Source: Rhodoferax sp. OV413 (GTDB lineage: Bacteria > Pseudomonadota > Gammaproteobacteria > Burkholderiales > Burkholderiaceae_C). From it: 64,000 bases of DNA. Below the pieces are notes generated by a model that had not been told where the DNA came from, did not search any database, and saw only the letters and a list, made by a program, of their open reading frames with translations. Location of the stretch: NCBI RefSeq assembly GCF_900104385.1, contig NZ_FNJA01000006.1, positions 186,001 through 250,000 on the forward strand, read 5' to 3'. Positions 1-64,000 of this stretch are shown here, in pieces (position 1 is the first letter of the stretch; every line of letters begins with the position of its first letter). The position numbers were made by a program, and so were the translations under genes.

Positions 1-279
1 CAGATAGATCAGCACACCGTTGTTGTGCTCGGTGTCCCAGACCCGCAGCTTGCCAAATAGCATGACGGCGCGTTCGCGCGCAGCGGCGTCGCGCCACAGA
101 TAGCTCAGCGGCAGGCCGGCTTCGACGTAGATGCGGATTTCACCGGTATGCCTTTGTTCGCTGGCGCTGACCCGTTGGCCCAGACGCTCCAGCAGGGCTG
201 GCGGAACTGCGCGGCGCACGTCGGCGGCGCCCAGGCTGCTGTGCTGCAGAATCCGCAACACGGTTTGCCAGAGCGCCAT
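1..279 (-). CDS. TPM-domain protein, C-terminal part cut by window edge
   Basis: Reading the minus strand from an ATG at 277-279 gives 93 open codons that run off the left edge of the window. The protein begins MALWQTVLRI and ends here in HNNGVLIYL, which matches the 'NGVLIYL' strand of TPM-domain proteins (the small cytosolic or membrane partner often found beside YgcG-type proteins). The start codon overlaps the stop of the upstream TPM gene as ATGA, so the two are translationally coupled. The function of TPM pairs is not settled; some TPM domains have phosphatase or photosystem-repair roles in plants. Only the N-terminal part is visible, so total length is unknown. Confidence 0.75.
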   Translation of the reverse strand, partial: MALWQTVLRILQHSSLGAADVRRAVPPALLERLGQRVSASEQRHTGEIRIYVEAGLPLSYLWRDAAARERAVMLFGKLRVWDTEHNNGVLIYL

Positions 280-1154
280 CACCAGTTCCCCGAGGCGCCG
301 CCGCCGCCAAAATTACCGCCGCCACCCGAGCTGAAACCGCCGCCACCGCCGCCGCGCCCGCTAGAGCCAAAGCCGCCACCCGATCCACCCCAGCTGGAGC
401 CGCGCCCCAGGGAGGTGGGCGTGAAGCGCGATACCAGGGTGAACAGCAAGGCCGCGACCCCGGCCACGCCGGCAATCAACAGGCTGGTGGTGACGAACCA
501 GGCCAGGCCGCCGACCGCCGCACTGGCCACCAGCGAGCCGAACTTGGGGCCGAACACGCTGCGGGCCATCGCCGCGCCTATGGGCAGGGCAAACACCGCA
601 AACACCAGCAGCTCGGTCCAGTCGAAGCCCTCAAAGCCGCCCGTGGGCTGGGCGCTGGGCGCGGGCAGGGCTTCGCCCTTGATGCGCGCCATGATCTGCT
701 CCACGCCGGCATCCAGGCCGCCTGCGAAGTCGCCTTGCTTGAAGCGCGGCGTGATCACTTCATCGATGATGTTCTTGGCCGCCAGATCGGGAACCGCGCC
801 TTCCAGCGTCTTGGCGACTTCGATGCGCAGCTTGCGGTCGTTCTTGGCGACCAGCAGGATCAGTCCATCGCCTACGTCTTTGCGGCCGATCTTCCAGGCG
901 TTGCCGATACGGTTGGCGTAGCTGGCGATGTCTTCGGGCTGGGTGGTCGGCACCAGCAGCACGACCACCTGCGCGCCAGCGCTGGCCTCGAATGCGGTCA
1001 GCTTGGCTTCCAGCGCCTGCTGCTGCGCCGCGCTGAGTGTGGCCGTGGTGTCGATCACGTGCCCCGTCAGCGCCGGTACGGGCAGCACGCTTTGGCCGTG
1101 GCTGACCAGGCCCAACAGTGCCAAGTAGCACGCAACACACAGGCGTAGCAGCAT
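279..1154 (-). CDS. YgcG-type TPM-domain membrane protein with glycine-rich tail
   Basis: The protein has 291 residues: an N-terminal signal peptide (about residues 1-20), a TPM domain (about 30-160, including the 'GLILLVAKNDRKLRIEV' region), two hydrophobic segments around 175-235, and a C-terminal tail almost entirely of glycine and serine. This is the standard layout of the YgcG/TPM_phosphatase family. The protein is expected in the inner membrane with the TPM domain in the periplasm. It follows lemA by 6 bases and overlaps the next TPM gene by 4 bases, giving the common lemA-TPM-TPM operon. Its biochemical role is unknown. The low-complexity tail may make the C-terminal end hard to align. 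Confidence 0.85.
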   Translation of the reverse strand: MLLRLCVACYLALLGLVSHGQSVLPVPALTGHVIDTTATLSAAQQQALEAKLTAFEASAGAQVVVLLVPTTQPEDIASYANRIGNAWKIGRKDVGDGLILLVAKNDRKLRIEVAKTLEGAVPDLAAKNIIDEVITPRFKQGDFAGGLDAGVEQIMARIKGEALPAPSAQPTGGFEGFDWTELLVFAVFALPIGAAMARSVFGPKFGSLVASAAVGGLAWFVTTSLLIAGVAGVAALLFTLVSRFTPTSLGRGSSWGGSGGGFGSSGRGGGGGGFSSGGGGNFGGGGASGNW

Positions 1155-1160
1155 GGAGTT

Positions 1161-1745
1161 TTACTTTTTGAAGTCCACCACCGGCGGGGCGCTGATGGTG
1201 GCCTCGTTCTGCACCGTGAAGCTGGGCTTGGGCTGGTAGCCAAATACCTTGGCTGTCAGGTTGCTGGGGAAGCTGCGCGCCAGCACGTTGTATTCCTGCA
1301 CGGTGCCGATGAAGCGGTTGCGGGCTACGGTGATGCGGTTCTCCGTGCCTTCGAGCTGCACGCGCAGGTCGCTGAAGCCCTTGTTGGCCTTCAGGTCGGG
1401 GTATTTCTCCACCGTCACCATCAGCCGGCTCAGGGCGCTGCCTAGCTCGCCCTGGGCGGCCTGGAACTTGGCGAAGGCCTCGGGGTTGTTCAGGGTTTCG
1501 GGCGTGACCTGGATGGCTGTGGCCTTGGCGCGGGCCTCGACCACCTTGGTCAGGGTGTCCTGCTCGAAAGCGGCTTCGCCCTTCACCGTGGCCACGATGT
1601 TCGGCACCAGGTCGGCGCGGCGCTGGTACTGGTTCAGCACCTCGCTCCAGGCGGCCTTGCTTTGCTCGTCCAGCCGTTGAAAGTCGTTGTAGCCGCAGCC
1701 GCTAAGCGCCAATGCAAGCAAAAGAGCGGGTAACCAGCGTTTCAT
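1161..1745 (-). CDS. lemA: LemA family lipoprotein
   Basis: The product has 194 residues and starts with a lipoprotein signal (lipobox LSGC, cysteine 17). It is followed by the helical LemA core, including 'YQRRADLVPNIVATVKG', a family hallmark. LemA proteins form helical bundles at the membrane. No enzymatic function is established, though they are often co-transcribed with TPM/YgcG proteins as here (6-base gap to the downstream gene). The length is normal for the family. The lipobox suggests anchoring of the mature protein by a lipid rather than by the N-terminal helix found in some homologues. Confidence 0.9.
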   Translation of the reverse strand: MKRWLPALLLALALSGCGYNDFQRLDEQSKAAWSEVLNQYQRRADLVPNIVATVKGEAAFEQDTLTKVVEARAKATAIQVTPETLNNPEAFAKFQAAQGELGSALSRLMVTVEKYPDLKANKGFSDLRVQLEGTENRITVARNRFIGTVQEYNVLARSFPSNLTAKVFGYQPKPSFTVQNEATISAPPVVDFKK

Positions 1746-1863
1746 AAGGGTTCCTAGGTAAGTCTGGGCGTCTGGCCCATAGGCGTTTCACCTTAGCACA
1801 GATGCCTGGAGCAGCCACCCCAAAGCAGGGCAAAATCAAAGCACCCTCAATGCCTTGCACGCC

Positions 1864-2313
1864 ATGCCCAAAGCCAAACTCCAAGCGGCCACCGTGGGTG
1901 GCAGCGCCGACGACACCGAAGCCGCTTTTTACGATGCCTTACAAAATGGCGATATCGACAAGCTCATGGCCTGCTGGGCCGACGAGGACGATGTCGTCTG
2001 CGTGCACCCGGGTGGCGCGCGCATGGTGGGCGTGGCGGCGGTCCGGGCGGGGTTTGACGCGATGTTCAGCCAGGGCCGCATCCGCGCCTGGCCCGAGCAT
2101 GTGCGCAAGGTTGAAGCCCTGGGCAGCGCGGTGCACAACCTGGTCGAACGCATCGAGGTGATGACGGCCGACGGCCCGCGCGAGGCCTTTGCGGTGGCCA
2201 CCAACGTGTACCACAAGACCGCCCAAGGCTGGCGCATGGTGGCCCACCATGCGAGCCCGGGCACCGGCCAAGACATGCTGGAGCAGAACGCTGCGCCGAC
2301 TTTATTGCACTGA
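1864..2313 (+). CDS. NTF2-like/SnoaL-type protein
   Basis: A protein of about 149 residues from the ATG at 1864; an in-frame TTG at 1855 is an alternative start. It has the NTF2-like pattern of ketosteroid-isomerase/DUF4440 proteins: 'FYDALQNGDIDKLMACWADEDDVVCVHPGG', then 'GFDAMFSQG' and a C-terminal 'GWRMVAHHASPG'. Such alpha+beta barrel proteins bind small molecules or act as isomerases; the substrate cannot be read from sequence. It is divergent from lemA with about 118 bases between them, so it has its own promoter. A palindromic repeat element follows the stop. Confidence 0.75.
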   Translation: MPKAKLQAATVGGSADDTEAAFYDALQNGDIDKLMACWADEDDVVCVHPGGARMVGVAAVRAGFDAMFSQGRIRAWPEHVRKVEALGSAVHNLVERIEVMTADGPREAFAVATNVYHKTAQGWRMVAHHASPGTGQDMLEQNAAPTLLH

Positions 2314-2316
2314 CCT

Positions 2317-2384
2317 ACTTTTATAAAAAATAAGCCTCTGGCGCATACGGTGAAAGCACAATAAGCTATGAATTATGTAGCGCC
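2317..2384. repeat. Dispersed palindromic element, degenerate copy
   Basis: AT-rich flank, then 'cctctggcgcatacgg', then 'agctatgaattatgtagcg', matching the right arm of the better copies at 37510 and 49790. The left arm is degraded. The start codon of the following hydrolase lies in the right flank. Confidence 0.5.
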
Positions 2385-3363
2385 CTGGTGGTTGCCCGGT
2401 GGGCAGGCGCAAACCATTTGGCCGGCCTTGTATTCGCGCCGCGTGTTCGGCCCCAAGCCGCATTTCCGGCGCGAGCGCTGGATCACCCCCGACCTGGACT
2501 TCATCGACATCGACTTCTGCGACGCCGCCGCCATGGTGCCCGACCCGGCTGCCAGCGATACCGACCGGCCTCTGCTGGTGCTGTTCCATGGGCTGGAGGG
2601 CTCGTCCGGCAGCCATTACTCTGAGGCCTTTGCCGACTTCGCGCGGGCCCATGGCATGGGCTTTGTGGTGCCGCATTTTCGCGGCTGCAGCGGCGAGCTG
2701 AACCTGGCGCCACGGGCCTACCATTCGGGCGACTTTGAAGAAGTCGGCTGGATCCTCAAGCGGCTCAAATCTTGGCACCGTGGCAAGGTGCTGGCGGTCG
2801 GCATCTCCTTGGGCGGTAACGCCTTGCTGCGCTGGGCCGAAGAGATGGGTGACCAGGCGCGCCAGACGGTACGGGCCATCGCCGCCGTGTGTGCGCCCAC
2901 TGACCTGGCCGCCGCTGGCTGGGCCATAGGCCGCGGCATGAACCGGCAAATCTACACCCGCATGTTTCTGCGCAGCATGAAGCCCAAGGCGCTGCGCAAG
3001 CTGGAGCAGCACCCCGGCCTATTCAACCGCGAAGCACTGCTGGCAGCGCGGGATTTGTACGAGTTCGATAATGTGTTCACCGCCCCGCTGCATGGTTTCT
3101 CCAGCACCGAAGACTATTGGGCCCGGGCCTCGGCCAAACCGCATCTGGCGCAGATCCGCATCCCGACCCTGGTGGTCCATGCGCGCAACGACCCGTTTGT
3201 GCCGGTCTGGAGCCTGCCGCGGCAGGACGAGGTGGGCAACCAGGTCACGCTGTGGCAGCCCGCGCATGGCGGCCATGTGGGCTTTCCGCACGGCCCGCTG
3301 CCCGGCCATGTGCGCAGCATGCCGGATGCCGTCGGCGGCTGGCTGCTCCAATCGGTGAAGTAA
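2368..3363 (+). CDS. YheT-family alpha/beta hydrolase
   Basis: The product has 331 residues and opens with the family signature 'APWWLPGGQAQTIWPAL'. Catalytic elements are visible: the oxyanion loop 'FHGLEGSSGSHY', the nucleophile elbow GISLGGN with Ser147, the acid in 'HARNDPFVP' and the histidine in 'HGGHVGF'. YheT/COG0429 proteins are cytosolic alpha/beta hydrolases whose physiological ester or amide substrate is not known; some relatives hydrolyse short-chain esters. It is followed after 3 bases by a conserved gene of unknown function on the same strand, so the two are probably co-transcribed. Confidence 0.9.
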   Translation: MNYVAPWWLPGGQAQTIWPALYSRRVFGPKPHFRRERWITPDLDFIDIDFCDAAAMVPDPAASDTDRPLLVLFHGLEGSSGSHYSEAFADFARAHGMGFVVPHFRGCSGELNLAPRAYHSGDFEEVGWILKRLKSWHRGKVLAVGISLGGNALLRWAEEMGDQARQTVRAIAAVCAPTDLAAAGWAIGRGMNRQIYTRMFLRSMKPKALRKLEQHPGLFNREALLAARDLYEFDNVFTAPLHGFSSTEDYWARASAKPHLAQIRIPTLVVHARNDPFVPVWSLPRQDEVGNQVTLWQPAHGGHVGFPHGPLPGHVRSMPDAVGGWLLQSVK

Positions 3364-3366
3364 TGT

Positions 3367-3915
3367 ATGGATGACATCGTCAAACAAGCCATCGCTAAAT
3401 GGCCCAACGTGCCCGACTGCTATGGCTGGCTGGGCCTGGACGCGCGCGGCGGCTGGTACATGCGCGACGACCCGGCCCAGGCCGCCGGGCCGTTTGCTGC
3501 ATCTGCTGGCGGCACGCCACAGAGCAGGGGCTCGCTGCTCAAGCACGAGAAGCTGATCGACTTCATCCAGCGCAACTACGAGAGCGACGCGCGCGGCTGC
3601 TGGTTCTTCCAGAACGGGCCGCAGCGGGTCTATGTGGAGCTGGAGATCGCGCCCTATGTGTGGCGCGTGCACAGCGACTTTGCCATCACCGCCCATACCG
3701 GACAGGCAGCCCGGGTGCAGCGCTGTGTGCTGGACGAACTCGGCCATCTGTACCTGGAAACCAATCTGGGCTTTGGCCTGGTCCACACCCTGGACATGGC
3801 CTATGCCGCCGATGCGGTGGAGCAGGGCCTGTGGGTGCCGCAGCCCGCCGACGCCGCCACGCTGGAGAGCCGGTTCGGCTATGTGCTCAGCCCGCAATTG
3901 CTACATAAAAAATAG
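3367..3915 (+). CDS. Conserved protein of unknown function (DUF29xx type)
   Basis: 182 residues. The N-terminus 'VPDCYGWLGLDARGGWYMRDD' and the 'CWFFQNGPQRVYVELE' region look like a conserved proteobacterial family (I believe one of the DUF2944/DUF2946 group, but cannot confirm the number). No signal peptide or membrane segment is visible, so it is probably cytosolic. It sits 3 bases after the YheT-type hydrolase gene. The last codons (LLHKK-stop) are supplied by the left flank of a palindromic repeat, suggesting the original C-terminus was altered when the element arrived. Function unknown. Confidence 0.75.
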   Translation: MDDIVKQAIAKWPNVPDCYGWLGLDARGGWYMRDDPAQAAGPFAASAGGTPQSRGSLLKHEKLIDFIQRNYESDARGCWFFQNGPQRVYVELEIAPYVWRVHSDFAITAHTGQAARVQRCVLDELGHLYLETNLGFGLVHTLDMAYAADAVEQGLWVPQPADAATLESRFGYVLSPQLLHKK

Positions 3916-3960
3916 CTGCTTGCGCAGGTTGGATATGCGCTGGAACGTGATTCAGCCATA
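3899..3960. repeat. Dispersed palindromic element
   Basis: 'ttgctacataaaaaatagct' followed by 'gcttgcgcaggttggatatg' and 'cgctgg'. It overlaps the 3' end of the preceding gene and provides its stop codon. Confidence 0.6.
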
Positions 3961-3986
3961 AAAAAAGGCCGGTAATGCCGGCCTTT
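3960..3986 (-). terminator. Intrinsic terminator of the cytochrome c gene
   Basis: On the minus strand the 9-bp stem aaaggccgg/ccggccttt with a 5-base loop is followed by a run of U (plus strand A61-A66). It lies between the two convergent genes and is oriented for the cytochrome gene. Confidence 0.8.
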
Positions 3987-4014
3987 GTCATGGTGGCCAC
4001 GTGGGCCATTCGAT

Positions 4015-4599
4015 TTACTGTGGAGCCGATGCCGCGTCGGTGGGCGCTGCAGCCACGGGCTTTTGCGGCACCGGGAACTTGGCACCGCCGGCATTGGCCA
4101 TGTAGACCACGGCGCGGGCGATTTCGGTATCTTCAAAGTCGCCGCCGCCCTGGGCACCCATAGCGCCCTTGCCCTTGAGCGCGGAGTGCAGCAAGGCCTC
4201 GTAGCCGGTGGCAATGCGGGCCGCCCAGGCGCTGGCTTCGCCAAACTTGGGCGCACCGGCCACGCCTGCGGTGTGGCAGGTGGTGCACTGGGCCTTGAAG
4301 ACTTCTTCTCCGGACTTGAGCTCGCGGTTTGCATCGCGGATTTCCACCACGCCCACCTTCTGGATGCGGGCAGCGACGGCCTGGCTTTGCGATTCTGCGG
4401 TCATGCCGCCCAGCACCATGGTGTCGGCGGAGTTGGTGCCGGCCGGCTTGGCGTCGGAGACGACGTAGTACACCAGGCCGATGATGATGAAGATCGGCAC
4501 CACAAACGAGAAAAACACCGCGACGAGCAGTTGCTTGGGGTTTTTTATCGGGCCAGTATGGGCTTCTTCGGCCGCATGATCATGGGGATTGGCGCTCAT
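4015..4599 (-). CDS. Membrane-anchored cytochrome c5-type protein
   Basis: 194 residues from the ATG at 4599, which has a good ribosome site (GAGGA, about 5 bases upstream). Residues 25-47 form one transmembrane helix. After a spacer comes a single class I haem domain with the CTTCH haem-attachment motif, ending in an Ala/Pro-rich tail. This layout (N-terminal anchor, CxxCH, 'VVYMANAGGAKFP') is that of the short cytochrome c5 family common in Burkholderiales, which carries electrons in the periplasm towards terminal oxidases. The partner cannot be inferred from the neighbours. An upstream extension to 4662 is open but lacks a ribosome site. Confidence 0.88.
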   Translation of the reverse strand: MSANPHDHAAEEAHTGPIKNPKQLLVAVFFSFVVPIFIIIGLVYYVVSDAKPAGTNSADTMVLGGMTAESQSQAVAARIQKVGVVEIRDANRELKSGEEVFKAQCTTCHTAGVAGAPKFGEASAWAARIATGYEALLHSALKGKGAMGAQGGGDFEDTEIARAVVYMANAGGAKFPVPQKPVAAAPTDAASAPQ

Positions 4600-4730
4600 G
4601 GTGTCCTCAAAAATTCGGGGGGCTTTAATTAGCCCGCGAGTATAACCGTCACCCCTTGGCAAGCCCCATGGGGAGCCACTTTCTGCGTTGAAATGGGGAC
4701 CACCGGGCAGCGGCTACAATCGCTGGCGTT

Positions 4731-4806
4731 GCGGCTGTAGCTCAGTGGATAGAGTATTGGCCTCCGAAGCCAAGGGTCGTGGGTTCGATCCCCGCCAGCC
4801 GCACCA
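4731..4806 (+). tRNA. tRNA-Arg(CCG)
   Basis: A 76-base cloverleaf with acceptor stem gcggctg/cagccgc, anticodon stem ttggc/gccaa and loop ctCCGaa (anticodon CCG at 4764-4766, reading CGG), T-loop ggttcgatcc and an encoded CCA end. It is a complete, ordinary tRNA. No partial duplicate was seen elsewhere, so no sign of integration at this site. Confidence 0.97.
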
Positions 4807-4849
4807 TCTTCTCTAGAATAGGCACAAACCCTAGAGAACACCCATCGCA

Positions 4850-6820
4850 TTGACCACACATTCCCTTCCCTCCCTTTTAGACGCACTGGATGCCGACGCG
4901 CCACTGGCGCAGCGCCATCTGTGGCTTATCGGTTTGCTGGACTGGATACGTGGCGACAGGCTGTCGCCGGAAGACTCGGTTGCCCGGGTCCAGCGCTTTC
5001 TCGAGGCGCTGCAGTCCCGTCCTGAACTGCAGGTACGCCTGCGCCAATGGTGGCGGATACTGGCCGAAACCGTGGACAGCACCATGGTGCTGTCGGACCA
5101 CGGCTTCTCCCCGCGCACGGCTTTCTTCAGCGAGTTCGTCGACCGCGTGCGCTGCAAAATCCTGCCGGGCACACCCGAGACCACCGATGCCGGCGAGCTG
5201 TTCAACCTGGCCTTTACGTCGGCCCAGGACGCAGCCTGGCTGTCGGCACTGGACGACGTCAGCCTGCAGCGCATCGGCAACCTGCTGTCCTCGCCCTCGC
5301 GCACGCCCGGCGTCACGCTGTGGCAGGACGAGCTGCTGCAGGCCATCACGTTCTGCGCCAGCCAGATTCTGGCGACCGGGGTGGCATCCGAGCTGCGCCT
5401 GCGCATGAGCGTGGCGGCCCGGCAAGCCGAGCCCTTCAACAACCTGCCGGCCGATGTGGAAGCCCTGCGCCTGGCTTTTATCGCCACGCCGCGTGAGCTG
5501 CCCGAGCTGGAGGCTGCGGCCCAGCGTTTGCGAGAACGGCTGGAGCTGTGCCGCCAGGCCGCGGCCAGCGTCTACCCGCATTTGAACGACCACGGGATTT
5601 CGGTGAACCTGGTGTTCATCCTGCGCCAGCTGCGCGAACGCCTGCTGCGGGTGCGCGACCTGATGGACTGTCTGCTGTCCAGCACGCCCGAGGCCAGTGC
5701 CGCGCGCCTGGTGTCGCGGCTGACCGAGGCCGGGCAGGAGCGGCGCAGCCTGCGTTCGCTGGTGCGCGCCAATGCGTCCATGCTGGCCGCCAAGGTGACC
5801 GAGCGCAGCGCCGAAACCGGCGAGCACTACATCACCCGCGACCGTGCCGAGTACCGCGGCATGCTGGCCAAGGCGGCCGGCGGTGGCGCGGCTACGTCGC
5901 TGACTACGCTGCTGAAGTTCTTGATCACCGCCATGGGCATGACGGCCTTCTGGGCCGGCATGCTTTCAGGGGTGATGTATGCGGCCAGCTTTGTGATGAT
6001 CCAGCTGATGCACTGGACCCTGGCCACCAAGCAGCCGGCCATGACCGCGCCGGCCATGGCCGCCAAGCTGAAGGACTTGAAAACCAGCGACGCGATTGAA
6101 GACTTCGTCGACGAGGTGACGCACTTGGTGCGCTCCCAGGTGGCCGCGGTGATCGGCAACGTCGGCATGGTCACGCCCTGCGTGCTGCTGATCAGCGCGG
6201 CCATGCTGTGGGCCAGTGGCAAGCCGATGATCAGCCGGGTCGATGCCGAGCATGTGTTCCAGACCCTGAGCCTGCTGAACCCCAGCACCTTGCTGTTTGC
6301 CGCGTTTACCGGGGTGCTGCTATTTGCCGCCAGCCTGATCGCCGGGGCGGTGGAGAACTGGTTTGTGCTGCACCGCCTGGACTCGGCGTTGCGCTACAAC
6401 CCGCGTATCACGCGTGTGCTGGGCTCGGTGCGGGCCGACCGCTGGGCGCATTTCATGCGCGAACACATCTCGGGCTTTGCCTCGAATATCTCGCTGGGCT
6501 TGATGCTGGGCCTGCTGCCGCCGGTGCTGGCCTTTGTCGGCCTGGGGCTGGAGGCGCGCCACGTCACCCTGTCCACCGGCCAGCTGGCCGCCGCCGCCGC
6601 GGCCTACGGTCTGCCGGTGTGGAAGATGTCGATCTTCTGGTGGTGCGTGGGGGCGATTCCGCTGATCGGCTTGCTGAACCTGACCGTCAGCTTCTACCTG
6701 GCGTTGCAGCTGGCCTTGGGTGCGCACAGCGTCAGCGGGCTGGACCGCCAGCGGCTGCGTTCGGCCGTGCTGCAGCGCCTGCGCCGCCAGCCGCTGAGCT
6801 TTCTCTGGCCGCGCAAGTAA
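4850..6820 (+). CDS. SpecificRecomb-family membrane protein ('site-specific recombinase')
   Basis: 656 residues from a TTG start 44 bases after the tRNA. The N-terminal half is soluble and helical. The C-terminal half (about residues 345-640) has several hydrophobic segments ('FLITAMGMTAFWAGMLSGVMYAASF', 'VGMVTPCVLLISAAMLW', 'LNPSTLLFAAFTGVLLFAASLIAG'). This matches a family named 'site-specific recombinase' after a gonococcal Gcr protein, but the membrane topology and absence of recombinase catalytic motifs make that name doubtful. Real function unknown. The TTG start is chosen because it gives the normal family length; there is no strong ribosome site. A palindromic repeat follows the stop. 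Confidence 0.8.
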   Translation: MTTHSLPSLLDALDADAPLAQRHLWLIGLLDWIRGDRLSPEDSVARVQRFLEALQSRPELQVRLRQWWRILAETVDSTMVLSDHGFSPRTAFFSEFVDRVRCKILPGTPETTDAGELFNLAFTSAQDAAWLSALDDVSLQRIGNLLSSPSRTPGVTLWQDELLQAITFCASQILATGVASELRLRMSVAARQAEPFNNLPADVEALRLAFIATPRELPELEAAAQRLRERLELCRQAAASVYPHLNDHGISVNLVFILRQLRERLLRVRDLMDCLLSSTPEASAARLVSRLTEAGQERRSLRSLVRANASMLAAKVTERSAETGEHYITRDRAEYRGMLAKAAGGGAATSLTTLLKFLITAMGMTAFWAGMLSGVMYAASFVMIQLMHWTLATKQPAMTAPAMAAKLKDLKTSDAIEDFVDEVTHLVRSQVAAVIGNVGMVTPCVLLISAAMLWASGKPMISRVDAEHVFQTLSLLNPSTLLFAAFTGVLLFAASLIAGAVENWFVLHRLDSALRYNPRITRVLGSVRADRWAHFMREHISGFASNISLGLMLGLLPPVLAFVGLGLEARHVTLSTGQLAAAAAAYGLPVWKMSIFWWCVGAIPLIGLLNLTVSFYLALQLALGAHSVSGLDRQRLRSAVLQRLRRQPLSFLWPRK

Positions 6821-6821
6821 A

Positions 6822-6876
6822 TTTATAAGAAATAAGGCTGTAGCGCAGGTAGTACCTGCGCTAGCAGCTATCAATT
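6822..6876. repeat. Dispersed palindromic element, near-perfect hairpin
   Basis: Arms gctgtagcgcaggt and acctgcgctagcagc (6837-6868) pair over 14 bp around a 3-base loop. It fills the gap between two convergent genes and may help end transcription, though there is no U-run. Confidence 0.8.
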
Positions 6877-7790
6877 CAGGAGTCTTCAGTCGCCTCTGGC
6901 TTCAGGGCCAGCGCGGCGCTGTACAAGACTTTGCGTGGCTGGCCGGTGATGTCGGTACACAGCTGCACCGCGGTTTTCAGCGGCAGCGCTGCCAGCAGCA
7001 GCTTCAGTACCCGCAGATCCTGGGCCGGCGCTTCGGCCGGTGGGGCAGGGTGCACCACCACCACAAATTCCCCCCGGGTGCGCGAGGACTGGGCGGCCAG
7101 CCAGGTGCTGAGCTGCTGGGCCGGCACGGTGGCGATTTCTTCAAACTGCTTGGTCAGCTCGCGCGCCACCGTCACCGGGCGGTCGCCCAGGCAGGCCAGG
7201 CTGCGCGCCAGGGCTTCGATGCGGTGCGGGGCTTCCAGCAGCACCACGGCCCGCGGCTCGGCCAGCAGGCCCTGGGCGGCGGTATCGCGTTCGGTGGCCT
7301 TGCTGGGCAGGAAGCCGGTGAACACAAAGCCTGTGTCTTGCACGATGCCGGCGGCACTCAGCGCCGCCGTGATACTGCTGGCGCCGGGCAGCGGCACCAC
7401 CGGGATGCCGACGGCCCGTGCAGCCGCCACCACCCGCGCGCCGGGGTCGCTGATGGCTGGCGTGCCGGCGTCGCTGGCGTAGGCGATGCGTTCGCCCTGC
7501 TGCAGCCGGCGCACCACGTTCTGCGCAGCTTCGGTCTCGTTGTGCTGGTGCACGGCCAGCAGCTGGGCGTTGGGCTTGTCGATGCCGTAGGCGCGCAGCA
7601 GGGCCTGGGTGTGGCGCGTGTCCTCGCAGGCAATCGTGTCCACCAGGCCCAACACATGCAGGGCGCGCAGGCTGATGTCGCACAAATTGCCGATGGGCGT
7701 GGCCACGATGTACAGCGTGCCGGCCGGATAATGCTGCGAAGCTGCGGCCTCGTGCGCGGCACTCAAGGCGGAGGCAAAAGAAGCGCTCAA
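6876..7790 (-). CDS. rsmI: 16S rRNA (cytidine(1402)-2'-O)-methyltransferase
   Basis: 304 residues. The tetrapyrrole-methylase-like fold starts with the diagnostic 'GTLYIVATPIGNLCDISLRAL', followed by 'DTIACEDTRHT' and 'YASDAGTPAISDPG'. RsmI adds the 2'-O-methyl group of C1402 in the 30S decoding centre using SAM. The start is a TTG at 7790, supported by a GAGGA ribosome site 6-7 bases upstream on the minus strand. That site lies inside the coding sequence of the divergent yraN, and the two genes share their first base pair. The rsmI/yraN/diaA/dolP neighbourhood is the same as in enterobacteria. Confidence 0.95.
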   Translation of the reverse strand: MSASFASALSAAHEAAASQHYPAGTLYIVATPIGNLCDISLRALHVLGLVDTIACEDTRHTQALLRAYGIDKPNAQLLAVHQHNETEAAQNVVRRLQQGERIAYASDAGTPAISDPGARVVAAARAVGIPVVPLPGASSITAALSAAGIVQDTGFVFTGFLPSKATERDTAAQGLLAEPRAVVLLEAPHRIEALARSLACLGDRPVTVARELTKQFEEIATVPAQQLSTWLAAQSSRTRGEFVVVVHPAPPAEAPAQDLRVLKLLLAALPLKTAVQLCTDITGQPRKVLYSAALALKPEATEDS

Positions 7791-8179
7791 TGGGATTCCT
7801 CAAAAAGATGGGTCTGGCCACGCCGACCACCAAGCAAGCCGGTGATGCGGCCGAAGACCGGGCGCTGGCGCATTTGCAGGCCCAGGGCCTGCGTCTGCTG
7901 GAGCGCAATTATCGGACGCCTGGGCGCGGCGGCGGCGAAATCGACCTGGTGATGCGCGAACCCGACGGCACGGTAGTGTTTGTCGAGGTGCGCCAGCGCG
8001 CCAGCGCAGCCTTTGGCGGGGCCGCGGCCAGCATCAGCGCCACCAAGCAAAAGCGCATTGTGTTCGCCGCCCGCAGCTATCTGCTGCGCCTGCACACCCC
8101 GCCGCCCTGCCGGTTCGACGTGGTGCTGATCGAGTACGCGGGCATAGAGTGGCTGCGCGCTGCCTTCGATGCAGGCTGA
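7790..8179 (+). CDS. yraN: YraN/UPF0102 family protein
   Basis: 129 residues. The PD-(D/E)XK nuclease-like fold of UPF0102 is visible: 'QAGDAAEDRALAHLQAQGLRLLERNYR', 'GGEIDLVMRE' and 'VVFVEVRQR', which carry the E-D-ExK residues. A nuclease-type role, possibly in recombination or DNA uptake, is assumed for the family but not demonstrated. The ATG at 7790 shares its position with the divergent rsmI start; an internal ATG at 7808 is the alternative. diaA follows 48 bases downstream. Confidence 0.92.
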   Translation: MGFLKKMGLATPTTKQAGDAAEDRALAHLQAQGLRLLERNYRTPGRGGGEIDLVMREPDGTVVFVEVRQRASAAFGGAAASISATKQKRIVFAARSYLLRLHTPPPCRFDVVLIEYAGIEWLRAAFDAG

Positions 8180-8227
8180 ACTTTCGTTTACAAACCGCCT
8201 CATACAGCACAGGTATCATTCCGCACC

Positions 8228-8827
8228 ATGATTGAACAACGCATTCAGCAACATTTCATTGACAGCGCCGACCTGAAGTACCAGTCGGCGCAGCCGCTCA
8301 GCAAACCTATCGCCGCGGGCATCCAGGCGATGCTGGCCAGTGTCACCAGCGGTGGCAAGGTGCTGGCCTGTGGCAATGGCGGTTCGGCGGCCGATGCCCA
8401 GCATTTCGCGGCCGAGTTCGTCGGCCGCTTCGAGCGTGAGCGGCCCGAGCTGGGCGCGATAGCCTTGACTACCGACAGCTCCATCATCACGGCCATCGGC
8501 AACGACTACAACTTCGACGTGATCTTTGCCAAGCAGGTGCGCGCGCTGGGCCTGCCCGGTGACGTGCTGCTGGCCATCACCACCAGCGGCAACTCGAAGA
8601 ACGTGCTGCTGGCGATCGAAGCCGCCCACGAGCGCGAGATGACCGTGGTGGCGCTGACCGGCAAGGGCGGCGGCAAGATGGGCGCTGCTTTGCGCGAGAC
8701 CGATGTACATATCTGCGTGCCGCACGACCGTACGGCGCGTATCCAAGAAGTCCATTTGCTGGTACTGCACTGCTTGTGCGACGGCGTGGACTCCCAACTC
8801 CTGGGCGACCTGGAGTCGCCCCAATGA
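8228..8827 (+). CDS. diaA: SIS-domain protein, DiaA/GmhA type
   Basis: 199 residues, a single SIS (sugar isomerase) domain: 'GGKVLACGNGGSAADAQHFAAEFVGRF', 'ITTSGNSKNVL' and the C-terminal 'QEVHLLVLHCLCD'. Both sedoheptulose-7-phosphate isomerase GmhA and the DnaA-binding replication-initiation factor DiaA belong here, and the Glu and His used by GmhA are present. The neighbourhood (rsmI, yraN, dolP) is that of diaA, so I favour DiaA, but a heptose-isomerase role is possible. The stop overlaps the start of dolP as ATGA. Confidence 0.88.
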   Translation: MIEQRIQQHFIDSADLKYQSAQPLSKPIAAGIQAMLASVTSGGKVLACGNGGSAADAQHFAAEFVGRFERERPELGAIALTTDSSIITAIGNDYNFDVIFAKQVRALGLPGDVLLAITTSGNSKNVLLAIEAAHEREMTVVALTGKGGGKMGAALRETDVHICVPHDRTARIQEVHLLVLHCLCDGVDSQLLGDLESPQ

Positions 8828-9483
8828 AAGTCACCATGCAGCGTTTTCTCTTGACCGCCACCACGGCGGTGGTTCTGGCCACCAGCATCTCCGGGTGCAT
8901 CCCCCTGGTGATGGGCGGGGCGGCCGTGGGTGGCGCCCTGGTGGCGACTGACCGGCGCACCTCCGGCGCCCAGCTGGAAGACGAAGGCATCGAGCTGCGT
9001 GCCAACAACCGGATCGCCCAAGCCCTGGGCGAGCGCGCCCATGTCAATGTGACCAGCTACAACCGCCAGGTGCTGTTGACCGGCGAGGTGCCGAACGCCG
9101 CCGACCAGGCGAAGCTGCAAGACCTGGTGCTGAAGGTGGAGAACGTGCGTTCCGTCGTCAATGAAGTGGCGGTGCTGGGCGCGTCGTCGCTGTCGCAGCG
9201 CTCGTCCGACACGTTAATCACCGGCAAGGTCAAGGCCACGCTGGTGGATGCGCGCGACGTGCAGTCCAACACCATGAAGGTCATCACCGAGCGCGGCGTG
9301 GTCTACCTGATGGGCCGTGTTTCCCTGCGCGAAGCCAACCGCGCCACCGACCTGGCGCGCAGCGTCAGTGGCGTGCAAAAAGTGGTGCGGGTGTTCGACA
9401 TCCTGACCGAAGAAGAGCTGCAGGGCCTGACCCCCAAGCCAGCGCCTGTGACCTCGGCCACCCCCACGCCAGCCACAAATTAA
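8824..9483 (+). CDS. dolP: Outer-membrane lipoprotein with two BON domains, DolP
   Basis: 219 residues. The signal peptide ends in a lipobox SISGC (Cys25), followed by GG-rich sequence and two BON domains (about 60-130 and 140-205; 'VTSYNRQVLLTGEVPN' and 'VITERGVVYLMGRVS'). DolP (YraP) is a lipid-binding outer-membrane lipoprotein at the division site in E. coli, needed for envelope integrity. The tail is Pro/Thr/Ala rich. It overlaps diaA by 4 bases, so it is co-translated, and an intrinsic terminator follows. Confidence 0.93.
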   Translation: MKVTMQRFLLTATTAVVLATSISGCIPLVMGGAAVGGALVATDRRTSGAQLEDEGIELRANNRIAQALGERAHVNVTSYNRQVLLTGEVPNAADQAKLQDLVLKVENVRSVVNEVAVLGASSLSQRSSDTLITGKVKATLVDARDVQSNTMKVITERGVVYLMGRVSLREANRATDLARSVSGVQKVVRVFDILTEEELQGLTPKPAPVTSATPTPATN

Positions 9484-9515
9484 GCGCAAGCTGCCGCCGT
9501 CAGGCGGTATGCGTT

Positions 9516-9553
9516 GCACCCTTGCCCGCCATGGGCAAAGGGGGGTGCTTATT
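9516..9553 (+). terminator. Terminator hairpin after dolP
   Basis: gcacccttgccc / gggcaaagggggtgc form a long stem with a 5-base loop, followed by ttatttc. It overlaps the 3' end of the convergent dehydrogenase gene. Confidence 0.65.
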
Positions 9554-10463
9554 TCAATCGTTTGATCAGGCTGGACGTATCCCAGCGCTGGCCGCCCATC
9601 TGCTGCACGTCGGCGTAGAACTGGTCCACCAAGGCGGTGACCGGCAGCCGCGAGCCGTTGCGCTTGGCTTCGTCGAGCACCAGGCCCAGGTCCTTGCGCA
9701 TCCAGTCCACCGCAAAGCCAAATTCGAATTGGCCGGCCACCATGGTCTTGCCACGGTTGTCCAGCTGCCAGCTCTGGGCAGCGCCCTTTCCGATGACTTC
9801 GAGCACCTGCAGCATGTCGAGCCCGGCGTGCTGGCCAAAGGCCACGGCTTCGCTCAGGCCTTGCACCAGGCCGGCGATGCAGATCTGGTTGACCATCTTG
9901 GCCAGCTGGCCGGCACCGCTGTCGCCGACCCGGGTGCAGGCGCGCGAGAAAGCCATGGCGGTGGGGGCGATCGCGTCAAACGCCGCCTGGTCGCCGCCGC
10001 ACATCACGGTCAGCATGCCGTTTTGCGCACCCGCCTGGCCGCCGGAGACCGGTGCATCGATGAAGCGCAGGCCCAGGGTGCGGGCGGCGCTGTCGAGTTC
10101 GCGGGCGATCTGGGCCGAGGCCGTGGTGTGGTCGACAAAGATCGCGCCCGGCGCCATGCCAGCAAAGGCGCCGTCGGCCCCCAGCGTGACCGAGCGCAGG
10201 TCGTCGTCGTTGCCGACGCAGCAGAACACGATGTCGGCGCCGATGGCGGCCAAGCGTGGTGTTTCAGCATGTTTTGGGGCGCTGGTGCTTGCATACTCTG
10301 CGCACCATGCTATGGATTTTGTAGTGGTACGGTTGTACACCGTGACCTGGTGGCCCGCCAGCGCCAGGTGTGCGGCCATGGGATAGCCCATGACGCCCAG
10401 GCCGAGAAAGGCGACTTTTTTGGAAGGAACGGGAGCGTAGGTTTTGGGGTTGGTGCTGGACAT
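9549..10463 (-). CDS. 3-hydroxyisobutyrate dehydrogenase-family oxidoreductase
   Basis: 304 residues from the ATG at 10463 (a TTG at 10472 is also in frame). The N-terminal Rossmann motif is 'VAFLGLGVMGYPMAAHLA', with 'NRT' at the end of the second strand indicating NADP(H) or NAD(H) binding, the substrate loop 'DAPVSGGQAGAQNGMLTVMCGG', and the catalytic lysine in 'GQLAKMVNQICIAG'. The family includes 3-hydroxyisobutyrate dehydrogenase, tartronate semialdehyde reductase and 4-hydroxybutyrate dehydrogenase; the substrate cannot be fixed. Residues about 47-62 are encoded by a copy of the dispersed palindromic element, lengthening the loop after NRT relative to typical relatives. Confidence 0.88.
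   Translation of the reverse strand: MSSTNPKTYAPVPSKKVAFLGLGVMGYPMAAHLALAGHQVTVYNRTTTKSIAWCAEYASTSAPKHAETPRLAAIGADIVFCCVGNDDDLRSVTLGADGAFAGMAPGAIFVDHTTASAQIARELDSAARTLGLRFIDAPVSGGQAGAQNGMLTVMCGGDQAAFDAIAPTAMAFSRACTRVGDSGAGQLAKMVNQICIAGLVQGLSEAVAFGQHAGLDMLQVLEVIGKGAAQSWQLDNRGKTMVAGQFEFGFAVDWMRKDLGLVLDEAKRNGSRLPVTALVDQFYADVQQMGGQRWDTSSLIKRLK
10277..10323. repeat. Dispersed palindromic element inside the dehydrogenase gene
   Basis: 'gctggtgcttgcatactctg' then 'cgcaccatgctatggatttt' and 'gtagtgg' align with the intergenic consensus. It is translated in frame. Confidence 0.65.
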
Positions 10464-10529
10464 ATCAATCAAAGGATGGAACTAAAAGACAGAACGCAGG
10501 CCTTCCAGAAACACCGCAGAGCTGGCTTT

Positions 10530-10600
10530 GCCAGGCTGCTGGTGTTGCCCCCTGCAAGGGGGTGGGCGGAAACACGTAGTGTGGAGCCTGGGGGTGAGCC
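10530..10600. repeat. GC-rich intergenic hairpin, possible second repeat family
   Basis: A ccccc-tgcaa-ggggg hairpin (10548-10562) is followed by 'gtgggcggaaacacgtagtg' and 'tggagcctgggggtg'. I recall very similar blocks between genes in Comamonadaceae, but there is no second copy in this window. It may act as a terminator for pilU. Confidence 0.4.
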
Positions 10601-11736
10601 TAAACGATTGCGAAATGCTCGGTACCCGCAGCCAGATCCTGGGTTTTGGCGCGCTGGCTGTTGAGCTTGATCTGCAGCCGCAGGTCGTTGAGGGAGTCGG
10701 CGTTGCGCAGCGCATCTTCGTAACTGATCAGCTGGTTTTCGTAGGCGTCGAACAGCGCCTGGTCGAAGGTCTGCATGCCCAGGTTGCGGCTCTTCTTCAT
10801 GATCTCCTTGATCTCGGAGACCTCGCCCTTGAACACCAGATCGGAGATCAGCGGGGTGTTCAGCAGGATCTCGATGGCGGCGGCGCGGCCTTTGCCATCT
10901 TGCCGCGGGATCAGGCGTTGCGACACGATGGAGCGCAGATTCAGCGACAAGTCCATCAGCAGCTGCGGGCGGCGCTCTTCGGGGAAGAAGTTGAGAATCC
11001 GGTCCAGCGCCTGGTTGGCGTTGTTGGCATGCAGCGTAGCCAGGCACAGGTGGCCGGTTTCGGAGAATGCGATTGCGTGTTCCATGGTCGTGCGGTCGCG
11101 GATTTCGCCCATCAGGATCACGTCGGGCGCCTGGCGCAGCGAGTTCTTCAGGGCGTTATCCCAGCTGTCGGTATCCAGGCCGACTTCGCGCTGGGTCACC
11201 ACGCAGTTCTTGTGGGCGTGCACGAACTCGACTGGGTCTTCGATGGTGATGATGTGGCCAAACGAGTTGTCGTTACGCCAGTCGACCATGGCCGCCAGGG
11301 TGGTCGACTTGCCGCAACCGGTGCCGCCGACCAGGATGCACAGGCCACGCGCGGTCATCACCACGTCCTTCAGCACTTGCGGCAAAGCCAGGCCGTCGAT
11401 GGTGGGGATGGCCACCGGAATCACCCGCAGCACCATGCCGACCTTGCCTTGCTGCACGAAGGCATTGACGCGGAAGCGGCCGATGCCGGCGGGGGCGATG
11501 GCGAAATTGCATTCCTTGGTGCGCTCGAATTCGGCGGCTTGTTTGTCGTTCATCACCGCGCGGGCCAGCGCCAGCGTGTGGGCGGCGCTCAGCGGCTGGG
11601 GCGATACCTTGGTCAGGCGTCCGTCCACCTTGATGCCGGGTGGAAATTCGGAGGTAATAAACAAGTCACTGCCGTTGCGGCTGACCATCAACTTCAGGAG
11701 GTCGTTAATGAACTTGCTGGCTTGGTCGCGTTCCAT
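10600..11736 (-). CDS. pilU: Type IV pilus retraction ATPase PilU
   Basis: 378 residues. It is a PilT/VirB11-type hexameric ATPase with 'NGSDLFITSEFPPGIKVDGRL' at the N-terminus, Walker A GGTGCGKST near residue 130, the 'LMGEIRDRTTMEHAIAFSETGHL' Walker B/His box region and a C-terminal extension. Closest by pattern to PilU, the PilT-dependent accessory retraction motor of type IV pili at the inner-membrane base. It lies downstream of pilT and a cyclic-nucleotide-binding gene on the same strand (gaps 25 and 13 bases), forming one operon. Confidence 0.94.
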   Translation of the reverse strand: MERDQASKFINDLLKLMVSRNGSDLFITSEFPPGIKVDGRLTKVSPQPLSAAHTLALARAVMNDKQAAEFERTKECNFAIAPAGIGRFRVNAFVQQGKVGMVLRVIPVAIPTIDGLALPQVLKDVVMTARGLCILVGGTGCGKSTTLAAMVDWRNDNSFGHIITIEDPVEFVHAHKNCVVTQREVGLDTDSWDNALKNSLRQAPDVILMGEIRDRTTMEHAIAFSETGHLCLATLHANNANQALDRILNFFPEERRPQLLMDLSLNLRSIVSQRLIPRQDGKGRAAAIEILLNTPLISDLVFKGEVSEIKEIMKKSRNLGMQTFDQALFDAYENQLISYEDALRNADSLNDLRLQIKLNSQRAKTQDLAAGTEHFAIV

Positions 11737-11749
11737 CGTATGGGCCCTG

Positions 11750-12382
11750 CTAGTTGGGACGGTCGCTGAAGCGGGCGCTGATGGCGCGCAGCCTGAGGGA
11801 CAGTTTGCGTGCGAGTAAGGCGATCAGGCTGGCCGCCAGCCGGGGGTCGGTGTTCATCATGTCATCCATCGACTCGGCGCTGAGCGCGGCGATTTCGCAG
11901 TCGTCCAGCGTGGTGCAGGCCGAGAAGCGGATGCCGCTGTCGAGCAAGGACATTTCGCCCAGGATGTCGCCGGGCTTGGTTTCGGCCAGCCGCAGGTGTT
12001 CGCCCCAGGGCTGTAGGCGGTCCACCGCGATCGTGCCTTTGAGCAGCACCACCATGAAGTTGCCGTATTCGCCCTGGCGAATGATGTCGCGCCCGCCAGG
12101 CACCAGTGCAAACTGGAAGAAGCGCTCCATGCGTTCGATGGAGGCTGCATCCAGCTGCGCCATGTTCTTGTCCTTGGCCCACAGGGTCTGCAGTAGTTTC
12201 ACACTGTTGCCGGACGGAAGGCGCTTGGCGCCGACCTCGACCGCGCGGGCGTCCCAAGGCACCAGCATCGACGGGTCCACATTCTGGCCGTTGAAGGCCG
12301 TGGTGAAGAGCACCGAATCGGGCGTGGCGGACTCGGGCTTCGGGCCCGATTTAGCGAGTAGAAATTCGAGAATACCCTTCAT
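11750..12382 (-). CDS. Cyclic-nucleotide-binding-domain protein between pilT and pilU
   Basis: 210 residues. A cNMP-binding fold covers about residues 80-185: 'FFQFALVPGGRDIIRQGEYGNFMVVLLKGTIAV' and the phosphate-binding cassette region 'PGDILGEMSLLDSGIRFSACTT'. There is no DNA-binding helix-turn-helix, so this is not a CRP-type regulator but a stand-alone sensor. Its place between the two retraction ATPases suggests it ties pilus retraction to a cyclic nucleotide (cAMP or another). Which nucleotide it binds, if any, is not visible. The N-terminal 70 residues match nothing I know. Confidence 0.85.
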   Translation of the reverse strand: MKGILEFLLAKSGPKPESATPDSVLFTTAFNGQNVDPSMLVPWDARAVEVGAKRLPSGNSVKLLQTLWAKDKNMAQLDAASIERMERFFQFALVPGGRDIIRQGEYGNFMVVLLKGTIAVDRLQPWGEHLRLAETKPGDILGEMSLLDSGIRFSACTTLDDCEIAALSAESMDDMMNTDPRLAASLIALLARKLSLRLRAISARFSDRPN

Positions 12383-12407
12383 GGGGTGCTCCAGTGGTCT
12401 GTCATGG

Positions 12408-13451
12408 TCAACCTGGGAAATTCTCAGGAATTTTGGCTTTGCCCCGGGCTTCTGCAGGGCTGATGATATTGCGGCGCACCAGGTCGGTCAGGTTCTGGTC
12501 TAGGGTTTGCATGCCCACGCTGTTGCCGGTCTGGATGGTGGAGTACATCTGCGCCACCTTGGCTTCGCGGATCAGGTTGCGGATCGCGCTGGTGCCCAGC
12601 ATGATTTCGTGCGCCGCCACCCGGCCCTGGCCGTCCTTGGTTTTGCACAGGGTTTGCGAGATCACGGCCTGCAGCGACTCGGACAGCATGGCGCGGACCA
12701 TTTCTTTTTCTTCGGCCGGGAACACGTCGATGATCCGGTCGATGGTCTTGGCAGCGCTGGAGGTATGCAGGGTGCCGAACACCAGATGGCCGGTTTCGGC
12801 CGCCGTCATGGCCAGGCGGATGGTTTCCAGGTCGCGCATTTCGCCGACCAGAATCGCGTCGGGATCTTCGCGCAATGCGGAGCGCAAAGCGGCCGCAAAA
12901 CTCAGCGTGTGTGGCCCGACTTCGCGCTGGTTGACCAAGCATTTCTTGGATTCGTGGACGAACTCGATCGGGTCTTCGACGGTCAGCACGTGGCCGTATT
13001 CGGTTTCGTTGAGGTGGTTCACCATGGCCGCCAGGGTGGTGGACTTGCCCGAGCCGGTCGGCCCTGTGACCAGCACCATGCCGCGCGGCTTGAGCGCCAG
13101 GTCGCCAAAGATCTTGGGCGCGTTGAGCTGCTCCAGCGTCAGGATCTTGGACGGAATGGTCCGCAGCACGGCGCCCGCACCCCGGGCGTGGTTGAAGGCG
13201 TTAACCCGGAAGCGGGCCAGGCCTTCGATCTCGAACGAGAAATCGACTTCCAGAAACTCTTCGTAGTGTTTGCGCTGGCTGTCGCTCATGATGTCGTAGA
13301 CCATGGCGTGGACGGTTTTGTGGTCCAGCGGATCGACGTTGATGCGCCGCACATCGCCGTGCACCCGGATCATGGGCGGCAGCCCGGCCGACAAATGCAA
13401 GTCCGAGGCCTTGTTTTTTACGCTGAACGCGAGCAGTTGGGTGATGTCCAC
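12408..13451 (-). CDS. pilT: Type IV pilus retraction ATPase PilT
   Basis: 347 residues from a GTG start at 13451 with a good ribosome site (GAGGGA, 4-6 bases upstream). The product begins with the classic 'MDITQLLAFSVKNKASDLHL'; Walker A is GPTGSGKST near residue 130, with 'VGEMRDLETIRLAMTAAETGHL' following. PilT powers pilus retraction (twitching, DNA uptake). A longer reading to 13640 exists but crosses into the divergent yggS gene and lacks conservation. It is first in the pilT-cNMP-pilU operon; 36 bases separate it from the divergent yggS. Confidence 0.96.
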   Translation of the reverse strand: MDITQLLAFSVKNKASDLHLSAGLPPMIRVHGDVRRINVDPLDHKTVHAMVYDIMSDSQRKHYEEFLEVDFSFEIEGLARFRVNAFNHARGAGAVLRTIPSKILTLEQLNAPKIFGDLALKPRGMVLVTGPTGSGKSTTLAAMVNHLNETEYGHVLTVEDPIEFVHESKKCLVNQREVGPHTLSFAAALRSALREDPDAILVGEMRDLETIRLAMTAAETGHLVFGTLHTSSAAKTIDRIIDVFPAEEKEMVRAMLSESLQAVISQTLCKTKDGQGRVAAHEIMLGTSAIRNLIREAKVAQMYSTIQTGNSVGMQTLDQNLTDLVRRNIISPAEARGKAKIPENFPG

Positions 13452-13487
13452 GGATCCCTCGATGTTTGGTACGCTGTGGGTTTGATT

Positions 13488-14201
13488 ATGACTACCATTA
13501 GTAACAATCTCCAAGGCGTTCGTGCACGTATCGCTACAGCCTGCGCACAGGCGGCCCGCCCGGTCGATAGTGTGACTTTGCTGGCCGTTTCCAAAACCTG
13601 GGGCCCCGAGGCGGTGCGCGAGGCTTTCGCCGCCGGGCAAACCCGGTTTGGTGAAAACTATATCCAGGAGGCGGTCGACAAAATCACCGCTTTACGAGAG
13701 CTGCCCCTTGAGTGGCATTGCATCGGCCCGATCCAGAGCAACAAAAGCCGCCTGGTAGCCGAGCATTTTGACTGGGTACACACGATTGACCGGCTGAAGA
13801 TTGCCCAGCGGCTCAGCGACCAGCGTCCCGCGCATTTGCCGCCGCTGCAAGTCTGTTTGCAGGTCAATGTGGACGGCGGGCTGACCAAGTCGGGTATCCA
13901 CCCGGATGAAGCTGTAGAACTGGCTGCCCAGGTTGCCGAGCTGCCGCGCTTGAGCTTGCGTGGGCTGATGGTGATTCCTGAGCCTGTCAGCGACTACGAG
14001 GGTCAGCTGGTAGCGCTTCGGCAGGCCAAAGCCTTGTTTGATGCCATTGCCGCCGGGCTGCCGGGGGCTGCGCAATTCGATACCTTGTCCATGGGCATGA
14101 CCGCTGACTTGGAGGCGGCCGTGGCGGCGGGCAGCAGCATGGTGCGGGTAGGTACGGCTATTTTTGGTGGCCGGGTTGTAGGTACTACAGCGATTCCCTG
14201 A
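13488..14201 (+). CDS. yggS: YggS/PipY family PLP-binding protein
   Basis: 237 residues. The PLP-binding lysine is in 'LLAVSKTW'; other landmarks are 'FGENYIQEA', 'WHCIGPIQSNK' and the C-terminal 'LSMGMTADLEAAVAAGSSMVRVGTAIFG'. These single-domain alanine-racemase-fold proteins have no clear enzymatic activity but maintain vitamin B6 and amino-acid homeostasis. Divergence from pilT is the common proteobacterial arrangement. Its last 17 bases overlap the end of the convergent diguanylate cyclase gene. Confidence 0.95.
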   Translation: MTTISNNLQGVRARIATACAQAARPVDSVTLLAVSKTWGPEAVREAFAAGQTRFGENYIQEAVDKITALRELPLEWHCIGPIQSNKSRLVAEHFDWVHTIDRLKIAQRLSDQRPAHLPPLQVCLQVNVDGGLTKSGIHPDEAVELAAQVAELPRLSLRGLMVIPEPVSDYEGQLVALRQAKALFDAIAAGLPGAAQFDTLSMGMTADLEAAVAAGSSMVRVGTAIFGGRVVGTTAIP

Positions 14202-15480
14202 GGTCTGAGGTGTCGGCCTCCGTGCGGGCAATATGGCGTTGTCCACGCTGCTGGGTTTTGACGCGGTACATCGCGCTGTCGGCTGCCCGCAGGAGCTGCT
14301 CCGCGGTTTGGCCGTGGACGGGGTAGATCGCAATACCGATACTCAGCGACGGCACGATACGGTCTGCGGGGCGCTGCACCAACGGTTCAGCCATGCTGGC
14401 AATGATCTTGTCGGAAATGCGTGTCGCATCCTCGATGTTGTGCAGTGGTGCCAGCAAAACCGCGAACTCGTCGCCACCCAGGCGGGCTAAGACGTCGGTT
14501 TCCCGTATTTGCGCCCGCACACGCTTGGCTACTTCTACCAGCAGCGCATCGCCAGTGGCGTGCCCGTACCGGTCGTTGACAGATTTGAAGTGGTCGTTGT
14601 CGAGGTACAGCACGGCCAGTCCGCTGCCCTCGGTTTGGTTATCTTGCAGTACGCGGCTCAGGCGGCGGCGGAAGTAGGCGCGGTTTGGCAGGCCCGTCAG
14701 GCTGTCATGGTTGGCCAAATGCGATAGCGGCTGGTCTTCCTGCTGGCGTTGGGTCTGGTGGGCTTCGATTTCTTCCAGCAGCGCATTGAGGTCTTCGCCC
14801 AATTGGTGCAACTCGGTAATCTTCGACGCAGGTGCGCGGGTCTGCGTTGGCCGCTCCTGGCGGGCCGCATGGGCGACGGCGATCAGGGCTTGTAAAGGCT
14901 GCACGACATCGCGTAGGACCCGGCGTGACAGCTGGCGCATGGCCAGGCCACCCAAGGCCAGGCACACAAGTGCGCCGGCCAAGCCAGTGAACAAGAGCCA
15001 GACAAAGCCGGAGCCATCGCCGCGCAGCCGCACCTCGCCAATCTGCTTGCCCTGAACCACTACGGCGGCGGTGGTTGGCTGCGTGAGCAACAGGCTGGCC
15101 AAGCAGTCCCCCACGGTATTGAGCAGGCTGTTGGTGTTGCGCCGGTACTGGCCGAGCACTGCGCCCTTGGCATCTAGGACGTGGGCGTGGACCAGGGACT
15201 CCTGGGCGGCGATGTGGCTCAGTGCTGCCTGGATGGCCATCGTGTCCTTGACCGCGACTGCGGCCTCGGTGGTGTAGGCGATGGAGCTGGCGACGCGCTG
15301 CAGGTTGTGCTGGGCTGATGCGCGCAGGGCCATGAATGCGGCCAAGCTCAGCGCGAACCCCAGCGCCAGCAGCATCAGCATGGCGACCTTGAAATGGGCT
15401 TGCTGTAGTGTGGCTAGCAGGCTGGTCTGCTCACCCGGGGCGCTCAGGGCCGTGGTTTTCATGGGCGGTTGTCGTAGCAA
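14185..15480 (-). CDS. Membrane diguanylate cyclase with CHASE8-like sensor
   Basis: 431 residues: transmembrane helix at about 34-54, a periplasmic sensor (about 55-165, CHASE8-like), a second helix at about 165-185, a HAMP-like/coiled segment, and a GGDEF domain with the active-site motif GGDEF at 335-339. An RETD sequence 5 residues upstream fits the RxxD inhibitory site, so product feedback is expected. It should make c-di-GMP in response to an extracytoplasmic signal. Lying next to the pil retraction genes, it may influence the motile-sessile switch, but this is inference. Start alternatives: first ATG at 15480 or the ATG six codons later. Confidence 0.9.
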   Translation of the reverse strand: MLRQPPMKTTALSAPGEQTSLLATLQQAHFKVAMLMLLALGFALSLAAFMALRASAQHNLQRVASSIAYTTEAAVAVKDTMAIQAALSHIAAQESLVHAHVLDAKGAVLGQYRRNTNSLLNTVGDCLASLLLTQPTTAAVVVQGKQIGEVRLRGDGSGFVWLLFTGLAGALVCLALGGLAMRQLSRRVLRDVVQPLQALIAVAHAARQERPTQTRAPASKITELHQLGEDLNALLEEIEAHQTQRQQEDQPLSHLANHDSLTGLPNRAYFRRRLSRVLQDNQTEGSGLAVLYLDNDHFKSVNDRYGHATGDALLVEVAKRVRAQIRETDVLARLGGDEFAVLLAPLHNIEDATRISDKIIASMAEPLVQRPADRIVPSLSIGIAIYPVHGQTAEQLLRAADSAMYRVKTQQRGQRHIARTEADTSDLRESL

Positions 15481-15550
15481 CGAATGGACCGGTACACCGC
15501 TGCGGTTGGCCTGCGGTCATGAATCAGAATGCCCAGCAGGGTTTCTGATT

Positions 15551-16027
15551 TCATAGCAAGCGCAGGCGGGTGGAGTTCTTGACTTCTTCCATCACGGCAT
15601 AGGTCCGGGTCTCGCGCACGCCGGGCAGTTGCCATAGCACCGTACCCGCAAATTCGCGGTAGGCCAGCATATCCGCCATGCGGGTTTTGAGCAGATAGTC
15701 AAATCCGCCTGCCACCATATGGCATTCCATGATTTCAGGCCTTACCTGTACGGCCGCTTTGAAGGCATCGAACACATTGGGAGTGGTGCGGTCCAGCAGG
15801 ACCTCGACAAACACCATCATCGATGCCCCCAGCTGCAGCGGATTCAGCCGTGCTTCGTAGCCCAGTATGTAACCATCCTTGGTTAGCCTTTGCACACGTG
15901 CCAATACGGCAGTGGGCGACAACGCTACCTTTTCGGCCAGCTTTAGATTGGATATGCGTCCATCTTCCTGTAAAAAATCCAGGATCTTCAGATCAATACG
16001 ATCCAGGTCAAGCAAAGTGGGGCTCAC
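15551..16027 (-). CDS. Lrp/AsnC family regulator (second of an overlapping pair)
   Basis: 158 residues from a GTG start at 16027. It has an N-terminal helix-turn-helix ('DLKILDFLQEDGRISNLKLAEKVALSPTAVLARVQRL') and a C-terminal RAM ligand domain ('FVEVLLDRTTPNVFDAFKAAVQVRPEIMECHMVAGGFDYLLKTR'). Family members sense amino acids. The start overlaps the stop of the preceding Lrp-type gene by 4 bases (GTGA). Given the ornithine cyclodeaminase, arginase and putA genes 2-5 kb away, regulation of arginine/proline catabolism is a reasonable guess, with an amino acid of that pathway as ligand. Confidence 0.9.
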   Translation of the reverse strand: MSPTLLDLDRIDLKILDFLQEDGRISNLKLAEKVALSPTAVLARVQRLTKDGYILGYEARLNPLQLGASMMVFVEVLLDRTTPNVFDAFKAAVQVRPEIMECHMVAGGFDYLLKTRMADMLAYREFAGTVLWQLPGVRETRTYAVMEEVKNSTRLRLL

Positions 16028-16449
16028 GACAGGCGGTAGGTTTCTAAGTGGATGCTGGTTTCGGTGCTGCTGATGCCTTGCACCAGCCGGATGCGCTCCA
16101 GCACTTGGGATAACTCCGACAGGTTGGCTGCCCGCAACTCGGCCAATAGATCCCAGCGCCCATTGGTGTCGTGCAGGGTTGCCACGCCGGGCTCACCTAA
16201 AAGGCTGCTAATGACCGCACGTGTTGCGTTGCCGGCGACTGCAATCGACATCCAGGCGCTGATCCCTTGGGGCTGCGCGTCAGGTCTGAGCCGTACCGTA
16301 TAGCCCACGATGACGCCTGCGTCTTCCAGCTTGGTGATGCGGTTGGTCACCGTACCGCGCGATACATCCAGCTTCTGTGCCAGGGTTGCGACCGTGGTTC
16401 TGGCGTCCTTACGCAGCAGCGATATCAGTTGTTGGTCAATTGCGTCCAT
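16024..16449 (-). CDS. Lrp/AsnC family regulator (first of an overlapping pair)
   Basis: 141 residues: helix-turn-helix at about 1-50 ('DQQLISLLRKDARTTVATLAQKLDVSRGTVTNRITKLEDAG') and a RAM domain ending 'VQGISSTETSIHLETYRL'. It is co-translated with the next Lrp-type gene. Two dissimilar Lrp paralogues made from one message could form hetero-oligomers or regulate different targets. The gene is divergent from the porin with 230 AT-rich bases between, a likely autoregulatory and porin control region. Confidence 0.9.
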   Translation of the reverse strand: MDAIDQQLISLLRKDARTTVATLAQKLDVSRGTVTNRITKLEDAGVIVGYTVRLRPDAQPQGISAWMSIAVAGNATRAVISSLLGEPGVATLHDTNGRWDLLAELRAANLSELSQVLERIRLVQGISSTETSIHLETYRLS

Positions 16450-16679
16450 GTTTTCATTCTGATATTAGCGATTGCCTAAGTGTCAGCTGACTGGCAATAA
16501 GTTCTATAAATTAATAGTTTGAAGCGCAGAAATGTTGTTGCAAATCGATACGATGTAAAGAAGCCGTCATATTGTGTGGTTATTACAACAATGGAAGAGG
16601 TTTTTATAGGGTTATCGCTAGTTGCCGAATCTTTTGCGGCAAACTTCGAACACCAATTTTTCAACCCGATAGGAAACCC
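16450..16679. promoter_or_regulatory. AT-rich control region between Lrp pair and porin
   Basis: 230 bases, clearly more AT-rich than the surroundings ('ttctataaattaatagtttg' near 16500). It must hold the promoters of both divergent transcription units. The porin has an 'aggaa' ribosome site 5 bases before its ATG. I cannot assign individual promoter boxes. Confidence 0.5.
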
Positions 16680-17678
16680 ATGAAAAAAAGTCTGATTGCT
16701 TTGGCTGTTTTGGCCTCCACCGGCGCCGCAATGGCCCAGTCTTCCGTTACCTTGTACGGTATTGCTGACGTTAACTTGCAATCCAGCAAGGTCACCAATG
16801 GCGTTCGCCAAACTGCTCTGGAAAGCGGCGGCGTGTCCGGCAGCCGTTGGGGTATCAAGGGTTCTGAAGACCTGGGCGGTGGCTTGAAGGCCAATTTCGT
16901 CCTGGAAGGCGGTTTCAATATTGATGACGGCACGAGCCGCACCAATGGTTCCATTTTTGACCGTCAATCGTATGTTGGCTTGTCCGGTGGTTTCGGTGAG
17001 ATCCAACTGGGCAATTCTTGGTCCGCTTTGGATGACATCCATGGCACCGCGAATGCCGTTTTTGACTCCATCCTGTCGCCTACCGCTTACATCCAAGCCG
17101 GTTACGTTGCTAGCCCTAAGAACCAAATCAAGTACATCTCCCCCAGCTTCGGCGGCGTGACCGGTACCGTGGCATATGGCTTGGGTGAAAACAAGACCGC
17201 TACTTCCAACGCTAAGAGCATTTTTTCTCTGAATGTCCAGTACGCTGGCGGCCCTCTGTATGTTGGTTACGCTTACCAAAACGACAAGAAGTCTGATGCT
17301 GTCGCTACCGGCGGTTCCGGCTTGACCACCAAGCACAACCTGGTGAACGCTACGTACGACCTCGGCGTGGCTAAGCTGCTGGCTAGCTACCGCAATGTGA
17401 AGAACCCTGACACCGGTTACGACAAAGAAAACACCGCGCAAATCGGTGTTGACGTACCAGTCGGTGCAAGCCTGGTGTTGTCCACCGGTTACGCTAGCGC
17501 CAAGTCGGAAGCTGCTGGCGTGGCTGACCTGAAGACCAACGGTTTCGCTGTTGGCGCTTCTTACAGCCTGTCTAAGCGTACTTCGGTGTACACCGGCTTG
17601 AACTTGTCTGAGTACAAGATTGCTGGTACGAAGACCAAGCTGAACCTGTACGCAGTTGGCATCCGCCACGCGTTCTAA
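16680..17678 (+). CDS. Gram-negative general porin, Omp32 type
   Basis: 332 residues: signal peptide ending AMA-Q (residues 1-19), 'SSVTLYGIADVNLQSSKVTN' and the terminal 'YAVGIRHAF' with C-terminal phenylalanine required for outer-membrane assembly. It is a 16-stranded trimeric porin of the betaproteobacterial type, anion-preferring in the well-studied relative Omp32. Codon use differs from the neighbours (many T-ending codons and AAG/AAC), as expected for a very highly expressed gene. A strong terminator follows. Nearby amino-acid catabolism genes may profit from uptake through it, but porins are not specific. Confidence 0.95.
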   Translation: MKKSLIALAVLASTGAAMAQSSVTLYGIADVNLQSSKVTNGVRQTALESGGVSGSRWGIKGSEDLGGGLKANFVLEGGFNIDDGTSRTNGSIFDRQSYVGLSGGFGEIQLGNSWSALDDIHGTANAVFDSILSPTAYIQAGYVASPKNQIKYISPSFGGVTGTVAYGLGENKTATSNAKSIFSLNVQYAGGPLYVGYAYQNDKKSDAVATGGSGLTTKHNLVNATYDLGVAKLLASYRNVKNPDTGYDKENTAQIGVDVPVGASLVLSTGYASAKSEAAGVADLKTNGFAVGASYSLSKRTSVYTGLNLSEYKIAGTKTKLNLYAVGIRHAF

Positions 17679-17720
17679 TTGCCTGCCGGCATAACGCCGG
17701 TTTGCATTTAGCAATGATAA

Positions 17721-17754
17721 AAAAGCCACCCGGCATGCCGGGTGGCTTTTTTTT
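17721..17754 (+). terminator. Strong intrinsic terminator of the porin gene
   Basis: A perfect 22-base palindrome gccacccggcatgccgggtggc at 17725-17746 followed by eight T. A smaller hairpin ccggc-ataac-gccgg (17686-17700) precedes it. Confidence 0.95.
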
Positions 17755-17959
17755 GGTCCGCGCATGGGTAATTGATGTTTTGGTAGAAATATCTGCCATA
17801 TTGCTAATATTTAAGCATAAAGATGGCATTGTTGACGATATACATTGGCATGGCATCTTGCGACACTGGCTGCATTCCACGGATCTGCAGCTGCTGAAAG
17901 CCAGACGGCCCCAGCGTATGCAGGTCACTCCAAGCCAAAGCACGCCAAGGGCCCGCACC
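17755..17959 (+). promoter_or_regulatory. Upstream region of the ocd-arginase operon
   Basis: 205 bases after the porin terminator. AT-rich at 17770-17850, with a possible -35 box ttgacg at 17832-17837 but no convincing -10 box. Likely contains Lrp-type binding sites; I see no clear palindrome. Confidence 0.4.
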
Positions 17960-19051
17960 ATGAACAGCACCACCTCACTCGCCACCACCCCCTTTCTCAG
18001 CGCCCATGACGTGGCCACCATTGTTCAGCGCAAGGGGCTGGATGCCTGCCTGCGCGGCATGGCCGATGCGATCCATGCGGACTTTCTGCGCTGGCCTGAA
18101 TTTGACAAGTGCGCGCGCGTCGCCAGCCACTCGGCAGACGGTGTGATTGAGCTGATGCCGATTGCCGATGCCCACAGCTACGCCTTCAAGTACGTCAACG
18201 GCCACCCCAAGAATAATGCCTTGCACGGCCTGCCCACGGTGATGGCGTTTGGCGTGCTGGCCGATGTGGCTACCGGTGTGCCTGAGCTGCTGAGCGAATT
18301 GACCCTGACCACCGCCATCCGCACCGCAGCCACCTCCGTAGTCGCAGCCCGCGCGCTGGCCCGGCCGAACAGCCGCAGCATGGCGCTGATTGGCAACGGC
18401 GCGCAAAGCGAATTCCAGGCCCTGGCCTTCCACCATCTGATGGGCATCCAGGAAGTCCGGTTGTTTGACACCGATCCGCTGGCTACCGCCAAGCTGGCCG
18501 ACAACCTGCGCGCCACCGCCCTCAAGGTGGTGATCTGCGCCAGCACGGCCGAGGCGGTGCGCGGAGCCGACATCGTGACCACGGTCACTGCCGACAAAAC
18601 CAATGCCACCATCCTCACCCCCGAGATGCTGGAGCCCGGCATGCACATCAACGGCGTGGGCGGCGACTGCCCTGGCAAAACCGAGCTGCACCCCGATGTG
18701 CTGCGCGCCGCCAGCGTATTCGTCGAATACGAGCCGCAAACCCGCATCGAAGGTGACCTGCAGCAGCTGCCGGCCGACTTCGCCGTGACCGAGCTGTGGA
18801 ATGTGCTGGCCGGCACCGCCACCGGCCGCAGCAGCGCCACCCAGATCACCGTGTTCGACTCGGTCGGCTTTGCGATGGAAGACTATTCGGCCCTGCGCTT
18901 CATGCGCGACACCGCCCGTGAACTGGGCTTGGGCCAGCGCCTGGCGCTGATTCCCGACCTCGCCGACCCGAAAGATTTGTATAGTCTGGTACGCCCCACC
19001 GCGCTGCGCGCCGTGGCACCCGCCCCACTAGCAGAAACAATAGCAGCATGA
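17960..19051 (+). CDS. ocd: Ornithine cyclodeaminase
   Basis: 363 residues from the ATG at 17960. Mu-crystallin/ornithine cyclodeaminase fold: substrate region 'YAFKYVNGHPKNN', the nucleotide-binding GNGAQSEFQ motif, and 'INGVGGDCPGKTELHPDVL' containing the catalytic aspartate of true cyclodeaminases. It converts L-ornithine to L-proline and ammonia with NAD+. The next gene is arginase (ATGA overlap), so arginine is turned to ornithine and then proline here. PutA further downstream takes proline to glutamate. An upstream in-frame extension to 17702 crosses the porin terminator and is not coding. Confidence 0.95.
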   Translation: MNSTTSLATTPFLSAHDVATIVQRKGLDACLRGMADAIHADFLRWPEFDKCARVASHSADGVIELMPIADAHSYAFKYVNGHPKNNALHGLPTVMAFGVLADVATGVPELLSELTLTTAIRTAATSVVAARALARPNSRSMALIGNGAQSEFQALAFHHLMGIQEVRLFDTDPLATAKLADNLRATALKVVICASTAEAVRGADIVTTVTADKTNATILTPEMLEPGMHINGVGGDCPGKTELHPDVLRAASVFVEYEPQTRIEGDLQQLPADFAVTELWNVLAGTATGRSSATQITVFDSVGFAMEDYSALRFMRDTARELGLGQRLALIPDLADPKDLYSLVRPTALRAVAPAPLAETIAA

Positions 19052-19986
19052 GCAATACCAGCATGGGCGTAAGCCTGATTGGCGTCCCCACCGACATCGG
19101 CGCGGGCGTACGCGGCGCGCGCATGGGCCCAGAGGCTCTGCGGGTCGCTGGCTTGGCCCTGGCCCTGCAGCAGTCGGGGCTGGACGTACGCGATTGCGGC
19201 AATATCCGCGGCCCGGCGAATCCCTGGCAGGAGCCGGTGGACGGCTACCGCCACCTGCCCGAAGTGGCCCAGTGGAACGAGCTGACACACAACGTGGTCT
19301 ACAAAGAACTCAGCGCAGGCCGGCTGCCCATCATGCTCGGCGGCGACCACTGCCTGGGCATAGGCTCGATCAGTGCTGTCGCCCGCCATTGCCGCGAAAC
19401 CGGCAAAAAGCTGCGCGTGCTGTGGCTGGATGCGCATGCCGACTTCAACACCGCGGCGCTGACCCCCAGCGGCAACATCCACGGCATGCCGGTGGCTTGT
19501 TTGTGCGGCCATGGCCCGCGCGAGCTGGTCGAGATCGGCGGCCATGTGCCAGCCATCAGTGCGCGCGAGATCGTGCAGATCGGTATCCGTAGCGTCGATG
19601 CCGGCGAAAAGCGCTTTGTGCATGAACAGGGCATCGAAGTCTTCGACATGCGCTTCATCGACGAGATGGGCATACGCCACACCATGGAAATGGCGCTGGA
19701 TGGCCTGGACGACAACACCCACTTGCACGTCAGCCTGGACGTGGATTTCCTCGACCCGGTCATCGCCCCCGGCGTCGGCACTACCGTGCGTGGCGGTCCG
19801 AACTACCGTGAAGCCCAGCTGTGCATGGAGATGATTGCCGACACCGGCCTGCTGGCCTCGCTGGACATCGTCGAGCTAAACCCCGCGCTGGATGTGCGCA
19901 ACCAGACCGCCGAGCTGGCGGTCGACCTGGTGGAGAGCCTGTTTGGTAAAAGCACGCTGATGCGCCAAGTCACCGATGCCACATGA
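19048..19986 (+). CDS. rocF: Arginase
   Basis: 312 residues. Manganese-binding residues of the ureohydrolase family are all present: GGDH (His101), DAHADFN (Asp128, His130, Asp132) and SLDVDFLDP. The enzyme hydrolyses L-arginine to ornithine and urea. Guanidinobutyrase or agmatinase are related, but the adjacency to ornithine cyclodeaminase strongly favours arginase. The start overlaps the ocd stop by 4 bases; its own stop overlaps the next gene by 11 bases, so the three genes form one translationally coupled operon. Confidence 0.94.
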   Translation: MSNTSMGVSLIGVPTDIGAGVRGARMGPEALRVAGLALALQQSGLDVRDCGNIRGPANPWQEPVDGYRHLPEVAQWNELTHNVVYKELSAGRLPIMLGGDHCLGIGSISAVARHCRETGKKLRVLWLDAHADFNTAALTPSGNIHGMPVACLCGHGPRELVEIGGHVPAISAREIVQIGIRSVDAGEKRFVHEQGIEVFDMRFIDEMGIRHTMEMALDGLDDNTHLHVSLDVDFLDPVIAPGVGTTVRGGPNYREAQLCMEMIADTGLLASLDIVELNPALDVRNQTAELAVDLVESLFGKSTLMRQVTDAT

Positions 19987-20581
19987 CTTTTTGTCCGCCC
20001 TGCTGGTCCTGCTGATCGTTATGGACCCGCTGGGCAATGTGCCCATCGTGCTCAGCCTGTTGCGCGATACGCCCAAGGAGCGGCGCTTTCTGGTCATCAC
20101 CCGCGAATGCCTGTTTGCGCTGGCCATCCTGCTGGTCTTCATGCTGGTCGGCGACCGGCTGCTGCATGTCATGCACCTCACCGACGCCTCGCTGGAAATC
20201 GCTGGCGGCGTGATCCTGTTCCTGATCGCCATGGGCATGGCCTTCCCCAGCATGGGCGTCAGCTTCTCCGGCCCCGAGCAAGAGGCCGAGCCCATGCTGG
20301 TGCCGCTGGCGATTCCCATGATTGCCGGTCCGTCTTCCCTGGCCACCGTGCTGCTGCTGGCCTCGCGCCAGCCCGAGCGCGCCTGGACCTGGGCTGGTGC
20401 CATCACCCTGAGCATGGTGGTGGTCTGGCTGGTGCTGCTGTCGGCCAATGGGCTGGCGCGGCGCATTGGCAAATCGGGCCTGATCGCACTCGAACGCCTG
20501 ATGGGTTTGCTGCTGGCCGCCATGGCGGTGCAGATGCTGATCTCAGGGCTGCGCAACGCCTTTCCCATGATCGCGCATTAA
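19976..20581 (+). CDS. MarC family integral membrane protein
   Basis: 201 residues with six hydrophobic segments and the family patterns 'LLIVMDPLGNVPIVLSLL' and 'PLAIPMIAGPSSLATVLLLA'. MarC/UPF0056 proteins are inner-membrane proteins of unknown function, once thought to be antibiotic-resistance factors. It overlaps arginase by 11 bases. Its place in an arginine catabolic operon would fit an export role for an amino acid or by-product, but no evidence in the sequence shows this. Confidence 0.9.
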   Translation: MPHDFLSALLVLLIVMDPLGNVPIVLSLLRDTPKERRFLVITRECLFALAILLVFMLVGDRLLHVMHLTDASLEIAGGVILFLIAMGMAFPSMGVSFSGPEQEAEPMLVPLAIPMIAGPSSLATVLLLASRQPERAWTWAGAITLSMVVVWLVLLSANGLARRIGKSGLIALERLMGLLLAAMAVQMLISGLRNAFPMIAH

Positions 20582-20599
20582 CGGTTTTTGTAGATTTAA

Positions 20600-20656
20600 A
20601 AACTAGTTTGACGTAGAAATTTGGTGAAACTATCGGGTATTGGCGCGACAAACTAG
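20600..20656 (+). promoter_or_regulatory. Putative putA promoter with AAACTAG repeats
   Basis: Possible -35 ttgacg (20608-20613), 17-base spacer and weak -10 tatcgg (20631-20636). The palindrome aaactagttt (20600-20609) overlaps the -35 box, and aaactag recurs at 20650, exactly 50 bases away. Candidate operator pair for a multimeric regulator such as Lrp. Confidence 0.4.
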
Positions 20657-20701
20657 CGGATATTGCAATCTGTAGACCCTCAATTTCCACCGGAGTTCAC
20701 C

Positions 20702-23683
20702 ATGCGCTTGCCCACCCCTTACCGGCCCGAGGCCGAAGTCGTCGCCCACCGTCTTGCCGCCTTGTCGGGCGCGCTGGAATGGGCTGTTGCCTCCGCCCCC
20801 GCCCGGCCTTGGGTGCAGGCCGTGCGCGACAACCCGCCGCCGTTCTGGGCCATGGAAAGCCTGCTGCGCGAATACCCGATCTCCAGCGCCGAGGGCCTGG
20901 CCCTGATGCGCCTGGCCGAAGCCTTGCTGCGCGTGCCGGATGCCGAAACCGCCATCGCCCTGACCGCCGACCAGCTGGGCCGTGCCGACTTTGACGGCAT
21001 GGACGAAACCGGCGCCGCCCAGGTGCTGGGCCGCTCTACGCTGGCCAAGCTGTCCAGCAGCGCCATCGCCTTGTCGAAGAAATTCCTGCCCGATGCCGAA
21101 GCACCGCAAGGCCTGCTGACCAAGCTCGGCGCCAAGACCGTGGTGGCGGCCACCGTGCGTGCCGTGCAGCTGCTGGGCCGGCAGTTTGTGCTGGGCCAGA
21201 CCATTGGCGACGCCATGGATGAAGCCGCTGCCGCGCGCAAAAAGCAGGCCCAGCTGACCTATAGCTACGACATGCTGGGCGAGGGCGCGCGCACCGACGC
21301 CGATGCGCTGAACTATCTGCAAAGCTACAAGAATGCTATCGAAGCCATAGCTGGCCGCGCAGACAAGGCGGGCGTATGCGAGAAGAATGACGGTATTTCC
21401 ATCAAGCTCAGCGCCCTGCACCCGCGCTATGAATGGACCCAGCGCGAACGCGTGCTGGCCGAGCTGGTACCGCGCGTCTGGAGCCTGTGCGAGCAAGCCG
21501 CCCGCGCCAATATCAACCTGACCATAGACGCCGAAGAAGTCGACCGCCTGGAGCTGTCGCTCGACGTATTCGAGGCCCTGGCCGCCCTGGTCGCCCAGCA
21601 TCAGCCGCAATGGCGCGGCTTCGGCCTGGCCATGCAGGCCTACCAGACCCGGGCGCTGGAACTCATTGAACACATCGCCAGCATCGGCCGCAAATACAAG
21701 CTGCGCCTGATGTGCCGCCTGGTCAAGGGCGCGTACTGGGACTCGGAAATCAAGCGTGCCCAAGAACTCGGCCTGCCGCACTATCCGGTATTCACCCACA
21801 AGCACCACACCGATGTGTCCTACCTGGCCTGTGCCAAGGCGCTGCTGGACGCGCCCGATGCCATCTACCCGCAGTTCGCCACCCACAACGCCGCCACCAT
21901 CGCCGCCATCCTGAGCCTGGCGGCCAAGAGCGGCAACCCGTTCGAGCTGCAGCGCCTGCACGGCATGGGCGAGGGCGTGTACCGCGAGGTGCTGAAGAAC
22001 CCGCTGATCGGCTGCCGCGTCTACGCCCCGGTGGGCAAGCACCGCGATCTGCTGGCCTACCTGGTGCGGCGTCTGCTGGAGAATGGCGCGAATTCGTCCT
22101 TCGTGCACCAGCTGGCCGACGAGTCGGTGGGCATGGAAGAAATCCTGGTGTCTCCCCTGCGCTTGGAGCCGGAATCAGCCTTTGTGCTGCCGCCCAAACT
22201 GTTCGGCGCTGGCCGCAAGAACAGCGCTGGCCTGGACCTGGAAGTCGCCACCCAGCGCGCCGCGCTGCAAACCGCCTTCGACAACCTGACCGTACCATCG
22301 GTGCCAGAGTTTGATGCCAAAAAGGCCGCTAGCGCATATTCCACCAGCGCAACCAGCTACAAAATATGGAGCAAAACCCCGGTCGCCGAGCGCGCTGCGC
22401 TGCTGCGCCAATGCGCCGATGCACTGGAACACCAGATGCCGCGCTTCTGCGCCATCCTGGTCAAGGAAGCCTTCAAGACCTGGGGCGATGCCGTGTCCGA
22501 AGTGCGCGAAGCCGTGGACTTTTTGCGCTTTTATGCCGACGAGGCCGAGCGCATCATGGCGCCGGTGGCCTTGCCCGGCCCGACCGGCGAAACCAATGAG
22601 TTGCGCCTCAGCGCCCGCGGCGTCTGGGTCTGCATCAGCCCCTGGAACTTCCCGTTGGCGATCTTCATGGGCCAGGTGGCGGCGGCACTCGCCACCGGCA
22701 ACACGGTCTTGGCCAAGCCGGCCGAGCAAACCCCGTTCGTCGCGCTGGAAGCCGTGCGCCTGCTGCACTCGGTGGGTGTGCCCGAAGCCGCGGTGCAGCT
22801 GCTGCACGGCCCGGGCGAAACCGTCGGTGCGGCGCTGGTGGCGCTGCCCGGCATCGCCGGCGTGGTGTTCACCGGCTCGACCCCGGTAGCCCGCATCATC
22901 AACCGCGCGCTGGCCGCCAAGGACGGTCCCATCGTGCCACTGATCGCCGAGACCGGCGGCATCAACGCCATGCTGGTCGACAGCACCGCGCTGCCCGAGC
23001 AGGTGGTCGATGCCGTGGTGCAAAGTGCCTTCCGCAGCGCCGGCCAGCGCTGCTCGGCGCTGCGCCTGTTGTGTGTGCACGACGCCATTGCCGACCACGT
23101 GATCGAGATGGTCCAGGGCGCCGCCAAGGAGCTGGTGCTGGGCAACACCGCAGAGTGGGCGACCGACGTGGGACCGGTGATCGACAAGGAGGCTTTTGAC
23201 GGCATCCAGAAGCACATCCAGCGTTTGCATTCCACGGCGAAACCCTTGCTAGCGCAATCAGCACCTACGCCGGCAGCTGGCAACTTGATAGCGCCACAGG
23301 CTTTTGAGCTGAAGCAGGTGAGCGACGTGGCGCAGGAAATCTTCGGCCCGGTGCTGCACATCGTGCGCTGGTCGGGCGATCCGCAGACCGTGATCGAGCA
23401 GATCAACGCACTGGGCTACGGTCTGACCCTGGGCATCCAGACCCGCATCGACAGCCGCGCCCACGCGCTGGCGGCGGCCGCCCACATCGGCAACGTCTAC
23501 ATCAACCGCAACATCATCGGCGCGGTGGTCGGCGTGCAGCCCTTCGGCGGCGAAGGCCTGAGCGGCACCGGCCCCAAAGCCGGCGGCCCGCACTACCTGT
23601 ACCGCTTCTGCGCCGAGCAGACCTTGACGGTGAACACCACGGCGGCCGGCGGCAATGCGGCGCTGTTGGCGTCCATGCCCTGA
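20702..23683 (+). CDS. putA: Bifunctional proline dehydrogenase / P5C dehydrogenase PutA
   Basis: 993 residues from the ATG at 20702 (ribosome site ggag). The FAD-binding proline dehydrogenase domain covers about 60-480 ('SIKLSALHPRYEW', 'RLMCRLVKGAYWD', 'GCRVYAPVGKHRDLLAYLVRRLLENGAN'). The aldehyde dehydrogenase domain runs from about 550 to 985 with catalytic Cys784 in SAGQRCSALR. No N-terminal ribbon-helix-helix DNA-binding domain, so it cannot autoregulate and an external regulator (possibly the Lrp pair) is expected. It converts proline to glutamate, completing the arginine route of the upstream operon. Two copies of the palindromic repeat lie in the coding sequence (about residues 538-556 and 847-865). 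Confidence 0.96.
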   Translation: MRLPTPYRPEAEVVAHRLAALSGALEWAVASAPARPWVQAVRDNPPPFWAMESLLREYPISSAEGLALMRLAEALLRVPDAETAIALTADQLGRADFDGMDETGAAQVLGRSTLAKLSSSAIALSKKFLPDAEAPQGLLTKLGAKTVVAATVRAVQLLGRQFVLGQTIGDAMDEAAAARKKQAQLTYSYDMLGEGARTDADALNYLQSYKNAIEAIAGRADKAGVCEKNDGISIKLSALHPRYEWTQRERVLAELVPRVWSLCEQAARANINLTIDAEEVDRLELSLDVFEALAALVAQHQPQWRGFGLAMQAYQTRALELIEHIASIGRKYKLRLMCRLVKGAYWDSEIKRAQELGLPHYPVFTHKHHTDVSYLACAKALLDAPDAIYPQFATHNAATIAAILSLAAKSGNPFELQRLHGMGEGVYREVLKNPLIGCRVYAPVGKHRDLLAYLVRRLLENGANSSFVHQLADESVGMEEILVSPLRLEPESAFVLPPKLFGAGRKNSAGLDLEVATQRAALQTAFDNLTVPSVPEFDAKKAASAYSTSATSYKIWSKTPVAERAALLRQCADALEHQMPRFCAILVKEAFKTWGDAVSEVREAVDFLRFYADEAERIMAPVALPGPTGETNELRLSARGVWVCISPWNFPLAIFMGQVAAALATGNTVLAKPAEQTPFVALEAVRLLHSVGVPEAAVQLLHGPGETVGAALVALPGIAGVVFTGSTPVARIINRALAAKDGPIVPLIAETGGINAMLVDSTALPEQVVDAVVQSAFRSAGQRCSALRLLCVHDAIADHVIEMVQGAAKELVLGNTAEWATDVGPVIDKEAFDGIQKHIQRLHSTAKPLLAQSAPTPAAGNLIAPQAFELKQVSDVAQEIFGPVLHIVRWSGDPQTVIEQINALGYGLTLGIQTRIDSRAHALAAAAHIGNVYINRNIIGAVVGVQPFGGEGLSGTGPKAGGPHYLYRFCAEQTLTVNTTAAGGNAALLASMP
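22316..22368. repeat. putA: Dispersed palindromic element inside putA (first)
   Basis: 'ccgctagcgcatattccacc' then 'agcgcaaccagctacaaaat' matches the intergenic copy at 49790 almost base for base. It falls in the linker between the two enzymatic domains. Confidence 0.75.
23244..23295. repeat. putA: Dispersed palindromic element inside putA (second)
   Basis: 'cttgctagcgcaatcagcac' then 'ctacgccggcagctggcaac' and 'ttgatagcgcc' match the consensus including the outer gatagc flank. It encodes a surface loop in the aldehyde dehydrogenase domain. Confidence 0.75.
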
Positions 23684-23685
23684 TT

Positions 23686-23750
23686 TGCTATGGAATAGAG
23701 AGCTGCTAGCGCAGGTGAAGTCTGCGCTAGCAGCCTAAAAAGCTTTATTT
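23686..23750. repeat. Dispersed palindromic element after putA
   Basis: Arms agctgctagcgcag and ctgcgctagcagcct (23701-23735) form a 14-bp hairpin with a 7-base loop, flanked by ttgctatgg. It lies between convergent putA and the J-domain gene. Confidence 0.85.
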
Positions 23751-24605
23751 CTAGCGCAACGCAAACGACGCGGGCAGCGACACCGCAACCACGCCGTATC
23801 GGTTGGGGTCCAGGCTGCCGGCGCTGGCCTTGTCGCCCAGGCCCTGCGTGACGGTGATGTCGCGCAGCGCGTCGGCGATAAACCGGTTCAGGAATTTGTC
23901 GCCCTCGATGCGTAGCTCAGCGTAGGGCGCGTAGGCCAGTTTTTCCGACAGCTTCTGGATCAGCTCGTCCTGGTGCTGGGTCAGCAGGCTGGCGAACTTT
24001 TCGGACTCGATGTTGCCGATCTCCACCGTCACGGCGGGGATGGACAGGATGTGCCGGCTGCTTTCCACGCCGTCGGCCAGCGGCTCGGTCGTGGCCAGCA
24101 CCACCCGCAGCTCGGAGCCCAGCAGGGACAGTTTGCGGACCTCGGCAGCGGGGCCGGTTTTGGCCGGCTCGGTGCTGGGGAGCTTGTCCGGCAGCGCCGG
24201 AGCGCCCGTTACCAGCACGGCCGTAGCCACGGGCGGCGCCGGTTTCTTCTTCGACGACAGCGACCACATCAGTCCACCTGCCGCCAGGATTACGATGGCC
24301 AGCAGCCACAGGTACCAGTTCGATGTGGTGGCTGGGGCTGCAGTCCGGCGCGGGCGCGGCGCTGCGTAGCCGGCGGGCAACGCGGAGCGTACCGCGGTTT
24401 GCTTGAGTTGCACATCGTAGGCCGCGCGCTGGCCGGCATCCGACAGCACGCCGTAGGCTTGCACGATCAGCGCCGCCCGGCTGGCCATGGCGCTGTCGGC
24501 CTGGTGCTTGTCCGGGTGGTGCCGCTGCATCAGGCTCTTGTAGGCGGCCCGCAGCACTTCCTTGCTGGCGTTCGGGCTGACCTCCAGTAGCTCGTAGTAG
24601 TTCAT
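23751..24605 (-). CDS. Membrane-anchored J-domain protein
   Basis: 284 residues from the ATG at 24605. An N-terminal J domain (about 1-65) contains the required HPD motif in 'MQRHHPDKHQADS', so it should stimulate an Hsp70. One transmembrane helix follows at about 95-115 ('WYLWLLAIVILAAGGLMW'), then a C-terminal domain of about 150 residues that I do not recognise. The orientation puts the J domain in the cytosol and the C-terminal domain in the periplasm. It follows the next gene upstream by 5 bases; the two clearly work together. Confidence 0.85.
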   Translation of the reverse strand: MNYYELLEVSPNASKEVLRAAYKSLMQRHHPDKHQADSAMASRAALIVQAYGVLSDAGQRAAYDVQLKQTAVRSALPAGYAAPRPRRTAAPATTSNWYLWLLAIVILAAGGLMWSLSSKKKPAPPVATAVLVTGAPALPDKLPSTEPAKTGPAAEVRKLSLLGSELRVVLATTEPLADGVESSRHILSIPAVTVEIGNIESEKFASLLTQHQDELIQKLSEKLAYAPYAELRIEGDKFLNRFIADALRDITVTQGLGDKASAGSLDPNRYGVVAVSLPASFALR

Positions 24606-24610
24606 GCGGG

Positions 24611-25552
24611 TCAGCGGCGCAGCACTTCGCGCCATTCGGCTTTCTGCCGCTCTATGCGCATGCGTTCGGTTTGCTCCTTGACGCGTTGGTCTTCCTTCTG
24701 CTGCCATTCGCGCCGTTCGTCGTCGCGCCGCGCCTGTTCCTTGGCTTGCAGCTCGGCCATGCGCAGGTCGGCGGCCACCTGCTCGCCGCGGCGGCGGGAT
24801 TCTTCTTCGAAGCGGCGCGCGTCCTGTTCGACCTTGCTTTTCTCGCGCTCCACCGTGCGCTTCTCGTTTTCTTTGCGGCGGTTTTCGGCTTCCAGCGCAT
24901 CCAGCTCGGCCTTGTTGGCCGGGCGCACGCCGTGGGTCTGGTAGTACTCCTGCAGCAGCACTTTTTCACTGGCCTGGGCGGCGGCGGTAGCGGCCATTTC
25001 AGCCCGGCGGTTGGCCAGCAGCAGGCTAACTGACTGGGCTACCGCACCGATGGCAAATAGCGTTCCCAGCACCATCAAAATCTTGCGCAGCAGCGGCGCT
25101 AGGCTGGATACGACCGGTTCGCTGCTGGACGCGAAGCTGCGGCTCTCGCGGAACGGCGCGGCGCCGGAACGCAGCGCCATCGCATCGGCGCGCAGGGTCA
25201 TGGCGTCGGCCCGCAAGGCCATGGCCTCTGCGCGCAGCGACAAGGCTTCGGCATCGGCTTGCAGGGGCACCAAGGCCAGCGAGGGCGCAGCGGCGGCCGG
25301 CACCGGCGCTGGCACGGCTGCCGCGGCCAGCTTGGCGTCGTAGGCATCGCGGCTGCTGGGGGTGGACAGGGTTTTGAAGGCCAGCTGCAGTACCTTGAGC
25401 TTGAAGTCGTAGTCGTCCGCGCTGATGCGGTTTTTCTGCGACACCAGCTTGGCGGACGCGGCCTCGAACGCGGCCTGGATCTCGGCCTCGGAGGCATCGG
25501 CAGCCACCGCCAGGATTTCGTACAGTGTTTTCTTTCTTGTCACCACGTCCAT
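24611..25552 (-). CDS. Membrane protein with degenerate J-like domain and long coiled coil
   Basis: 313 residues. Residues 1-75 resemble a J domain ('TLYEILAVAADASEAEIQAAFEAAS...') but the HPD motif is absent. Next comes an Ala/Pro linker, four 7-residue repeats of the type LRADAMA at about 100-128, a transmembrane helix at about 160-180, and a highly charged coiled coil to the end. Without HPD it cannot activate Hsp70 and may instead act as a partner or decoy for the true J-domain protein encoded 5 bases downstream. No known family name comes to mind for the whole protein. Confidence 0.75.
   Translation of the reverse strand: MDVVTRKKTLYEILAVAADASEAEIQAAFEAASAKLVSQKNRISADDYDFKLKVLQLAFKTLSTPSSRDAYDAKLAAAAVPAPVPAAAAPSLALVPLQADAEALSLRAEAMALRADAMTLRADAMALRSGAAPFRESRSFASSSEPVVSSLAPLLRKILMVLGTLFAIGAVAQSVSLLLANRRAEMAATAAAQASEKVLLQEYYQTHGVRPANKAELDALEAENRRKENEKRTVEREKSKVEQDARRFEEESRRRGEQVAADLRMAELQAKEQARRDDERREWQQKEDQRVKEQTERMRIERQKAEWREVLRR
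25170..25253. repeat. Four tandem 21-bp units in the coiled-coil gene
   Basis: Units at 25170, 25191, 25212 and 25233 of the type cgcagggtcatggcgtcggc. They encode heptads AEALSLR, AEAMALR, ADAMTLR, ADAMALR on the minus strand, likely grown by slippage. Confidence 0.85.
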
Positions 25553-25632
25553 TGTTCCCCAAGCCTTTGTAAAGCCATTGTTACAAAAAACGGCACCGGA
25601 TACTGTTTCTATGGTGTGGAATTTTGAAGGTT

Positions 25633-26424
25633 TTAGGCGCTGGCGATGGGGGCGAAGGTGTCGTCCATGGTGTCCAGGCTGCAGTCCAGCAGGGCCGGGG
25701 CGACTTCGCGCTCCAGCACGCTGAACATGCTTTCCACGAAGTCCATCAGCCCGTCGGAGGCGGCAATCGCCGCATCCACATGGCCGTTGGCTACCGCGTC
25801 GATCACGGCGATATGTCCGTCCACCGTGCTCTGCAGGTTGGTGTGCTGGGGCGTCTGCATGTGGTAAATCCAGCCTATGCGCCGGAAGATGGTGTGCAGC
25901 GGGCGCAGCGTGCTTTCCACAAACGGCTCGTTGGCGGCAGCCAGGAACAGCTGGTCGATGCGCCGGTCGACCTGGTTGAACTGCGCAATCGTCATGTCGG
26001 CACCGTGCTCTATCAGCTGGCGGCGCAGGTGCAGCATCTGGTTGCGCTGCGATGCGCCGGAGCGCTCGGTGGCCAGGCGGATCACGAAGCGCTCCATGTC
26101 GCGGCGCAGCTGCAGCAGCACGCGCTCGCGGGTCAGGTCGACCGGGGCGATCTGGATGCCGTGGCGCGGCGAGACGATGACCAGGGTGTCGGCTGCCAGG
26201 CGGCTGACGGCCTGGTGTACCGGCGTGCGGCCCAGACCCACCAGGGCCTGCAGTTCGTGGGTGGCCAGAAAGCGCCCGGGCTTGAGCTCGCAGCTGACCA
26301 GCAGGCTTTCGATCTGCTCATAGGCCTGGTCGGACAGGTTGACTTGGCTGCGGCGGCGCGGTGCGTCCGACAACGGCGCAGCCACGGCCGTCAGTGCGGA
26401 ACGGGAGCCGGGGGACGAAGCCAT
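25633..26424 (-). CDS. GntR-family regulator, FCD (FadR/VanR) type
   Basis: 263 residues. A winged helix-turn-helix at about 30-100 ('LATHELQALVGLGRTPVHQAVSRLAADTLVIVSPRHGIQIAPV') is followed by a helical FCD ligand domain. FCD regulators usually bind sugar acids or other organic acids and repress the adjacent catabolic genes. It is divergent from the ten-gene sugar-acid operon across a 281-base control region, so it is the obvious local regulator. The ATG at 26424 is chosen as start; a longer reading exists but covers the intergenic operator. Confidence 0.9.
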   Translation of the reverse strand: MASSPGSRSALTAVAAPLSDAPRRRSQVNLSDQAYEQIESLLVSCELKPGRFLATHELQALVGLGRTPVHQAVSRLAADTLVIVSPRHGIQIAPVDLTRERVLLQLRRDMERFVIRLATERSGASQRNQMLHLRRQLIEHGADMTIAQFNQVDRRIDQLFLAAANEPFVESTLRPLHTIFRRIGWIYHMQTPQHTNLQSTVDGHIAVIDAVANGHVDAAIAASDGLMDFVESMFSVLEREVAPALLDCSLDTMDDTFAPIASA

Positions 26425-26448
26425 AGTGTTCTTTCTGCGATTGCAATG

Positions 26449-26466
26449 GCATGCGATACCGCATGC
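26449..26466. promoter_or_regulatory. Inverted repeat, candidate operator for the GntR regulator
   Basis: gcatgcg-atac-cgcatgc, an 18-base perfect inverted repeat 25 bases upstream of the regulator start, in the otherwise gene-free 26425-26705 stretch. The rest of that stretch is AT-richer and must hold both divergent promoters; I see no further clear sites. Confidence 0.5.
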
Positions 26467-26705
26467 GTTCAACTGCCAAGCATACCCTGATATGTAAGCT
26501 GCGGCACAGTGATATACCGCTCTTACACAGTGGAATACACGCCATTTTCTATCGCCATCGGACTCTCCATGCATGCGGGTAAGCACCAAGAACTTTCGTG
26601 AAATATCACGTTATTCTTCATTTCGGGTTGATTGCCGGACGCAGCCTGCAGACCACCCATTCGAATAACTTCGCGGCCCATGGGCCCGCATTGATGGAGA
26701 CAAGC

Positions 26706-27950
26706 ATGAAGAAACTGTCCAAGCTTTCGGTCTGTATGGCGGCGCTGGTAGGTGCCGTGGTGGTCGGTGGCCTGCCGCTGGCGGCCCATGCGCAAACCAA
26801 GGAGGCGCTGACTTTTGCGGCTGTCACGTTCAGCGAGGCGGGCCGGGGCGAGCGCCTCAAGGCCTGGGTGGAGAAGTTCAACAAGAGCCAGGCTGTCGCT
26901 GAAATCACGCCTATCGCCATTCCCTTCGGCAGCTTTGCCAAGACGGTGTTCACGCAGATGGGCGGCGGCGCGGGGCCTGATCTGGTCCGCATGGACGCGA
27001 TTGACTACTACGCCGCGGTGAACAGCAAAAGCATCTTGCCGCTGGACGATCTGCTCAAGGGCGGCAACTACAAGTTCACCGAGCCCGACAAATACATGAT
27101 GGTGGGCGGTAAGCGCTATGGCGTGCCGTTCGAGCTCAGCAACTATGTGCTGCTGTACAACCCGGCCTTGCTCAAGGGCGGCAAGCCACCGGCGAACTTT
27201 GACGAATTTCTGGCCAGCGCCAAGGCCGCTACCGGCAACGGTGTCTACGGCTACGCCTACCGAGCCACCATGGCCGAGGGCAATGGCTTTTGGCAGGACC
27301 TGTGCAACTTCGTCTACGGTTTTGGTGGCCGCTGGAGCGACGCGCAAGGCAATCTGACCCTGAACGATCCCAAGGTGCTCGAAGGCGTCGCCGCCTATAA
27401 GCAGGTTTACGACGCGAGCGTGATTCCCAAGGGTGCCGACGCCGCCACCTACCGCCGCATGTTCTGGGAGCGCAAGGTGGCGATGGAGGTCGACAACGGC
27501 GGTGTGGCCGGCATATTCAGCCTGCAGGCACCCGAACTGGCGTTTGCGGCCGCACCGTCTCCGTTCCCGACGCGGGCCCAGGGGATGGTGCTGACCGCGC
27601 TGACCATCAATGCCAATACCAAGCACAAGGCCGCTGCCGAAGCCTTTATCAAGTGGACCTTGCAGCCCGAGAACCAGAAGGACCTGCAGGAATTGCTGGG
27701 CGCCAGCAACGTGGCGACGGTGGTTGAGCGCAGCCCGGAGCTGATGGCCAAGCGGCCCTGGCTGAAGGTCTATGACGACCAGACCGTGAACAGCGTGCCG
27801 CAACTGGTGCAGGGCTTGGAGGTCAAGACCCCGGAGATCCAGCAGATCGTGCTGGAGCAGGTGCTCAAGGTCTTGCAGGGCGGCGTAGACCCCAAGAAAG
27901 CGATGGACGACGCCCAGCGTGCGGCCTTGTCGCGCGTGCTGCGTAAGTAA
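26706..27950 (+). CDS. ABC transporter sugar-type substrate-binding protein
   Basis: 414 residues from the ATG at 26706. The signal peptide ends at AHA-QT (about residue 28). The mature protein has the family 1 (maltose/glycerol-phosphate-like) binding fold: 'GRGERLKAWVEKFNKSQ', 'MGGGAGPDLVRMDAIDYYAAV', 'GKRYGVPFELSNYVLLYNPALL'. It delivers a sugar or sugar acid to the permeases encoded next. It is the first gene of the operon divergent from the GntR regulator. The ligand is unknown; the catabolic genes downstream suggest an aldonic acid or related polyol acid. Confidence 0.92.
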   Translation: MKKLSKLSVCMAALVGAVVVGGLPLAAHAQTKEALTFAAVTFSEAGRGERLKAWVEKFNKSQAVAEITPIAIPFGSFAKTVFTQMGGGAGPDLVRMDAIDYYAAVNSKSILPLDDLLKGGNYKFTEPDKYMMVGGKRYGVPFELSNYVLLYNPALLKGGKPPANFDEFLASAKAATGNGVYGYAYRATMAEGNGFWQDLCNFVYGFGGRWSDAQGNLTLNDPKVLEGVAAYKQVYDASVIPKGADAATYRRMFWERKVAMEVDNGGVAGIFSLQAPELAFAAAPSPFPTRAQGMVLTALTINANTKHKAAAEAFIKWTLQPENQKDLQELLGASNVATVVERSPELMAKRPWLKVYDDQTVNSVPQLVQGLEVKTPEIQQIVLEQVLKVLQGGVDPKKAMDDAQRAALSRVLRK

Positions 27951-27974
27951 GTCGGCCCACTGCAGAGCTTACCC

Positions 27975-28901
27975 ATGCATGCTGCTTCATCTCAGGCCAG
28001 CGCCGCGGCGCCGAGGGCCGAGCGCGACTGGACTCCCTACTGGTTCGCCGCACCGGTAGCCCTGTATCTGCTGCTGTTCCAGGGCTATCCCCTGGTGCAG
28101 GAGTTCTATCTGAGCTTCACGTCGACCGCCTTGCTGTCGCCTGGCCAGCATACCTATGTCGGGCTGCAGAACTACGTCGATCTGGTGACGCAGGAGGAAT
28201 TCCGCCAGGTGTTTCTGATCACCGCTATCTACACCGTGGTCTGCGTGGTGGTGGCGATCGGCCTGGGCCTGGGCGCGGCGTTGCTGCTCAATGCGCCGTT
28301 CCGCGGTCGCGGTCTGGCGCGGGCGCTGGTGACGATTCCATGGGCCGCGCCACCGGTGGCCGTGGCCCTGATCTTCATCTGGATATACAACGGCCAGTAC
28401 GGCATCTTCAACCATCTGCTGGGCGCGCTCGGCGGGCCGGCTAGCCTGGAGAGCTGGCTCGACAGCCCGGCGCTGGCCTTGCCCGCGGTGTTGTTAACGA
28501 CCATCTGGCAGATATTTCCGTTCGCCTCGGTGGTCATCCTGGCCGCCTTGCAGAGCGTGTCCTCCGAACTGCGCGAGGCCGCGGTGATAGACGGCGCGGA
28601 CCGGCTGAGCGTGTTTCGTGCCGTGGTCTGGCCAACCATCCAGCCTTCGGTGGCGCTGCTCGCGCTGTTCCTGACCATCTGGTCCCTGCGCCGCTTCGAC
28701 CTGATCTGGCTCATGACGCAGGGTGGCCCGATCGGCTCGACCAACACCATGGTGATCGAGCTGTACCGTCGGGCTTTTGTGTACCGCGATCTGGGGCAGG
28801 GCGCCGCCGTCGGCATGGTGGGTCTGTCGATTGCGCTGCTCATCACCATCGTCTATTTCCGTTACACACAGCGCGTCGAGCGCGCCAAGGGGCAGCGATG
28901 A
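27975..28901 (+). CDS. ABC transporter permease (MalF/UgpA type)
   Basis: 308 residues with six hydrophobic helices and the coupling-helix motif 'EAAVIDGADRLSVFRAVVWPTIQP' (EAA loop). It forms the channel with the next gene product. The gene starts 24 bases after the binding-protein gene; its stop overlaps the next start by 4 bases. Confidence 0.93.
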   Translation: MHAASSQASAAAPRAERDWTPYWFAAPVALYLLLFQGYPLVQEFYLSFTSTALLSPGQHTYVGLQNYVDLVTQEEFRQVFLITAIYTVVCVVVAIGLGLGAALLLNAPFRGRGLARALVTIPWAAPPVAVALIFIWIYNGQYGIFNHLLGALGGPASLESWLDSPALALPAVLLTTIWQIFPFASVVILAALQSVSSELREAAVIDGADRLSVFRAVVWPTIQPSVALLALFLTIWSLRRFDLIWLMTQGGPIGSTNTMVIELYRRAFVYRDLGQGAAVGMVGLSIALLITIVYFRYTQRVERAKGQR

Positions 28902-29731
28902 GCCGCACGCTGTCCTGGAGCCACGCGCTGCGCATGATCCTGGTGCTGGCTCTGCTGGGCGTGGCCGCGTTCCCGATTTACTGGATGCTGGTGACCTCGC
29001 TGACTTCGTCGTCGGACCTGTTCGCCCCCAAGCCGCACCTGCTGCCCGACTGGTCGCAAGCTGCGGTCTACGGCCACGCCTTTAGCGCCACCGCCGTCGC
29101 CACCTGGCTGAAGAACAGCGCCATCGTCGCCTTTGGCACGGCCGGGCTCAGCATCGTGCTGGCCATTTTTCCGGCTTATGTGCTGTCGCGCTACCGCATG
29201 CGGGCGGTTGCCATCCTAGGGGTGGCGCTATTCGTCACGCAGATGCTGCCCGAAGCCATGCTGGTCGTGCCCTTGTACGCGATCTTTGGCCAGCTGGGCT
29301 TGCTCAATAGCCTGACTGGCCTGATCCTTGCCAACACGGCTTTCACGGTGCCGGTAATCACCCTGATCCTCAAGGGGGCGGTTGACGGCGTGCCGATCGA
29401 CATCGAAGAGGCCGCCAGCATCGACGGATGTTCGCGCCTGGGCATCGTACTGACCATGGTGCTGCCGCTGGTGGCGCCCAGTCTGGCTGCGGCGGCTGTG
29501 ATCGCCTTCTTCCATGGCTGGAACGAATACGTGTTCGCCCAGACGCTGATCAGCGACCAGGGGCTGCAGACCGCTTCGGTCGGCCTGGCCGGCTTCGTGG
29601 GCGAGCTGAGCACGCCCATGCATACCGTGATGGCTATCGGGCTGATGTACACGCTGCCCGCCGTCATCTTTTACCTCTTCGTGCAGCGCTACGTCGTCTC
29701 TGGCATGACCGCCGGCAGCGTCAAGGGCTAA
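28898..29731 (+). CDS. ABC transporter permease (MalG/UgpE type)
   Basis: 277 residues, six hydrophobic helices and the EAA loop 'EEAASIDGCSRLGIVLTMVLPLVAP'. It begins inside the stop of the first permease gene (ATGA). With the preceding permease and the ATPase that follows, it makes a complete CUT1-type importer. Confidence 0.93.
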   Translation: MSRTLSWSHALRMILVLALLGVAAFPIYWMLVTSLTSSSDLFAPKPHLLPDWSQAAVYGHAFSATAVATWLKNSAIVAFGTAGLSIVLAIFPAYVLSRYRMRAVAILGVALFVTQMLPEAMLVVPLYAIFGQLGLLNSLTGLILANTAFTVPVITLILKGAVDGVPIDIEEAASIDGCSRLGIVLTMVLPLVAPSLAAAAVIAFFHGWNEYVFAQTLISDQGLQTASVGLAGFVGELSTPMHTVMAIGLMYTLPAVIFYLFVQRYVVSGMTAGSVKG

Positions 29732-29742
29732 GGACATTCACT

Positions 29743-30915
29743 ATGGCATCCATCTCCCTCAAGAGCGTTACCAAGATCTTCGGCGGCAAGAAGGTCGCGA
29801 ACCAGATCACGTTGGACGTCGCCGACCGCGAATTCCTAGTGCTGCTCGGGCCCTCGGGCTGCGGCAAGTCCACGCTGCTGCGCATGCTGGCTGGCCTGGA
29901 GCAGGTCACCAGCGGTGAAGTCCACGTCGGTGCCCGCCGCGTCGACACCTTGCCGCCCAGCGCCCGCGACATGGCCTTCGTGTTCCAGTCGTATGCGCTG
30001 TACCCGCACATGACGGTGCGGCGCAACATCACCTTTCCGCTGATCATGCGCCAGCACCGCTGGTGGTTCCATCTGCCCCTCATCGGCGGCCTGGCCAAGC
30101 GGCGCATCGAGCAGACGCCGGCCGTGCGTGACTTGGTCGATCGCACGGCCAAGACGTTGGCACTGACCGAGATGCTCGACCGCTACCCGCGCACGCTGTC
30201 GGGCGGCCAGCGCCAGCGCGTGGCGCTGGGCCGGGCCATGGTGCGCCAGCCCGATGTGTTCCTGATGGACGAGCCACTGTCCAACCTCGATGCCAAGCTG
30301 CGCACTTCGATGCGCGCCGAAATCATCAAGCTGCACCGTGAAGTCGGGGGCACTTTCGTCTATGTGACGCACGACCAGATCGAGGCCATGACCATGGGCA
30401 CCCGCATCGCGCTGATGCGCGACGGTGAGGTGCAGCAGTTCGGTACGCCGCGCGATATCTACACCGACCCGGCGAACACCTTTGTGGCCCGGTTCATCGG
30501 CACGCCCCCGATGAACCTGATCGAGGCGCGCATCGAGCCGCGCGGTCTGGTCATTGGCAAGGCCGTGCTGCCGCTGCCCGAGCATCTGGCAGCGCTGGGA
30601 CAACAGGCAGCACGCGATGTGCTGCTTGGCATCCGCCCGCAGGCGCTGGGCCTGGGCAACGGCGTGCTGGCGGGGCAGATGGTACTGGTCGAGCACGTGG
30701 GGGCCGAGTCCATCGTCAGCATCAAGCTCGACCATGCCAACACCGCCCATAGCGAGGACGGCGAAAGCGGTGACGACGTGATGGTCGTGGTGCAGGGCTA
30801 TAGCGATCTGCGCACCGGCCAGCCCGTGCAGCTGTCGCTCGATCTCGGCGAGGCCGTGCTGTTCGAGCGCAACGGCCAGCGCATCCGCGTGCCGGCGCTG
30901 GCGCGCGCGGCCTGA
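29743..30915 (+). CDS. ABC transporter ATPase (MalK/UgpC type)
   Basis: 390 residues. Walker A GPSGCGKST, signature LSGGQRQRVALGRAMV, Walker B VFLMDEPLSNLDAKLR and the switch histidine in YVTHDQIEAM are intact; the C-terminal TOBE/OB domain typical of MalK follows. There is an extra segment 'RWWFHLPLIGGLAKRRIEQ' of about 20-25 residues after the Q-loop region, not usual in MalK/UgpC, which could affect the coupling-helix contact. The gene is 11 bases after the second permease. Confidence 0.93.
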   Translation: MASISLKSVTKIFGGKKVANQITLDVADREFLVLLGPSGCGKSTLLRMLAGLEQVTSGEVHVGARRVDTLPPSARDMAFVFQSYALYPHMTVRRNITFPLIMRQHRWWFHLPLIGGLAKRRIEQTPAVRDLVDRTAKTLALTEMLDRYPRTLSGGQRQRVALGRAMVRQPDVFLMDEPLSNLDAKLRTSMRAEIIKLHREVGGTFVYVTHDQIEAMTMGTRIALMRDGEVQQFGTPRDIYTDPANTFVARFIGTPPMNLIEARIEPRGLVIGKAVLPLPEHLAALGQQAARDVLLGIRPQALGLGNGVLAGQMVLVEHVGAESIVSIKLDHANTAHSEDGESGDDVMVVVQGYSDLRTGQPVQLSLDLGEAVLFERNGQRIRVPALARAA

Positions 30916-30946
30916 GCGTCGCAATGAACCCCAACCAGGACAGCCC

Positions 30947-31930
30947 ATGAAAACCCTCAAGATTGCTTTCCACGGCGAGAACGCCGCCAACTTCCGCCAG
31001 GGCTTCGAGACCCTGGTCGACCCACGGCACCAGATCGTCGATTTGAGCGACACGCTGGCCGGCCTCGGCGAGCGCGAACACTACGAGAGCGCCGACGTCA
31101 TCGTCGGTATCAAGCTGAACCGCGAGATGCCGGTGCCGCAGCAAGCGGGCCTGTTCCATGCGCCCTCCGCAGGCACGGATGCCATCGACACGGCGCTGCT
31201 GCCGCCCGGCACCGTGCTATGCAACTGCTTCGGCCATGAGCACGCCATTGCCGAATACGTGATGGCCGCCTTGTTGCAGCGCCACGTGCCGCTGGCGCAG
31301 GCCGACGCCGATCTGCGCCAGCAGCGCTGGACCTACTGGGCTGGCCGGCCGACGGCACTGCGCAGCGAACTCGGCGCACAGACGCTGGGCCTGCTTGGCT
31401 TTGGCCATATTTCCCAGGCCATCCTGGCACGGGCCAAAGCCTTTGGGATGCGGGTCACAGTGGCCAACCGCAGTCCCATCCACGATGAACGTGTAGACCA
31501 GGCATTTACGCTGGACCAGCTGCCCGCCTTCATGGCATCGGCCGACGCCATCGTGGTCTCACTGCCCTTGGCGGCGCAGACGACCGGCATCGTCGGGGCC
31601 GAGGCCTTTACCGCCATGCGGCCCGATGCCCTGATCCTGAACGTCGGGCGCGGCCCGGTGATCGATGAGCAGGCGCTGTATGACGCCCTGGCCCAGCGCC
31701 GCATAGGCGGCGCCATCATCGACACTTGGTACCGCTATCCGACGCCCGACCAAGCCGAGTGCGCACCGTCGCGCCTGGATTTCGCGTCGCTGCCGAATCT
31801 GCTCATGACCCCGCACATGTCGGGCTGGACCTCGGGCACGGTGCGCCGGCGCCAGCAGACCATGGCCGACAACATCCAGCGTTGGCTGAACGGCCAGCCG
31901 CTGAACAACCTGCTCTGGCCTAAGGCATGA
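30947..31930 (+). CDS. D-2-hydroxyacid dehydrogenase
   Basis: 327 residues. NAD-binding motif LGLLGFGHISQAI, active-site arginine region 'LILNVGRGPVIDE' and a C-terminal 'LMTPHMSGWT' carrying the catalytic histidine. It belongs to the D-isomer-specific 2-hydroxyacid dehydrogenases (phosphoglycerate dehydrogenase-like). In this operon it may reduce or oxidise an aldonic- or keto-acid intermediate. It lies 31 bases after the ATPase gene and overlaps the following gene by 4 bases. Confidence 0.88.
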   Translation: MKTLKIAFHGENAANFRQGFETLVDPRHQIVDLSDTLAGLGEREHYESADVIVGIKLNREMPVPQQAGLFHAPSAGTDAIDTALLPPGTVLCNCFGHEHAIAEYVMAALLQRHVPLAQADADLRQQRWTYWAGRPTALRSELGAQTLGLLGFGHISQAILARAKAFGMRVTVANRSPIHDERVDQAFTLDQLPAFMASADAIVVSLPLAAQTTGIVGAEAFTAMRPDALILNVGRGPVIDEQALYDALAQRRIGGAIIDTWYRYPTPDQAECAPSRLDFASLPNLLMTPHMSGWTSGTVRRRQQTMADNIQRWLNGQPLNNLLWPKA

Positions 31931-32754
31931 ACGTGCATTCTTCTCCCACCCTGCCCGCGGCCGCGCAAGAGGTCGTAGCCACCCTGGTCGCGGCGCGCCG
32001 TTCCGGACACCCGGCTCCGGCCGCACCCTTGCGGGACGCGCTGAGTACGGACGACGAGGCCTATGCGGTCCAGGACGCGGTAGCCCAGGCGCTGGGTTGG
32101 TTTGCCGATGGTGGGCCGGGCTACTGGAAGTCGGGCGGGGCGTCTCGGGACTCTGTGCTCAGCCATGCGGCCCTGCCGTCCGCGGGTGTGCGGGTGGCCG
32201 GCGACACGCTTGCGGATCTGTCCTTCCACACGCCGGCCGTGGAAGCCGAGATCGTGCTGCGCATCAAGGAAGATGTGACGCCCGAGCGCGCGCAGCGCCT
32301 GGGCCACGCCGATGGTCCGGCCCTGGTGGACGCTATGGCTGTCGCCATCGAGATCGCCGATTCGCGCTGGCAGGAAGGGCTGCAGGCACCGGCCGCTTTG
32401 CGGCTGGCCGACCAGGGCTCGCACGGCGCGCTGATGCTGGGCGAATGGCTGCCCTGCCGCGCACACGACTGGGCCAGCCAACGCTGCGAAGTCCGCTTCG
32501 GCGGCACGCCGGTGATTGCCAACACCGGCGCCTATTCGCTGGGTGATCCGCTATGGCTGTTGCCGATCTGGCTGCGCCATGCCACGCGCGGTGGACGCAC
32601 GGTGGCCGCGGGTAGCGTGGTCACCACGGGCTCCTGGGTGGGCGCGATCCCCATGCCCAAGGATGCCGATGTCGTGGTCCGCTTTCCAGGCTTGGGCGAG
32701 CTCGGCCTGCGCGGCGGAACTGTGCACTCCTCCCGCTCCATCGATTTCACCTGA
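31927..32754 (+). CDS. 2-keto-4-pentenoate hydratase / FAH-superfamily protein
   Basis: 275 residues with the MhpD-like core: 'YWKSGGASRD', metal-binding 'AVEAEIVLRIKED', 'AVAIEIADSRW', and 'AGSVVTTGSWVGAIPMPKDADV'. Members hydrate or hydrolyse 2-keto acids using a divalent metal. Within a sugar-acid operon this could act on a dehydrated keto-acid intermediate. Exact substrate unknown. It overlaps the hydroxyacid dehydrogenase gene by 4 bases. Confidence 0.85.
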   Translation: MNVHSSPTLPAAAQEVVATLVAARRSGHPAPAAPLRDALSTDDEAYAVQDAVAQALGWFADGGPGYWKSGGASRDSVLSHAALPSAGVRVAGDTLADLSFHTPAVEAEIVLRIKEDVTPERAQRLGHADGPALVDAMAVAIEIADSRWQEGLQAPAALRLADQGSHGALMLGEWLPCRAHDWASQRCEVRFGGTPVIANTGAYSLGDPLWLLPIWLRHATRGGRTVAAGSVVTTGSWVGAIPMPKDADVVVRFPGLGELGLRGGTVHSSRSIDFT

Positions 32755-32778
32755 CTACAACTGGCATAAGGAAACCCC

Positions 32779-33546
32779 ATGTCCCCATTGTTTGACTTGA
32801 CTGGGCGCACGGCGCTCATCACCGGCTCTGCCCGCGGCCTGGGCTACGGCTTTGCGCAGGGCCTGGCCGAGGCGGGCGCCAAAGTCGTCATCAACGCGCG
32901 CAATACCGAGCAGGTTGCGCAAGCCGTGGCCCAGCTCCGCGCCCAGGGCCACGAGGCTCAGGGCCTGCCGTTCGACGTGACCGACGAAGCGGCGGTCAGT
33001 GCCGCGTTTGCGTCGCTGGACCAGCAAGGCATAGAAGTCGACATCCTGATCAATAACGCCGGCATCCAGCATCGCATGCCCCTGGTCGACCTGGAGCTCA
33101 AGGACTGGCAGCGCGTGATTGACACCAACCTGACCAGTGCCTTCATCGTCGGCAAGCAGGCTGCCAAGCGCATGATTGCGCGCGGCCGCGGCGGCAAGGT
33201 CATCAACATCGGCTCGCTGACCAGCGAGGCCGCGCGCGCCACCGTCGGCCCGTACACAGCGGCCAAGGGCGGCATCAAGATGCTGACCCGCGCCATGGCC
33301 GCCGAATGGACTGAGCACGGCATCCAGGCCAACGCCATCGGCCCTGGTTACATGGCCACCGAGATGAACACTGCCTTGCTGCAGAACCCTGCTTTCGACA
33401 CCTGGGTCAAGGGCCGCACGCCGGCACGCCGCTGGGGCCGTGCCGACGAGCTGGCCGGCACCGCGGTCTACCTGGCTTCCGCGGCCTCCGACTATGTGAG
33501 CGGGCAAATCATCTACGTCGACGGCGGCATGCTCGCCGTGCTGTGA
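32779..33546 (+). CDS. SDR oxidoreductase, gluconate 5-dehydrogenase type
   Basis: 255 residues. Classical short-chain dehydrogenase: cofactor loop TGSARGLG, NNAG, catalytic Ser in 'INIGSLTSE' and YxxxK in 'YTAAK'. The overall sequence, including 'NAIGPGYMATEMN' and the terminal 'YVSGQIIYVDGGMLAVL', is like IdnO/gluconate 5-dehydrogenases (5-ketogluconate <-> gluconate). With the zinc dehydrogenase downstream this would form an L-idonate/5-ketogluconate/gluconate conversion. Confidence 0.85.
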   Translation: MSPLFDLTGRTALITGSARGLGYGFAQGLAEAGAKVVINARNTEQVAQAVAQLRAQGHEAQGLPFDVTDEAAVSAAFASLDQQGIEVDILINNAGIQHRMPLVDLELKDWQRVIDTNLTSAFIVGKQAAKRMIARGRGGKVINIGSLTSEAARATVGPYTAAKGGIKMLTRAMAAEWTEHGIQANAIGPGYMATEMNTALLQNPAFDTWVKGRTPARRWGRADELAGTAVYLASAASDYVSGQIIYVDGGMLAVL

Positions 33547-33580
33547 CGGCCCATCTTTTCCATTCCTTTTCGAGATCACC

Positions 33581-34549
33581 ATGAACTCCATCCGCCTGTC
33601 CATTTCCGCTGTGGCCGCCGTACTGGCGAGCGCTTTGTTTTCCACCGCCGTCGTCGCTGCCGACTATCCGACACGCCCTATCGAGATCGTCGTGCCATCC
33701 TCGGCCGGCGGTGGCACCGATGTGATGGCGCGGCTGTTTGCCGAGACCGCCAAGAAGTACGTGCCCCAGCCCTTTATCGTCAGCAACAAGCCGGGCGCCG
33801 GCGGCGGCATCGGCATGACCGAGGTGCAGCGCGCCACGCCCGATGGCTACAAGATCGGCGTGCTGATCTCCGAGCTGGCCATCATTTCCCACGTCGGCAT
33901 TAGCAAGGTGACGACCAAGGATTTCATCCCTATCGCCCGCTTGAACGGCGACCCGGGCCTGATCGCGGTGCGCAGCGATGCGCCCTGGCAGTCGATCGAC
34001 GAGCTGCTAGCCCAGGCGCGCAAGCAGCCCGGCACGGTGTCCATGGGCAATGCGGGCACGGGCACCATCTGGCACCTGGCGGCGGCCGCGGTGGAAGAGA
34101 AAACCGAGGTGCGCTTCAACCACGTGCCATTCCAGGGTGCGGCGCCCAGCGTGCTGGCTCTGGTGGGCGGGCATGTGGATGCGATCACCGTCAGCCCGGC
34201 CGAGATCGGCTCGCACGTGGCGGCTGGCAAGGTGCGTGTGCTGGTGGCCATGGCCGAACGTCGCCTGCCCGCACCCTTCGACAAGGTGGTGACCTTCAAG
34301 GAAAAAGGCGTAGACCTGGTGATGGGCACCTGGCGCGGCCTGGGCGTGCCGCTGGGCACCGCACCCGAAGTCGTGCAGTACCTGCGCGAAGCCGCACGCA
34401 AGACCGGTGAAGACCCGGCCTTCCGCGAGGCGCTGGTAAAGGCCAATTTGCAGCCCGCCTATATGGACGGCGAGCCTTTCCAGGTTTTCATGAACAACGC
34501 CTCCACCCACTTCAAGAAGCTGGTCGGCGACATCAATCTGCAGAAGTAA
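33581..34549 (+). CDS. Bug-family (TctC-like) periplasmic binding protein
   Basis: 322 residues: signal peptide ending VAA-DYPTRPI (about residue 26), then the Bug core 'IVVPSSAGGGTDVMARLFAE', 'NKPGAGGGIGMTEV' and 'NAGTGTIWHLAAAAVEEKT'. Such proteins serve tripartite tricarboxylate transporters (TctAB) or act as orphan sensors; betaproteobacteria carry many. No TctA/TctB genes are near, so it is an orphan within an ABC-transporter operon. Confidence 0.92.
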   Translation: MNSIRLSISAVAAVLASALFSTAVVAADYPTRPIEIVVPSSAGGGTDVMARLFAETAKKYVPQPFIVSNKPGAGGGIGMTEVQRATPDGYKIGVLISELAIISHVGISKVTTKDFIPIARLNGDPGLIAVRSDAPWQSIDELLAQARKQPGTVSMGNAGTGTIWHLAAAAVEEKTEVRFNHVPFQGAAPSVLALVGGHVDAITVSPAEIGSHVAAGKVRVLVAMAERRLPAPFDKVVTFKEKGVDLVMGTWRGLGVPLGTAPEVVQYLREAARKTGEDPAFREALVKANLQPAYMDGEPFQVFMNNASTHFKKLVGDINLQK

Positions 34550-34573
34550 ATCCGCGCACAAAGGCATAGCACC

Positions 34574-35608
34574 ATGGAAGCACTCGTCATCCACGCCGCG
34601 GGCGATCTGCGCGTCGAAACCTTTCCCACCGCCGAACTGGGCCCGGGCCAGCTGCGCGTGCGGGTGCGCTGCGGCGGCATTTGTGGCTCGGACCTGCACT
34701 ACTACAACCACGGCGGCTTCGGCACCATCCGCTTGCAGGAACCCATGGTGCTAGGCCATGAAATCGCTGGCGTCATCGACGCCGTGGGCAGTGCGGTGAC
34801 CGGCTTCGCGGCGGGTGAGCGTATCGCCGTCTGCCCCAGCAACCCCTGCGGCCAGTGCCGCTACTGCCAGCAGGGTTTGCAGAACCACTGCCTGGACATG
34901 CGCTACTACGGCAGTGCCATGCGCAACCCGCATGTGCAGGGCGCGTTCCGCCAGGAGATCGTGGTCGAGCCGCACCAGGCACACCGGCTGGCGGCCAGCG
35001 TTAGCGACGGCGAGGGCTCGATGGCCGAGCCACTGGCGGTGGCGTTGCACGCGGTGCGCCGTGCCGGCTCGCTGCTGGGCAAGTCGGTGCTGGTCACGGG
35101 TTGCGGGCCGATAGGCGCGCTGGTGATTGTGGCGGCCCGGCGCGCTGGCGCCGCGCACATCGTGGCCACCGATGTCAGCGACCACACCCTGGGCAAGGCG
35201 CTCAAGGTCGGAGCCGACGAGGCCATCAACGTGGCCGACGAACCCGAAGGCCTGGCGCGCTTCAAAGCCGACAAGGGCCAGTTCGATGTGCTGTTCGAAG
35301 CCAGTGGCAACGAACGCGCGCTGCGCGGCGCACTCGACACCCTGCGGCCGCGCGGCATCCTGGTGCAGCTGGGCCTGGGTGGCGAGATGACGCTGCCGAT
35401 CAACACCCTGGTGGCCAAGGAGTTTGATCTGCGAGGCGCCTTCCGTTTCCACGAGGAATTCGCCATGGCGGTGGAGCTGCTGAACAAAGGCCTGGTGGAT
35501 GTCAAGCCGCTGATCTCGGCCACGCTGTCCTACCGCGATTCGGCCCGGGCTTTTGCCCTCGCAGCCGACCGCTCGCAGGCCATGAAGGTATTACTGAATT
35601 TCGATTGA
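34574..35608 (+). CDS. Zinc alcohol dehydrogenase, L-idonate 5-dehydrogenase type
   Basis: 344 residues. Catalytic zinc ligands in 'GGICGSDLHYYNHGG' and GHE; structural zinc cysteines in 'CPSNPCGQCRYCQQGLQNHC'; NAD-binding 'VLVTGCGPIGALVIVAA'. The pattern fits IdnD or RspB-type dehydrogenases that oxidise L-idonate, L-gulonate or D-mannonate at C5. Paired with the SDR gene and the ManD/RspA-type dehydratase that follows, it points to aldonate breakdown. It lies 24 bases after the Bug gene. Confidence 0.9.
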   Translation: MEALVIHAAGDLRVETFPTAELGPGQLRVRVRCGGICGSDLHYYNHGGFGTIRLQEPMVLGHEIAGVIDAVGSAVTGFAAGERIAVCPSNPCGQCRYCQQGLQNHCLDMRYYGSAMRNPHVQGAFRQEIVVEPHQAHRLAASVSDGEGSMAEPLAVALHAVRRAGSLLGKSVLVTGCGPIGALVIVAARRAGAAHIVATDVSDHTLGKALKVGADEAINVADEPEGLARFKADKGQFDVLFEASGNERALRGALDTLRPRGILVQLGLGGEMTLPINTLVAKEFDLRGAFRFHEEFAMAVELLNKGLVDVKPLISATLSYRDSARAFALAADRSQAMKVLLNFD

Positions 35609-35619
35609 GAAAGCATGCA

Positions 35620-36867
35620 ATGGCGACCCTGATTACCGATGTCAAAGTCATACTCACCGCCCCCGAGGGCATCAACCTGCTGGTGGTGCGGATCGAGACC
35701 AACCAGCCCGGCCTGTACGGCCTGGGCTGCGCCACCTTTGCCTACCGGCAGCTGGCGGTGCAGTGCCTGCTGGAGCAGTACCTGAAGCCGCTGCTCTTGG
35801 GCCGCGATGCCACGGCCATCGAGGAGCTGTGGCAGCTGATGCACCAGAACGCCTACTGGCGCAATGGGCCGATCGAGAACAACGCGATCTCGGGCGTGGA
35901 CATGGCGTTGTGGGACATCAAGGGCAAGATGGCCCAGATGCCGCTGTACCAGCTGTTCGGCGGCAAGTGCCGCGAGGGCGTGCCTATCTACCGCCATGCC
36001 GACGGCCGCGACCTGGCCGAGCTGTGCGACAACATCCAGAAGTACCGCGAGCAGGGCATCACCCACATCCGCTGCCAGAACGGCGGCTACGGCGGCGGCG
36101 GCTTCGGCGCGGCCCCGGCCACGGCGCCGCAGGGCGCGCTGGACGGCATCTACCTGGACAGCAAGCAGTACATGCGCGAAACGCTGAAGCTGTTCGAGGG
36201 CATACGCAGCCAAGTGGGCTTTGACGTGGCGCTGTGCCATGACGTGCACGAGCGCCTCAAGCCCAGCGAGGCCATCCAGTTCGCTTGCGCGCTGGAGCCG
36301 TTTGACCTGTTCTTTCTGGAAGACGCGATTGCGCTGGAGGAGGGCGAGTGGCTGCGCCAGCTGCGCGCCAAGACCACCACGCCGCTGGCCCAGGGCGAGC
36401 TGTTCAACAACCCGACCGAATGGAAGTTCTTGATCGTCGAGCGGCTGATCGACTACATCCGCGTGCACCTCAGCCAGATCGGCGGCATCACCGCCGGCCG
36501 CAAGCTGCAGATCTTTGCCGAGCAGTTCGGCGTGCGCACCGCCTGGCACGGCCCGGGCGATATGTCGCCGCTAGGCCATGCGGCGAACATCCATGTGGAC
36601 CTGGCGGCGCGCAATTTCGGTGTGCAGGAATGGTCGGGCACCGAGCCGCCGAACTTCGTGATCCAGGAACTCAAGGGCCCGCGCGATGCGCTGCTGGACG
36701 TGTTCCCCGGCCTGCCCGAATACCGCAACGGCTATGTCTACGCAAACGACAAGCCCGGCCTGGGTGTGGACATCGACGAGGCCGAGGCCCGCAAGTACCC
36801 GTGTGACAACGCCACCACGCTATGGACCCAGACCCGGCTGCGCGACGGCACGCTGCAGACTCCCTGA
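35620..36867 (+). CDS. Enolase-superfamily dehydratase, ManD/RspA type
   Basis: 415 residues from the ATG at 35620. The capping domain includes 'MHQNAYWRNGPIENNAISGVDMALWDIKG'; 'IRCQNGGYGGGG' is the ManD-family substrate loop. Metal ligands are Asp in 'LCHDVHE', Glu in 'FFLEDA' and Glu in 'AQGELF'; His lies in 'TAWHGPGD'. Family members dehydrate D-mannonate and/or D-gluconate to 2-keto-3-deoxygluconate, some very slowly. Last gene of the operon, 11 bases after the dehydrogenase. Whether it is an efficient dehydratase or an RspA-like low-activity member cannot be seen. Confidence 0.9.
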   Translation: MATLITDVKVILTAPEGINLLVVRIETNQPGLYGLGCATFAYRQLAVQCLLEQYLKPLLLGRDATAIEELWQLMHQNAYWRNGPIENNAISGVDMALWDIKGKMAQMPLYQLFGGKCREGVPIYRHADGRDLAELCDNIQKYREQGITHIRCQNGGYGGGGFGAAPATAPQGALDGIYLDSKQYMRETLKLFEGIRSQVGFDVALCHDVHERLKPSEAIQFACALEPFDLFFLEDAIALEEGEWLRQLRAKTTTPLAQGELFNNPTEWKFLIVERLIDYIRVHLSQIGGITAGRKLQIFAEQFGVRTAWHGPGDMSPLGHAANIHVDLAARNFGVQEWSGTEPPNFVIQELKGPRDALLDVFPGLPEYRNGYVYANDKPGLGVDIDEAEARKYPCDNATTLWTQTRLRDGTLQTP

Positions 36868-36879
36868 ACGGTTATCAGT

Positions 36880-36948
36880 GGTTTGCTATTGAAAGCGTAG
36901 CTGCCTGCGCAGGAAGAATATGCGCCGCAGCCCTAAAAGGCTGTTATT
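36880..36948. repeat. Dispersed palindromic element after the sugar-acid operon
   Basis: 'ttgctattgaaagcgtagct' then 'gcctgcgcaggaagaatatg' and 'cgccgcagccctaaaaggct'. Forms a weaker hairpin than other copies; lies in the gap before the pseudouridine synthase gene. Confidence 0.65.
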
Positions 36949-36975
36949 GGCCGGGGGCTAAAATCGGGCCTGCCC

Positions 36976-37530
36976 ATGGCCAAGATCATCCTCTTCAACA
37001 AGCCCTTTGACGTGCTGACCCAGTTCCGCCCCGATGGCGTGCGGACCACGCTGGCCCAGTTCATCCAGGACCCGAGCCTGCGCGTGGCCGGCCGGCTGGA
37101 CCGGGATTCGGAAGGCCTGCTGCTGCTGACCGACGACGGCGTGCTGAACGCGCGCATCACCCAGCCGCGGCAAAAGCAGTTCAAGACCTACCGGGTGCAG
37201 GTGGACGGCATTCCCACCGAGGCCGCGCTGCAGGCGTTGCGCCAGGGCGTGCTGCTGAACGACGGCATGACCTTGCCCGCGCAGGCCGCGCAGATCGACC
37301 CGCCCGAGATCTGGCCGCGCACGCCGCCGGTACGCTTTCGCGCCAACTTGCCGACATCCTGGCTGGAGATCCGCATCTGCGAAGGGCGGAACCGCCAGGT
37401 GCGGCGCATGACGGCCGCTGTCGGCCTGCCCACCCTGCGCCTGGTGCGGGTGCAGATCGGTGCCTACAGCCTGGGGGCTTTACAACCCGGCCAGTGGTGT
37501 GAGTGGAATCGTGCTGTAGCGCAGGAATAG
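36976..37530 (+). CDS. rluE: 23S rRNA pseudouridine synthase, RluE type
   Basis: 184 residues, no S4 domain. Motif II '[19 protein letters not shown]' contains the catalytic aspartate; '[26 protein letters not shown]' is the C-terminal motif of the RsuA/RluB/E/F group. Short length and lack of S4 domain fit RluE, which makes pseudouridine 2457 of 23S rRNA. The last codons (RAVAQE-stop) lie in a palindromic repeat. Confidence 0.9.
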
Positions 37531-37562
37531 ACTGCGCTAGTAGCTATGTATTTGATAGCATT
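37510..37562. repeat. Dispersed palindromic element overlapping the rluE stop
   Basis: 'gtgctgtagcgcaggaatag' then 'actgcgctagtagctatgta' and 'tttgatagca'. It includes the last codons of rluE. Confidence 0.75.
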
Positions 37563-37642
37563 TTGGGCAAAGCGAGCGCCCAGTGCCGGTACCGCCCGCC
37601 TATACTGCAGTGCAACATTCCCTGCTGCTGAAAGGTGTTGGC

Positions 37643-38788
37643 ATGACCGCGTCCCCCGTACCCTATCCTGAACAATGCACCTTGGTGCTGCAAGGTGGCG
37701 GCGCGTTGGGCGCCTACCAGGCGGGGGTCTACGAGGCCTTGCACGACCACGGCATCGCCCCCGACTGGGTGGCCGGCGTGTCGATTGGTGCGATCAACGC
37801 GGCCATCATTGCCGGCAACCGGCCCGAGCTGCGGGTGGCCCGGCTGCGCGAGTTCTGGGAAGGCGTGTCCTCGCAGCTGCTGGCGCCGGCGCTGCCCGCG
37901 CACTTTGGCATAGAGGCGCGTGAGTTCTTCAACGAATCCAGCGCCGCCTGGGCCTCGCTGTTCGGGGTGCCGGGCTTCTTCAACCCGCGGGTGCCGCCGG
38001 CACCGTTCCAGCCCTCGGGCACGCCCGGGGCGCTGAGCTACTACGACACTTCACCACTGCGCAGCACCTTGCTGCGCCTGGTGGACTTTGAGCGTATCAA
38101 CGCCAAGCACCCCGAGGGCAAGGTGCGCCTGTCGGTCGGGGCGGTGCATGTGACCAGCGGCAATTTTGAGTACTTCGATTCGTCGGACGCAAAACCCGTG
38201 GGGCCGCAGCACATCATGGCCAGCGGCGCGCTGCCGCCGGGCTTTGCGCCGGTGGAGATCGACGGCGCGTTCTACTGGGACGGCGGCCTGGTGTCGAACA
38301 CGCCCTTGCAGTACGTGATCGACCAGCCGGCGGCGGACGACATGCTGGTGTTCCAGGTGGATTTGTTTAGCGCCAAGGGCCGCATGCCGCGCAACCTGAG
38401 CGAGGTGGCCGAGCGCGGCAAGGACATCCAGTTTGCCAGCCGCACCCGCTTCAATACCGATCTGATTGCCACGCAGCAAAAGCTGTCCAGCGCGGCCAAG
38501 CGCCTGGCCGCCAAGCTGCCGCCCGAGTTGGCCAACGACCCCGACCTGCAGCTGCTGCTGAACGCCGGCACCTCGGCCGCGCTGACCATCGTCCACCTGA
38601 TCCACCGCAGCAAGCACTACGAAACCCAGTCCAAGGACTACGAGTTCTCGCGCGCCACGGTGCGCGAGCACTGGGAGGCCGGTCGCAAGGATGTGGAGCG
38701 CAGCCTGGCCGATCCGCGCTGGGCCGAGCGCTGCCGCTCGCAGGTCGGCATCACCGTGCTGGACTTGACGCGGCCCGAGAAGGACTGA
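37643..38788 (+). CDS. Patatin-like phospholipase
   Basis: 381 residues from the ATG at 37643. Oxyanion-hole GGGALGAYQAG, nucleophile GVSIGAIN and the catalytic aspartate in 'WDGGLVSNTP' are all present, giving the Ser-Asp dyad of patatins. The C-terminal half (about 290-380) resembles the DUF3734 extension found in many bacterial homologues, where the enzyme acts on phospholipids or polyhydroxybutyrate-related esters. No signal peptide. Convergent with the LacI gene, 3 bases between stops. Confidence 0.93.
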   Translation: MTASPVPYPEQCTLVLQGGGALGAYQAGVYEALHDHGIAPDWVAGVSIGAINAAIIAGNRPELRVARLREFWEGVSSQLLAPALPAHFGIEAREFFNESSAAWASLFGVPGFFNPRVPPAPFQPSGTPGALSYYDTSPLRSTLLRLVDFERINAKHPEGKVRLSVGAVHVTSGNFEYFDSSDAKPVGPQHIMASGALPPGFAPVEIDGAFYWDGGLVSNTPLQYVIDQPAADDMLVFQVDLFSAKGRMPRNLSEVAERGKDIQFASRTRFNTDLIATQQKLSSAAKRLAAKLPPELANDPDLQLLLNAGTSAALTIVHLIHRSKHYETQSKDYEFSRATVREHWEAGRKDVERSLADPRWAERCRSQVGITVLDLTRPEKD

Positions 38789-38791
38789 GGC

Positions 38792-39793
38792 TTAGCCCAG
38801 CGTCCGCACCGAGTCGCGCACCACCAGGCGGGGCACCAGCAGGCCTTGGGGCTCGGTCAGGTTCTCGCCCACCGCCAGGCGCAACGCCAGCTGGGCGGCA
38901 GTCCGCGCCAGTGCGGCCACCGGGTGGTGCACGGTGGTCAGGCGCGGATGGATCAGGTCGGCGTATTCCACATCGTCAAAGCCGATCAGCGACAGCTGCG
39001 ACGGCACGTCGATGCCGGCGGAGCGGCAGTAGTTCAGCGCGCCAAATGCCATCTGGTCGTTCAGGCAGAACACCGCAGTCAGCGCCGGTTGGGCCGCCCA
39101 GAGTTTGGCCATGCACTGGCGCCCCGATTCGAAATGGAAGCTGCCCTCGATGACCCGTTCGGGCGGCAGCGCCACGCCAGCGGCCTGCAAAGTGTCGCGG
39201 AACGCGGCCAGGCGCTGCATGCTTTCGGGGTTGGAATGCGGGCCGGCGACCACGCCGATCGCGCGGTGGCCGCAGCCCAGCATGTACTCGGCCGCCAGCC
39301 GGCCGCCCGTGTGGTTGTCCAGCTGCACGCAGCGGGCTGCAAAGCCCGGCACGGTGCGGTGTATCACCACCACCTGAGGGTTGCTCAGCAGTATTTCGGC
39401 CAGCGCCTGGTCAGACAGCTGGCCCGGGTACAGGATGATGGCGTCGCAGCGGCGCTGGCGCATGAACTGCAGGCCGCCTGCGACTTCTTCCTCGCTGTTC
39501 TTGCCGCAGGTGACGATCAGGTAGCTGCCGACGGCGCTCACGGCCTCTTCGATCTCGTTCACCAGCGGCGCAAAGAAGGCGCTGGACAGGTGCGAGACCA
39601 CCAAGCCCACACAGTTGGAGCGCCGGCTGGCGAGGGACGCGGCAAAGCTGTTGCGCGAAAAGTCCAGCTCGCGCATGGCCAGCTCGACCTTGACGCGGGT
39701 GGCTTCGCGCACCTTGTTCGGCTCGTTCATGACCCGCGACACCGTGGCACTGGAGACGCCGGCCCGCGCCGCAACGGTATGGATGGTGGACAT
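38792..39793 (-). CDS. LacI-family transcriptional regulator
   Basis: 333 residues. N-terminal helix-turn-helix with hinge helix ('TIHTVAARAGVSSATVSRVMNEPNKV', then 'LDFSRNSFAASLASRRS') and a periplasmic-binding-like sugar domain. It lies on the same strand, downstream of the beta-glucosidase and PEP-CTERM genes, and two LacI-type palindromes (43821-43856) lie in front of the beta-glucosidase. It probably represses that operon until a glucoside breakdown product binds. Confidence 0.92.
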   Translation of the reverse strand: MSTIHTVAARAGVSSATVSRVMNEPNKVREATRVKVELAMRELDFSRNSFAASLASRRSNCVGLVVSHLSSAFFAPLVNEIEEAVSAVGSYLIVTCGKNSEEEVAGGLQFMRQRRCDAIILYPGQLSDQALAEILLSNPQVVVIHRTVPGFAARCVQLDNHTGGRLAAEYMLGCGHRAIGVVAGPHSNPESMQRLAAFRDTLQAAGVALPPERVIEGSFHFESGRQCMAKLWAAQPALTAVFCLNDQMAFGALNYCRSAGIDVPSQLSLIGFDDVEYADLIHPRLTTVHHPVAALARTAAQLALRLAVGENLTEPQGLLVPRLVVRDSVRTLG

Positions 39794-39883
39794 GGTGGTA
39801 GCGATGCAAGTGGCTAGGCCTGGCTGGATGTCAGCCAGGCCTGCCGCAGGATCTTACCAATCACGGCCCGGCGGCCGCAGGGT

Positions 39884-40558
39884 TCAGCCGGGGCGGCGGC
39901 GCCGGGTGGCCACCAGGCCGATGGCGGCCGCGCCGAACAAGGCCAGCGACCCGGGTTCGGGCACGGTTTGCAGCAGGAAGTTGTCCACGCCAAAGCTGTC
40001 GGATGTGCCGCTCACGTCGAACCAGATGGCCCGCACGTTGTCGAACGGCGCGCCCAGCCCGAAGCTGGTGGCGGGGAAGTCCGAGTCTTCACTGGCCAGC
40101 AGCTGCGCGTAGTCGTCGGAGATGCCGTTGGCCGATGCATGGATGTAGACCTGCTCGTTGCCGGACGCCGGGCCGCCACCGGTATCGGTGTTGGAGACGA
40201 TGTCAAAGCTGCCCAGGCTGAAGGCGCCGCCGTCGATGCGGGTGAGGCGGATCTGCGTCAAATAGCCAAAGTTGCCGGTGGCCCAGTGGCCTTGCAGCAC
40301 GTCGTTGCCGACCTCGTAGAAGTCGCCCACATTGCTGGAGAAGGCAGAGTCGGTGCCAAAGAATTCGAAGCGGTAGCCGGCCTCCTGGTAGCTGCGCACA
40401 TCGTCCCAGTTGATGGCGTTGTTGGTGACGCCGGTGGAGCCGCTGTTCTGGGTGACCGTGCCGCCGGTAAAGCTGACCAGTGTGGCCTGGGCCGCCGCCG
40501 TGAGGCCAAAGGCCAGCAGTGCGGTGGCGATGATTTTCGAGCTTGTCTTTTTGAACAT
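39884..40558 (-). CDS. PEP-CTERM sorting-domain exported protein
   Basis: 224 residues. Signal peptide 1-25 ('ATALLAFGLTAAAQA'), a globular body, and a C-terminal sorting signal from residue 199: VPEPGS, a hydrophobic stretch, then RRRR. PEP-CTERM proteins are processed by an exosortase (not in this window) and end up at the cell surface or in biofilm matrix. It sits 18 bases downstream of the GH3 gene, so it is probably co-transcribed and may bind or present the same polysaccharide. The central domain is not recognised. Confidence 0.88.
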   Translation of the reverse strand: MFKKTSSKIIATALLAFGLTAAAQATLVSFTGGTVTQNSGSTGVTNNAINWDDVRSYQEAGYRFEFFGTDSAFSSNVGDFYEVGNDVLQGHWATGNFGYLTQIRLTRIDGGAFSLGSFDIVSNTDTGGGPASGNEQVYIHASANGISDDYAQLLASEDSDFPATSFGLGAPFDNVRAIWFDVSGTSDSFGVDNFLLQTVPEPGSLALFGAAAIGLVATRRRRPG

Positions 40559-40576
40559 ATGGGTTTCCGTGGGGGT

Positions 40577-43711
<3,135 letters not shown>

Positions 43712-43820
43712 AAGGTCTCCAACGGGTGGTCGTACCGGTGCCGGAGCCGGCGCGCAACAAGGCTGCAGACGCCGGGACGGCATGGTTTTTTGCTTTGATG
43801 TGCAGGGTGTGCCGCAGCAA

Positions 43821-43856
43821 TGTAAGCGGTTACATTTTCGGTGTAAGCGCTTTACA
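43821..43856 (-). promoter_or_regulatory. Two LacI-type operators upstream of the GH3 gene
   Basis: tgtaagcggttaca (43821-43834) and tgtaagcgctttaca (43842-43856) are near-palindromes of the LacI/GalR kind with a central CG. Their centres are about 21-22 bases apart, two turns of the helix. They sit 110-145 bases upstream of the GH3 start. Confidence 0.7.
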
Positions 43857-43949
43857 AACATTGGTACTTGCCCTCGGTAACGGGCTGTAACTCAAGCCCA
43901 TTTGTTTCCAGGCGTAACGCGTGCGCCGCGCCTGGATGGGGGCGGAGGG

Positions 43950-44987
43950 CTAGAAGCCCTGGGCCAGCAGGCGCGTGACTTCGGCCGCGGGCAGGGCCTG
44001 GCAGGCGCTGGCGTTCTGGCCCGACCAGAGTGGCGAGAAGTCGCCGCTGTGCTGGCTCTCGGCCCGCGCGCGCAGCGGGGCAATGGCTGCGGTGGCCAGT
44101 GGGAAGGCCGGGGCGTTGGTATTCATCGGCCCCAGCTCGCGCATCAGCCGATTGCTGATGCCGCGTGCCGGACGCCCGGTGAACAGCGAGGTCAGCGCCG
44201 TGTGCCGCGCCGCTGGCGACTGCAGCGCGGCCCGGTGCAGCGCGCTGGTCGTGGCCTCGTCGCACAGCAGGTAGGCGGTGCCCACCTGCACGCCGGCTGC
44301 GCCCAGCGCCATAGCGGCGGCCACCCCGTGGGCATCGGCAATGCCACCGGCGGCGATCACGGGTATGCGCACCCCGCGCACGATCTGCGGCAGCAGCGCA
44401 AACGCGCCCATTTGCCGCGTCAGGTCGTGCGACAGAAAGTGGCCACGGTGGCCGCCGGCCTCCAGGCCCTGGGCGATCACTGCGTCGACTCCGCGGGCTT
44501 CCAGCCACAGCGCTTCTTCCACTGTGGTGGCCGATGCCATCACCTTGGCGCCCCAGCTGCGCACCTGGGCCAGCAGCTCGGGCGCGGGCAGGCCGAAATG
44601 GAAGCTCACCACCGGCGGGCGAAACTCCTGCAGCAGATCCGCGGCCGCGGCGTTGAAAGCCGCGCGCCCCGGGCCGGCCACGATCTGCGCGGGGTCTAGG
44701 CCCAGCTCTTGGTAATAGGGCGCCAGGGTCGCGTGCCAGGCGGCTTCGCGTGCCGGGTCGGGCTGCGGCTGCGTATGGCAAAAGAAGTTCACGTTGTAGG
44801 GCTGGCTGGTCTGGGCGCGGATTTTCTCCAGCTCTTCGCGCAACACGTCCAGGCTCAGCATGGCCGCGGGCAGCGAGCCCAGGCCGCCCGCATTGCTGAC
44901 GGCCACGGCCATCGCACTGCCTTGTACGCCGGCCATCGGCGCCTGTATGAGGGGCAGCTGGGTACCCAGCAAAGTGGTGAGTGGCAT
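43950..44987 (-). CDS. Nitronate monooxygenase family protein
   Basis: 345 residues from the ATG at 44987 (ribosome site GGAG, 7 bases upstream). FMN-binding TIM barrel: '[29 protein letters not shown]', '[18 protein letters not shown]', '[37 protein letters not shown]'. The 'EAGGHRG' histidine is the catalytic base of class I nitronate monooxygenases, which detoxify propionate-3-nitronate. Divergent from the bufferin-type operon across 132 bases. Confidence 0.92.
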
Positions 44988-45119
44988 ATGCGCTCCAGAA
45001 AGAATTTTCAAAAACTATACCCCTGCCTGTAAGAAACCAGCGGCTGTGCGGACTACTGCTCAGCAAGGCCAACACCCTGCTGCATTCCAACCCACTTCAC
45101 TTATCTACCGGAGATTCTT

Positions 45120-45425
45120 ATGACCACTCGCGCTACCACCTCCTTCGCATCCACCGCCGTGCTGGCCCTGGCACTCGGCTCGGCATTGGCCATGGCCGCC
45201 GCCCCGGCTGCCGCTGCCGACGACAAAGAAAAATGCTTTGGCGTGGCCATGAAGGCCAAGAACGACTGCGCGGCCGGTGCCGGCACTACCTGCGCCGGCA
45301 CGGCGAAGATGGACTACCAGGCGAATGCCTGGAAGTACGTGCCCGCCGGTACCTGCGAAACCATGAAGTCCCCCACCTCGCCCACCGGCATGGGCCAGAA
45401 GATGGCCTTTACTGCCAAGATGTAA
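45120..45425 (+). CDS. bufA: BufA1-type bufferin precursor (DUF2282)
   Basis: 101 residues: a cleavable signal peptide (1-33, hydrophobic Ala/Leu stretch ending AAAA), then a small domain with exactly four cysteines at 39, 50, 58 and 79 in the DUF2282 pattern '[19 protein letters not shown]'. Members are ribosomally made precursors whose cysteines are oxidised to thiooxazole-type rings by the MNIO enzyme BufB, and are exported to bind copper or other metals. The ribosome site GGAG precedes the ATG. The stop overlaps the bufB start by one base (taATG), giving tight coupling. The assignment rests on pattern and operon context. Confidence 0.9.
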
Positions 45426-46300
45426 TGCACCTGGATGTAGCGACTGCCATGTCTTCCTCCACGTCGCTACCCCACAGGTCGGGCATCGGTCTGAAATCTG
45501 CCCACATCCGGCAGATTCTGGACACCGCGCCCGACCTGGGCTTCTTCGAAGTGCATGCCGAAAACTACCTGGTGGACGGCGGCCCTTTTCACCAGATGCT
45601 GACGCGCATCCGCGAACGCTACCCGTTGTCCATCCACGGCGTCGGCCTGTCCATCGGCGCCGAGGGCCCATTGGACACCGTGCACCTTGACGCGCTGGCC
45701 CGGCTGCTCGACCGCTACGCGCCCCAATCCTTTTCCGAGCACCTGGCCTGGTCCAGCCACGGCGGAGTGTTCCTCAACGACCTACTGCCCTTGCCCTATA
45801 CCGCCGCAACCTTGCAGCGCGTATGCGACCACATCGACCAGGTGCAGACCCGGCTGCAGCGCCGCATGCTGCTGGAGAACCCTGCCACCTATGTGCAGTT
45901 CAGCGCGTCCACGCTGAGCGAAACAACCTTCATCCGCGAGGTGCTGTGCCGCACCGGCTGCGGCCTGCTGCTGGATGTGAACAACGTATATGTCAGCAGC
46001 GTCAATCACCACTTTGACCCCTTGGCCTATCTGCGGGCGCTGCCGCTGGACCAGGTGGGCGAGATCCACCTGGCCGGCTTTGCCGAGCAGCAGGACGGCG
46101 CGGGCGACCGGCTGTTGATCGACAGCCATGGCGCCCCCGTGGCCCAGCCGGTGTGGGACTTGTATGCCGCCGCGCTGCGGCTGACCGGCCCGCTGCCTAC
46201 GCTGATCGAGCGCGACAACGAAGTCCCTGCGCTGCCGGTGCTGCTGGCCGAGGCGCAGGCCGCCGAGATGCATTTGCAAGCTTGCGAGGTGGCCGCATGA
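45425..46300 (+). CDS. bufB: DUF692 multinuclear iron oxidase (MNIO), BufB
   Basis: 291 residues from the ATG at 45425; a second ATG at 45449 is possible. TIM-barrel DUF692/MbnB fold with the metal-binding residues visible in order: His in 'SIHGVGLS', Glu/His in 'SEHLAWS', Glu in 'LLENPA', Asp/Asn/His in '[18 protein letters not shown]', His in 'EIHLAGF', Asp/His in 'DSHGAPV' and Glu in 'LIERDNEVP'. MNIO enzymes use two or three iron ions and oxygen to modify cysteines of peptide precursors, as in methanobactin synthesis. The substrate is almost certainly the preceding BufA product. Stop overlaps the next gene (ATGA). Confidence 0.93.
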
Positions 46301-47046
46301 ACCAGGCTGCTTTTGCCCAGGCCTTGTTTCAGCCCGCGCTGCCGTGCCCGCCCGGTCTGCACACCTGGAACGGCTCCGACCCGGCGGCACGCTTCAACGT
46401 CTACCGCAACAACGTAGTGGTGTCTCTGCGCGATGCGCTGGGGGCCACTTTCCCGGTGGTGCAGGCCCTGGTGGGCACTGATTTCTTTCAGGCCATGGCG
46501 CAGTTGTTCATCCAGGCGCACCCGCCGCGTTCACCCGTGATGGCCGGGTATGGCAGCGCGCTGCCGGACTTCATCGCCGGCTTTGCACCCGCCGCCAGCC
46601 TACCTTACCTGGCCGACGTGGCGCGGCTGGAGCTGGCGCGCGTGCGGGCCTACCACGCAGCCGATGCCGAGCCGCTGCCGCCCCAGTCTTTGCAAGCGGC
46701 TCTGGCCGACCCACAGCAGTTGCCGCAGTTGCGCTTGCGCTTGCATCCCAGCCTGCAGCTGCTGGCGTCGCCGCATGCCATTTGCGACCTATGGGCCGCG
46801 CACCAGGGCTTGCTGCAGATGGCCGAGATTGATCCCTACCGGGCGCAGACCGCGCTGGTGGTCCGCAACGGCTGGGAGGTGGAGGTGCTGGAGATTCCTG
46901 CCGCCAGCGCCGCCTGCATCCAGGCGCTGCAGCAAGGCGACAGCCTGCTCGCCGCCGCCAGCGTCGACCCGGCGCTGGACTTACCCCACACCCTGGCCCT
47001 GCTGATACGCCAGCAGCTCATCACCCATATTTCTACCGAGGCCTAA
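46297..47046 (+). CDS. bufC: DUF2063 precursor-recognition partner, BufC
   Basis: 249 residues. The N-terminal DUF2063 part is marked by '[33 protein letters not shown]' and '[18 protein letters not shown]'; a winged C-terminal part follows. MbnC/BufC proteins bind the precursor leader and present it to the MNIO enzyme. The gene overlaps bufB by 4 bases and precedes the DoxX gene by 4 bases. Confidence 0.92.
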
Positions 47047-47050
47047 CACC

Positions 47051-47533
47051 ATGGCATACCTTTCATCGCTGTTGCGGCAGTGCATTGCGCTGTGCGAACG
47101 CATCCCCCATTCGCTAATCGCTTTTCTGGCCCGCTTCTCGGTGGCGGCGGTGTTCTGGAAATCCGGCCAGACCAAGATCCAGGGCCTGGCGATTGACATC
47201 ATCGGCGGCGACTTCCAGCTCGGCTGGCCGCGGCTGTCGGACTCGGCCATAGACCTGTTCCGAGATGAATACCGGCTGCCCTTGGTCCCGCCCGAAATCG
47301 CCGCGCCCATGGCCGCCTGTGCCGAGCATGTGTTACCGCTGCTGTTGCTGCTTGGCCTGGCCACACGCTTCTCGGCCCTGGCCTTGCTGGGCATGACCTT
47401 GACCATCCAGCTCTTCGTCTACCCCGACGCTTATCCCACCCACGGCACCTGGGCGGCGCTGCTGCTGTACCTGGTGGCGCAGGGGCCGGGCAAGTTGTCG
47501 CTGGACCACGCTATCGCCCGGCGCAACGGTTGA
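47051..47533 (+). CDS. bufD: DoxX-family membrane protein of the bufferin operon
   Basis: 160 residues with four hydrophobic segments ('LIAFLARFSVAAVFWKSGQTKI', 'VLPLLLLLGLATRFSALALLGMTLTIQLFVYPD'). DoxX proteins are quinone-linked inner-membrane proteins commonly found as the last gene of bufferin-type operons; the role may be electron supply or redox protection, but it is not established. A palindromic repeat follows 10 bases after the stop. Confidence 0.88.
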   Translation: MAYLSSLLRQCIALCERIPHSLIAFLARFSVAAVFWKSGQTKIQGLAIDIIGGDFQLGWPRLSDSAIDLFRDEYRLPLVPPEIAAPMAACAEHVLPLLLLLGLATRFSALALLGMTLTIQLFVYPDAYPTHGTWAALLLYLVAQGPGKLSLDHAIARRNG

Positions 47534-47539
47534 CTCGGG

Positions 47540-47604
47540 TTGCTATGGTTTAAATAGCTGCTGGCGCAGGTAAATTCTGCGCTGGCAGCTTATTTTGTTT
47601 TAAA
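47540..47604. repeat. Dispersed palindromic element after the bufferin operon
   Basis: Arms agctgctggcgcag and ctgcgctggcagct (47556-47590) with flanks ttgctatggtttaaat / tattttgttttaaatt. A 13-14 bp hairpin, likely able to end or slow transcription of bufD. The rest of the gap to 47757 shows no further feature. Confidence 0.85.
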
Positions 47605-47757
47605 TTTCTGCGGCGCAGATGGTTTGCGGCAACATGTAATAAATGCGGTTCCACCATGGCCAACCGCACGCAGCGGAGGTGTTCTCGGCAAGAATGGATG
47701 CGCTTTACTTTTCGTAACACGCACGCGTTCCACCTGTTCCATTTGTTTGGAGAACCT

Positions 47758-49785
47758 ATGCTTGCAATGTTTACCTCGCTTCGCGGCAAGATCGTCGCCA
47801 TCACCGCCGCCGTGCTGCTGGTGGGGCTGGTCGGCCTGTCCATCAACAACGTCTGGACCGCGCGCCAGTACGCGCTGGAGGCGCTGGATAGCCAGACCCG
47901 ATCACTCGCTAGTTCGCATGCTGAGGGTGTGGCCGAATGGGTCGCGCAAAACCACAGGGTGGTGGCGTCCCTGGCAGCCGCAGTGGCCGAGGAGGACCCG
48001 CTGAAAGCCCTGGTGCAGGCCAAGGTGGCGGGCGGTGTGGACTCTGCCTACATCGGCTATGCCGACAAGAAGGCCATCTTCTCAGAGGTGCGCACCCGCG
48101 CCCCGGACTACGACCCCACGGCGCGACCCTGGTACAAAAAAGCCGCTGCGGCCGACGGCCCGGTGGTCACCGACCCCTATATCGGCGCGGCGACCAAGAA
48201 GTTGTTGATCACCTTCGCCGCAGCCACAAAGGAGGGCGGCCAGGTCAAGGCCGTGACCGCCACCGACGTGCTGATGGACACCGTGTCGCGCAACGTGGCC
48301 TCCATCCGTCCCACGCCTGGCAGCTATGGCTTTATCGTGTCCAAGGCCGGCAAAATCGTGGTGCACGAAGATGCCAATTTGCTGCTCAAGCCCGTGGCTG
48401 ATATTGCGCCGGATCTGGGCCAAGGCAGCTTTGCCGACTTGAAAGGACTGACCGAGATCAAGATCAATGGCGAGTCCCGCCTGGTCTATGGAGCACCCAT
48501 CACCGGCACCGACTGGTCGCTGGTGGTGGCCCTGCAACGCGACGAGGCCACGGCCGGCATCCGCGCCATGGTCTGGTCCTCGGTGATCGGTGCCCTGGTG
48601 GTGGCGGTGGCCGTGCTGTCCATCATCGCGGCGGTACTCAGCAAAACCCTGCGCCGCCTGACCGTCCTGCGCGATGCCATGCAGGAAGTGGGCTCGGGCG
48701 ATGGCGACCTGACCCTGCGCGTGGCCACCAGTGGCAACGACGAGCTGGCCACCATTGCCTCCAGCTTCAACCAGTTCGTGGAGAAGATCCACAGCGTGAT
48801 GCTGCAGGTGCGCACCAGCGCCGACGGGGTGGCCATCGCCAGCGTGGAAATTTCGCAAGGCAATAACGATCTGAGTTCGCGCACCGAAAGCCAGGCCAGC
48901 GCGCTGGAGCAGACCTCGGCGTCGATGGAGCAGCTGGGTGCCACCGTCAAGCAGAACGCCGACAGCGCGCGCCAGGCGAACCAGCTGGCCCAGAGCGCAT
49001 CCAGCGTGGCGATACGCGGCGGCGAGGTGGTGGGCCAGGTGGTCGAGACCATGAAGGGCATCAACGACTCGTCGAAGAAGATATCCGACATCATCAGCGT
49101 GATCGATGGCATTGCGTTCCAGACGAATATCCTGGCGCTGAACGCGGCGGTCGAAGCTGCGCGGGCCGGCGAGCAAGGCCGCGGCTTCGCCGTGGTGGCC
49201 TCCGAGGTGCGTAGCCTGGCCGGCCGATCCGCCGAGGCAGCAAAGGAAATCAAGGCGCTGATCAACGCCAGTGTGGAACGCGTGGAGCAAGGCACCAGCC
49301 TGGTCGACCAGGCGGGCAGCACGATGACCGAGGTCGTGGGTTCGATCCAGCGCGTGACCCAGATCATGGGCGAGATCAGCGTGGCCAGCTCCGAGCAGAG
49401 CGCCGGCGTGTCCCAGGTCGGCGAGGCCGTGACCCACATGGACCAGGCGACGCAGCAGAACGCCGCGCTGGTGGAGGAAATGGCGGCCGCGGCCAGCAGC
49501 CTGAAGACCCAGGCCGGCGACCTGGTGAAGGTGGTTGGCGCCTTCAAGCTCGGCGCGCATACGGCCCAGCAGCCGCACGCCGCACCTGCACGCACCGTGG
49601 CGCCTAGGCACACGCCTGCGGTGGCTGCGCCCGCCCGGCCGGTTGCCCGTAGCGCGACGGCTGCACCAGCCCCGGCAGCCCGCAAGCCGCTGCCGGCCAA
49701 GCCCATCAAGCTCGCGGCACCCAAGTCCAGCGCCCCGGCGCCTAAGCCGGCCGCGGGGGCTGAGTCGGATTGGGAAAGCTTCTAA
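47758..49785 (+). CDS. Methyl-accepting chemotaxis protein with dCache domain and pentapeptide tail
   Basis: 675 residues from the ATG at 47758 (ribosome site ggag). Transmembrane helix about 10-30, a periplasmic double-Cache ligand domain about 40-270 ('[29 protein letters not shown]'), second helix about 280-300, HAMP, and the conserved signalling hairpin '[37 protein letters not shown]'. The C-terminus is a long Ala/Pro linker ending in DWESF, the type of pentapeptide that tethers CheR and CheB. dCache receptors often sense amino acids or organic acids. This one should work in the polar chemoreceptor array. Confidence 0.94.
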
Positions 49786-49789
49786 GCGG

Positions 49790-49855
49790 AAAATTACCTA
49801 AATCGGCTGCTGGCGCATATTCCACCTGCGCCAGCAGCTATGTAATATGTAGCGG
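49790..49855. repeat. Dispersed palindromic element
   Basis: 'cggctgctggcgcatattcc' then 'acctgcgccagcagctatgt' and 'aatatgtagcgg'. Strong hairpin between convergent genes. Confidence 0.85.
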
Positions 49856-49864
49856 TTGCCCGCT

Positions 49865-50578
49865 CTAAGGCTTACGCGCCACCAGGTTCACCATGGTTTC
49901 GTTGCGCTGCGTGGGCACAGGCCGGCCCAGCCATTCGAAGAAGCCCAGGTCGGGCCGGCTCCACCACAGGTAGGGCAGAGAGACATGGCTGCTGTCGAAG
50001 GCAAAGCCGGCGGCGCGCAGCTGGGCCTGGTATTCGTCGGCGGTGCGCTGCACGTCCATCGGATGGCGGAACAGCAGCTTGATCGGCAGCGAGTGGATGT
50101 AGTAGCGGGTGGACTCGGCAAACAGCAGGTAGCCGCCGGGTTTCAGTACGCGGAATAACTCGGCCAGCGCCGCCTCTTGTTCGACGATGTGGTGGAAGGT
50201 CTGGTGGCAGAACACCATGTCCACCGAGGCGTCGGGTAGCGCGATGGCCGCCGCGTGGCATTCCAGCAGCTGGACCGCGCTGGCGCAGTCGGCAACCGCC
50301 TGGGCGGTGCGCTGCTGCAGCTCGGGGGCGGCGTCCAGACCGATGATCTGCCGCGGGCCAAAGCGCCGCGCCAGCTCGGCAAACGAATGGCCGAAGCCGC
50401 AACCCACATCGACGATGGTCTCAAACGGCCCGGCGCCGGCCGGCAGCAAGCTCTGCAGATCGTCGAGCGCCCGGCACAGCACATGGGTCTTCCAGGTCGG
50501 GGTGTTGAGGAACCAGTTGCCGAAGCGGGTTTCTTCGATGTAGGCCGGAGCGGGGAAGGGCAGGGGAGATGCGTGCAT
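49865..50578 (-). CDS. SAM-dependent methyltransferase
   Basis: 237 residues. Class I methyltransferase (Methyltransf_11): SAM motif 'IVDVGCGFGHSFAELARRFG', acidic 'GLDAAPEL', 'MVFCHQTFHHI' (motif II) and 'RVLKPGGYLLF' (motif III). Substrate unknown; pattern is that of small-molecule or lipid methyltransferases. The preceding chemoreceptor gene on the same strand is 37 bases away, but there is no reason to link it to chemotaxis. Confidence 0.85.
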   Translation of the reverse strand: MHASPLPFPAPAYIEETRFGNWFLNTPTWKTHVLCRALDDLQSLLPAGAGPFETIVDVGCGFGHSFAELARRFGPRQIIGLDAAPELQQRTAQAVADCASAVQLLECHAAAIALPDASVDMVFCHQTFHHIVEQEAALAELFRVLKPGGYLLFAESTRYYIHSLPIKLLFRHPMDVQRTADEYQAQLRAAGFAFDSSHVSLPYLWWSRPDLGFFEWLGRPVPTQRNETMVNLVARKP

Positions 50579-50615
50579 GCAGGAATTCTAGGGGCCGGGC
50601 CGTGGCCCCCGGGAC

Positions 50616-52187
50616 TCAGCGCAGCAAGCGGGTGGCAGGCACGCCGCCCGTCAGGCGGAACACCGAGACCGCCTGCACCAATTGCTCGGCCTGGTTCTGC
50701 AGGCTGCCGGCCGCGGCGGCCGATTCTTCGACCAGCGCGGCGTTCTGCTGGGTGGCCTGGTCCATTTGGGTGACGGCCTCGCCGACCTGGGCGACACCCT
50801 GGCTTTGCTCGGTGCTGGCGGCGCTGATCTCGCCCATGATGTCGGTGACGCGGCGGATCGAGTTGACCACTTCGGTCATCGTGGTGCCGGCCTGGTCGAC
50901 CAGGCTGCTGCCTTGGTCGACTTGGCTCACGCTGTTGTCGATCAGGGTCTTGATCTCTTTGGCGGCAGCGGCGCTGCGCTGCGCCAGGCTGCGCACTTCG
51001 CTGGCCACCACCGCAAAACCGCGGCCTTGCTCGCCGGCCCGCGCGGCTTCGACCGCGGCGTTCAAGGCCAGGATATTCGTCTGGAAGGCGATGCCGTCGA
51101 TCACGCTGATGATGTCGGCGATTTTCTTGCTGCTGTCGTTGATGCCCTTCATGGTCTCGACCACGCGGCTGACCACGTCGCCGCCCTGCAAGGCCACGGT
51201 GGACGCGCTCATTGCCAGCTGGTTGGCTTGGCGCGCGTTGTCGGCGTTCTGCCGCACGGTGGAGCTGAGTTGTTCCATCGAGGCAGCGGTCTGCTGCAGC
51301 GCGCTGGCCTGGCTTTCGGTACGCGCGCTCAGGTCGTTATTGCCCTGCGAGATCTGGGCGCTGGCCGAGGCCACGCCTTCGGCATTGCCGCGCACGCCCG
51401 AGACCACGCGCGACAGGTTGTTCTGCATGTCCTTCAGCGCATGCAGCAGCTCGGCGGCTTCGTCCTTGCCTTCGATGTGTACGTTCTCGGTCAGGTCACC
51501 GTCGGCAATCAGGCGCGCGCTGGTCGATGCCTGCTGGATCGGGTTGACGATGGAGCGCGACAGGACGAAGGCAAAGTAGGCACCCAGCAACATCGAGGCC
51601 ACGCCGCCGATGATGAGGATGGTCTGGCCCTGGGCGGCGTTCTGCTCGGCCTTCAACATGGCGGCGTCGTACAGGCCTTGCTGGCGGGCTTCCAGTTTGG
51701 AGATGGCGTTGATGTAGTTCAGGGCCAGGGGCTGCAGGTCTTTTTCCAGGGCTTCCATCACGCCTTCGCCGTCCAGCTTGCGCTTGAGCAGCTGGGCGCG
51801 CGGCGTGCGGTAGGCCTCGCGGGCCGCGTCGATGTCGGCGATCAGCCGCTTGCCTTCGTCGGACTGCACCAGCTCCAGCAGCCGCTTGCGCGAGGCCAGG
51901 GTGACTTCCGAGGTCTTGTCCATCTCGGCCTGCCAGCCGGGGATGCGGCTGGTGTCGGCATCTTGCATGCTGGCGCGGGTGCGCACCCAGTTCAGGTCGA
52001 TGGTCTGGCGCCATTGCACGGCCAGCTTGAGCTTCTCGTTCTCAGTGGTGCCCAGGGTGCGGGTGGTTTGCGCCAGCTCTTGCAGGCGCCAGACGCCCAC
52101 GCCGGCGCTGGTGGCCAGGATGAGCAGAATCACCCCAAAAGCAAGCATCAGGCGCTGGCCAATGCGGAGGTTGCGGATCGCGTTCAT
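50616..52187 (-). CDS. Methyl-accepting chemotaxis protein with four-helix-bundle sensor
   Basis: 523 residues. Transmembrane helix about 10-32 ('[21 protein letters not shown]'), a helical periplasmic 4HB_MCP domain about 33-185, second helix about 188-210, HAMP about 212-265 and the signalling domain with '[37 protein letters not shown]'. It lacks the C-terminal CheR-binding pentapeptide seen in the other receptor here (it ends [11 protein letters not shown]), so its methylation would depend on neighbouring receptors. Confidence 0.94.
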
Positions 52188-52355
52188 TTAGGGGTCTTTC
52201 GGGTCGGTTCATGGCAGGTCGCCCCGCTCCCGTGCGAAAAACGCGAGACGCATAGGCGACAGTGGTGCCAGATGGTAACCGAATGTTTCCGAAATGAGCC
52301 TCTGGGCCTCGCTCCCCACGCCGAGGCCTGGCCGCACCTGCCGCGGCCGCGGGTA

Positions 52356-53375
52356 TCAGCCCGCCGTAGCCGCCACCAGGGCCTGCAATTTGGCCTTGGC
52401 TGCTCCGGATTCGATAGCTTTGCGTGCAATCTCCAGGCCGGCTGGCAGCGAATCGGCCACATTGGCGGCGTACAGGCTGGCGCCGGCGTTGAGGATCACG
52501 ATGTCGCGCGCCGCGCCGTGGTCGTTGTCCAGCACGCCCATCAGCATGGCGCGCGACTGCTCGGGGGTGTCGACCCGCAGCGCGCGGTGGCTGGCCATGG
52601 TCATGCCGAAGTCTTCGGGGTGGATTTCGTATTCGCGGATCTCGCCGTTCTTCAGCTCGCCGACCAGGGTGGCGGCGCCCAGGCTGACTTCGTCCATGCC
52701 GTCTTTGCCGTAGACCACCAGCGCATGCTCGGCGCCCAGGCGCTGCAGTGCGCGGATCTGGATGCCCACCAGGTCCTGGTGGAACACGCCCATCAGGATG
52801 TTCGGCGCGTCGGCCGGATTGGTCAGCGGGCCGAGGATGTTGAACAGGGTGCGCACGCCCAGCTCCTTGCGCACCGGCGCCACGTTCTTCATCGCCGGGT
52901 GGTGGTTCGGGGCAAACATGAAGCCGATGCCGACCTCGGCGATGCACTGGGCGATGCGCTCGGGCGGCAGGTTGATGTTCACGCCCAGCTGCTCCAGCAC
53001 ATCGGCGCTGCCGCTGGTGCTGCTGACGCTGCGCCCACCGTGTTTGCTGACCTTGGCGCCGCCGGCTGCGGCCACGAACATGCTGCACGTAGAGATGTTG
53101 AAGGTGTGCGAGCCGTCGCCGCCGGTGCCGACGATGTCGACCAAGTGGGTGGGGTCGGCCACATGGACCTTGGTGGAGAACTCGCGCATCACCTGGGCGG
53201 CGGCGGTGATCTCGCCTATGGTTTCCTTCTTCACGCGCAGGCCGGTGATCAGCGCCGCCATCATCACCGGTGACATCTCGCCGTTCATGATCAGGCGCAT
53301 CAGGTGCAGCATCTCGTCGTGGAAGATTTCGCGGTGTTCGATGGTGCGCTGCAGGGCTTCTTGGGGGGTGATCAT
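52356..53375 (-). CDS. trpD: Anthranilate phosphoribosyltransferase
   Basis: 339 residues from the ATG at 53375. Signatures: '[17 protein letters not shown]' (PRPP loop), '[21 protein letters not shown]', '[20 protein letters not shown]'. It transfers the phosphoribosyl group of PRPP to anthranilate. It is the last visible gene of the trpE-CM-trpG-lysE-trpD group, 14 bases after lysE. The typical trpC gene does not follow; the strand ends in a 168-base gap before a chemoreceptor gene. Confidence 0.97.
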
Positions 53376-53389
53376 GGAGAGGCTCCGGT

Positions 53390-54067
53390 TCAATTGCTAG
53401 GGGTGCTGGACAGCGCCAGCTTCAGGCCAAAGCCGACAAACAGTGCGCCGGCGCCGAGTTCCAGCCAGTGCATGCCGCGCCGCACCGCGCCCATGCGGCG
53501 AGCCGCCCAGGCGGCCAGCAAGGCATAGCCGAGGTTGATCGGCACGGCGTTCAGGTTGAACAGCAGGCCGAGCAGCACGAAGGACAGCGTGGGGTGCGTG
53601 CTGCCCGGGGTGATGAACTGCGGCAGAAAGGCCAGAAAGAACAGCGCCACCTTGGGGTTCAGCGCATTGGTCCAGAAGCCTTGCAGAAATACCTTCTTCA
53701 AGCTTTTTGTGCTGCTGGCGCTGGTGGAATCTGCGGAGGCAGCTATCGAATCAGTAGCGTCCACGGGTTTCGGCGCACGCAGCATTTGCACGCCAACCCA
53801 CACCAAGTAGGCCGCGCCGACCCACTTCAACACCGTGAAGGCGGTGGCAGATGCCGTGATCAGCGCGCTGATGCCGACCGCGGCCGCGAATATGTGGACG
53901 AAGCAGCCGGCGGTGATGCCCAGCGCCGCCACCACACCGGCCCGCCAACCGCCGCGCAGGCCGTTGCTGAGGATGTAGAACACGTCCGGGCCGGGCGTCA
54001 GGTTCAGCAGCCAGCCGGCCGCGATGAACAGCGGCAGGTGGACGATGCCCAGCGCGTCCAGGCTCAT
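53390..54067 (-). CDS. LysE/RhtB family exporter inside the trp operon
   Basis: 225 residues with five or six hydrophobic helices and the LysE/RhtB start '[37 protein letters not shown]'. These are inner-membrane amino-acid exporters. The start overlaps the trpG stop as ATGA, so it is made with the Trp enzymes, suggesting export of tryptophan or a pathway intermediate. Residues about 102-122 ('[20 protein letters not shown]'), in the cytoplasmic loop, come from a palindromic repeat. Confidence 0.92.
53703..53760. repeat. Dispersed palindromic element inside the lysE-type gene
   Basis: 'gctgctggcgctggtggaat' then 'ctgcggaggcagctatcgaa' and 'tcagtagcg' match the intergenic consensus over the whole length. 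Translated in frame on the minus strand. Confidence 0.8.
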
Positions 54068-54639
54068 CGTGCCCCCTGGTCCAGGAAGTTCTTCAGCATC
54101 GCATGGCCGTGCTCGGTGAGGATGGACTCGGGGTGGAACTGCACGCCCTCGATCGCCAGACTCTTGTGGCGCACGCCCATGATCTCGCCGTCTTCGGTCC
54201 AGGCTGTGATTTCCAAGTCGGCTGGGCAACTGCTGCGCTCAATCGACAGCGAGTGGTAGCGGTTCACGGTGAACTGCTCCGGCAGGCCGGCGAACACGCC
54301 TTGCTGGGTAGTGGTGATGATGCTGGTCTTGCCGTGCATCAGCTGCTGCGCCCGGATGATGGTTCCGCCAAAGGCCGCGCCGATCGCCTGGTGGCCCAGG
54401 CAGACGCCGAGTATCGGCAGCTTGTCGGCGAAATGCTGGATCGCCGCCACCGAGATGCCTGCCTCTTTCGGCGAACACGGGCCGGGGGAGATCACCAGCC
54501 GGTCGGGGTTGCGGGCGGTGATTTGCTCCAGCGTGATTTCGTCGTTGCGCACTACCTCTACATCCGCGCCCAGTTCACCGAAGTACTGGACGATGTTGTA
54601 GGTAAAGCTGTCGTAGTTGTCGATCATCAGCAGTTTCAT
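54064..54639 (-). CDS. trpG: Anthranilate synthase glutamine amidotransferase subunit
   Basis: 191 residues. Class I amidotransferase triad: Cys in '[13 protein letters not shown]', His and Glu in '[14 protein letters not shown]'. N-terminus '[14 protein letters not shown]'-type (here [23 protein letters not shown]). It supplies ammonia to TrpE; it may also serve PabB in folate synthesis. Overlaps chorismate mutase (start) and lysE (end) by 4 bases each. Confidence 0.97.
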
Positions 54640-54971
54640 GCGGATACTCCTGCTTGGTTTTGTGCTGCGTGGATTTTGTCAAACGTGCGTTGCTCATAGA
54701 CGATGGATGCATCGATCATGGCGCGGTAGGTGGCTTCCAGAATCTCTGGAGGCGCACCCAGGCGGGCGGCCTGGGCTTTGACGCGAGCCACGATGAACTC
54801 GACCCGCTCCAGGTCGACGATCTGGTCGGCGCGCTGCTTGATGCGCGCGGCCTGGGTCATGTAGTCGCTGCGCTCGGCCACCAGGGCGACGATGCACTCG
54901 TCCAGCGCGTCGATGTGCTGGCGCACCTCGGCCATGGTGGTGCAGTGCTGGGCTTTGGGGATGGTGCTCAT
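54636..54971 (-). CDS. AroQ-type chorismate mutase in the trp operon
   Basis: 111 residues, all helical: '[34 protein letters not shown]' and '[35 protein letters not shown]' are the AroQ/PchB layout with the conserved arginines and lysine of the active site. Either chorismate mutase (to prephenate) or isochorismate pyruvate lyase; the former is more likely. It overlaps trpE and trpG by 4 bases at each end, so all three chorismate-using proteins are made together, an odd mix of competing activities. Confidence 0.88.
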
Positions 54972-56470
54972 TCCAGGCCTTCCTCTACCAATTCGCTGGC
55001 GCGCAGCAGGGCGCGGGCCTTGGCCTCGGTTTCTTTCCATTCCAGCTCGGGCACCGAGTCGGCAACCACGCCGGCCGCGGCCTGCACGAACAGGGTCTGG
55101 TTCTTGATGATGCCGGTGCGGATGGTGATGGCCACGTCCATGTCACCGGCGTAGCTGATGTAGCCGCAGGCACCGCCGTACAAGCCGCGCTTGTTCGGCT
55201 CCAGCTGGTCGATCAGTTCCATGGCATGCACCTTGGGCGCGCCGGTCAGGGTGCCGGCGGGGAAGGTGGCCTTGAGCACATCGATGGCGCTCATGCCGTC
55301 GAGCAAAGTGCCTTCCACATTGCTGACGATGTGCATGACGTGGCTGTAGCGTTCCACCGCAAAGGCTTCGGTGACCTTGACGCTGCCGATCTTGGCGATG
55401 CGGCCGATGTCGTTACGCGCCAGGTCGATCAGCATCACGTGTTCGGCACGTTCCTTGGGGTCGGCGATGAGTTCGGCTTCGGCAGCTTTGTCGGCCTCGG
55501 GCGAAGATCCGCGCGGGCGGGTGCCGGCCAGCGGGCGGATGGTGACTTTTTGCTCGCCGCCGGGCATGGATTCCTGGCGCACCAGGATTTCCGGCGAGGC
55601 CGCGACCACGTGGAAGTCGCCCATGTTGTAGAAGAACATGTAGGGCGAGGGGTTCAGCGCCCGCAGCGCGCGGTACAGCGACAGCGGCGATTCGGTATAG
55701 CGCTTCTTGATGCGCTGGCCGATTTGCACCTGCATGAAGTCGCCACCGGCAATCAGCTCCTTGGCGCGCTCCACGGCGGCGATGTAGTCGGCCTTGGCGA
55801 ATTCACGCTCGGTGGGGTGGCTTTGCGTCGGTTTGACGATGGGTGCGCTGACCGAATATTTGAGCTGCTCTTTCAACTCACGCAGGCGCTTCTTGGCGCT
55901 GGCGTAAGCCTCGGGCTGACTCGGGTCGGCGTAGACGATCAGGTACAGCTTGCCCGACAGGTTGTCGATCACCGCCAGCTCTTCGCACTGCAGCAGCATG
56001 ATGTCGGGGCAGCCCAGGGTGTCGGGCGGGCAGCTGGCTTCGAGCTTTTTCTCGATGTAGCGTACCGCGTCGTAGCCAAAGTAGCCGGCCAGGCCGCCGC
56101 AGAAGCGTGGCAGGCCGGGGCGCAGCGCCACTTTGAAGCGCTTCTGGTAGGTTTCGATGAAGTCCAGCGGGTTGCCCTGGTGGGCTTCGACGACAACGCC
56201 GTCGCGCACCACTTCGGTCTTGGCCTCAGCGCCGAAGCCACTGGCACGCAGAAAGCTGCGCGCGGGCAGGCCAATGAAGCTGTAGCGGCCAAAGCGCTCG
56301 CCGCCGACCACCGATTCCAGCAGAAAGCTATAGGCGCCGCCGTTGCGGCTATGCGCCAGTTTGAGGTAGAGCGAGAGCGGGGTTTCCAGGTCGGCGAAGG
56401 CTTCCAGCATCAAGGGGATGCGGTTGTACCCGTCCTGGGCCAGGCTTTTGAATTCGAGTTCGGTAATCAC
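54968..56470 (-). CDS. trpE: Anthranilate synthase component I
   Basis: 500 residues from a GTG start at 56470. N-terminal region 'LSLYLKLAHSRNGGAYSFLLESVVGGERFGRYSF' holds the Trp-feedback SxxLxS-like site (LLES); the chorismate-binding C-terminal half has 'RNDIGRIAKIGSV', 'TLTGAPKVHAMELIDQLEP' and 'RGLYGGACGYISYAGDMD'. It makes anthranilate from chorismate. First gene of the operon; preceded by a 120-base structured leader and a leader ORF with Trp codons. Confidence 0.97.
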   Translation of the reverse strand: MITELEFKSLAQDGYNRIPLMLEAFADLETPLSLYLKLAHSRNGGAYSFLLESVVGGERFGRYSFIGLPARSFLRASGFGAEAKTEVVRDGVVVEAHQGNPLDFIETYQKRFKVALRPGLPRFCGGLAGYFGYDAVRYIEKKLEASCPPDTLGCPDIMLLQCEELAVIDNLSGKLYLIVYADPSQPEAYASAKKRLRELKEQLKYSVSAPIVKPTQSHPTEREFAKADYIAAVERAKELIAGGDFMQVQIGQRIKKRYTESPLSLYRALRALNPSPYMFFYNMGDFHVVAASPEILVRQESMPGGEQKVTIRPLAGTRPRGSSPEADKAAEAELIADPKERAEHVMLIDLARNDIGRIAKIGSVKVTEAFAVERYSHVMHIVSNVEGTLLDGMSAIDVLKATFPAGTLTGAPKVHAMELIDQLEPNKRGLYGGACGYISYAGDMDVAITIRTGIIKNQTLFVQAAAGVVADSVPELEWKETEAKARALLRASELVEEGLE

Positions 56471-56590
56471 GGAGTTGCCTTTTAAGAGAGCCTAGGCCGC
56501 TGGGGCCAGGCGACAGCACGGAGTGCTGTGTGTCCAATTCAACCAATTGCCTCGGGTACGAGGCGCGGGGGGCACGGCCGTGCCGTGCGA
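56471..56590 (-). promoter_or_regulatory. Structured trp leader (attenuator region)
   Basis: Between the leader ORF and trpE, minus strand, lie ggcacggccgtgcc (perfect palindrome), cctcg-tacc-cgagg, and acagcac-tcc-gtgctgt hairpins. None has a clean U-run, so termination may need another mechanism or control may act on trpE translation. Confidence 0.55.
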
Positions 56591-56674
56591 TCAGGTGCGC
56601 GCAGATGTTGGCTTGCGCCAGGACCAGGCTCCCTGGCATGGGCAGCCTGCAATGATCGTGCGTGAGGTGGACAT
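56591..56674 (-). CDS. trpL: Putative trp leader peptide with Trp-Ser-Trp
   Basis: 27 codons: MSTSRTIIAGCPCQGAWSWR then KPTSART-stop. Two of the 27 residues are tryptophan (17 and 19), which is far above chance, and the ORF sits 120 bases upstream of trpE on the same strand. This is the design of ribosome-mediated attenuation: stalling at the TGG codons when charged tRNA-Trp is low. The codons lie next to a ccagg-gag-cctgg hairpin. A -10-like TACACT (56681-56686) ends 6 bases before the ATG, so the message may be leaderless. No ribosome site is visible, which fits. Confidence 0.7.
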   Translation of the reverse strand: MSTSRTIIAGCPCQGAWSWRKPTSART

Positions 56675-56680
56675 GGCTAA

Positions 56681-56686
56681 AGTGTA
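56681..56686 (-). promoter_or_regulatory. Putative -10 box of the trp operon
   Basis: TACACT on the minus strand; predicted start of transcription falls on or next to the A of the leader ATG at 56674. No good -35 box is seen 16-18 bases upstream. Confidence 0.4.
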
Positions 56687-56825
56687 GCAAACCCAAAGCG
56701 GGGTTCCTGCCGGTCAGGCCTGGGGGTTCAGGGTATCTACCAGGGGATTCTGGGGTAAATCGCCACACGAACGGTGAAAATGCAGGCCTCGGTGCAAATG
56801 CCCGCTCAGTACAAGATTGGTCTGC

Positions 56826-57410
56826 ATGAAATCTCGCTTTGTTTGTTCAGCCGCGCTGGCGGGCCTGCTGGCCCTGGCGCTTCCGGCCCCCGCCGTGACG
56901 GTGGCGGGCGTGCCCTACGCCGACAGCGTGGAGCAGGGCGGCACGACGCTGCTTCTGAATGGCGCGGGGGTGCGCTACAAGGCGGTGTTCAAGGTCTATA
57001 GCGCGGGCCTGTACCTGGGTAAAAAGGCCAGTACCCCGGACGAGGTGATGGCCGCGCCTGGCCCCAAGCGCATCAGCATCCACATGCTGCGCGAGATCGA
57101 CGCCAACGAGCTGGGCAAGCTGTTCACCCGTGGGGTGGAGGACAACACCGGCCGGGCCGAGCTGTCCAAGCTGGTGCCCAGCCTGTTCCGCATGGGCCAG
57201 GTGTTTGCCGAGCAGAAGAAGCTGGTGCCTGGCGACAACTTTGTGCTGGAGTGGACGCCCGGCGTGGGCACGGTGCTGTTGGTCAAGGGCAAGCAGCAGG
57301 GCGAGCCCTTTCCCGAAGCCGAGTTTTTCAACGCTTTGTTGCGCATCTGGCTCGGGCCCAGCCCGGCGGACTTCAAGCTCAAGGATGCGTTGCTGGGCAA
57401 GCCGGGCTGA
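56826..57410 (+). CDS. Chalcone-isomerase-like exported protein
   Basis: 194 residues: signal peptide about 1-24 ('SAALAGLLALALPAPAVTVA'), then the CHI-like core 'LLLNGAGVRYKAVFKVYSAGLYLGKKA', 'ISIHMLREIDANELGKLF' and 'FFNALLRIWLGPSPAD'. Bacterial members of this fold are not flavonoid enzymes; they may bind fatty acids or other small ligands in the periplasm. It stands alone, divergent from the trp operon. Confidence 0.85.
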   Translation: MKSRFVCSAALAGLLALALPAPAVTVAGVPYADSVEQGGTTLLLNGAGVRYKAVFKVYSAGLYLGKKASTPDEVMAAPGPKRISIHMLREIDANELGKLFTRGVEDNTGRAELSKLVPSLFRMGQVFAEQKKLVPGDNFVLEWTPGVGTVLLVKGKQQGEPFPEAEFFNALLRIWLGPSPADFKLKDALLGKPG

Positions 57411-57563
57411 GCGCCGTGCCAGCCCGCCGCATCTTGAAGGCATGAATCATGCTGTTACATTTTTCTGCACCGGACTGGGCCGTTTTGGGCGCCAGATGGC
57501 AGGTGTTAAAACTTGTAAAAAATTTAAATCCAGTTCTAATGGCACGCATCTAAGGGGAAAACC

Positions 57564-58520
57564 ATGGCCACAGTCCAGCAAGAGGTAGACGAACGCACCA
57601 ATCTCACCAGCAGCAACAAGTTTGAGCTGTTGCTGTTCCGATTGGGTGAGGCTGCCCATTCCGCCCAGCGCGAGCTGTTTGGCATCAATGTGTTCAAGGT
57701 GCGCGAAATCATGGTCATGCCGACCATTACCGCCGTGGCGGGATCCACCAAGCACATGCTGGGTATGACCAATATCCGCGGCCAGGTGATCCCGGTGATC
57801 GACCTGGCGGGCGCCGTGGGCTGCCTGCCGAAGAACGGCCTGAACATCCTGATGGTGACCGAATACGCGCGCTCGACCCAGGCATTCGCGGTCGAAGAAG
57901 TGGACCAGATCGTGCGCCTGGATTGGAGCCAGGTGCTGTCGGCCGAGTCGAACACCGCCGGCGGCATGATCACCAGCATCGCTCGCCTGGACGGCGATGT
58001 GGACAACACCCGTCTCGCCCAGGTGCTGGACGTGGAGCAGATTTTGCGCAATGTGATGCCGCCTACTGCGCCCGACGTAGACCCTAACGTGCTGGGCCCG
58101 ACGATCAAGTTGCGCCCCGGTGCCGTGGTGCTGGCGGCGGATGACTCGGCCTTGGCGCGCACCCTGGTCGAACAGGCCCTGGTTGCGATTGGCGTGCCCT
58201 TCGTCATGTGCAAGACCGGCAAGGAAGCCTGGGACCGCTTGCAAGCCATGTCCGACGCGGCTGTGGCCGAAGGCAAGTCGATTGAAGACAAGGTGGCGCT
58301 GATGCTGACCGATCTGGAAATGCCAGAGATGGACGGCTTCACCTTGACGCGCAAGATCAAGCAGGACAACCGCTTCAAGTCCTTGCCCGTCATCATCCAC
58401 TCGTCCTTGTCTGGCTCGGCCAACGAAGTGCATGTGAAGAGCGTGGGCGCCGACGCCTATGTGGGCAAGTTTGTGCCCGAAGAGCTGGCAGCCACCATCC
58501 GCCGGGTGCTGTCCAAGTAG
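57564..58520 (+). CDS. cheV: Chemotaxis coupling protein CheV
   Basis: 318 residues: CheW-like domain about 20-165 ('ELLLFRLGE...FGINVFKVREI', 'GMTNIRGQVIPVIDLAGAVG') and a receiver domain about 185-318 with acidic 'LAADDSALAR', phospho-aspartate in 'MLTDLEMPEMDGF', Ser in 'VIIHSSLSG' and Lys in 'VGKFVPEEL'. CheV couples receptors to CheA and can be phosphorylated for adaptation. Alone here, but it can serve the two receptors encoded 6-10 kb upstream. Confidence 0.95.
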   Translation: MATVQQEVDERTNLTSSNKFELLLFRLGEAAHSAQRELFGINVFKVREIMVMPTITAVAGSTKHMLGMTNIRGQVIPVIDLAGAVGCLPKNGLNILMVTEYARSTQAFAVEEVDQIVRLDWSQVLSAESNTAGGMITSIARLDGDVDNTRLAQVLDVEQILRNVMPPTAPDVDPNVLGPTIKLRPGAVVLAADDSALARTLVEQALVAIGVPFVMCKTGKEAWDRLQAMSDAAVAEGKSIEDKVALMLTDLEMPEMDGFTLTRKIKQDNRFKSLPVIIHSSLSGSANEVHVKSVGADAYVGKFVPEELAATIRRVLSK

Positions 58521-58547
58521 TCTTCCGACTGCGGTAGCGTGGCGGGC

Positions 58548-58973
58548 TCAGGTGCCCACGTAGGACACCAGCTCCGCCAGCACCAGCAAGGCATACGGAA
58601 AAGCCACCGTGGGCCGCAGCGCATGGGCTGCGTACTCGGCCAGCAGGCCCAGGCCGCCCTTGCGCGTGGCCAGCCACTCGGTATGCAGCTGGCAGGCGTT
58701 GCTGGCTGGCGCGCCCCGTTGCAGCATGGCTTCCACCCGCAAGATCCGCTCACCCAGGCGCGCCTGGTAGGTGCGGTAAATGCTCTCTTGCACCCATAGC
58801 AGAAGCGCAATGCCCCCACTCAGCTGGTCGGGTATGGCCAGCACATAGCCGCAGACACACAGAACGATAGCCGCCAGTTTCAGCAGCAGGGCGTTGCGTT
58901 CGTGCTGCTCGTAGTTGTTTTGCAGGGTGGTCCATTCCTGGCTGAACGCGGAGCTGGGGTTTTGCATGGGCAT
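58548..58973 (-). CDS. Small membrane protein of unknown function
   Basis: 141 residues with two or three hydrophobic stretches ('LLLKLAAIVLCVCGYVLAI', 'GGIALLLWVQESIYRTY', 'LRPTVAFPYALLVLAELVSYV') and a soluble middle with 'RLGERILRVEAMLQ'. I do not recognise a family. Start may be the first or the third codon (both ATG). It lies 20 bases upstream of the thioesterase gene's end, same strand. Confidence 0.7.
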   Translation of the reverse strand: MPMQNPSSAFSQEWTTLQNNYEQHERNALLLKLAAIVLCVCGYVLAIPDQLSGGIALLLWVQESIYRTYQARLGERILRVEAMLQRGAPASNACQLHTEWLATRKGGLGLLAEYAAHALRPTVAFPYALLVLAELVSYVGT

Positions 58974-58993
58974 GGGTGTGGAATAGAGCGGAT

Positions 58994-59404
58994 TCAGGCC
59001 TGTACGGGCAGCGGGCGGGGCTCACCCTGGTCGGTGATGGCCACATAGGTCAGCGAGGCTTCGGTCACCTTGATGTACTTGCCCTGGGTGCTCAGGCGCT
59101 CGGCATACACCTCGACCCGCACGGTGACCGAGGTCCGGCCCAGGCGCGTCGGCGCGGCCAGGAACGTCAGCACATCGCCCAGGCGTACCGGCTGCTTGAA
59201 GACAAATTCCTTCACCGCCACGGTGGCAATGCGCCCCTGGGCGATGCGCGACGGAATCACCGAACCGGCCAGATCGACCTGCGCCATCACCCAGCCGCCA
59301 AAGATGTCGCCACTGGAATTGCAGTTGGCCGGCATGGGGATGACCTTGAGTACCAACTCCATGTCGGAGGGTAACTCCACCGAGGCGATTGAATTTGTGG
59401 GCAT
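58994..59404 (-). CDS. Acyl-CoA thioesterase, YciA-type hotdog fold
   Basis: 136 residues from the ATG at 59404 (a start at 59452 is also open). 'PANCNSSGDIFGGWVMAQVDLAGSVIPSRIAQGRIATVAVKEFVF' is the hotdog helix and active-site region with catalytic Asp; 'GRTSVTVRVEVYAERL' follows. It hydrolyses acyl-CoA thioesters of uncertain chain length. The divergent ABC exporter gene starts 74 bases away. Confidence 0.9.
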   Translation of the reverse strand: MPTNSIASVELPSDMELVLKVIPMPANCNSSGDIFGGWVMAQVDLAGSVIPSRIAQGRIATVAVKEFVFKQPVRLGDVLTFLAAPTRLGRTSVTVRVEVYAERLSTQGKYIKVTEASLTYVAITDQGEPRPLPVQA

Positions 59405-59478
59405 AGGGGACAATCTGTTGGATATAAAAAATATGGCCCGGGCATTGTGCAAGCCATGTAACCACGAGATTGTCCCCC

Positions 59479-61332
59479 ATGCGCCGCTATGGCGAAACCG
59501 CTCCTCCCGCTGCCATGCCGGCGCTGGCTAACGCCGCGCCGCCTTCGTCCGACTGGCGCACCCTGCGCCGGCTGTTCCCATATCTGTGGGAGTACAAGTG
59601 GCGGGTGATCGCCGCGCTGACTTTCATGGTTGGCGCCAAGGCGGCCAGCGTCAGCGTGCCCCTGCTCCTCAAGCAGCTGGTCGACGCCATGAGCCCCACC
59701 GCCGGCAAGCTCACGGGGGACGCACTGGGCGGCGTCCCCGCGCTGATCGTGGTGCCGGTGGCGCTGCTGGTGGGCTACGGCCTGTTGCGCCTGTCGACCT
59801 CGCTGTTCACCGAGCTGCGCGAGCTGGTGTTCGCCAAGGCCACGGCGGGTGCCTCGCGGCGCATTTCGCTGGAGGTGTTCCAGCATCTGCACGCCCTGAG
59901 CCTGCGCTTCCATCTGGAGCGCCAGACCGGCGGCATGACCCGCGACATCGAGCGCGGCACGCGGGCGGTGAACTCGCTGATCTCGTATTCGCTGTACAGC
60001 ATCGTGCCGACCTTGATCGAGGTCGGCTTTGTGCTGACCTTGCTGGCCGTCAAGTTCGACGTGTGGTTCGCCTGGATCACCTTGATAGCGCTGGTGGCCT
60101 ACATCGCTTTTACCGTCACCGTGACCGAGTGGCGCACCCAGTTCCGCAAGCAGATGAACGAGCTGGACTCGCATGCGCAGAGCCGCGCCATCGATTCGTT
60201 GTTGAACTTCGAGACCGTCAAATACTTCAACAACGAAGCCTTTGAAGCTAAGCGCTACGACGAAAACCTGGAGCGCTACCGCCGCGCCTCGGTCAAAAGT
60301 CAGACCACGCTCAGCCTGCTGAACACCGGCCAGCAGCTGATCATCGCCTGCAGCCTGGTCGCCATGCTGTGGCGCGCCACCCAGGGCGTGGTTGATGGCC
60401 GCATGACCCTGGGCGACCTGGTGATGGTCAACGCTTTCATGATCCAGCTGTATATCCCGCTGGGCTTTCTGGGCGTGATCTACCGCGAGATCAAGCAAAG
60501 CCTGACCGATCTGGAAAAGATGTTCGCGCTGCTGGAAAAAGAGCGCGAAATCGCCGATGCGCCCGGCGCCCAGCCCTTGCAACTGGAACCCGGCGATGGC
60601 CATGCCGATGTGCGCTTCGACCATGTGTTCTTTGCCTACGACCCGGCGCGGCCCATCCTGCAGGACATCAGTCTGCACATCCCCGCCGGCAAGACGGTGG
60701 CCGTGGTCGGCCCCTCGGGCTCGGGCAAGTCGACGCTGGCGCGGCTGCTGTTCCGCTTCTACGACGCGCAGCAGGGCGAGATCCTGATCGCCGGGCAGAA
60801 CATCCAGACCGTGACCCAGGCCAGCGTGCGCCAGGCCATCGGCATCGTGCCGCAGGACACGGTGCTGTTCAACGACACGGTGGAATACAACATCGCCTAC
60901 GGCCAGCCGGGCGCCAGCCGCGAACAGGTGGAAGCCGCGGCCCGCGCGGCACGCATCCACGGCTTCATCAGCGCCACGCCCAAGGGCTACGACACCATGG
61001 TCGGCGAGCGCGGACTCAAGCTGTCGGGCGGCGAGAAGCAGCGCGTGGCCATCGCCCGCACCCTGCTGAAGAACCCGCCCATCCTGATCTTTGACGAAGC
61101 CACCTCGGCGCTGGATTCGGCCAACGAGCGCGCCATCCAGGCCGAGCTGCAGACCGCGGCGCGCAACAAGACCACGCTGGTGATCGCGCACCGCCTGTCC
61201 ACCGTGGTCGATGCGCACGAGATCCTGGTGATGGACGCCGGCAGGATTCTGGAGCGCGGCACCCACGCCCAGCTGCTGGTGGCGAATGGTCGCTATGCGG
61301 CGATGTGGGCTTTGCAGCAGAGTTCTGAATAG
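59479..61332 (+). CDS. Atm1-type ABC exporter
   Basis: 617 residues from the ATG at 59479. Six transmembrane helices about 30-310 with 'NFETVKYFNNEAFEAKRYDENLERYRRA', diagnostic of Atm1/HMT1 proteins, then an ATPase domain: Walker A GPSGSGKST, signature LSGGEKQRVAIARTLL, Walker B ILIFDEATSALD, 'VIAHRLSTVVDAHEI'. Bacterial Atm1 exports glutathione-linked compounds and helps with heavy-metal tolerance and iron-sulphur export. The full-length transporter works as a homodimer. Confidence 0.93.
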   Translation: MRRYGETAPPAAMPALANAAPPSSDWRTLRRLFPYLWEYKWRVIAALTFMVGAKAASVSVPLLLKQLVDAMSPTAGKLTGDALGGVPALIVVPVALLVGYGLLRLSTSLFTELRELVFAKATAGASRRISLEVFQHLHALSLRFHLERQTGGMTRDIERGTRAVNSLISYSLYSIVPTLIEVGFVLTLLAVKFDVWFAWITLIALVAYIAFTVTVTEWRTQFRKQMNELDSHAQSRAIDSLLNFETVKYFNNEAFEAKRYDENLERYRRASVKSQTTLSLLNTGQQLIIACSLVAMLWRATQGVVDGRMTLGDLVMVNAFMIQLYIPLGFLGVIYREIKQSLTDLEKMFALLEKEREIADAPGAQPLQLEPGDGHADVRFDHVFFAYDPARPILQDISLHIPAGKTVAVVGPSGSGKSTLARLLFRFYDAQQGEILIAGQNIQTVTQASVRQAIGIVPQDTVLFNDTVEYNIAYGQPGASREQVEAAARAARIHGFISATPKGYDTMVGERGLKLSGGEKQRVAIARTLLKNPPILIFDEATSALDSANERAIQAELQTAARNKTTLVIAHRLSTVVDAHEILVMDAGRILERGTHAQLLVANGRYAAMWALQQSSE

Positions 61333-61349
61333 CGACGGTGTCTAGATCG

Positions 61350-61422
61350 AATTTTTAAATGAAATAGGCTTTCAGCGCTTATTCTGCCTGCGCTTAAAGC
61401 TATTTATTTGATAGTATTTCAT
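61350..61422. repeat. Dispersed palindromic element
   Basis: 'tgaaataggctttcagcgct' then 'tattctgcctgcgcttaaag' and 'ctatttatttgatagtattt'. Weaker central arms than others, but with the full flanks. It fills the 61333-61445 gap. Confidence 0.65.
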
Positions 61423-61445
61423 CTTACTTTTTGCGAGCTTTGCCC

Positions 61446-62387
61446 ATGCATCCCCTACGCCCCCGAGTCCTTGTGCTGACCTACATGGCCGACCACCACC
61501 AGGCGATGCTCACGCCGTTCTTCGACCTGGTGTACGCGCCATCGGCCGAGCTGCGGGCTCGCCATGTGCAGCAGGACGGCGCGCATATCCACGCCGTGCT
61601 GACCATCGGCAGCGTGGGCCTCACGGCGGCCGAGATGGACGCCATGCCGCTGCTGGAAATCGTCTGCGCGCTGGGCGTGGGCTATGAAAATATCGACATC
61701 GCCCATGCGCGATCGCGCGGCCTGGTGCTGGCGAATGGCGCGGGTACCAACGACGACTGCGTGGCCGACCATGCGTTTGCGCTGCTGCTGGGCGTGGTGC
61801 GCAATGTGCCGCAGCTCGACCAGCAGTGCCGCCAGGGCGTGTGGCGCGATGCGCTGCCGTTGCCGGCCAGCGTCTCCAAGCGGCGCCTGGGCATCGTCGG
61901 CCTGGGCGGCATCGGCCACAAGGTGGCGCACCGGGCACTGGGTTTTGGCATGCAGATCGGCTACCACGGCCGCCAGCGCCAGGAGAACGTGGCCTATGCC
62001 TACTTTGCCGATGTACTGTCGCTGGCCGCCTGGGCCGACTTTCTGGTGGTGGCCACGCCCGGCGGGCCGGCAACGCGCCATCTGGTCGGTGCCGAGGTGT
62101 TGACGGCCCTGGGCCCGCAGGGCTATGTGGTGAACGTGTCGCGCGGCAGCGTGATGGATACCGCGGCGCTGGCCGACGCCTTGCGCAGCGGCCGCCTGGC
62201 CGGTGCCGGCCTGGATGTGTACGAGAGCGAGCCCCAGCCGCCGGCCGAGCTGCTGGGCCTGCGCAATGTGGTGCTGACACCGCATGTGGGCGGTTGGTCG
62301 CCACAGGCGATTGAGGCATCGGTGCAGCGCTTCGTCGACAACAGCACACGGCATTTTGCGGGCCAACCCGTAGTTTCCCCTATCTAG
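61446..62387 (+). CDS. D-2-hydroxyacid dehydrogenase (glyoxylate/hydroxypyruvate reductase type)
   Basis: 313 residues from the ATG at 61446. NAD(P)-binding 'LGIVGLGGIGHKVAHRA', 'GYHGRQRQEN' (Arg after the second strand suggests NADP), 'YVVNVSRGSVMD' with the catalytic Arg, and 'VVLTPHVGGWSPQAI' with the catalytic His. It probably reduces glyoxylate or hydroxypyruvate. The LysR-type gene starts 21 bases downstream on the same strand. Confidence 0.9.
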   Translation: MHPLRPRVLVLTYMADHHQAMLTPFFDLVYAPSAELRARHVQQDGAHIHAVLTIGSVGLTAAEMDAMPLLEIVCALGVGYENIDIAHARSRGLVLANGAGTNDDCVADHAFALLLGVVRNVPQLDQQCRQGVWRDALPLPASVSKRRLGIVGLGGIGHKVAHRALGFGMQIGYHGRQRQENVAYAYFADVLSLAAWADFLVVATPGGPATRHLVGAEVLTALGPQGYVVNVSRGSVMDTAALADALRSGRLAGAGLDVYESEPQPPAELLGLRNVVLTPHVGGWSPQAIEASVQRFVDNSTRHFAGQPVVSPI

Positions 62388-62408
62388 CCCGCGTCCATAA
62401 TCCGCCCC

Positions 62409-63341
62409 ATGGAAACCAAATGGCTTGAAGATTTCGTCAGCTTGGCTGAGACCCGCAGCTTCAGCCGCTCGGCCCAGCTGCGGCATGTGACCCAGCCCGC
62501 GTTCTCGCGACGCATCCAGGCCCTGGAGGGCTGGGCCGGCACCGACCTGGTAGACCGCAGCTCGTATCCCACGCGGCTGACGCCGGCCGGTGAAACCCTG
62601 TACGCCCAGTCGCTGGAGATGCTGCAGGCACTGCAAAGCACGCGCGCCATGCTGCGCGGCCACCATTCGGCGGGGCAGGACGTGATCGAGTTCGCGGTGC
62701 CGCACACCTTGGCGTTCACCTTTTTTCCGGCCTGGGTTTCGCTGCTGCGCGAGAAGTTTGGCCCCATCAAAAGCCGGCTGATCGCGTTGAACGTGCACGA
62801 CGCGGTGATGCGCCTGGTCGAGGGCAGCTGCGACCTGCTGATCGCCTACCACCACAGCGCCCAGCCGTTTCAGCTGGGCACCGACCGCTACGAGATGGTC
62901 AGCCTCGGTCAGGAGGTGATCGCGCCCTACGTCAAGGCCGATGCCGACGGCGCGCCGCTGTTCCAGCTGCCGGGCAAGCCGGGGCAACTGCTGCCGTATC
63001 TGGGTTATGCGCCGGGGGCTTACCTGGGGCAAACCGTGGACATGATCCTCAAGCAATCGGCCACCGCCATCCACCTGGACCGCGTGTACGAGACCGACAT
63101 GGCCGAAGGCCTGAAGGCCATGGCGCTCGAAGGCCATGGCATTGCCTTTCTGCCTTACAGCGCCGTCAAGAAAGAGCTGCGTGCGCGCAAGCTGGTCAGT
63201 GCCGCGCCACCCGGTTTGACCGGGCTGGAGATGACCATGGACGTGCGCGCCTACCGCGAAAAGCCCACCGGCCCGTCAGCGGCCAAGGGAACAGCCCAGG
63301 CTTTGTGGACGTACTTGGCAGCACAGAAAACGGGCAAATAG
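62409..63341 (+). CDS. LysR-family regulator, HypT/YjiE-like
   Basis: 310 residues. Helix-turn-helix at 1-60 ('WLEDFVSLAETRSFSRSAQLRHVTQPAFSRRIQALE') followed by a LysR ligand domain. The start METKWLEDF and the 'DRSSYPTRLTPAG' pattern are those of the HypT/YjiE group, whose E. coli member senses hypochlorite through methionine oxidation. Here it precedes aspartase, so an amino-acid-related signal is also possible. The 63342-63497 gap after it shows no clear site. Confidence 0.88.
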   Translation: METKWLEDFVSLAETRSFSRSAQLRHVTQPAFSRRIQALEGWAGTDLVDRSSYPTRLTPAGETLYAQSLEMLQALQSTRAMLRGHHSAGQDVIEFAVPHTLAFTFFPAWVSLLREKFGPIKSRLIALNVHDAVMRLVEGSCDLLIAYHHSAQPFQLGTDRYEMVSLGQEVIAPYVKADADGAPLFQLPGKPGQLLPYLGYAPGAYLGQTVDMILKQSATAIHLDRVYETDMAEGLKAMALEGHGIAFLPYSAVKKELRARKLVSAAPPGLTGLEMTMDVRAYREKPTGPSAAKGTAQALWTYLAAQKTGK

Positions 63342-63497
63342 AGGCCGTTTTGGTGCGGTAGGCGATACGGCTTGGTGCATGCGTTTGGCCCGTGTCAAAT
63401 CTATGACACTTATGCATAACGCACCCTGTAAACAGCATTGGTGTTTGGGGAAACGGACATTTACAGTTCGCCACCTCCTCAACTGCCATGGGTTTTT

Positions 63498-64000
63498 ATG
63501 TCTACCAATTTCCGCGTCGAGCACGACTTTTTGGGTGAAAAACAGATCCCGGCAGATGCGTACTGGGGTGTGCATTCGGCGCGTGCGGTAGAGAACTTCC
63601 CGATCTCCGGCACCCGCATCTCGGCGATGCCGGATCTGATCACCGCCTTGGCCTTTGTAAAGCAGGCCGCCGCCCGCACCAACATGGAATTGGGTGTGCT
63701 GGACGCCAAGCTGGCCGATGCCATCGTGCTGGCCTGCAAGGACCTGGTGGCTGGCGCATTGAACGCCGAGTTCGTGGTGGACGTGATCCAGGGCGGCGCA
63801 GGCACGTCGACGAACATGAATGCCAACGAGGTGATTGCCAACCTGGCGCTGGAAAAGCTGGGCTTGGAAAAAGGCCGCTACGACGTGCTGCACCCCAACG
63901 ACCACGTGAACGCCTCGCAGAGCACCAACGACGTCTATCCCACGGCAGTGCGCATCGCGCTGTGGCTGGGCATCGAGCGCCTGCTGGCGTCGATGGCTTT
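63498..64000 (+). CDS. aspA: Aspartate ammonia-lyase, N-terminal part
   Basis: 167 codons are visible before the window ends. N-terminus 'MSTNFRVEHDFLGEKQIPADAYWGVHSARAVENFPISG' and 'IQGGAGTSTNMNANEVIANLALEKLG', 'NDHVNASQSTNDVYPTAVRIAL' are the first conserved blocks of the aspartase/fumarase superfamily; the first block favours aspartase over fumarase. It deaminates L-aspartate to fumarate. The signature loop GSSxMPxKxN lies beyond the edge. Confidence 0.92.
   Translation, partial: MSTNFRVEHDFLGEKQIPADAYWGVHSARAVENFPISGTRISAMPDLITALAFVKQAAARTNMELGVLDAKLADAIVLACKDLVAGALNAEFVVDVIQGGAGTSTNMNANEVIANLALEKLGLEKGRYDVLHPNDHVNASQSTNDVYPTAVRIALWLGIERLLASMA

Follow-up and report, generated by a model that had tools for sequence, protein, structure and literature searches.

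The window analysed here is a stretch of 64,000 nucleotides from Rhodoferax sp. OV413 (contig NZ_FNJA01000006.1, positions 186,001 to 250,000). Between 45120 and 47533 it holds four closely packed open reading frames on the plus strand, preceded by a promoter-like element and followed by a probable terminator:

45028..45056, plus strand: promoter-like element TGTAAGAA-N15-GACTAC, 63 bases from the bufA ATG, defined by conservation
45120..45425, plus strand: bufA, predicted bufferin precursor, DUF2282 family, 101 aa, cysteines 39/50/58/79; PF10048 85.9 bits against a cut-off of 22.4
45425..46300, plus strand: bufB, MNIO (formerly DUF692), predicted bufferin maturase; NF050167 386.5 against 310, PF05114 358.5 against 25
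46297..47046, plus strand: bufC, DUF2063 partner (PME type 1 by domain and predicted fold), 249 aa; PF09836 94.7 bits against a cut-off of 27.2
47051..47533, plus strand: doxX, DoxX-family protein, 160 aa; PF07681 57.2 bits against a cut-off of 23.6
47556..47590, plus strand: probable terminator directly 3' of doxX, a stem-loop of 15 pairs and then a T-rich tail, from a scan of 44900–47760

The genes are joined by a 1-base overlap (bufA/bufB), a 4-base overlap (bufB/bufC) and a 4-base gap (bufC/doxX), or −1, −4 and +4. GC at the third codon position is 0.81–0.85 in each of the four, and every product exceeds the Pfam gathering score of its family (DUF2282, MNIO, DUF2063 and DoxX). The frames, order, coordinates and junctions given in a preliminary description of this DNA stand unchanged, and the profile searches it had proposed with PF10048, PF05114 and PF09836 cleared the family thresholds by a wide margin. 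Translation of BufB may start at the ATG at 45425 or the ATG at 45449, since strong conservation begins at residue 15. Because the scan of 44900–47760 returned one terminator-like site where shuffled sequences gave 2.1, the terminator call is supported by position and stem length alone. An Rfam search of 44000–49000 at gathering scores found no known RNA element near the operon.

BufB passes NF050167, the curated bufferin-specific MNIO equivalog, and the gene content is that of the published Buf1 cluster core of precursor, MNIO, DUF2063 partner and DoxX (PMC12452194). Both results bear out the bufferin-type reading of the preliminary description, and the locus is almost certainly a canonical, intact Buf1-type bufferin operon. 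The accompanying remark that automated annotation usually labels such a system as hypothetical is out of date. NCBIfam release 20.0 gives the enzyme the name 'MNIO family bufferin maturase', so a hypothetical label is no longer needed for BufB; BufA has no match among the NCBIfam models. We take the Caulobacter genes CC3254–CC3257 to be the operon called buf1. They encode DUF2282, DUF692, DUF2063 and DoxX proteins in order, as in the window (PMC3511200), and the same families recur in the gig genes of Cupriavidus metallidurans (DUF2282 Rmet_4685, DUF692 Rmet_4684, DUF2063 Rmet_4683 and a DoxX gene; PMC5413113).

The combination of an MNIO with a DUF2063 partner is shared with the EGKCG captophorins (fontiphorin, oxazolin/HvfABC and gonophorin), whose product contains 5-thiooxazole and binds copper (PMC12668002). 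Captophorin precursors carry EGKCG repeats, whereas BufA is a DUF2282 protein with four spaced cysteines and no EGKCG repeat in its sequence. An oxazolin (Hvf) type cluster was accordingly rejected, as the window proteins also fall below the cut-offs of the corresponding models (HvfB, 251.8 against 360; HvfC for BufC, 46.6 against 142; HvfX for DoxX, 44.4 against 80). BufB likewise lies below the cut-offs of the NCBIfam models for ApyH, MbnB and ChrH, and a methanobactin-type cluster was set aside on the MbnB model TIGR04159 (42.2 bits against 325). It is very improbable that BufB forms a methanobactin-type oxazolone-thioamide rather than a 5-thiooxazole: MbnB makes this group and oxazolin was first reported to carry it (PMC12452194), but BufB passes the bufferin model and falls far short of TIGR04159, and the oxazolin structure was later revised to 5-thiooxazole (PMC12668002).

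The cysteines of BufA lie at residues 39, 50, 58 and 79, in exact agreement with the positions first claimed, and all four are conserved without exception in the 80 BufA sequences compared. Six of the 80 have additional cysteines (four sequences with five, two with seven), partly an artefact of start positions set too far upstream, for example in L099. By eye, the N-terminus of BufA is Sec-type signal-like, residues 4–33 combining a hydrophobic stretch with a basic residue and alanine-rich sequence. In BufB, residues H71, H106, E151, D184, N186, H215, D233, H235 and E262 are identical in 81 of 81 sequences, and some of these histidine and acidic positions are presumably iron ligands, as in the MbnB and TglH structures. 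Among solved structures BufB is similar to 3bww (1.6e-38) and 8hci_D (9.8e-17), and also to MbnB chains.

For BufC, AlphaFold2 with an alignment of 18 sequences gave a best model of five at pLDDT 91.1, the others ranging from 76.2 to 89.2. When the BufC model was compared with the PDB by Foldseek, E <= 0.001 was reached solely by 8hci_A and 8hi7_A (TglHI) and 3dee (NGO1945), at 12–18% identity and TM-scores of 0.54–0.68 over 227–238 columns. A sequence profile of the 18 BufC proteins matched no PDB chain at E <= 0.001. The architecture is an N-terminal helical domain followed by a C-terminal mixed alpha/beta part where an RRE-type domain belongs. TglI and NGO1945 are MNIO partner proteins, and NGO1945 combines a DUF2063 domain with one of RRE type (PMC12452194); BufC is predicted to share the fold of such partners. 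As PME type 1 comprises a DUF2063 domain plus an RRE-type domain, most often in 250–260 aa, BufC classes with it, the RRE part being assigned from the predicted fold match alone.

By analogy with characterised homologues, BufA would be synthesised with a Sec-type signal sequence and presented by its partner BufC to the iron enzyme BufB. Together BufB and BufC would oxidise the central Cys50 and Cys58 to 5-thiooxazoles, with 4 H lost at each, while Cys39 and Cys79 would form a disulphide. In Buf1 the central cysteines are the modification targets and the first and last form the disulphide (PMC12452194), and installation of 5-thiooxazole with the loss of 4 H per cysteine by MNIO-DUF2063 clusters is shown for three related clusters (PMC12668002). 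The modified peptide would then be exported to the periplasm and bind excess copper, and DoxX may assist, perhaps by a redox role. Caulobacter Buf1 is described as carrying cysteine-derived thiooxazoles, sequestering copper in the periplasm and supporting better growth in copper excess (PMC12452194). Such homologues make it very probable that the product of the operon in the window is an exported peptide, chemically modified, that takes up excess copper.

The system might instead serve mainly against other thiophilic stress, such as gold, cadmium, chromate or oxidised thiols. The gold-induced gig operon of Cupriavidus is itself a bufferin cluster (PMC12452194, PMC11022561), a homologue in Legionella is responsive to both gold and copper (PMC5413113), and sigma-F targets in Caulobacter respond to chromate and cadmium (PMC3511200). 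We nevertheless regard this alternative as unlikely given that it is copper which Caulobacter Buf1 chelates and in whose excess it improves growth (PMC12452194), and that Caulobacter deletion mutants of sigF, CC2906 and CC3255 are reported to show no increased dichromate or cadmium sensitivity (PMC3511200).

The genome of the window has a single DUF2282 match and a single MNIO match, both within the operon, which rules out multiple bufferin copies. A DUF2282 gene is found in six of eight genomes of the genus, this one counted; across the family, 117 of 200 sampled genomes have one (105 of the 179 more complete ones). The operon is a clean, single-copy case of a bufferin system, from a betaproteobacterium whose family commonly has DUF2282 genes. 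In the five genus relatives with a DUF2282 gene all four genes are adjacent and in the same order, at 62–91% identity per gene over the matched stretch, and because this order recurs in five other genomes the four-gene set is not a chance assembly. The window has a nitronate monooxygenase gene (PF03060; 43950–45011, minus strand) divergent from bufA, and such a gene adjoins bufA in four of the five relatives, with a glycosidase gene beyond it in two. A chemotaxis receptor gene lies 3' of doxX in two of the five. In L084 the 4.3 kb upstream contain no monooxygenase match, and in L086 the 4.5 kb downstream contain no match to the receptor; contig ends truncate the neighbourhoods in L085 and L088. 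Flanking genes thus recur in the relatives, and most members of the genus have the operon at one shared chromosomal position.

The gene set also holds together in the named loci found through BufB, which represent the top 80 among 520 confirmed relatives, with BufA in 79, BufC in 79 and DoxX in 76. Four of the six misses fall at a contig end (BufA in L144, BufC and DoxX in L123, DoxX in L092), and two, both of DoxX, lie away from contig ends (L149 and L158). Two of the loci, L090 (titled Rhodoferax) and L091, have gene identities matching those of G002 and G003 among the genus genomes, so neither locus counts as independent.

Individual loci show variations of their own. In L022, from a member of the family, the bufB match comes in two pieces meeting at 2303 (about 1890–2626), and this copy may be broken or contain a sequencing error. 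In L035 some 730 bases (1638–2371) separate the bufA match from a 36% identical bufB match, leaving space for an extra gene. Extra genes inside buf1 operons are known, but those described lie between the MNIO and its partner (PMC12452194). Relatives of BufB at 66–67% identity are encoded on two conjugative-typed plasmids, pYD-K10_1 of Klebsiella aerogenes (L192) and pHN32wt of E. coli (L193), with the gene order DUF2282-DUF692-DNA-binding domain-DoxX, as in the window. BufB matches occur in 352 plasmid records, 73 of them Escherichia.

As a bufferin operon the locus is of an already known kind, and the conserved, switch-like promoter is the sole point that is slightly new, although we do not claim it to be unpublished. 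The element, TGTAAGAA and GACTAC with a gap of 15 or 16, is exact in all six genus copies of the bufA upstream region, and the 5.7 Mb genome contains a single exact occurrence. Its presence also bears on whether the copy is functional. Nothing was found that favours a decayed or silent operon, though a single copy without an adjoining sigma gene is compatible with one. Four open frames, intact motifs, high third-position GC and a promoter element kept in the genus speak against it, and we find decay or silence scarcely credible.

Of the 79 named loci with bufA, 22 carry the element with at most two mismatches in the 250-base region upstream of the gene (7 exact, 10 with one and 5 with two). 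This search covered 19,750 nt; for comparison, 1,616,886 nt from other parts of these loci, counting both strands, contained four such sites. Because L090 and L091 are among the genus copies that defined the motif, the count independent of its definition is 20 of 77, and related loci among the 79 are not independent of one another. The motif within two mismatches is missing in 57 of the 79 loci with bufA, including every locus titled Pseudomonas. Extending the reach to 400 bases and the gap to 14–17 adds two further loci with a three-mismatch site and leaves 55 of 79 without one. The halves of the element appear to resemble ECF promoter −35 and −10 boxes, and it is probably recognised by an ECF sigma factor. 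A sigma-70-type promoter scan of 44900–47760 found none, but with only 0.5 in shuffled sequence this negative carries little weight.

Other searches with the pattern were unproductive. With the gap set to 16, a scan of the window found three sites where 0.75 were expected, none of them the bufA site, whose gap is 15. TGTAAG-N17-19-CGACTA was found in only one of eight genus genomes because its gap is one too long for most copies, and hits of its backward control outnumbered its own. TGTAAG-N16-20-GACTA found the bufA site alone in the window's own genome, with six hits for the backward control. Since a two-mismatch scan of this genome gave 20 sites against 25 in the backward control, own-genome sites besides the exact one are meaningless.

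The operon in Caulobacter is under sigma-F with the negative regulator CC3252/NrsF (PMC3511200), whereas the window's genome has no match to NrsF (PF06532), which was detected in a control Caulobacter genome. Control by sigma-F/NrsF was ruled out on this ground, and the operon in the window differs from that of Caulobacter in both its promoter and its candidate sigma factor. A parallel in regulation is gig, for which the ECF sigma factor RpoQ and anti-sigma factor RsqA are the proposed regulators (PMC11022561), as an ECF sigma and anti-sigma factor are proposed for the window operon. The account in PMC11022561 presents control of gig by RpoQ as not demonstrated at that date. The sigma gene is adjacent to gig in C. 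metallidurans, whereas the candidate in the window's genome is unlinked to buf.

This candidate emerged from 34 sigma region 4 matches in the genome, some of them not sigma factors, 30 of which were compared with 86 buf loci. Homologues of one sigma gene, at C22:168177-168737, lie inside the buf locus of nine non-Pseudomonas loci (L093, L094, L099, L103, L105, L133, L140, L165 and L167; nearest homologue 37–47% identical), and in each the reading frame just 3' of the linked sigma gene has a zinc-finger-like HxxxCxxC motif. Eight of the nine carry the promoter motif within two mismatches, the exception being L140. Among loci that lack the motif, L163 (Pseudomonas) has a 31% homologue of the candidate, and L138 and L153 have a different ECF type whose nearest relative is the own-genome gene of L057. 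L099 has a second copy of the motif, with two mismatches, on the strand of the sigma gene and 288 bases ahead of the gene's matched start. A small ORF overlapping the candidate gene has a sub-threshold zf-HC2 match (19.5 against 22.2 bits).

Within the genus, each of the five near-complete genomes with buf also has the candidate sigma gene, and G001, the sole near-complete genome lacking buf, lacks the sigma gene too. Two genomes are incomplete: G005 shows neither buf nor the sigma gene, and G007 shows buf with no sigma match. Ten further genomes were searched for the candidate. Those of L093, L099, L103 and L165, where a sigma gene lies in the buf locus, have no match above 48% identity, the best one possibly being the linked gene, and those of L097, L090 and L091 have a match at 73–91%. 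The genome of L119 has matches of both kinds, that of L101 one at 48%, and that of L113 (Pseudomonas, no motif) only one of 31%. All the sigma factors tested pass TIGR02943, but the candidate passes PRK12520 and the four buf-linked ones PRK12544, so by this NCBIfam measure they are not orthologues. As the candidate belongs to a different subfamily from the linked factors tested, the regulatory link is put forward as a hypothesis, supported by co-occurrence in few independent cases. No copy of the motif precedes the candidate gene, and none within two mismatches occurs in the sigma loci of the genus relatives (L171–L175). Autoregulation of the candidate gene was rejected, the sole site within three mismatches in L066 lying inside coding sequence.

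With much less certainty than for the homologue-based steps above, transcription of the operon may be directed by an ECF sigma factor of the TIGR02943 family that is itself controlled by a zinc-finger-like anti-sigma factor, possibly the pair at C22:168177. A broader model, to which we would give slightly less than an even chance, is that in many Betaproteobacteria the bufferin operon is under a TIGR02943-family ECF sigma factor and a small zinc-finger-like anti-sigma factor, rather than sigma-F/NrsF, acting through TGTAAGRA-N15/16-CGACTAY. In the genus an unlinked PRK12520-type sigma factor would have taken over this promoter from a linked PRK12544-type one, perhaps with bufABC-doxX as the sole or principal target of the unlinked factor. 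The conserved promoter and co-occurring sigma factor provide a directly testable idea of how a bufferin operon is switched outside Caulobacter. L133 and L167 each hold two different homologues of the candidate sigma factor, each followed by an HxxxCxxC frame, within the same ~10 kb as buf.
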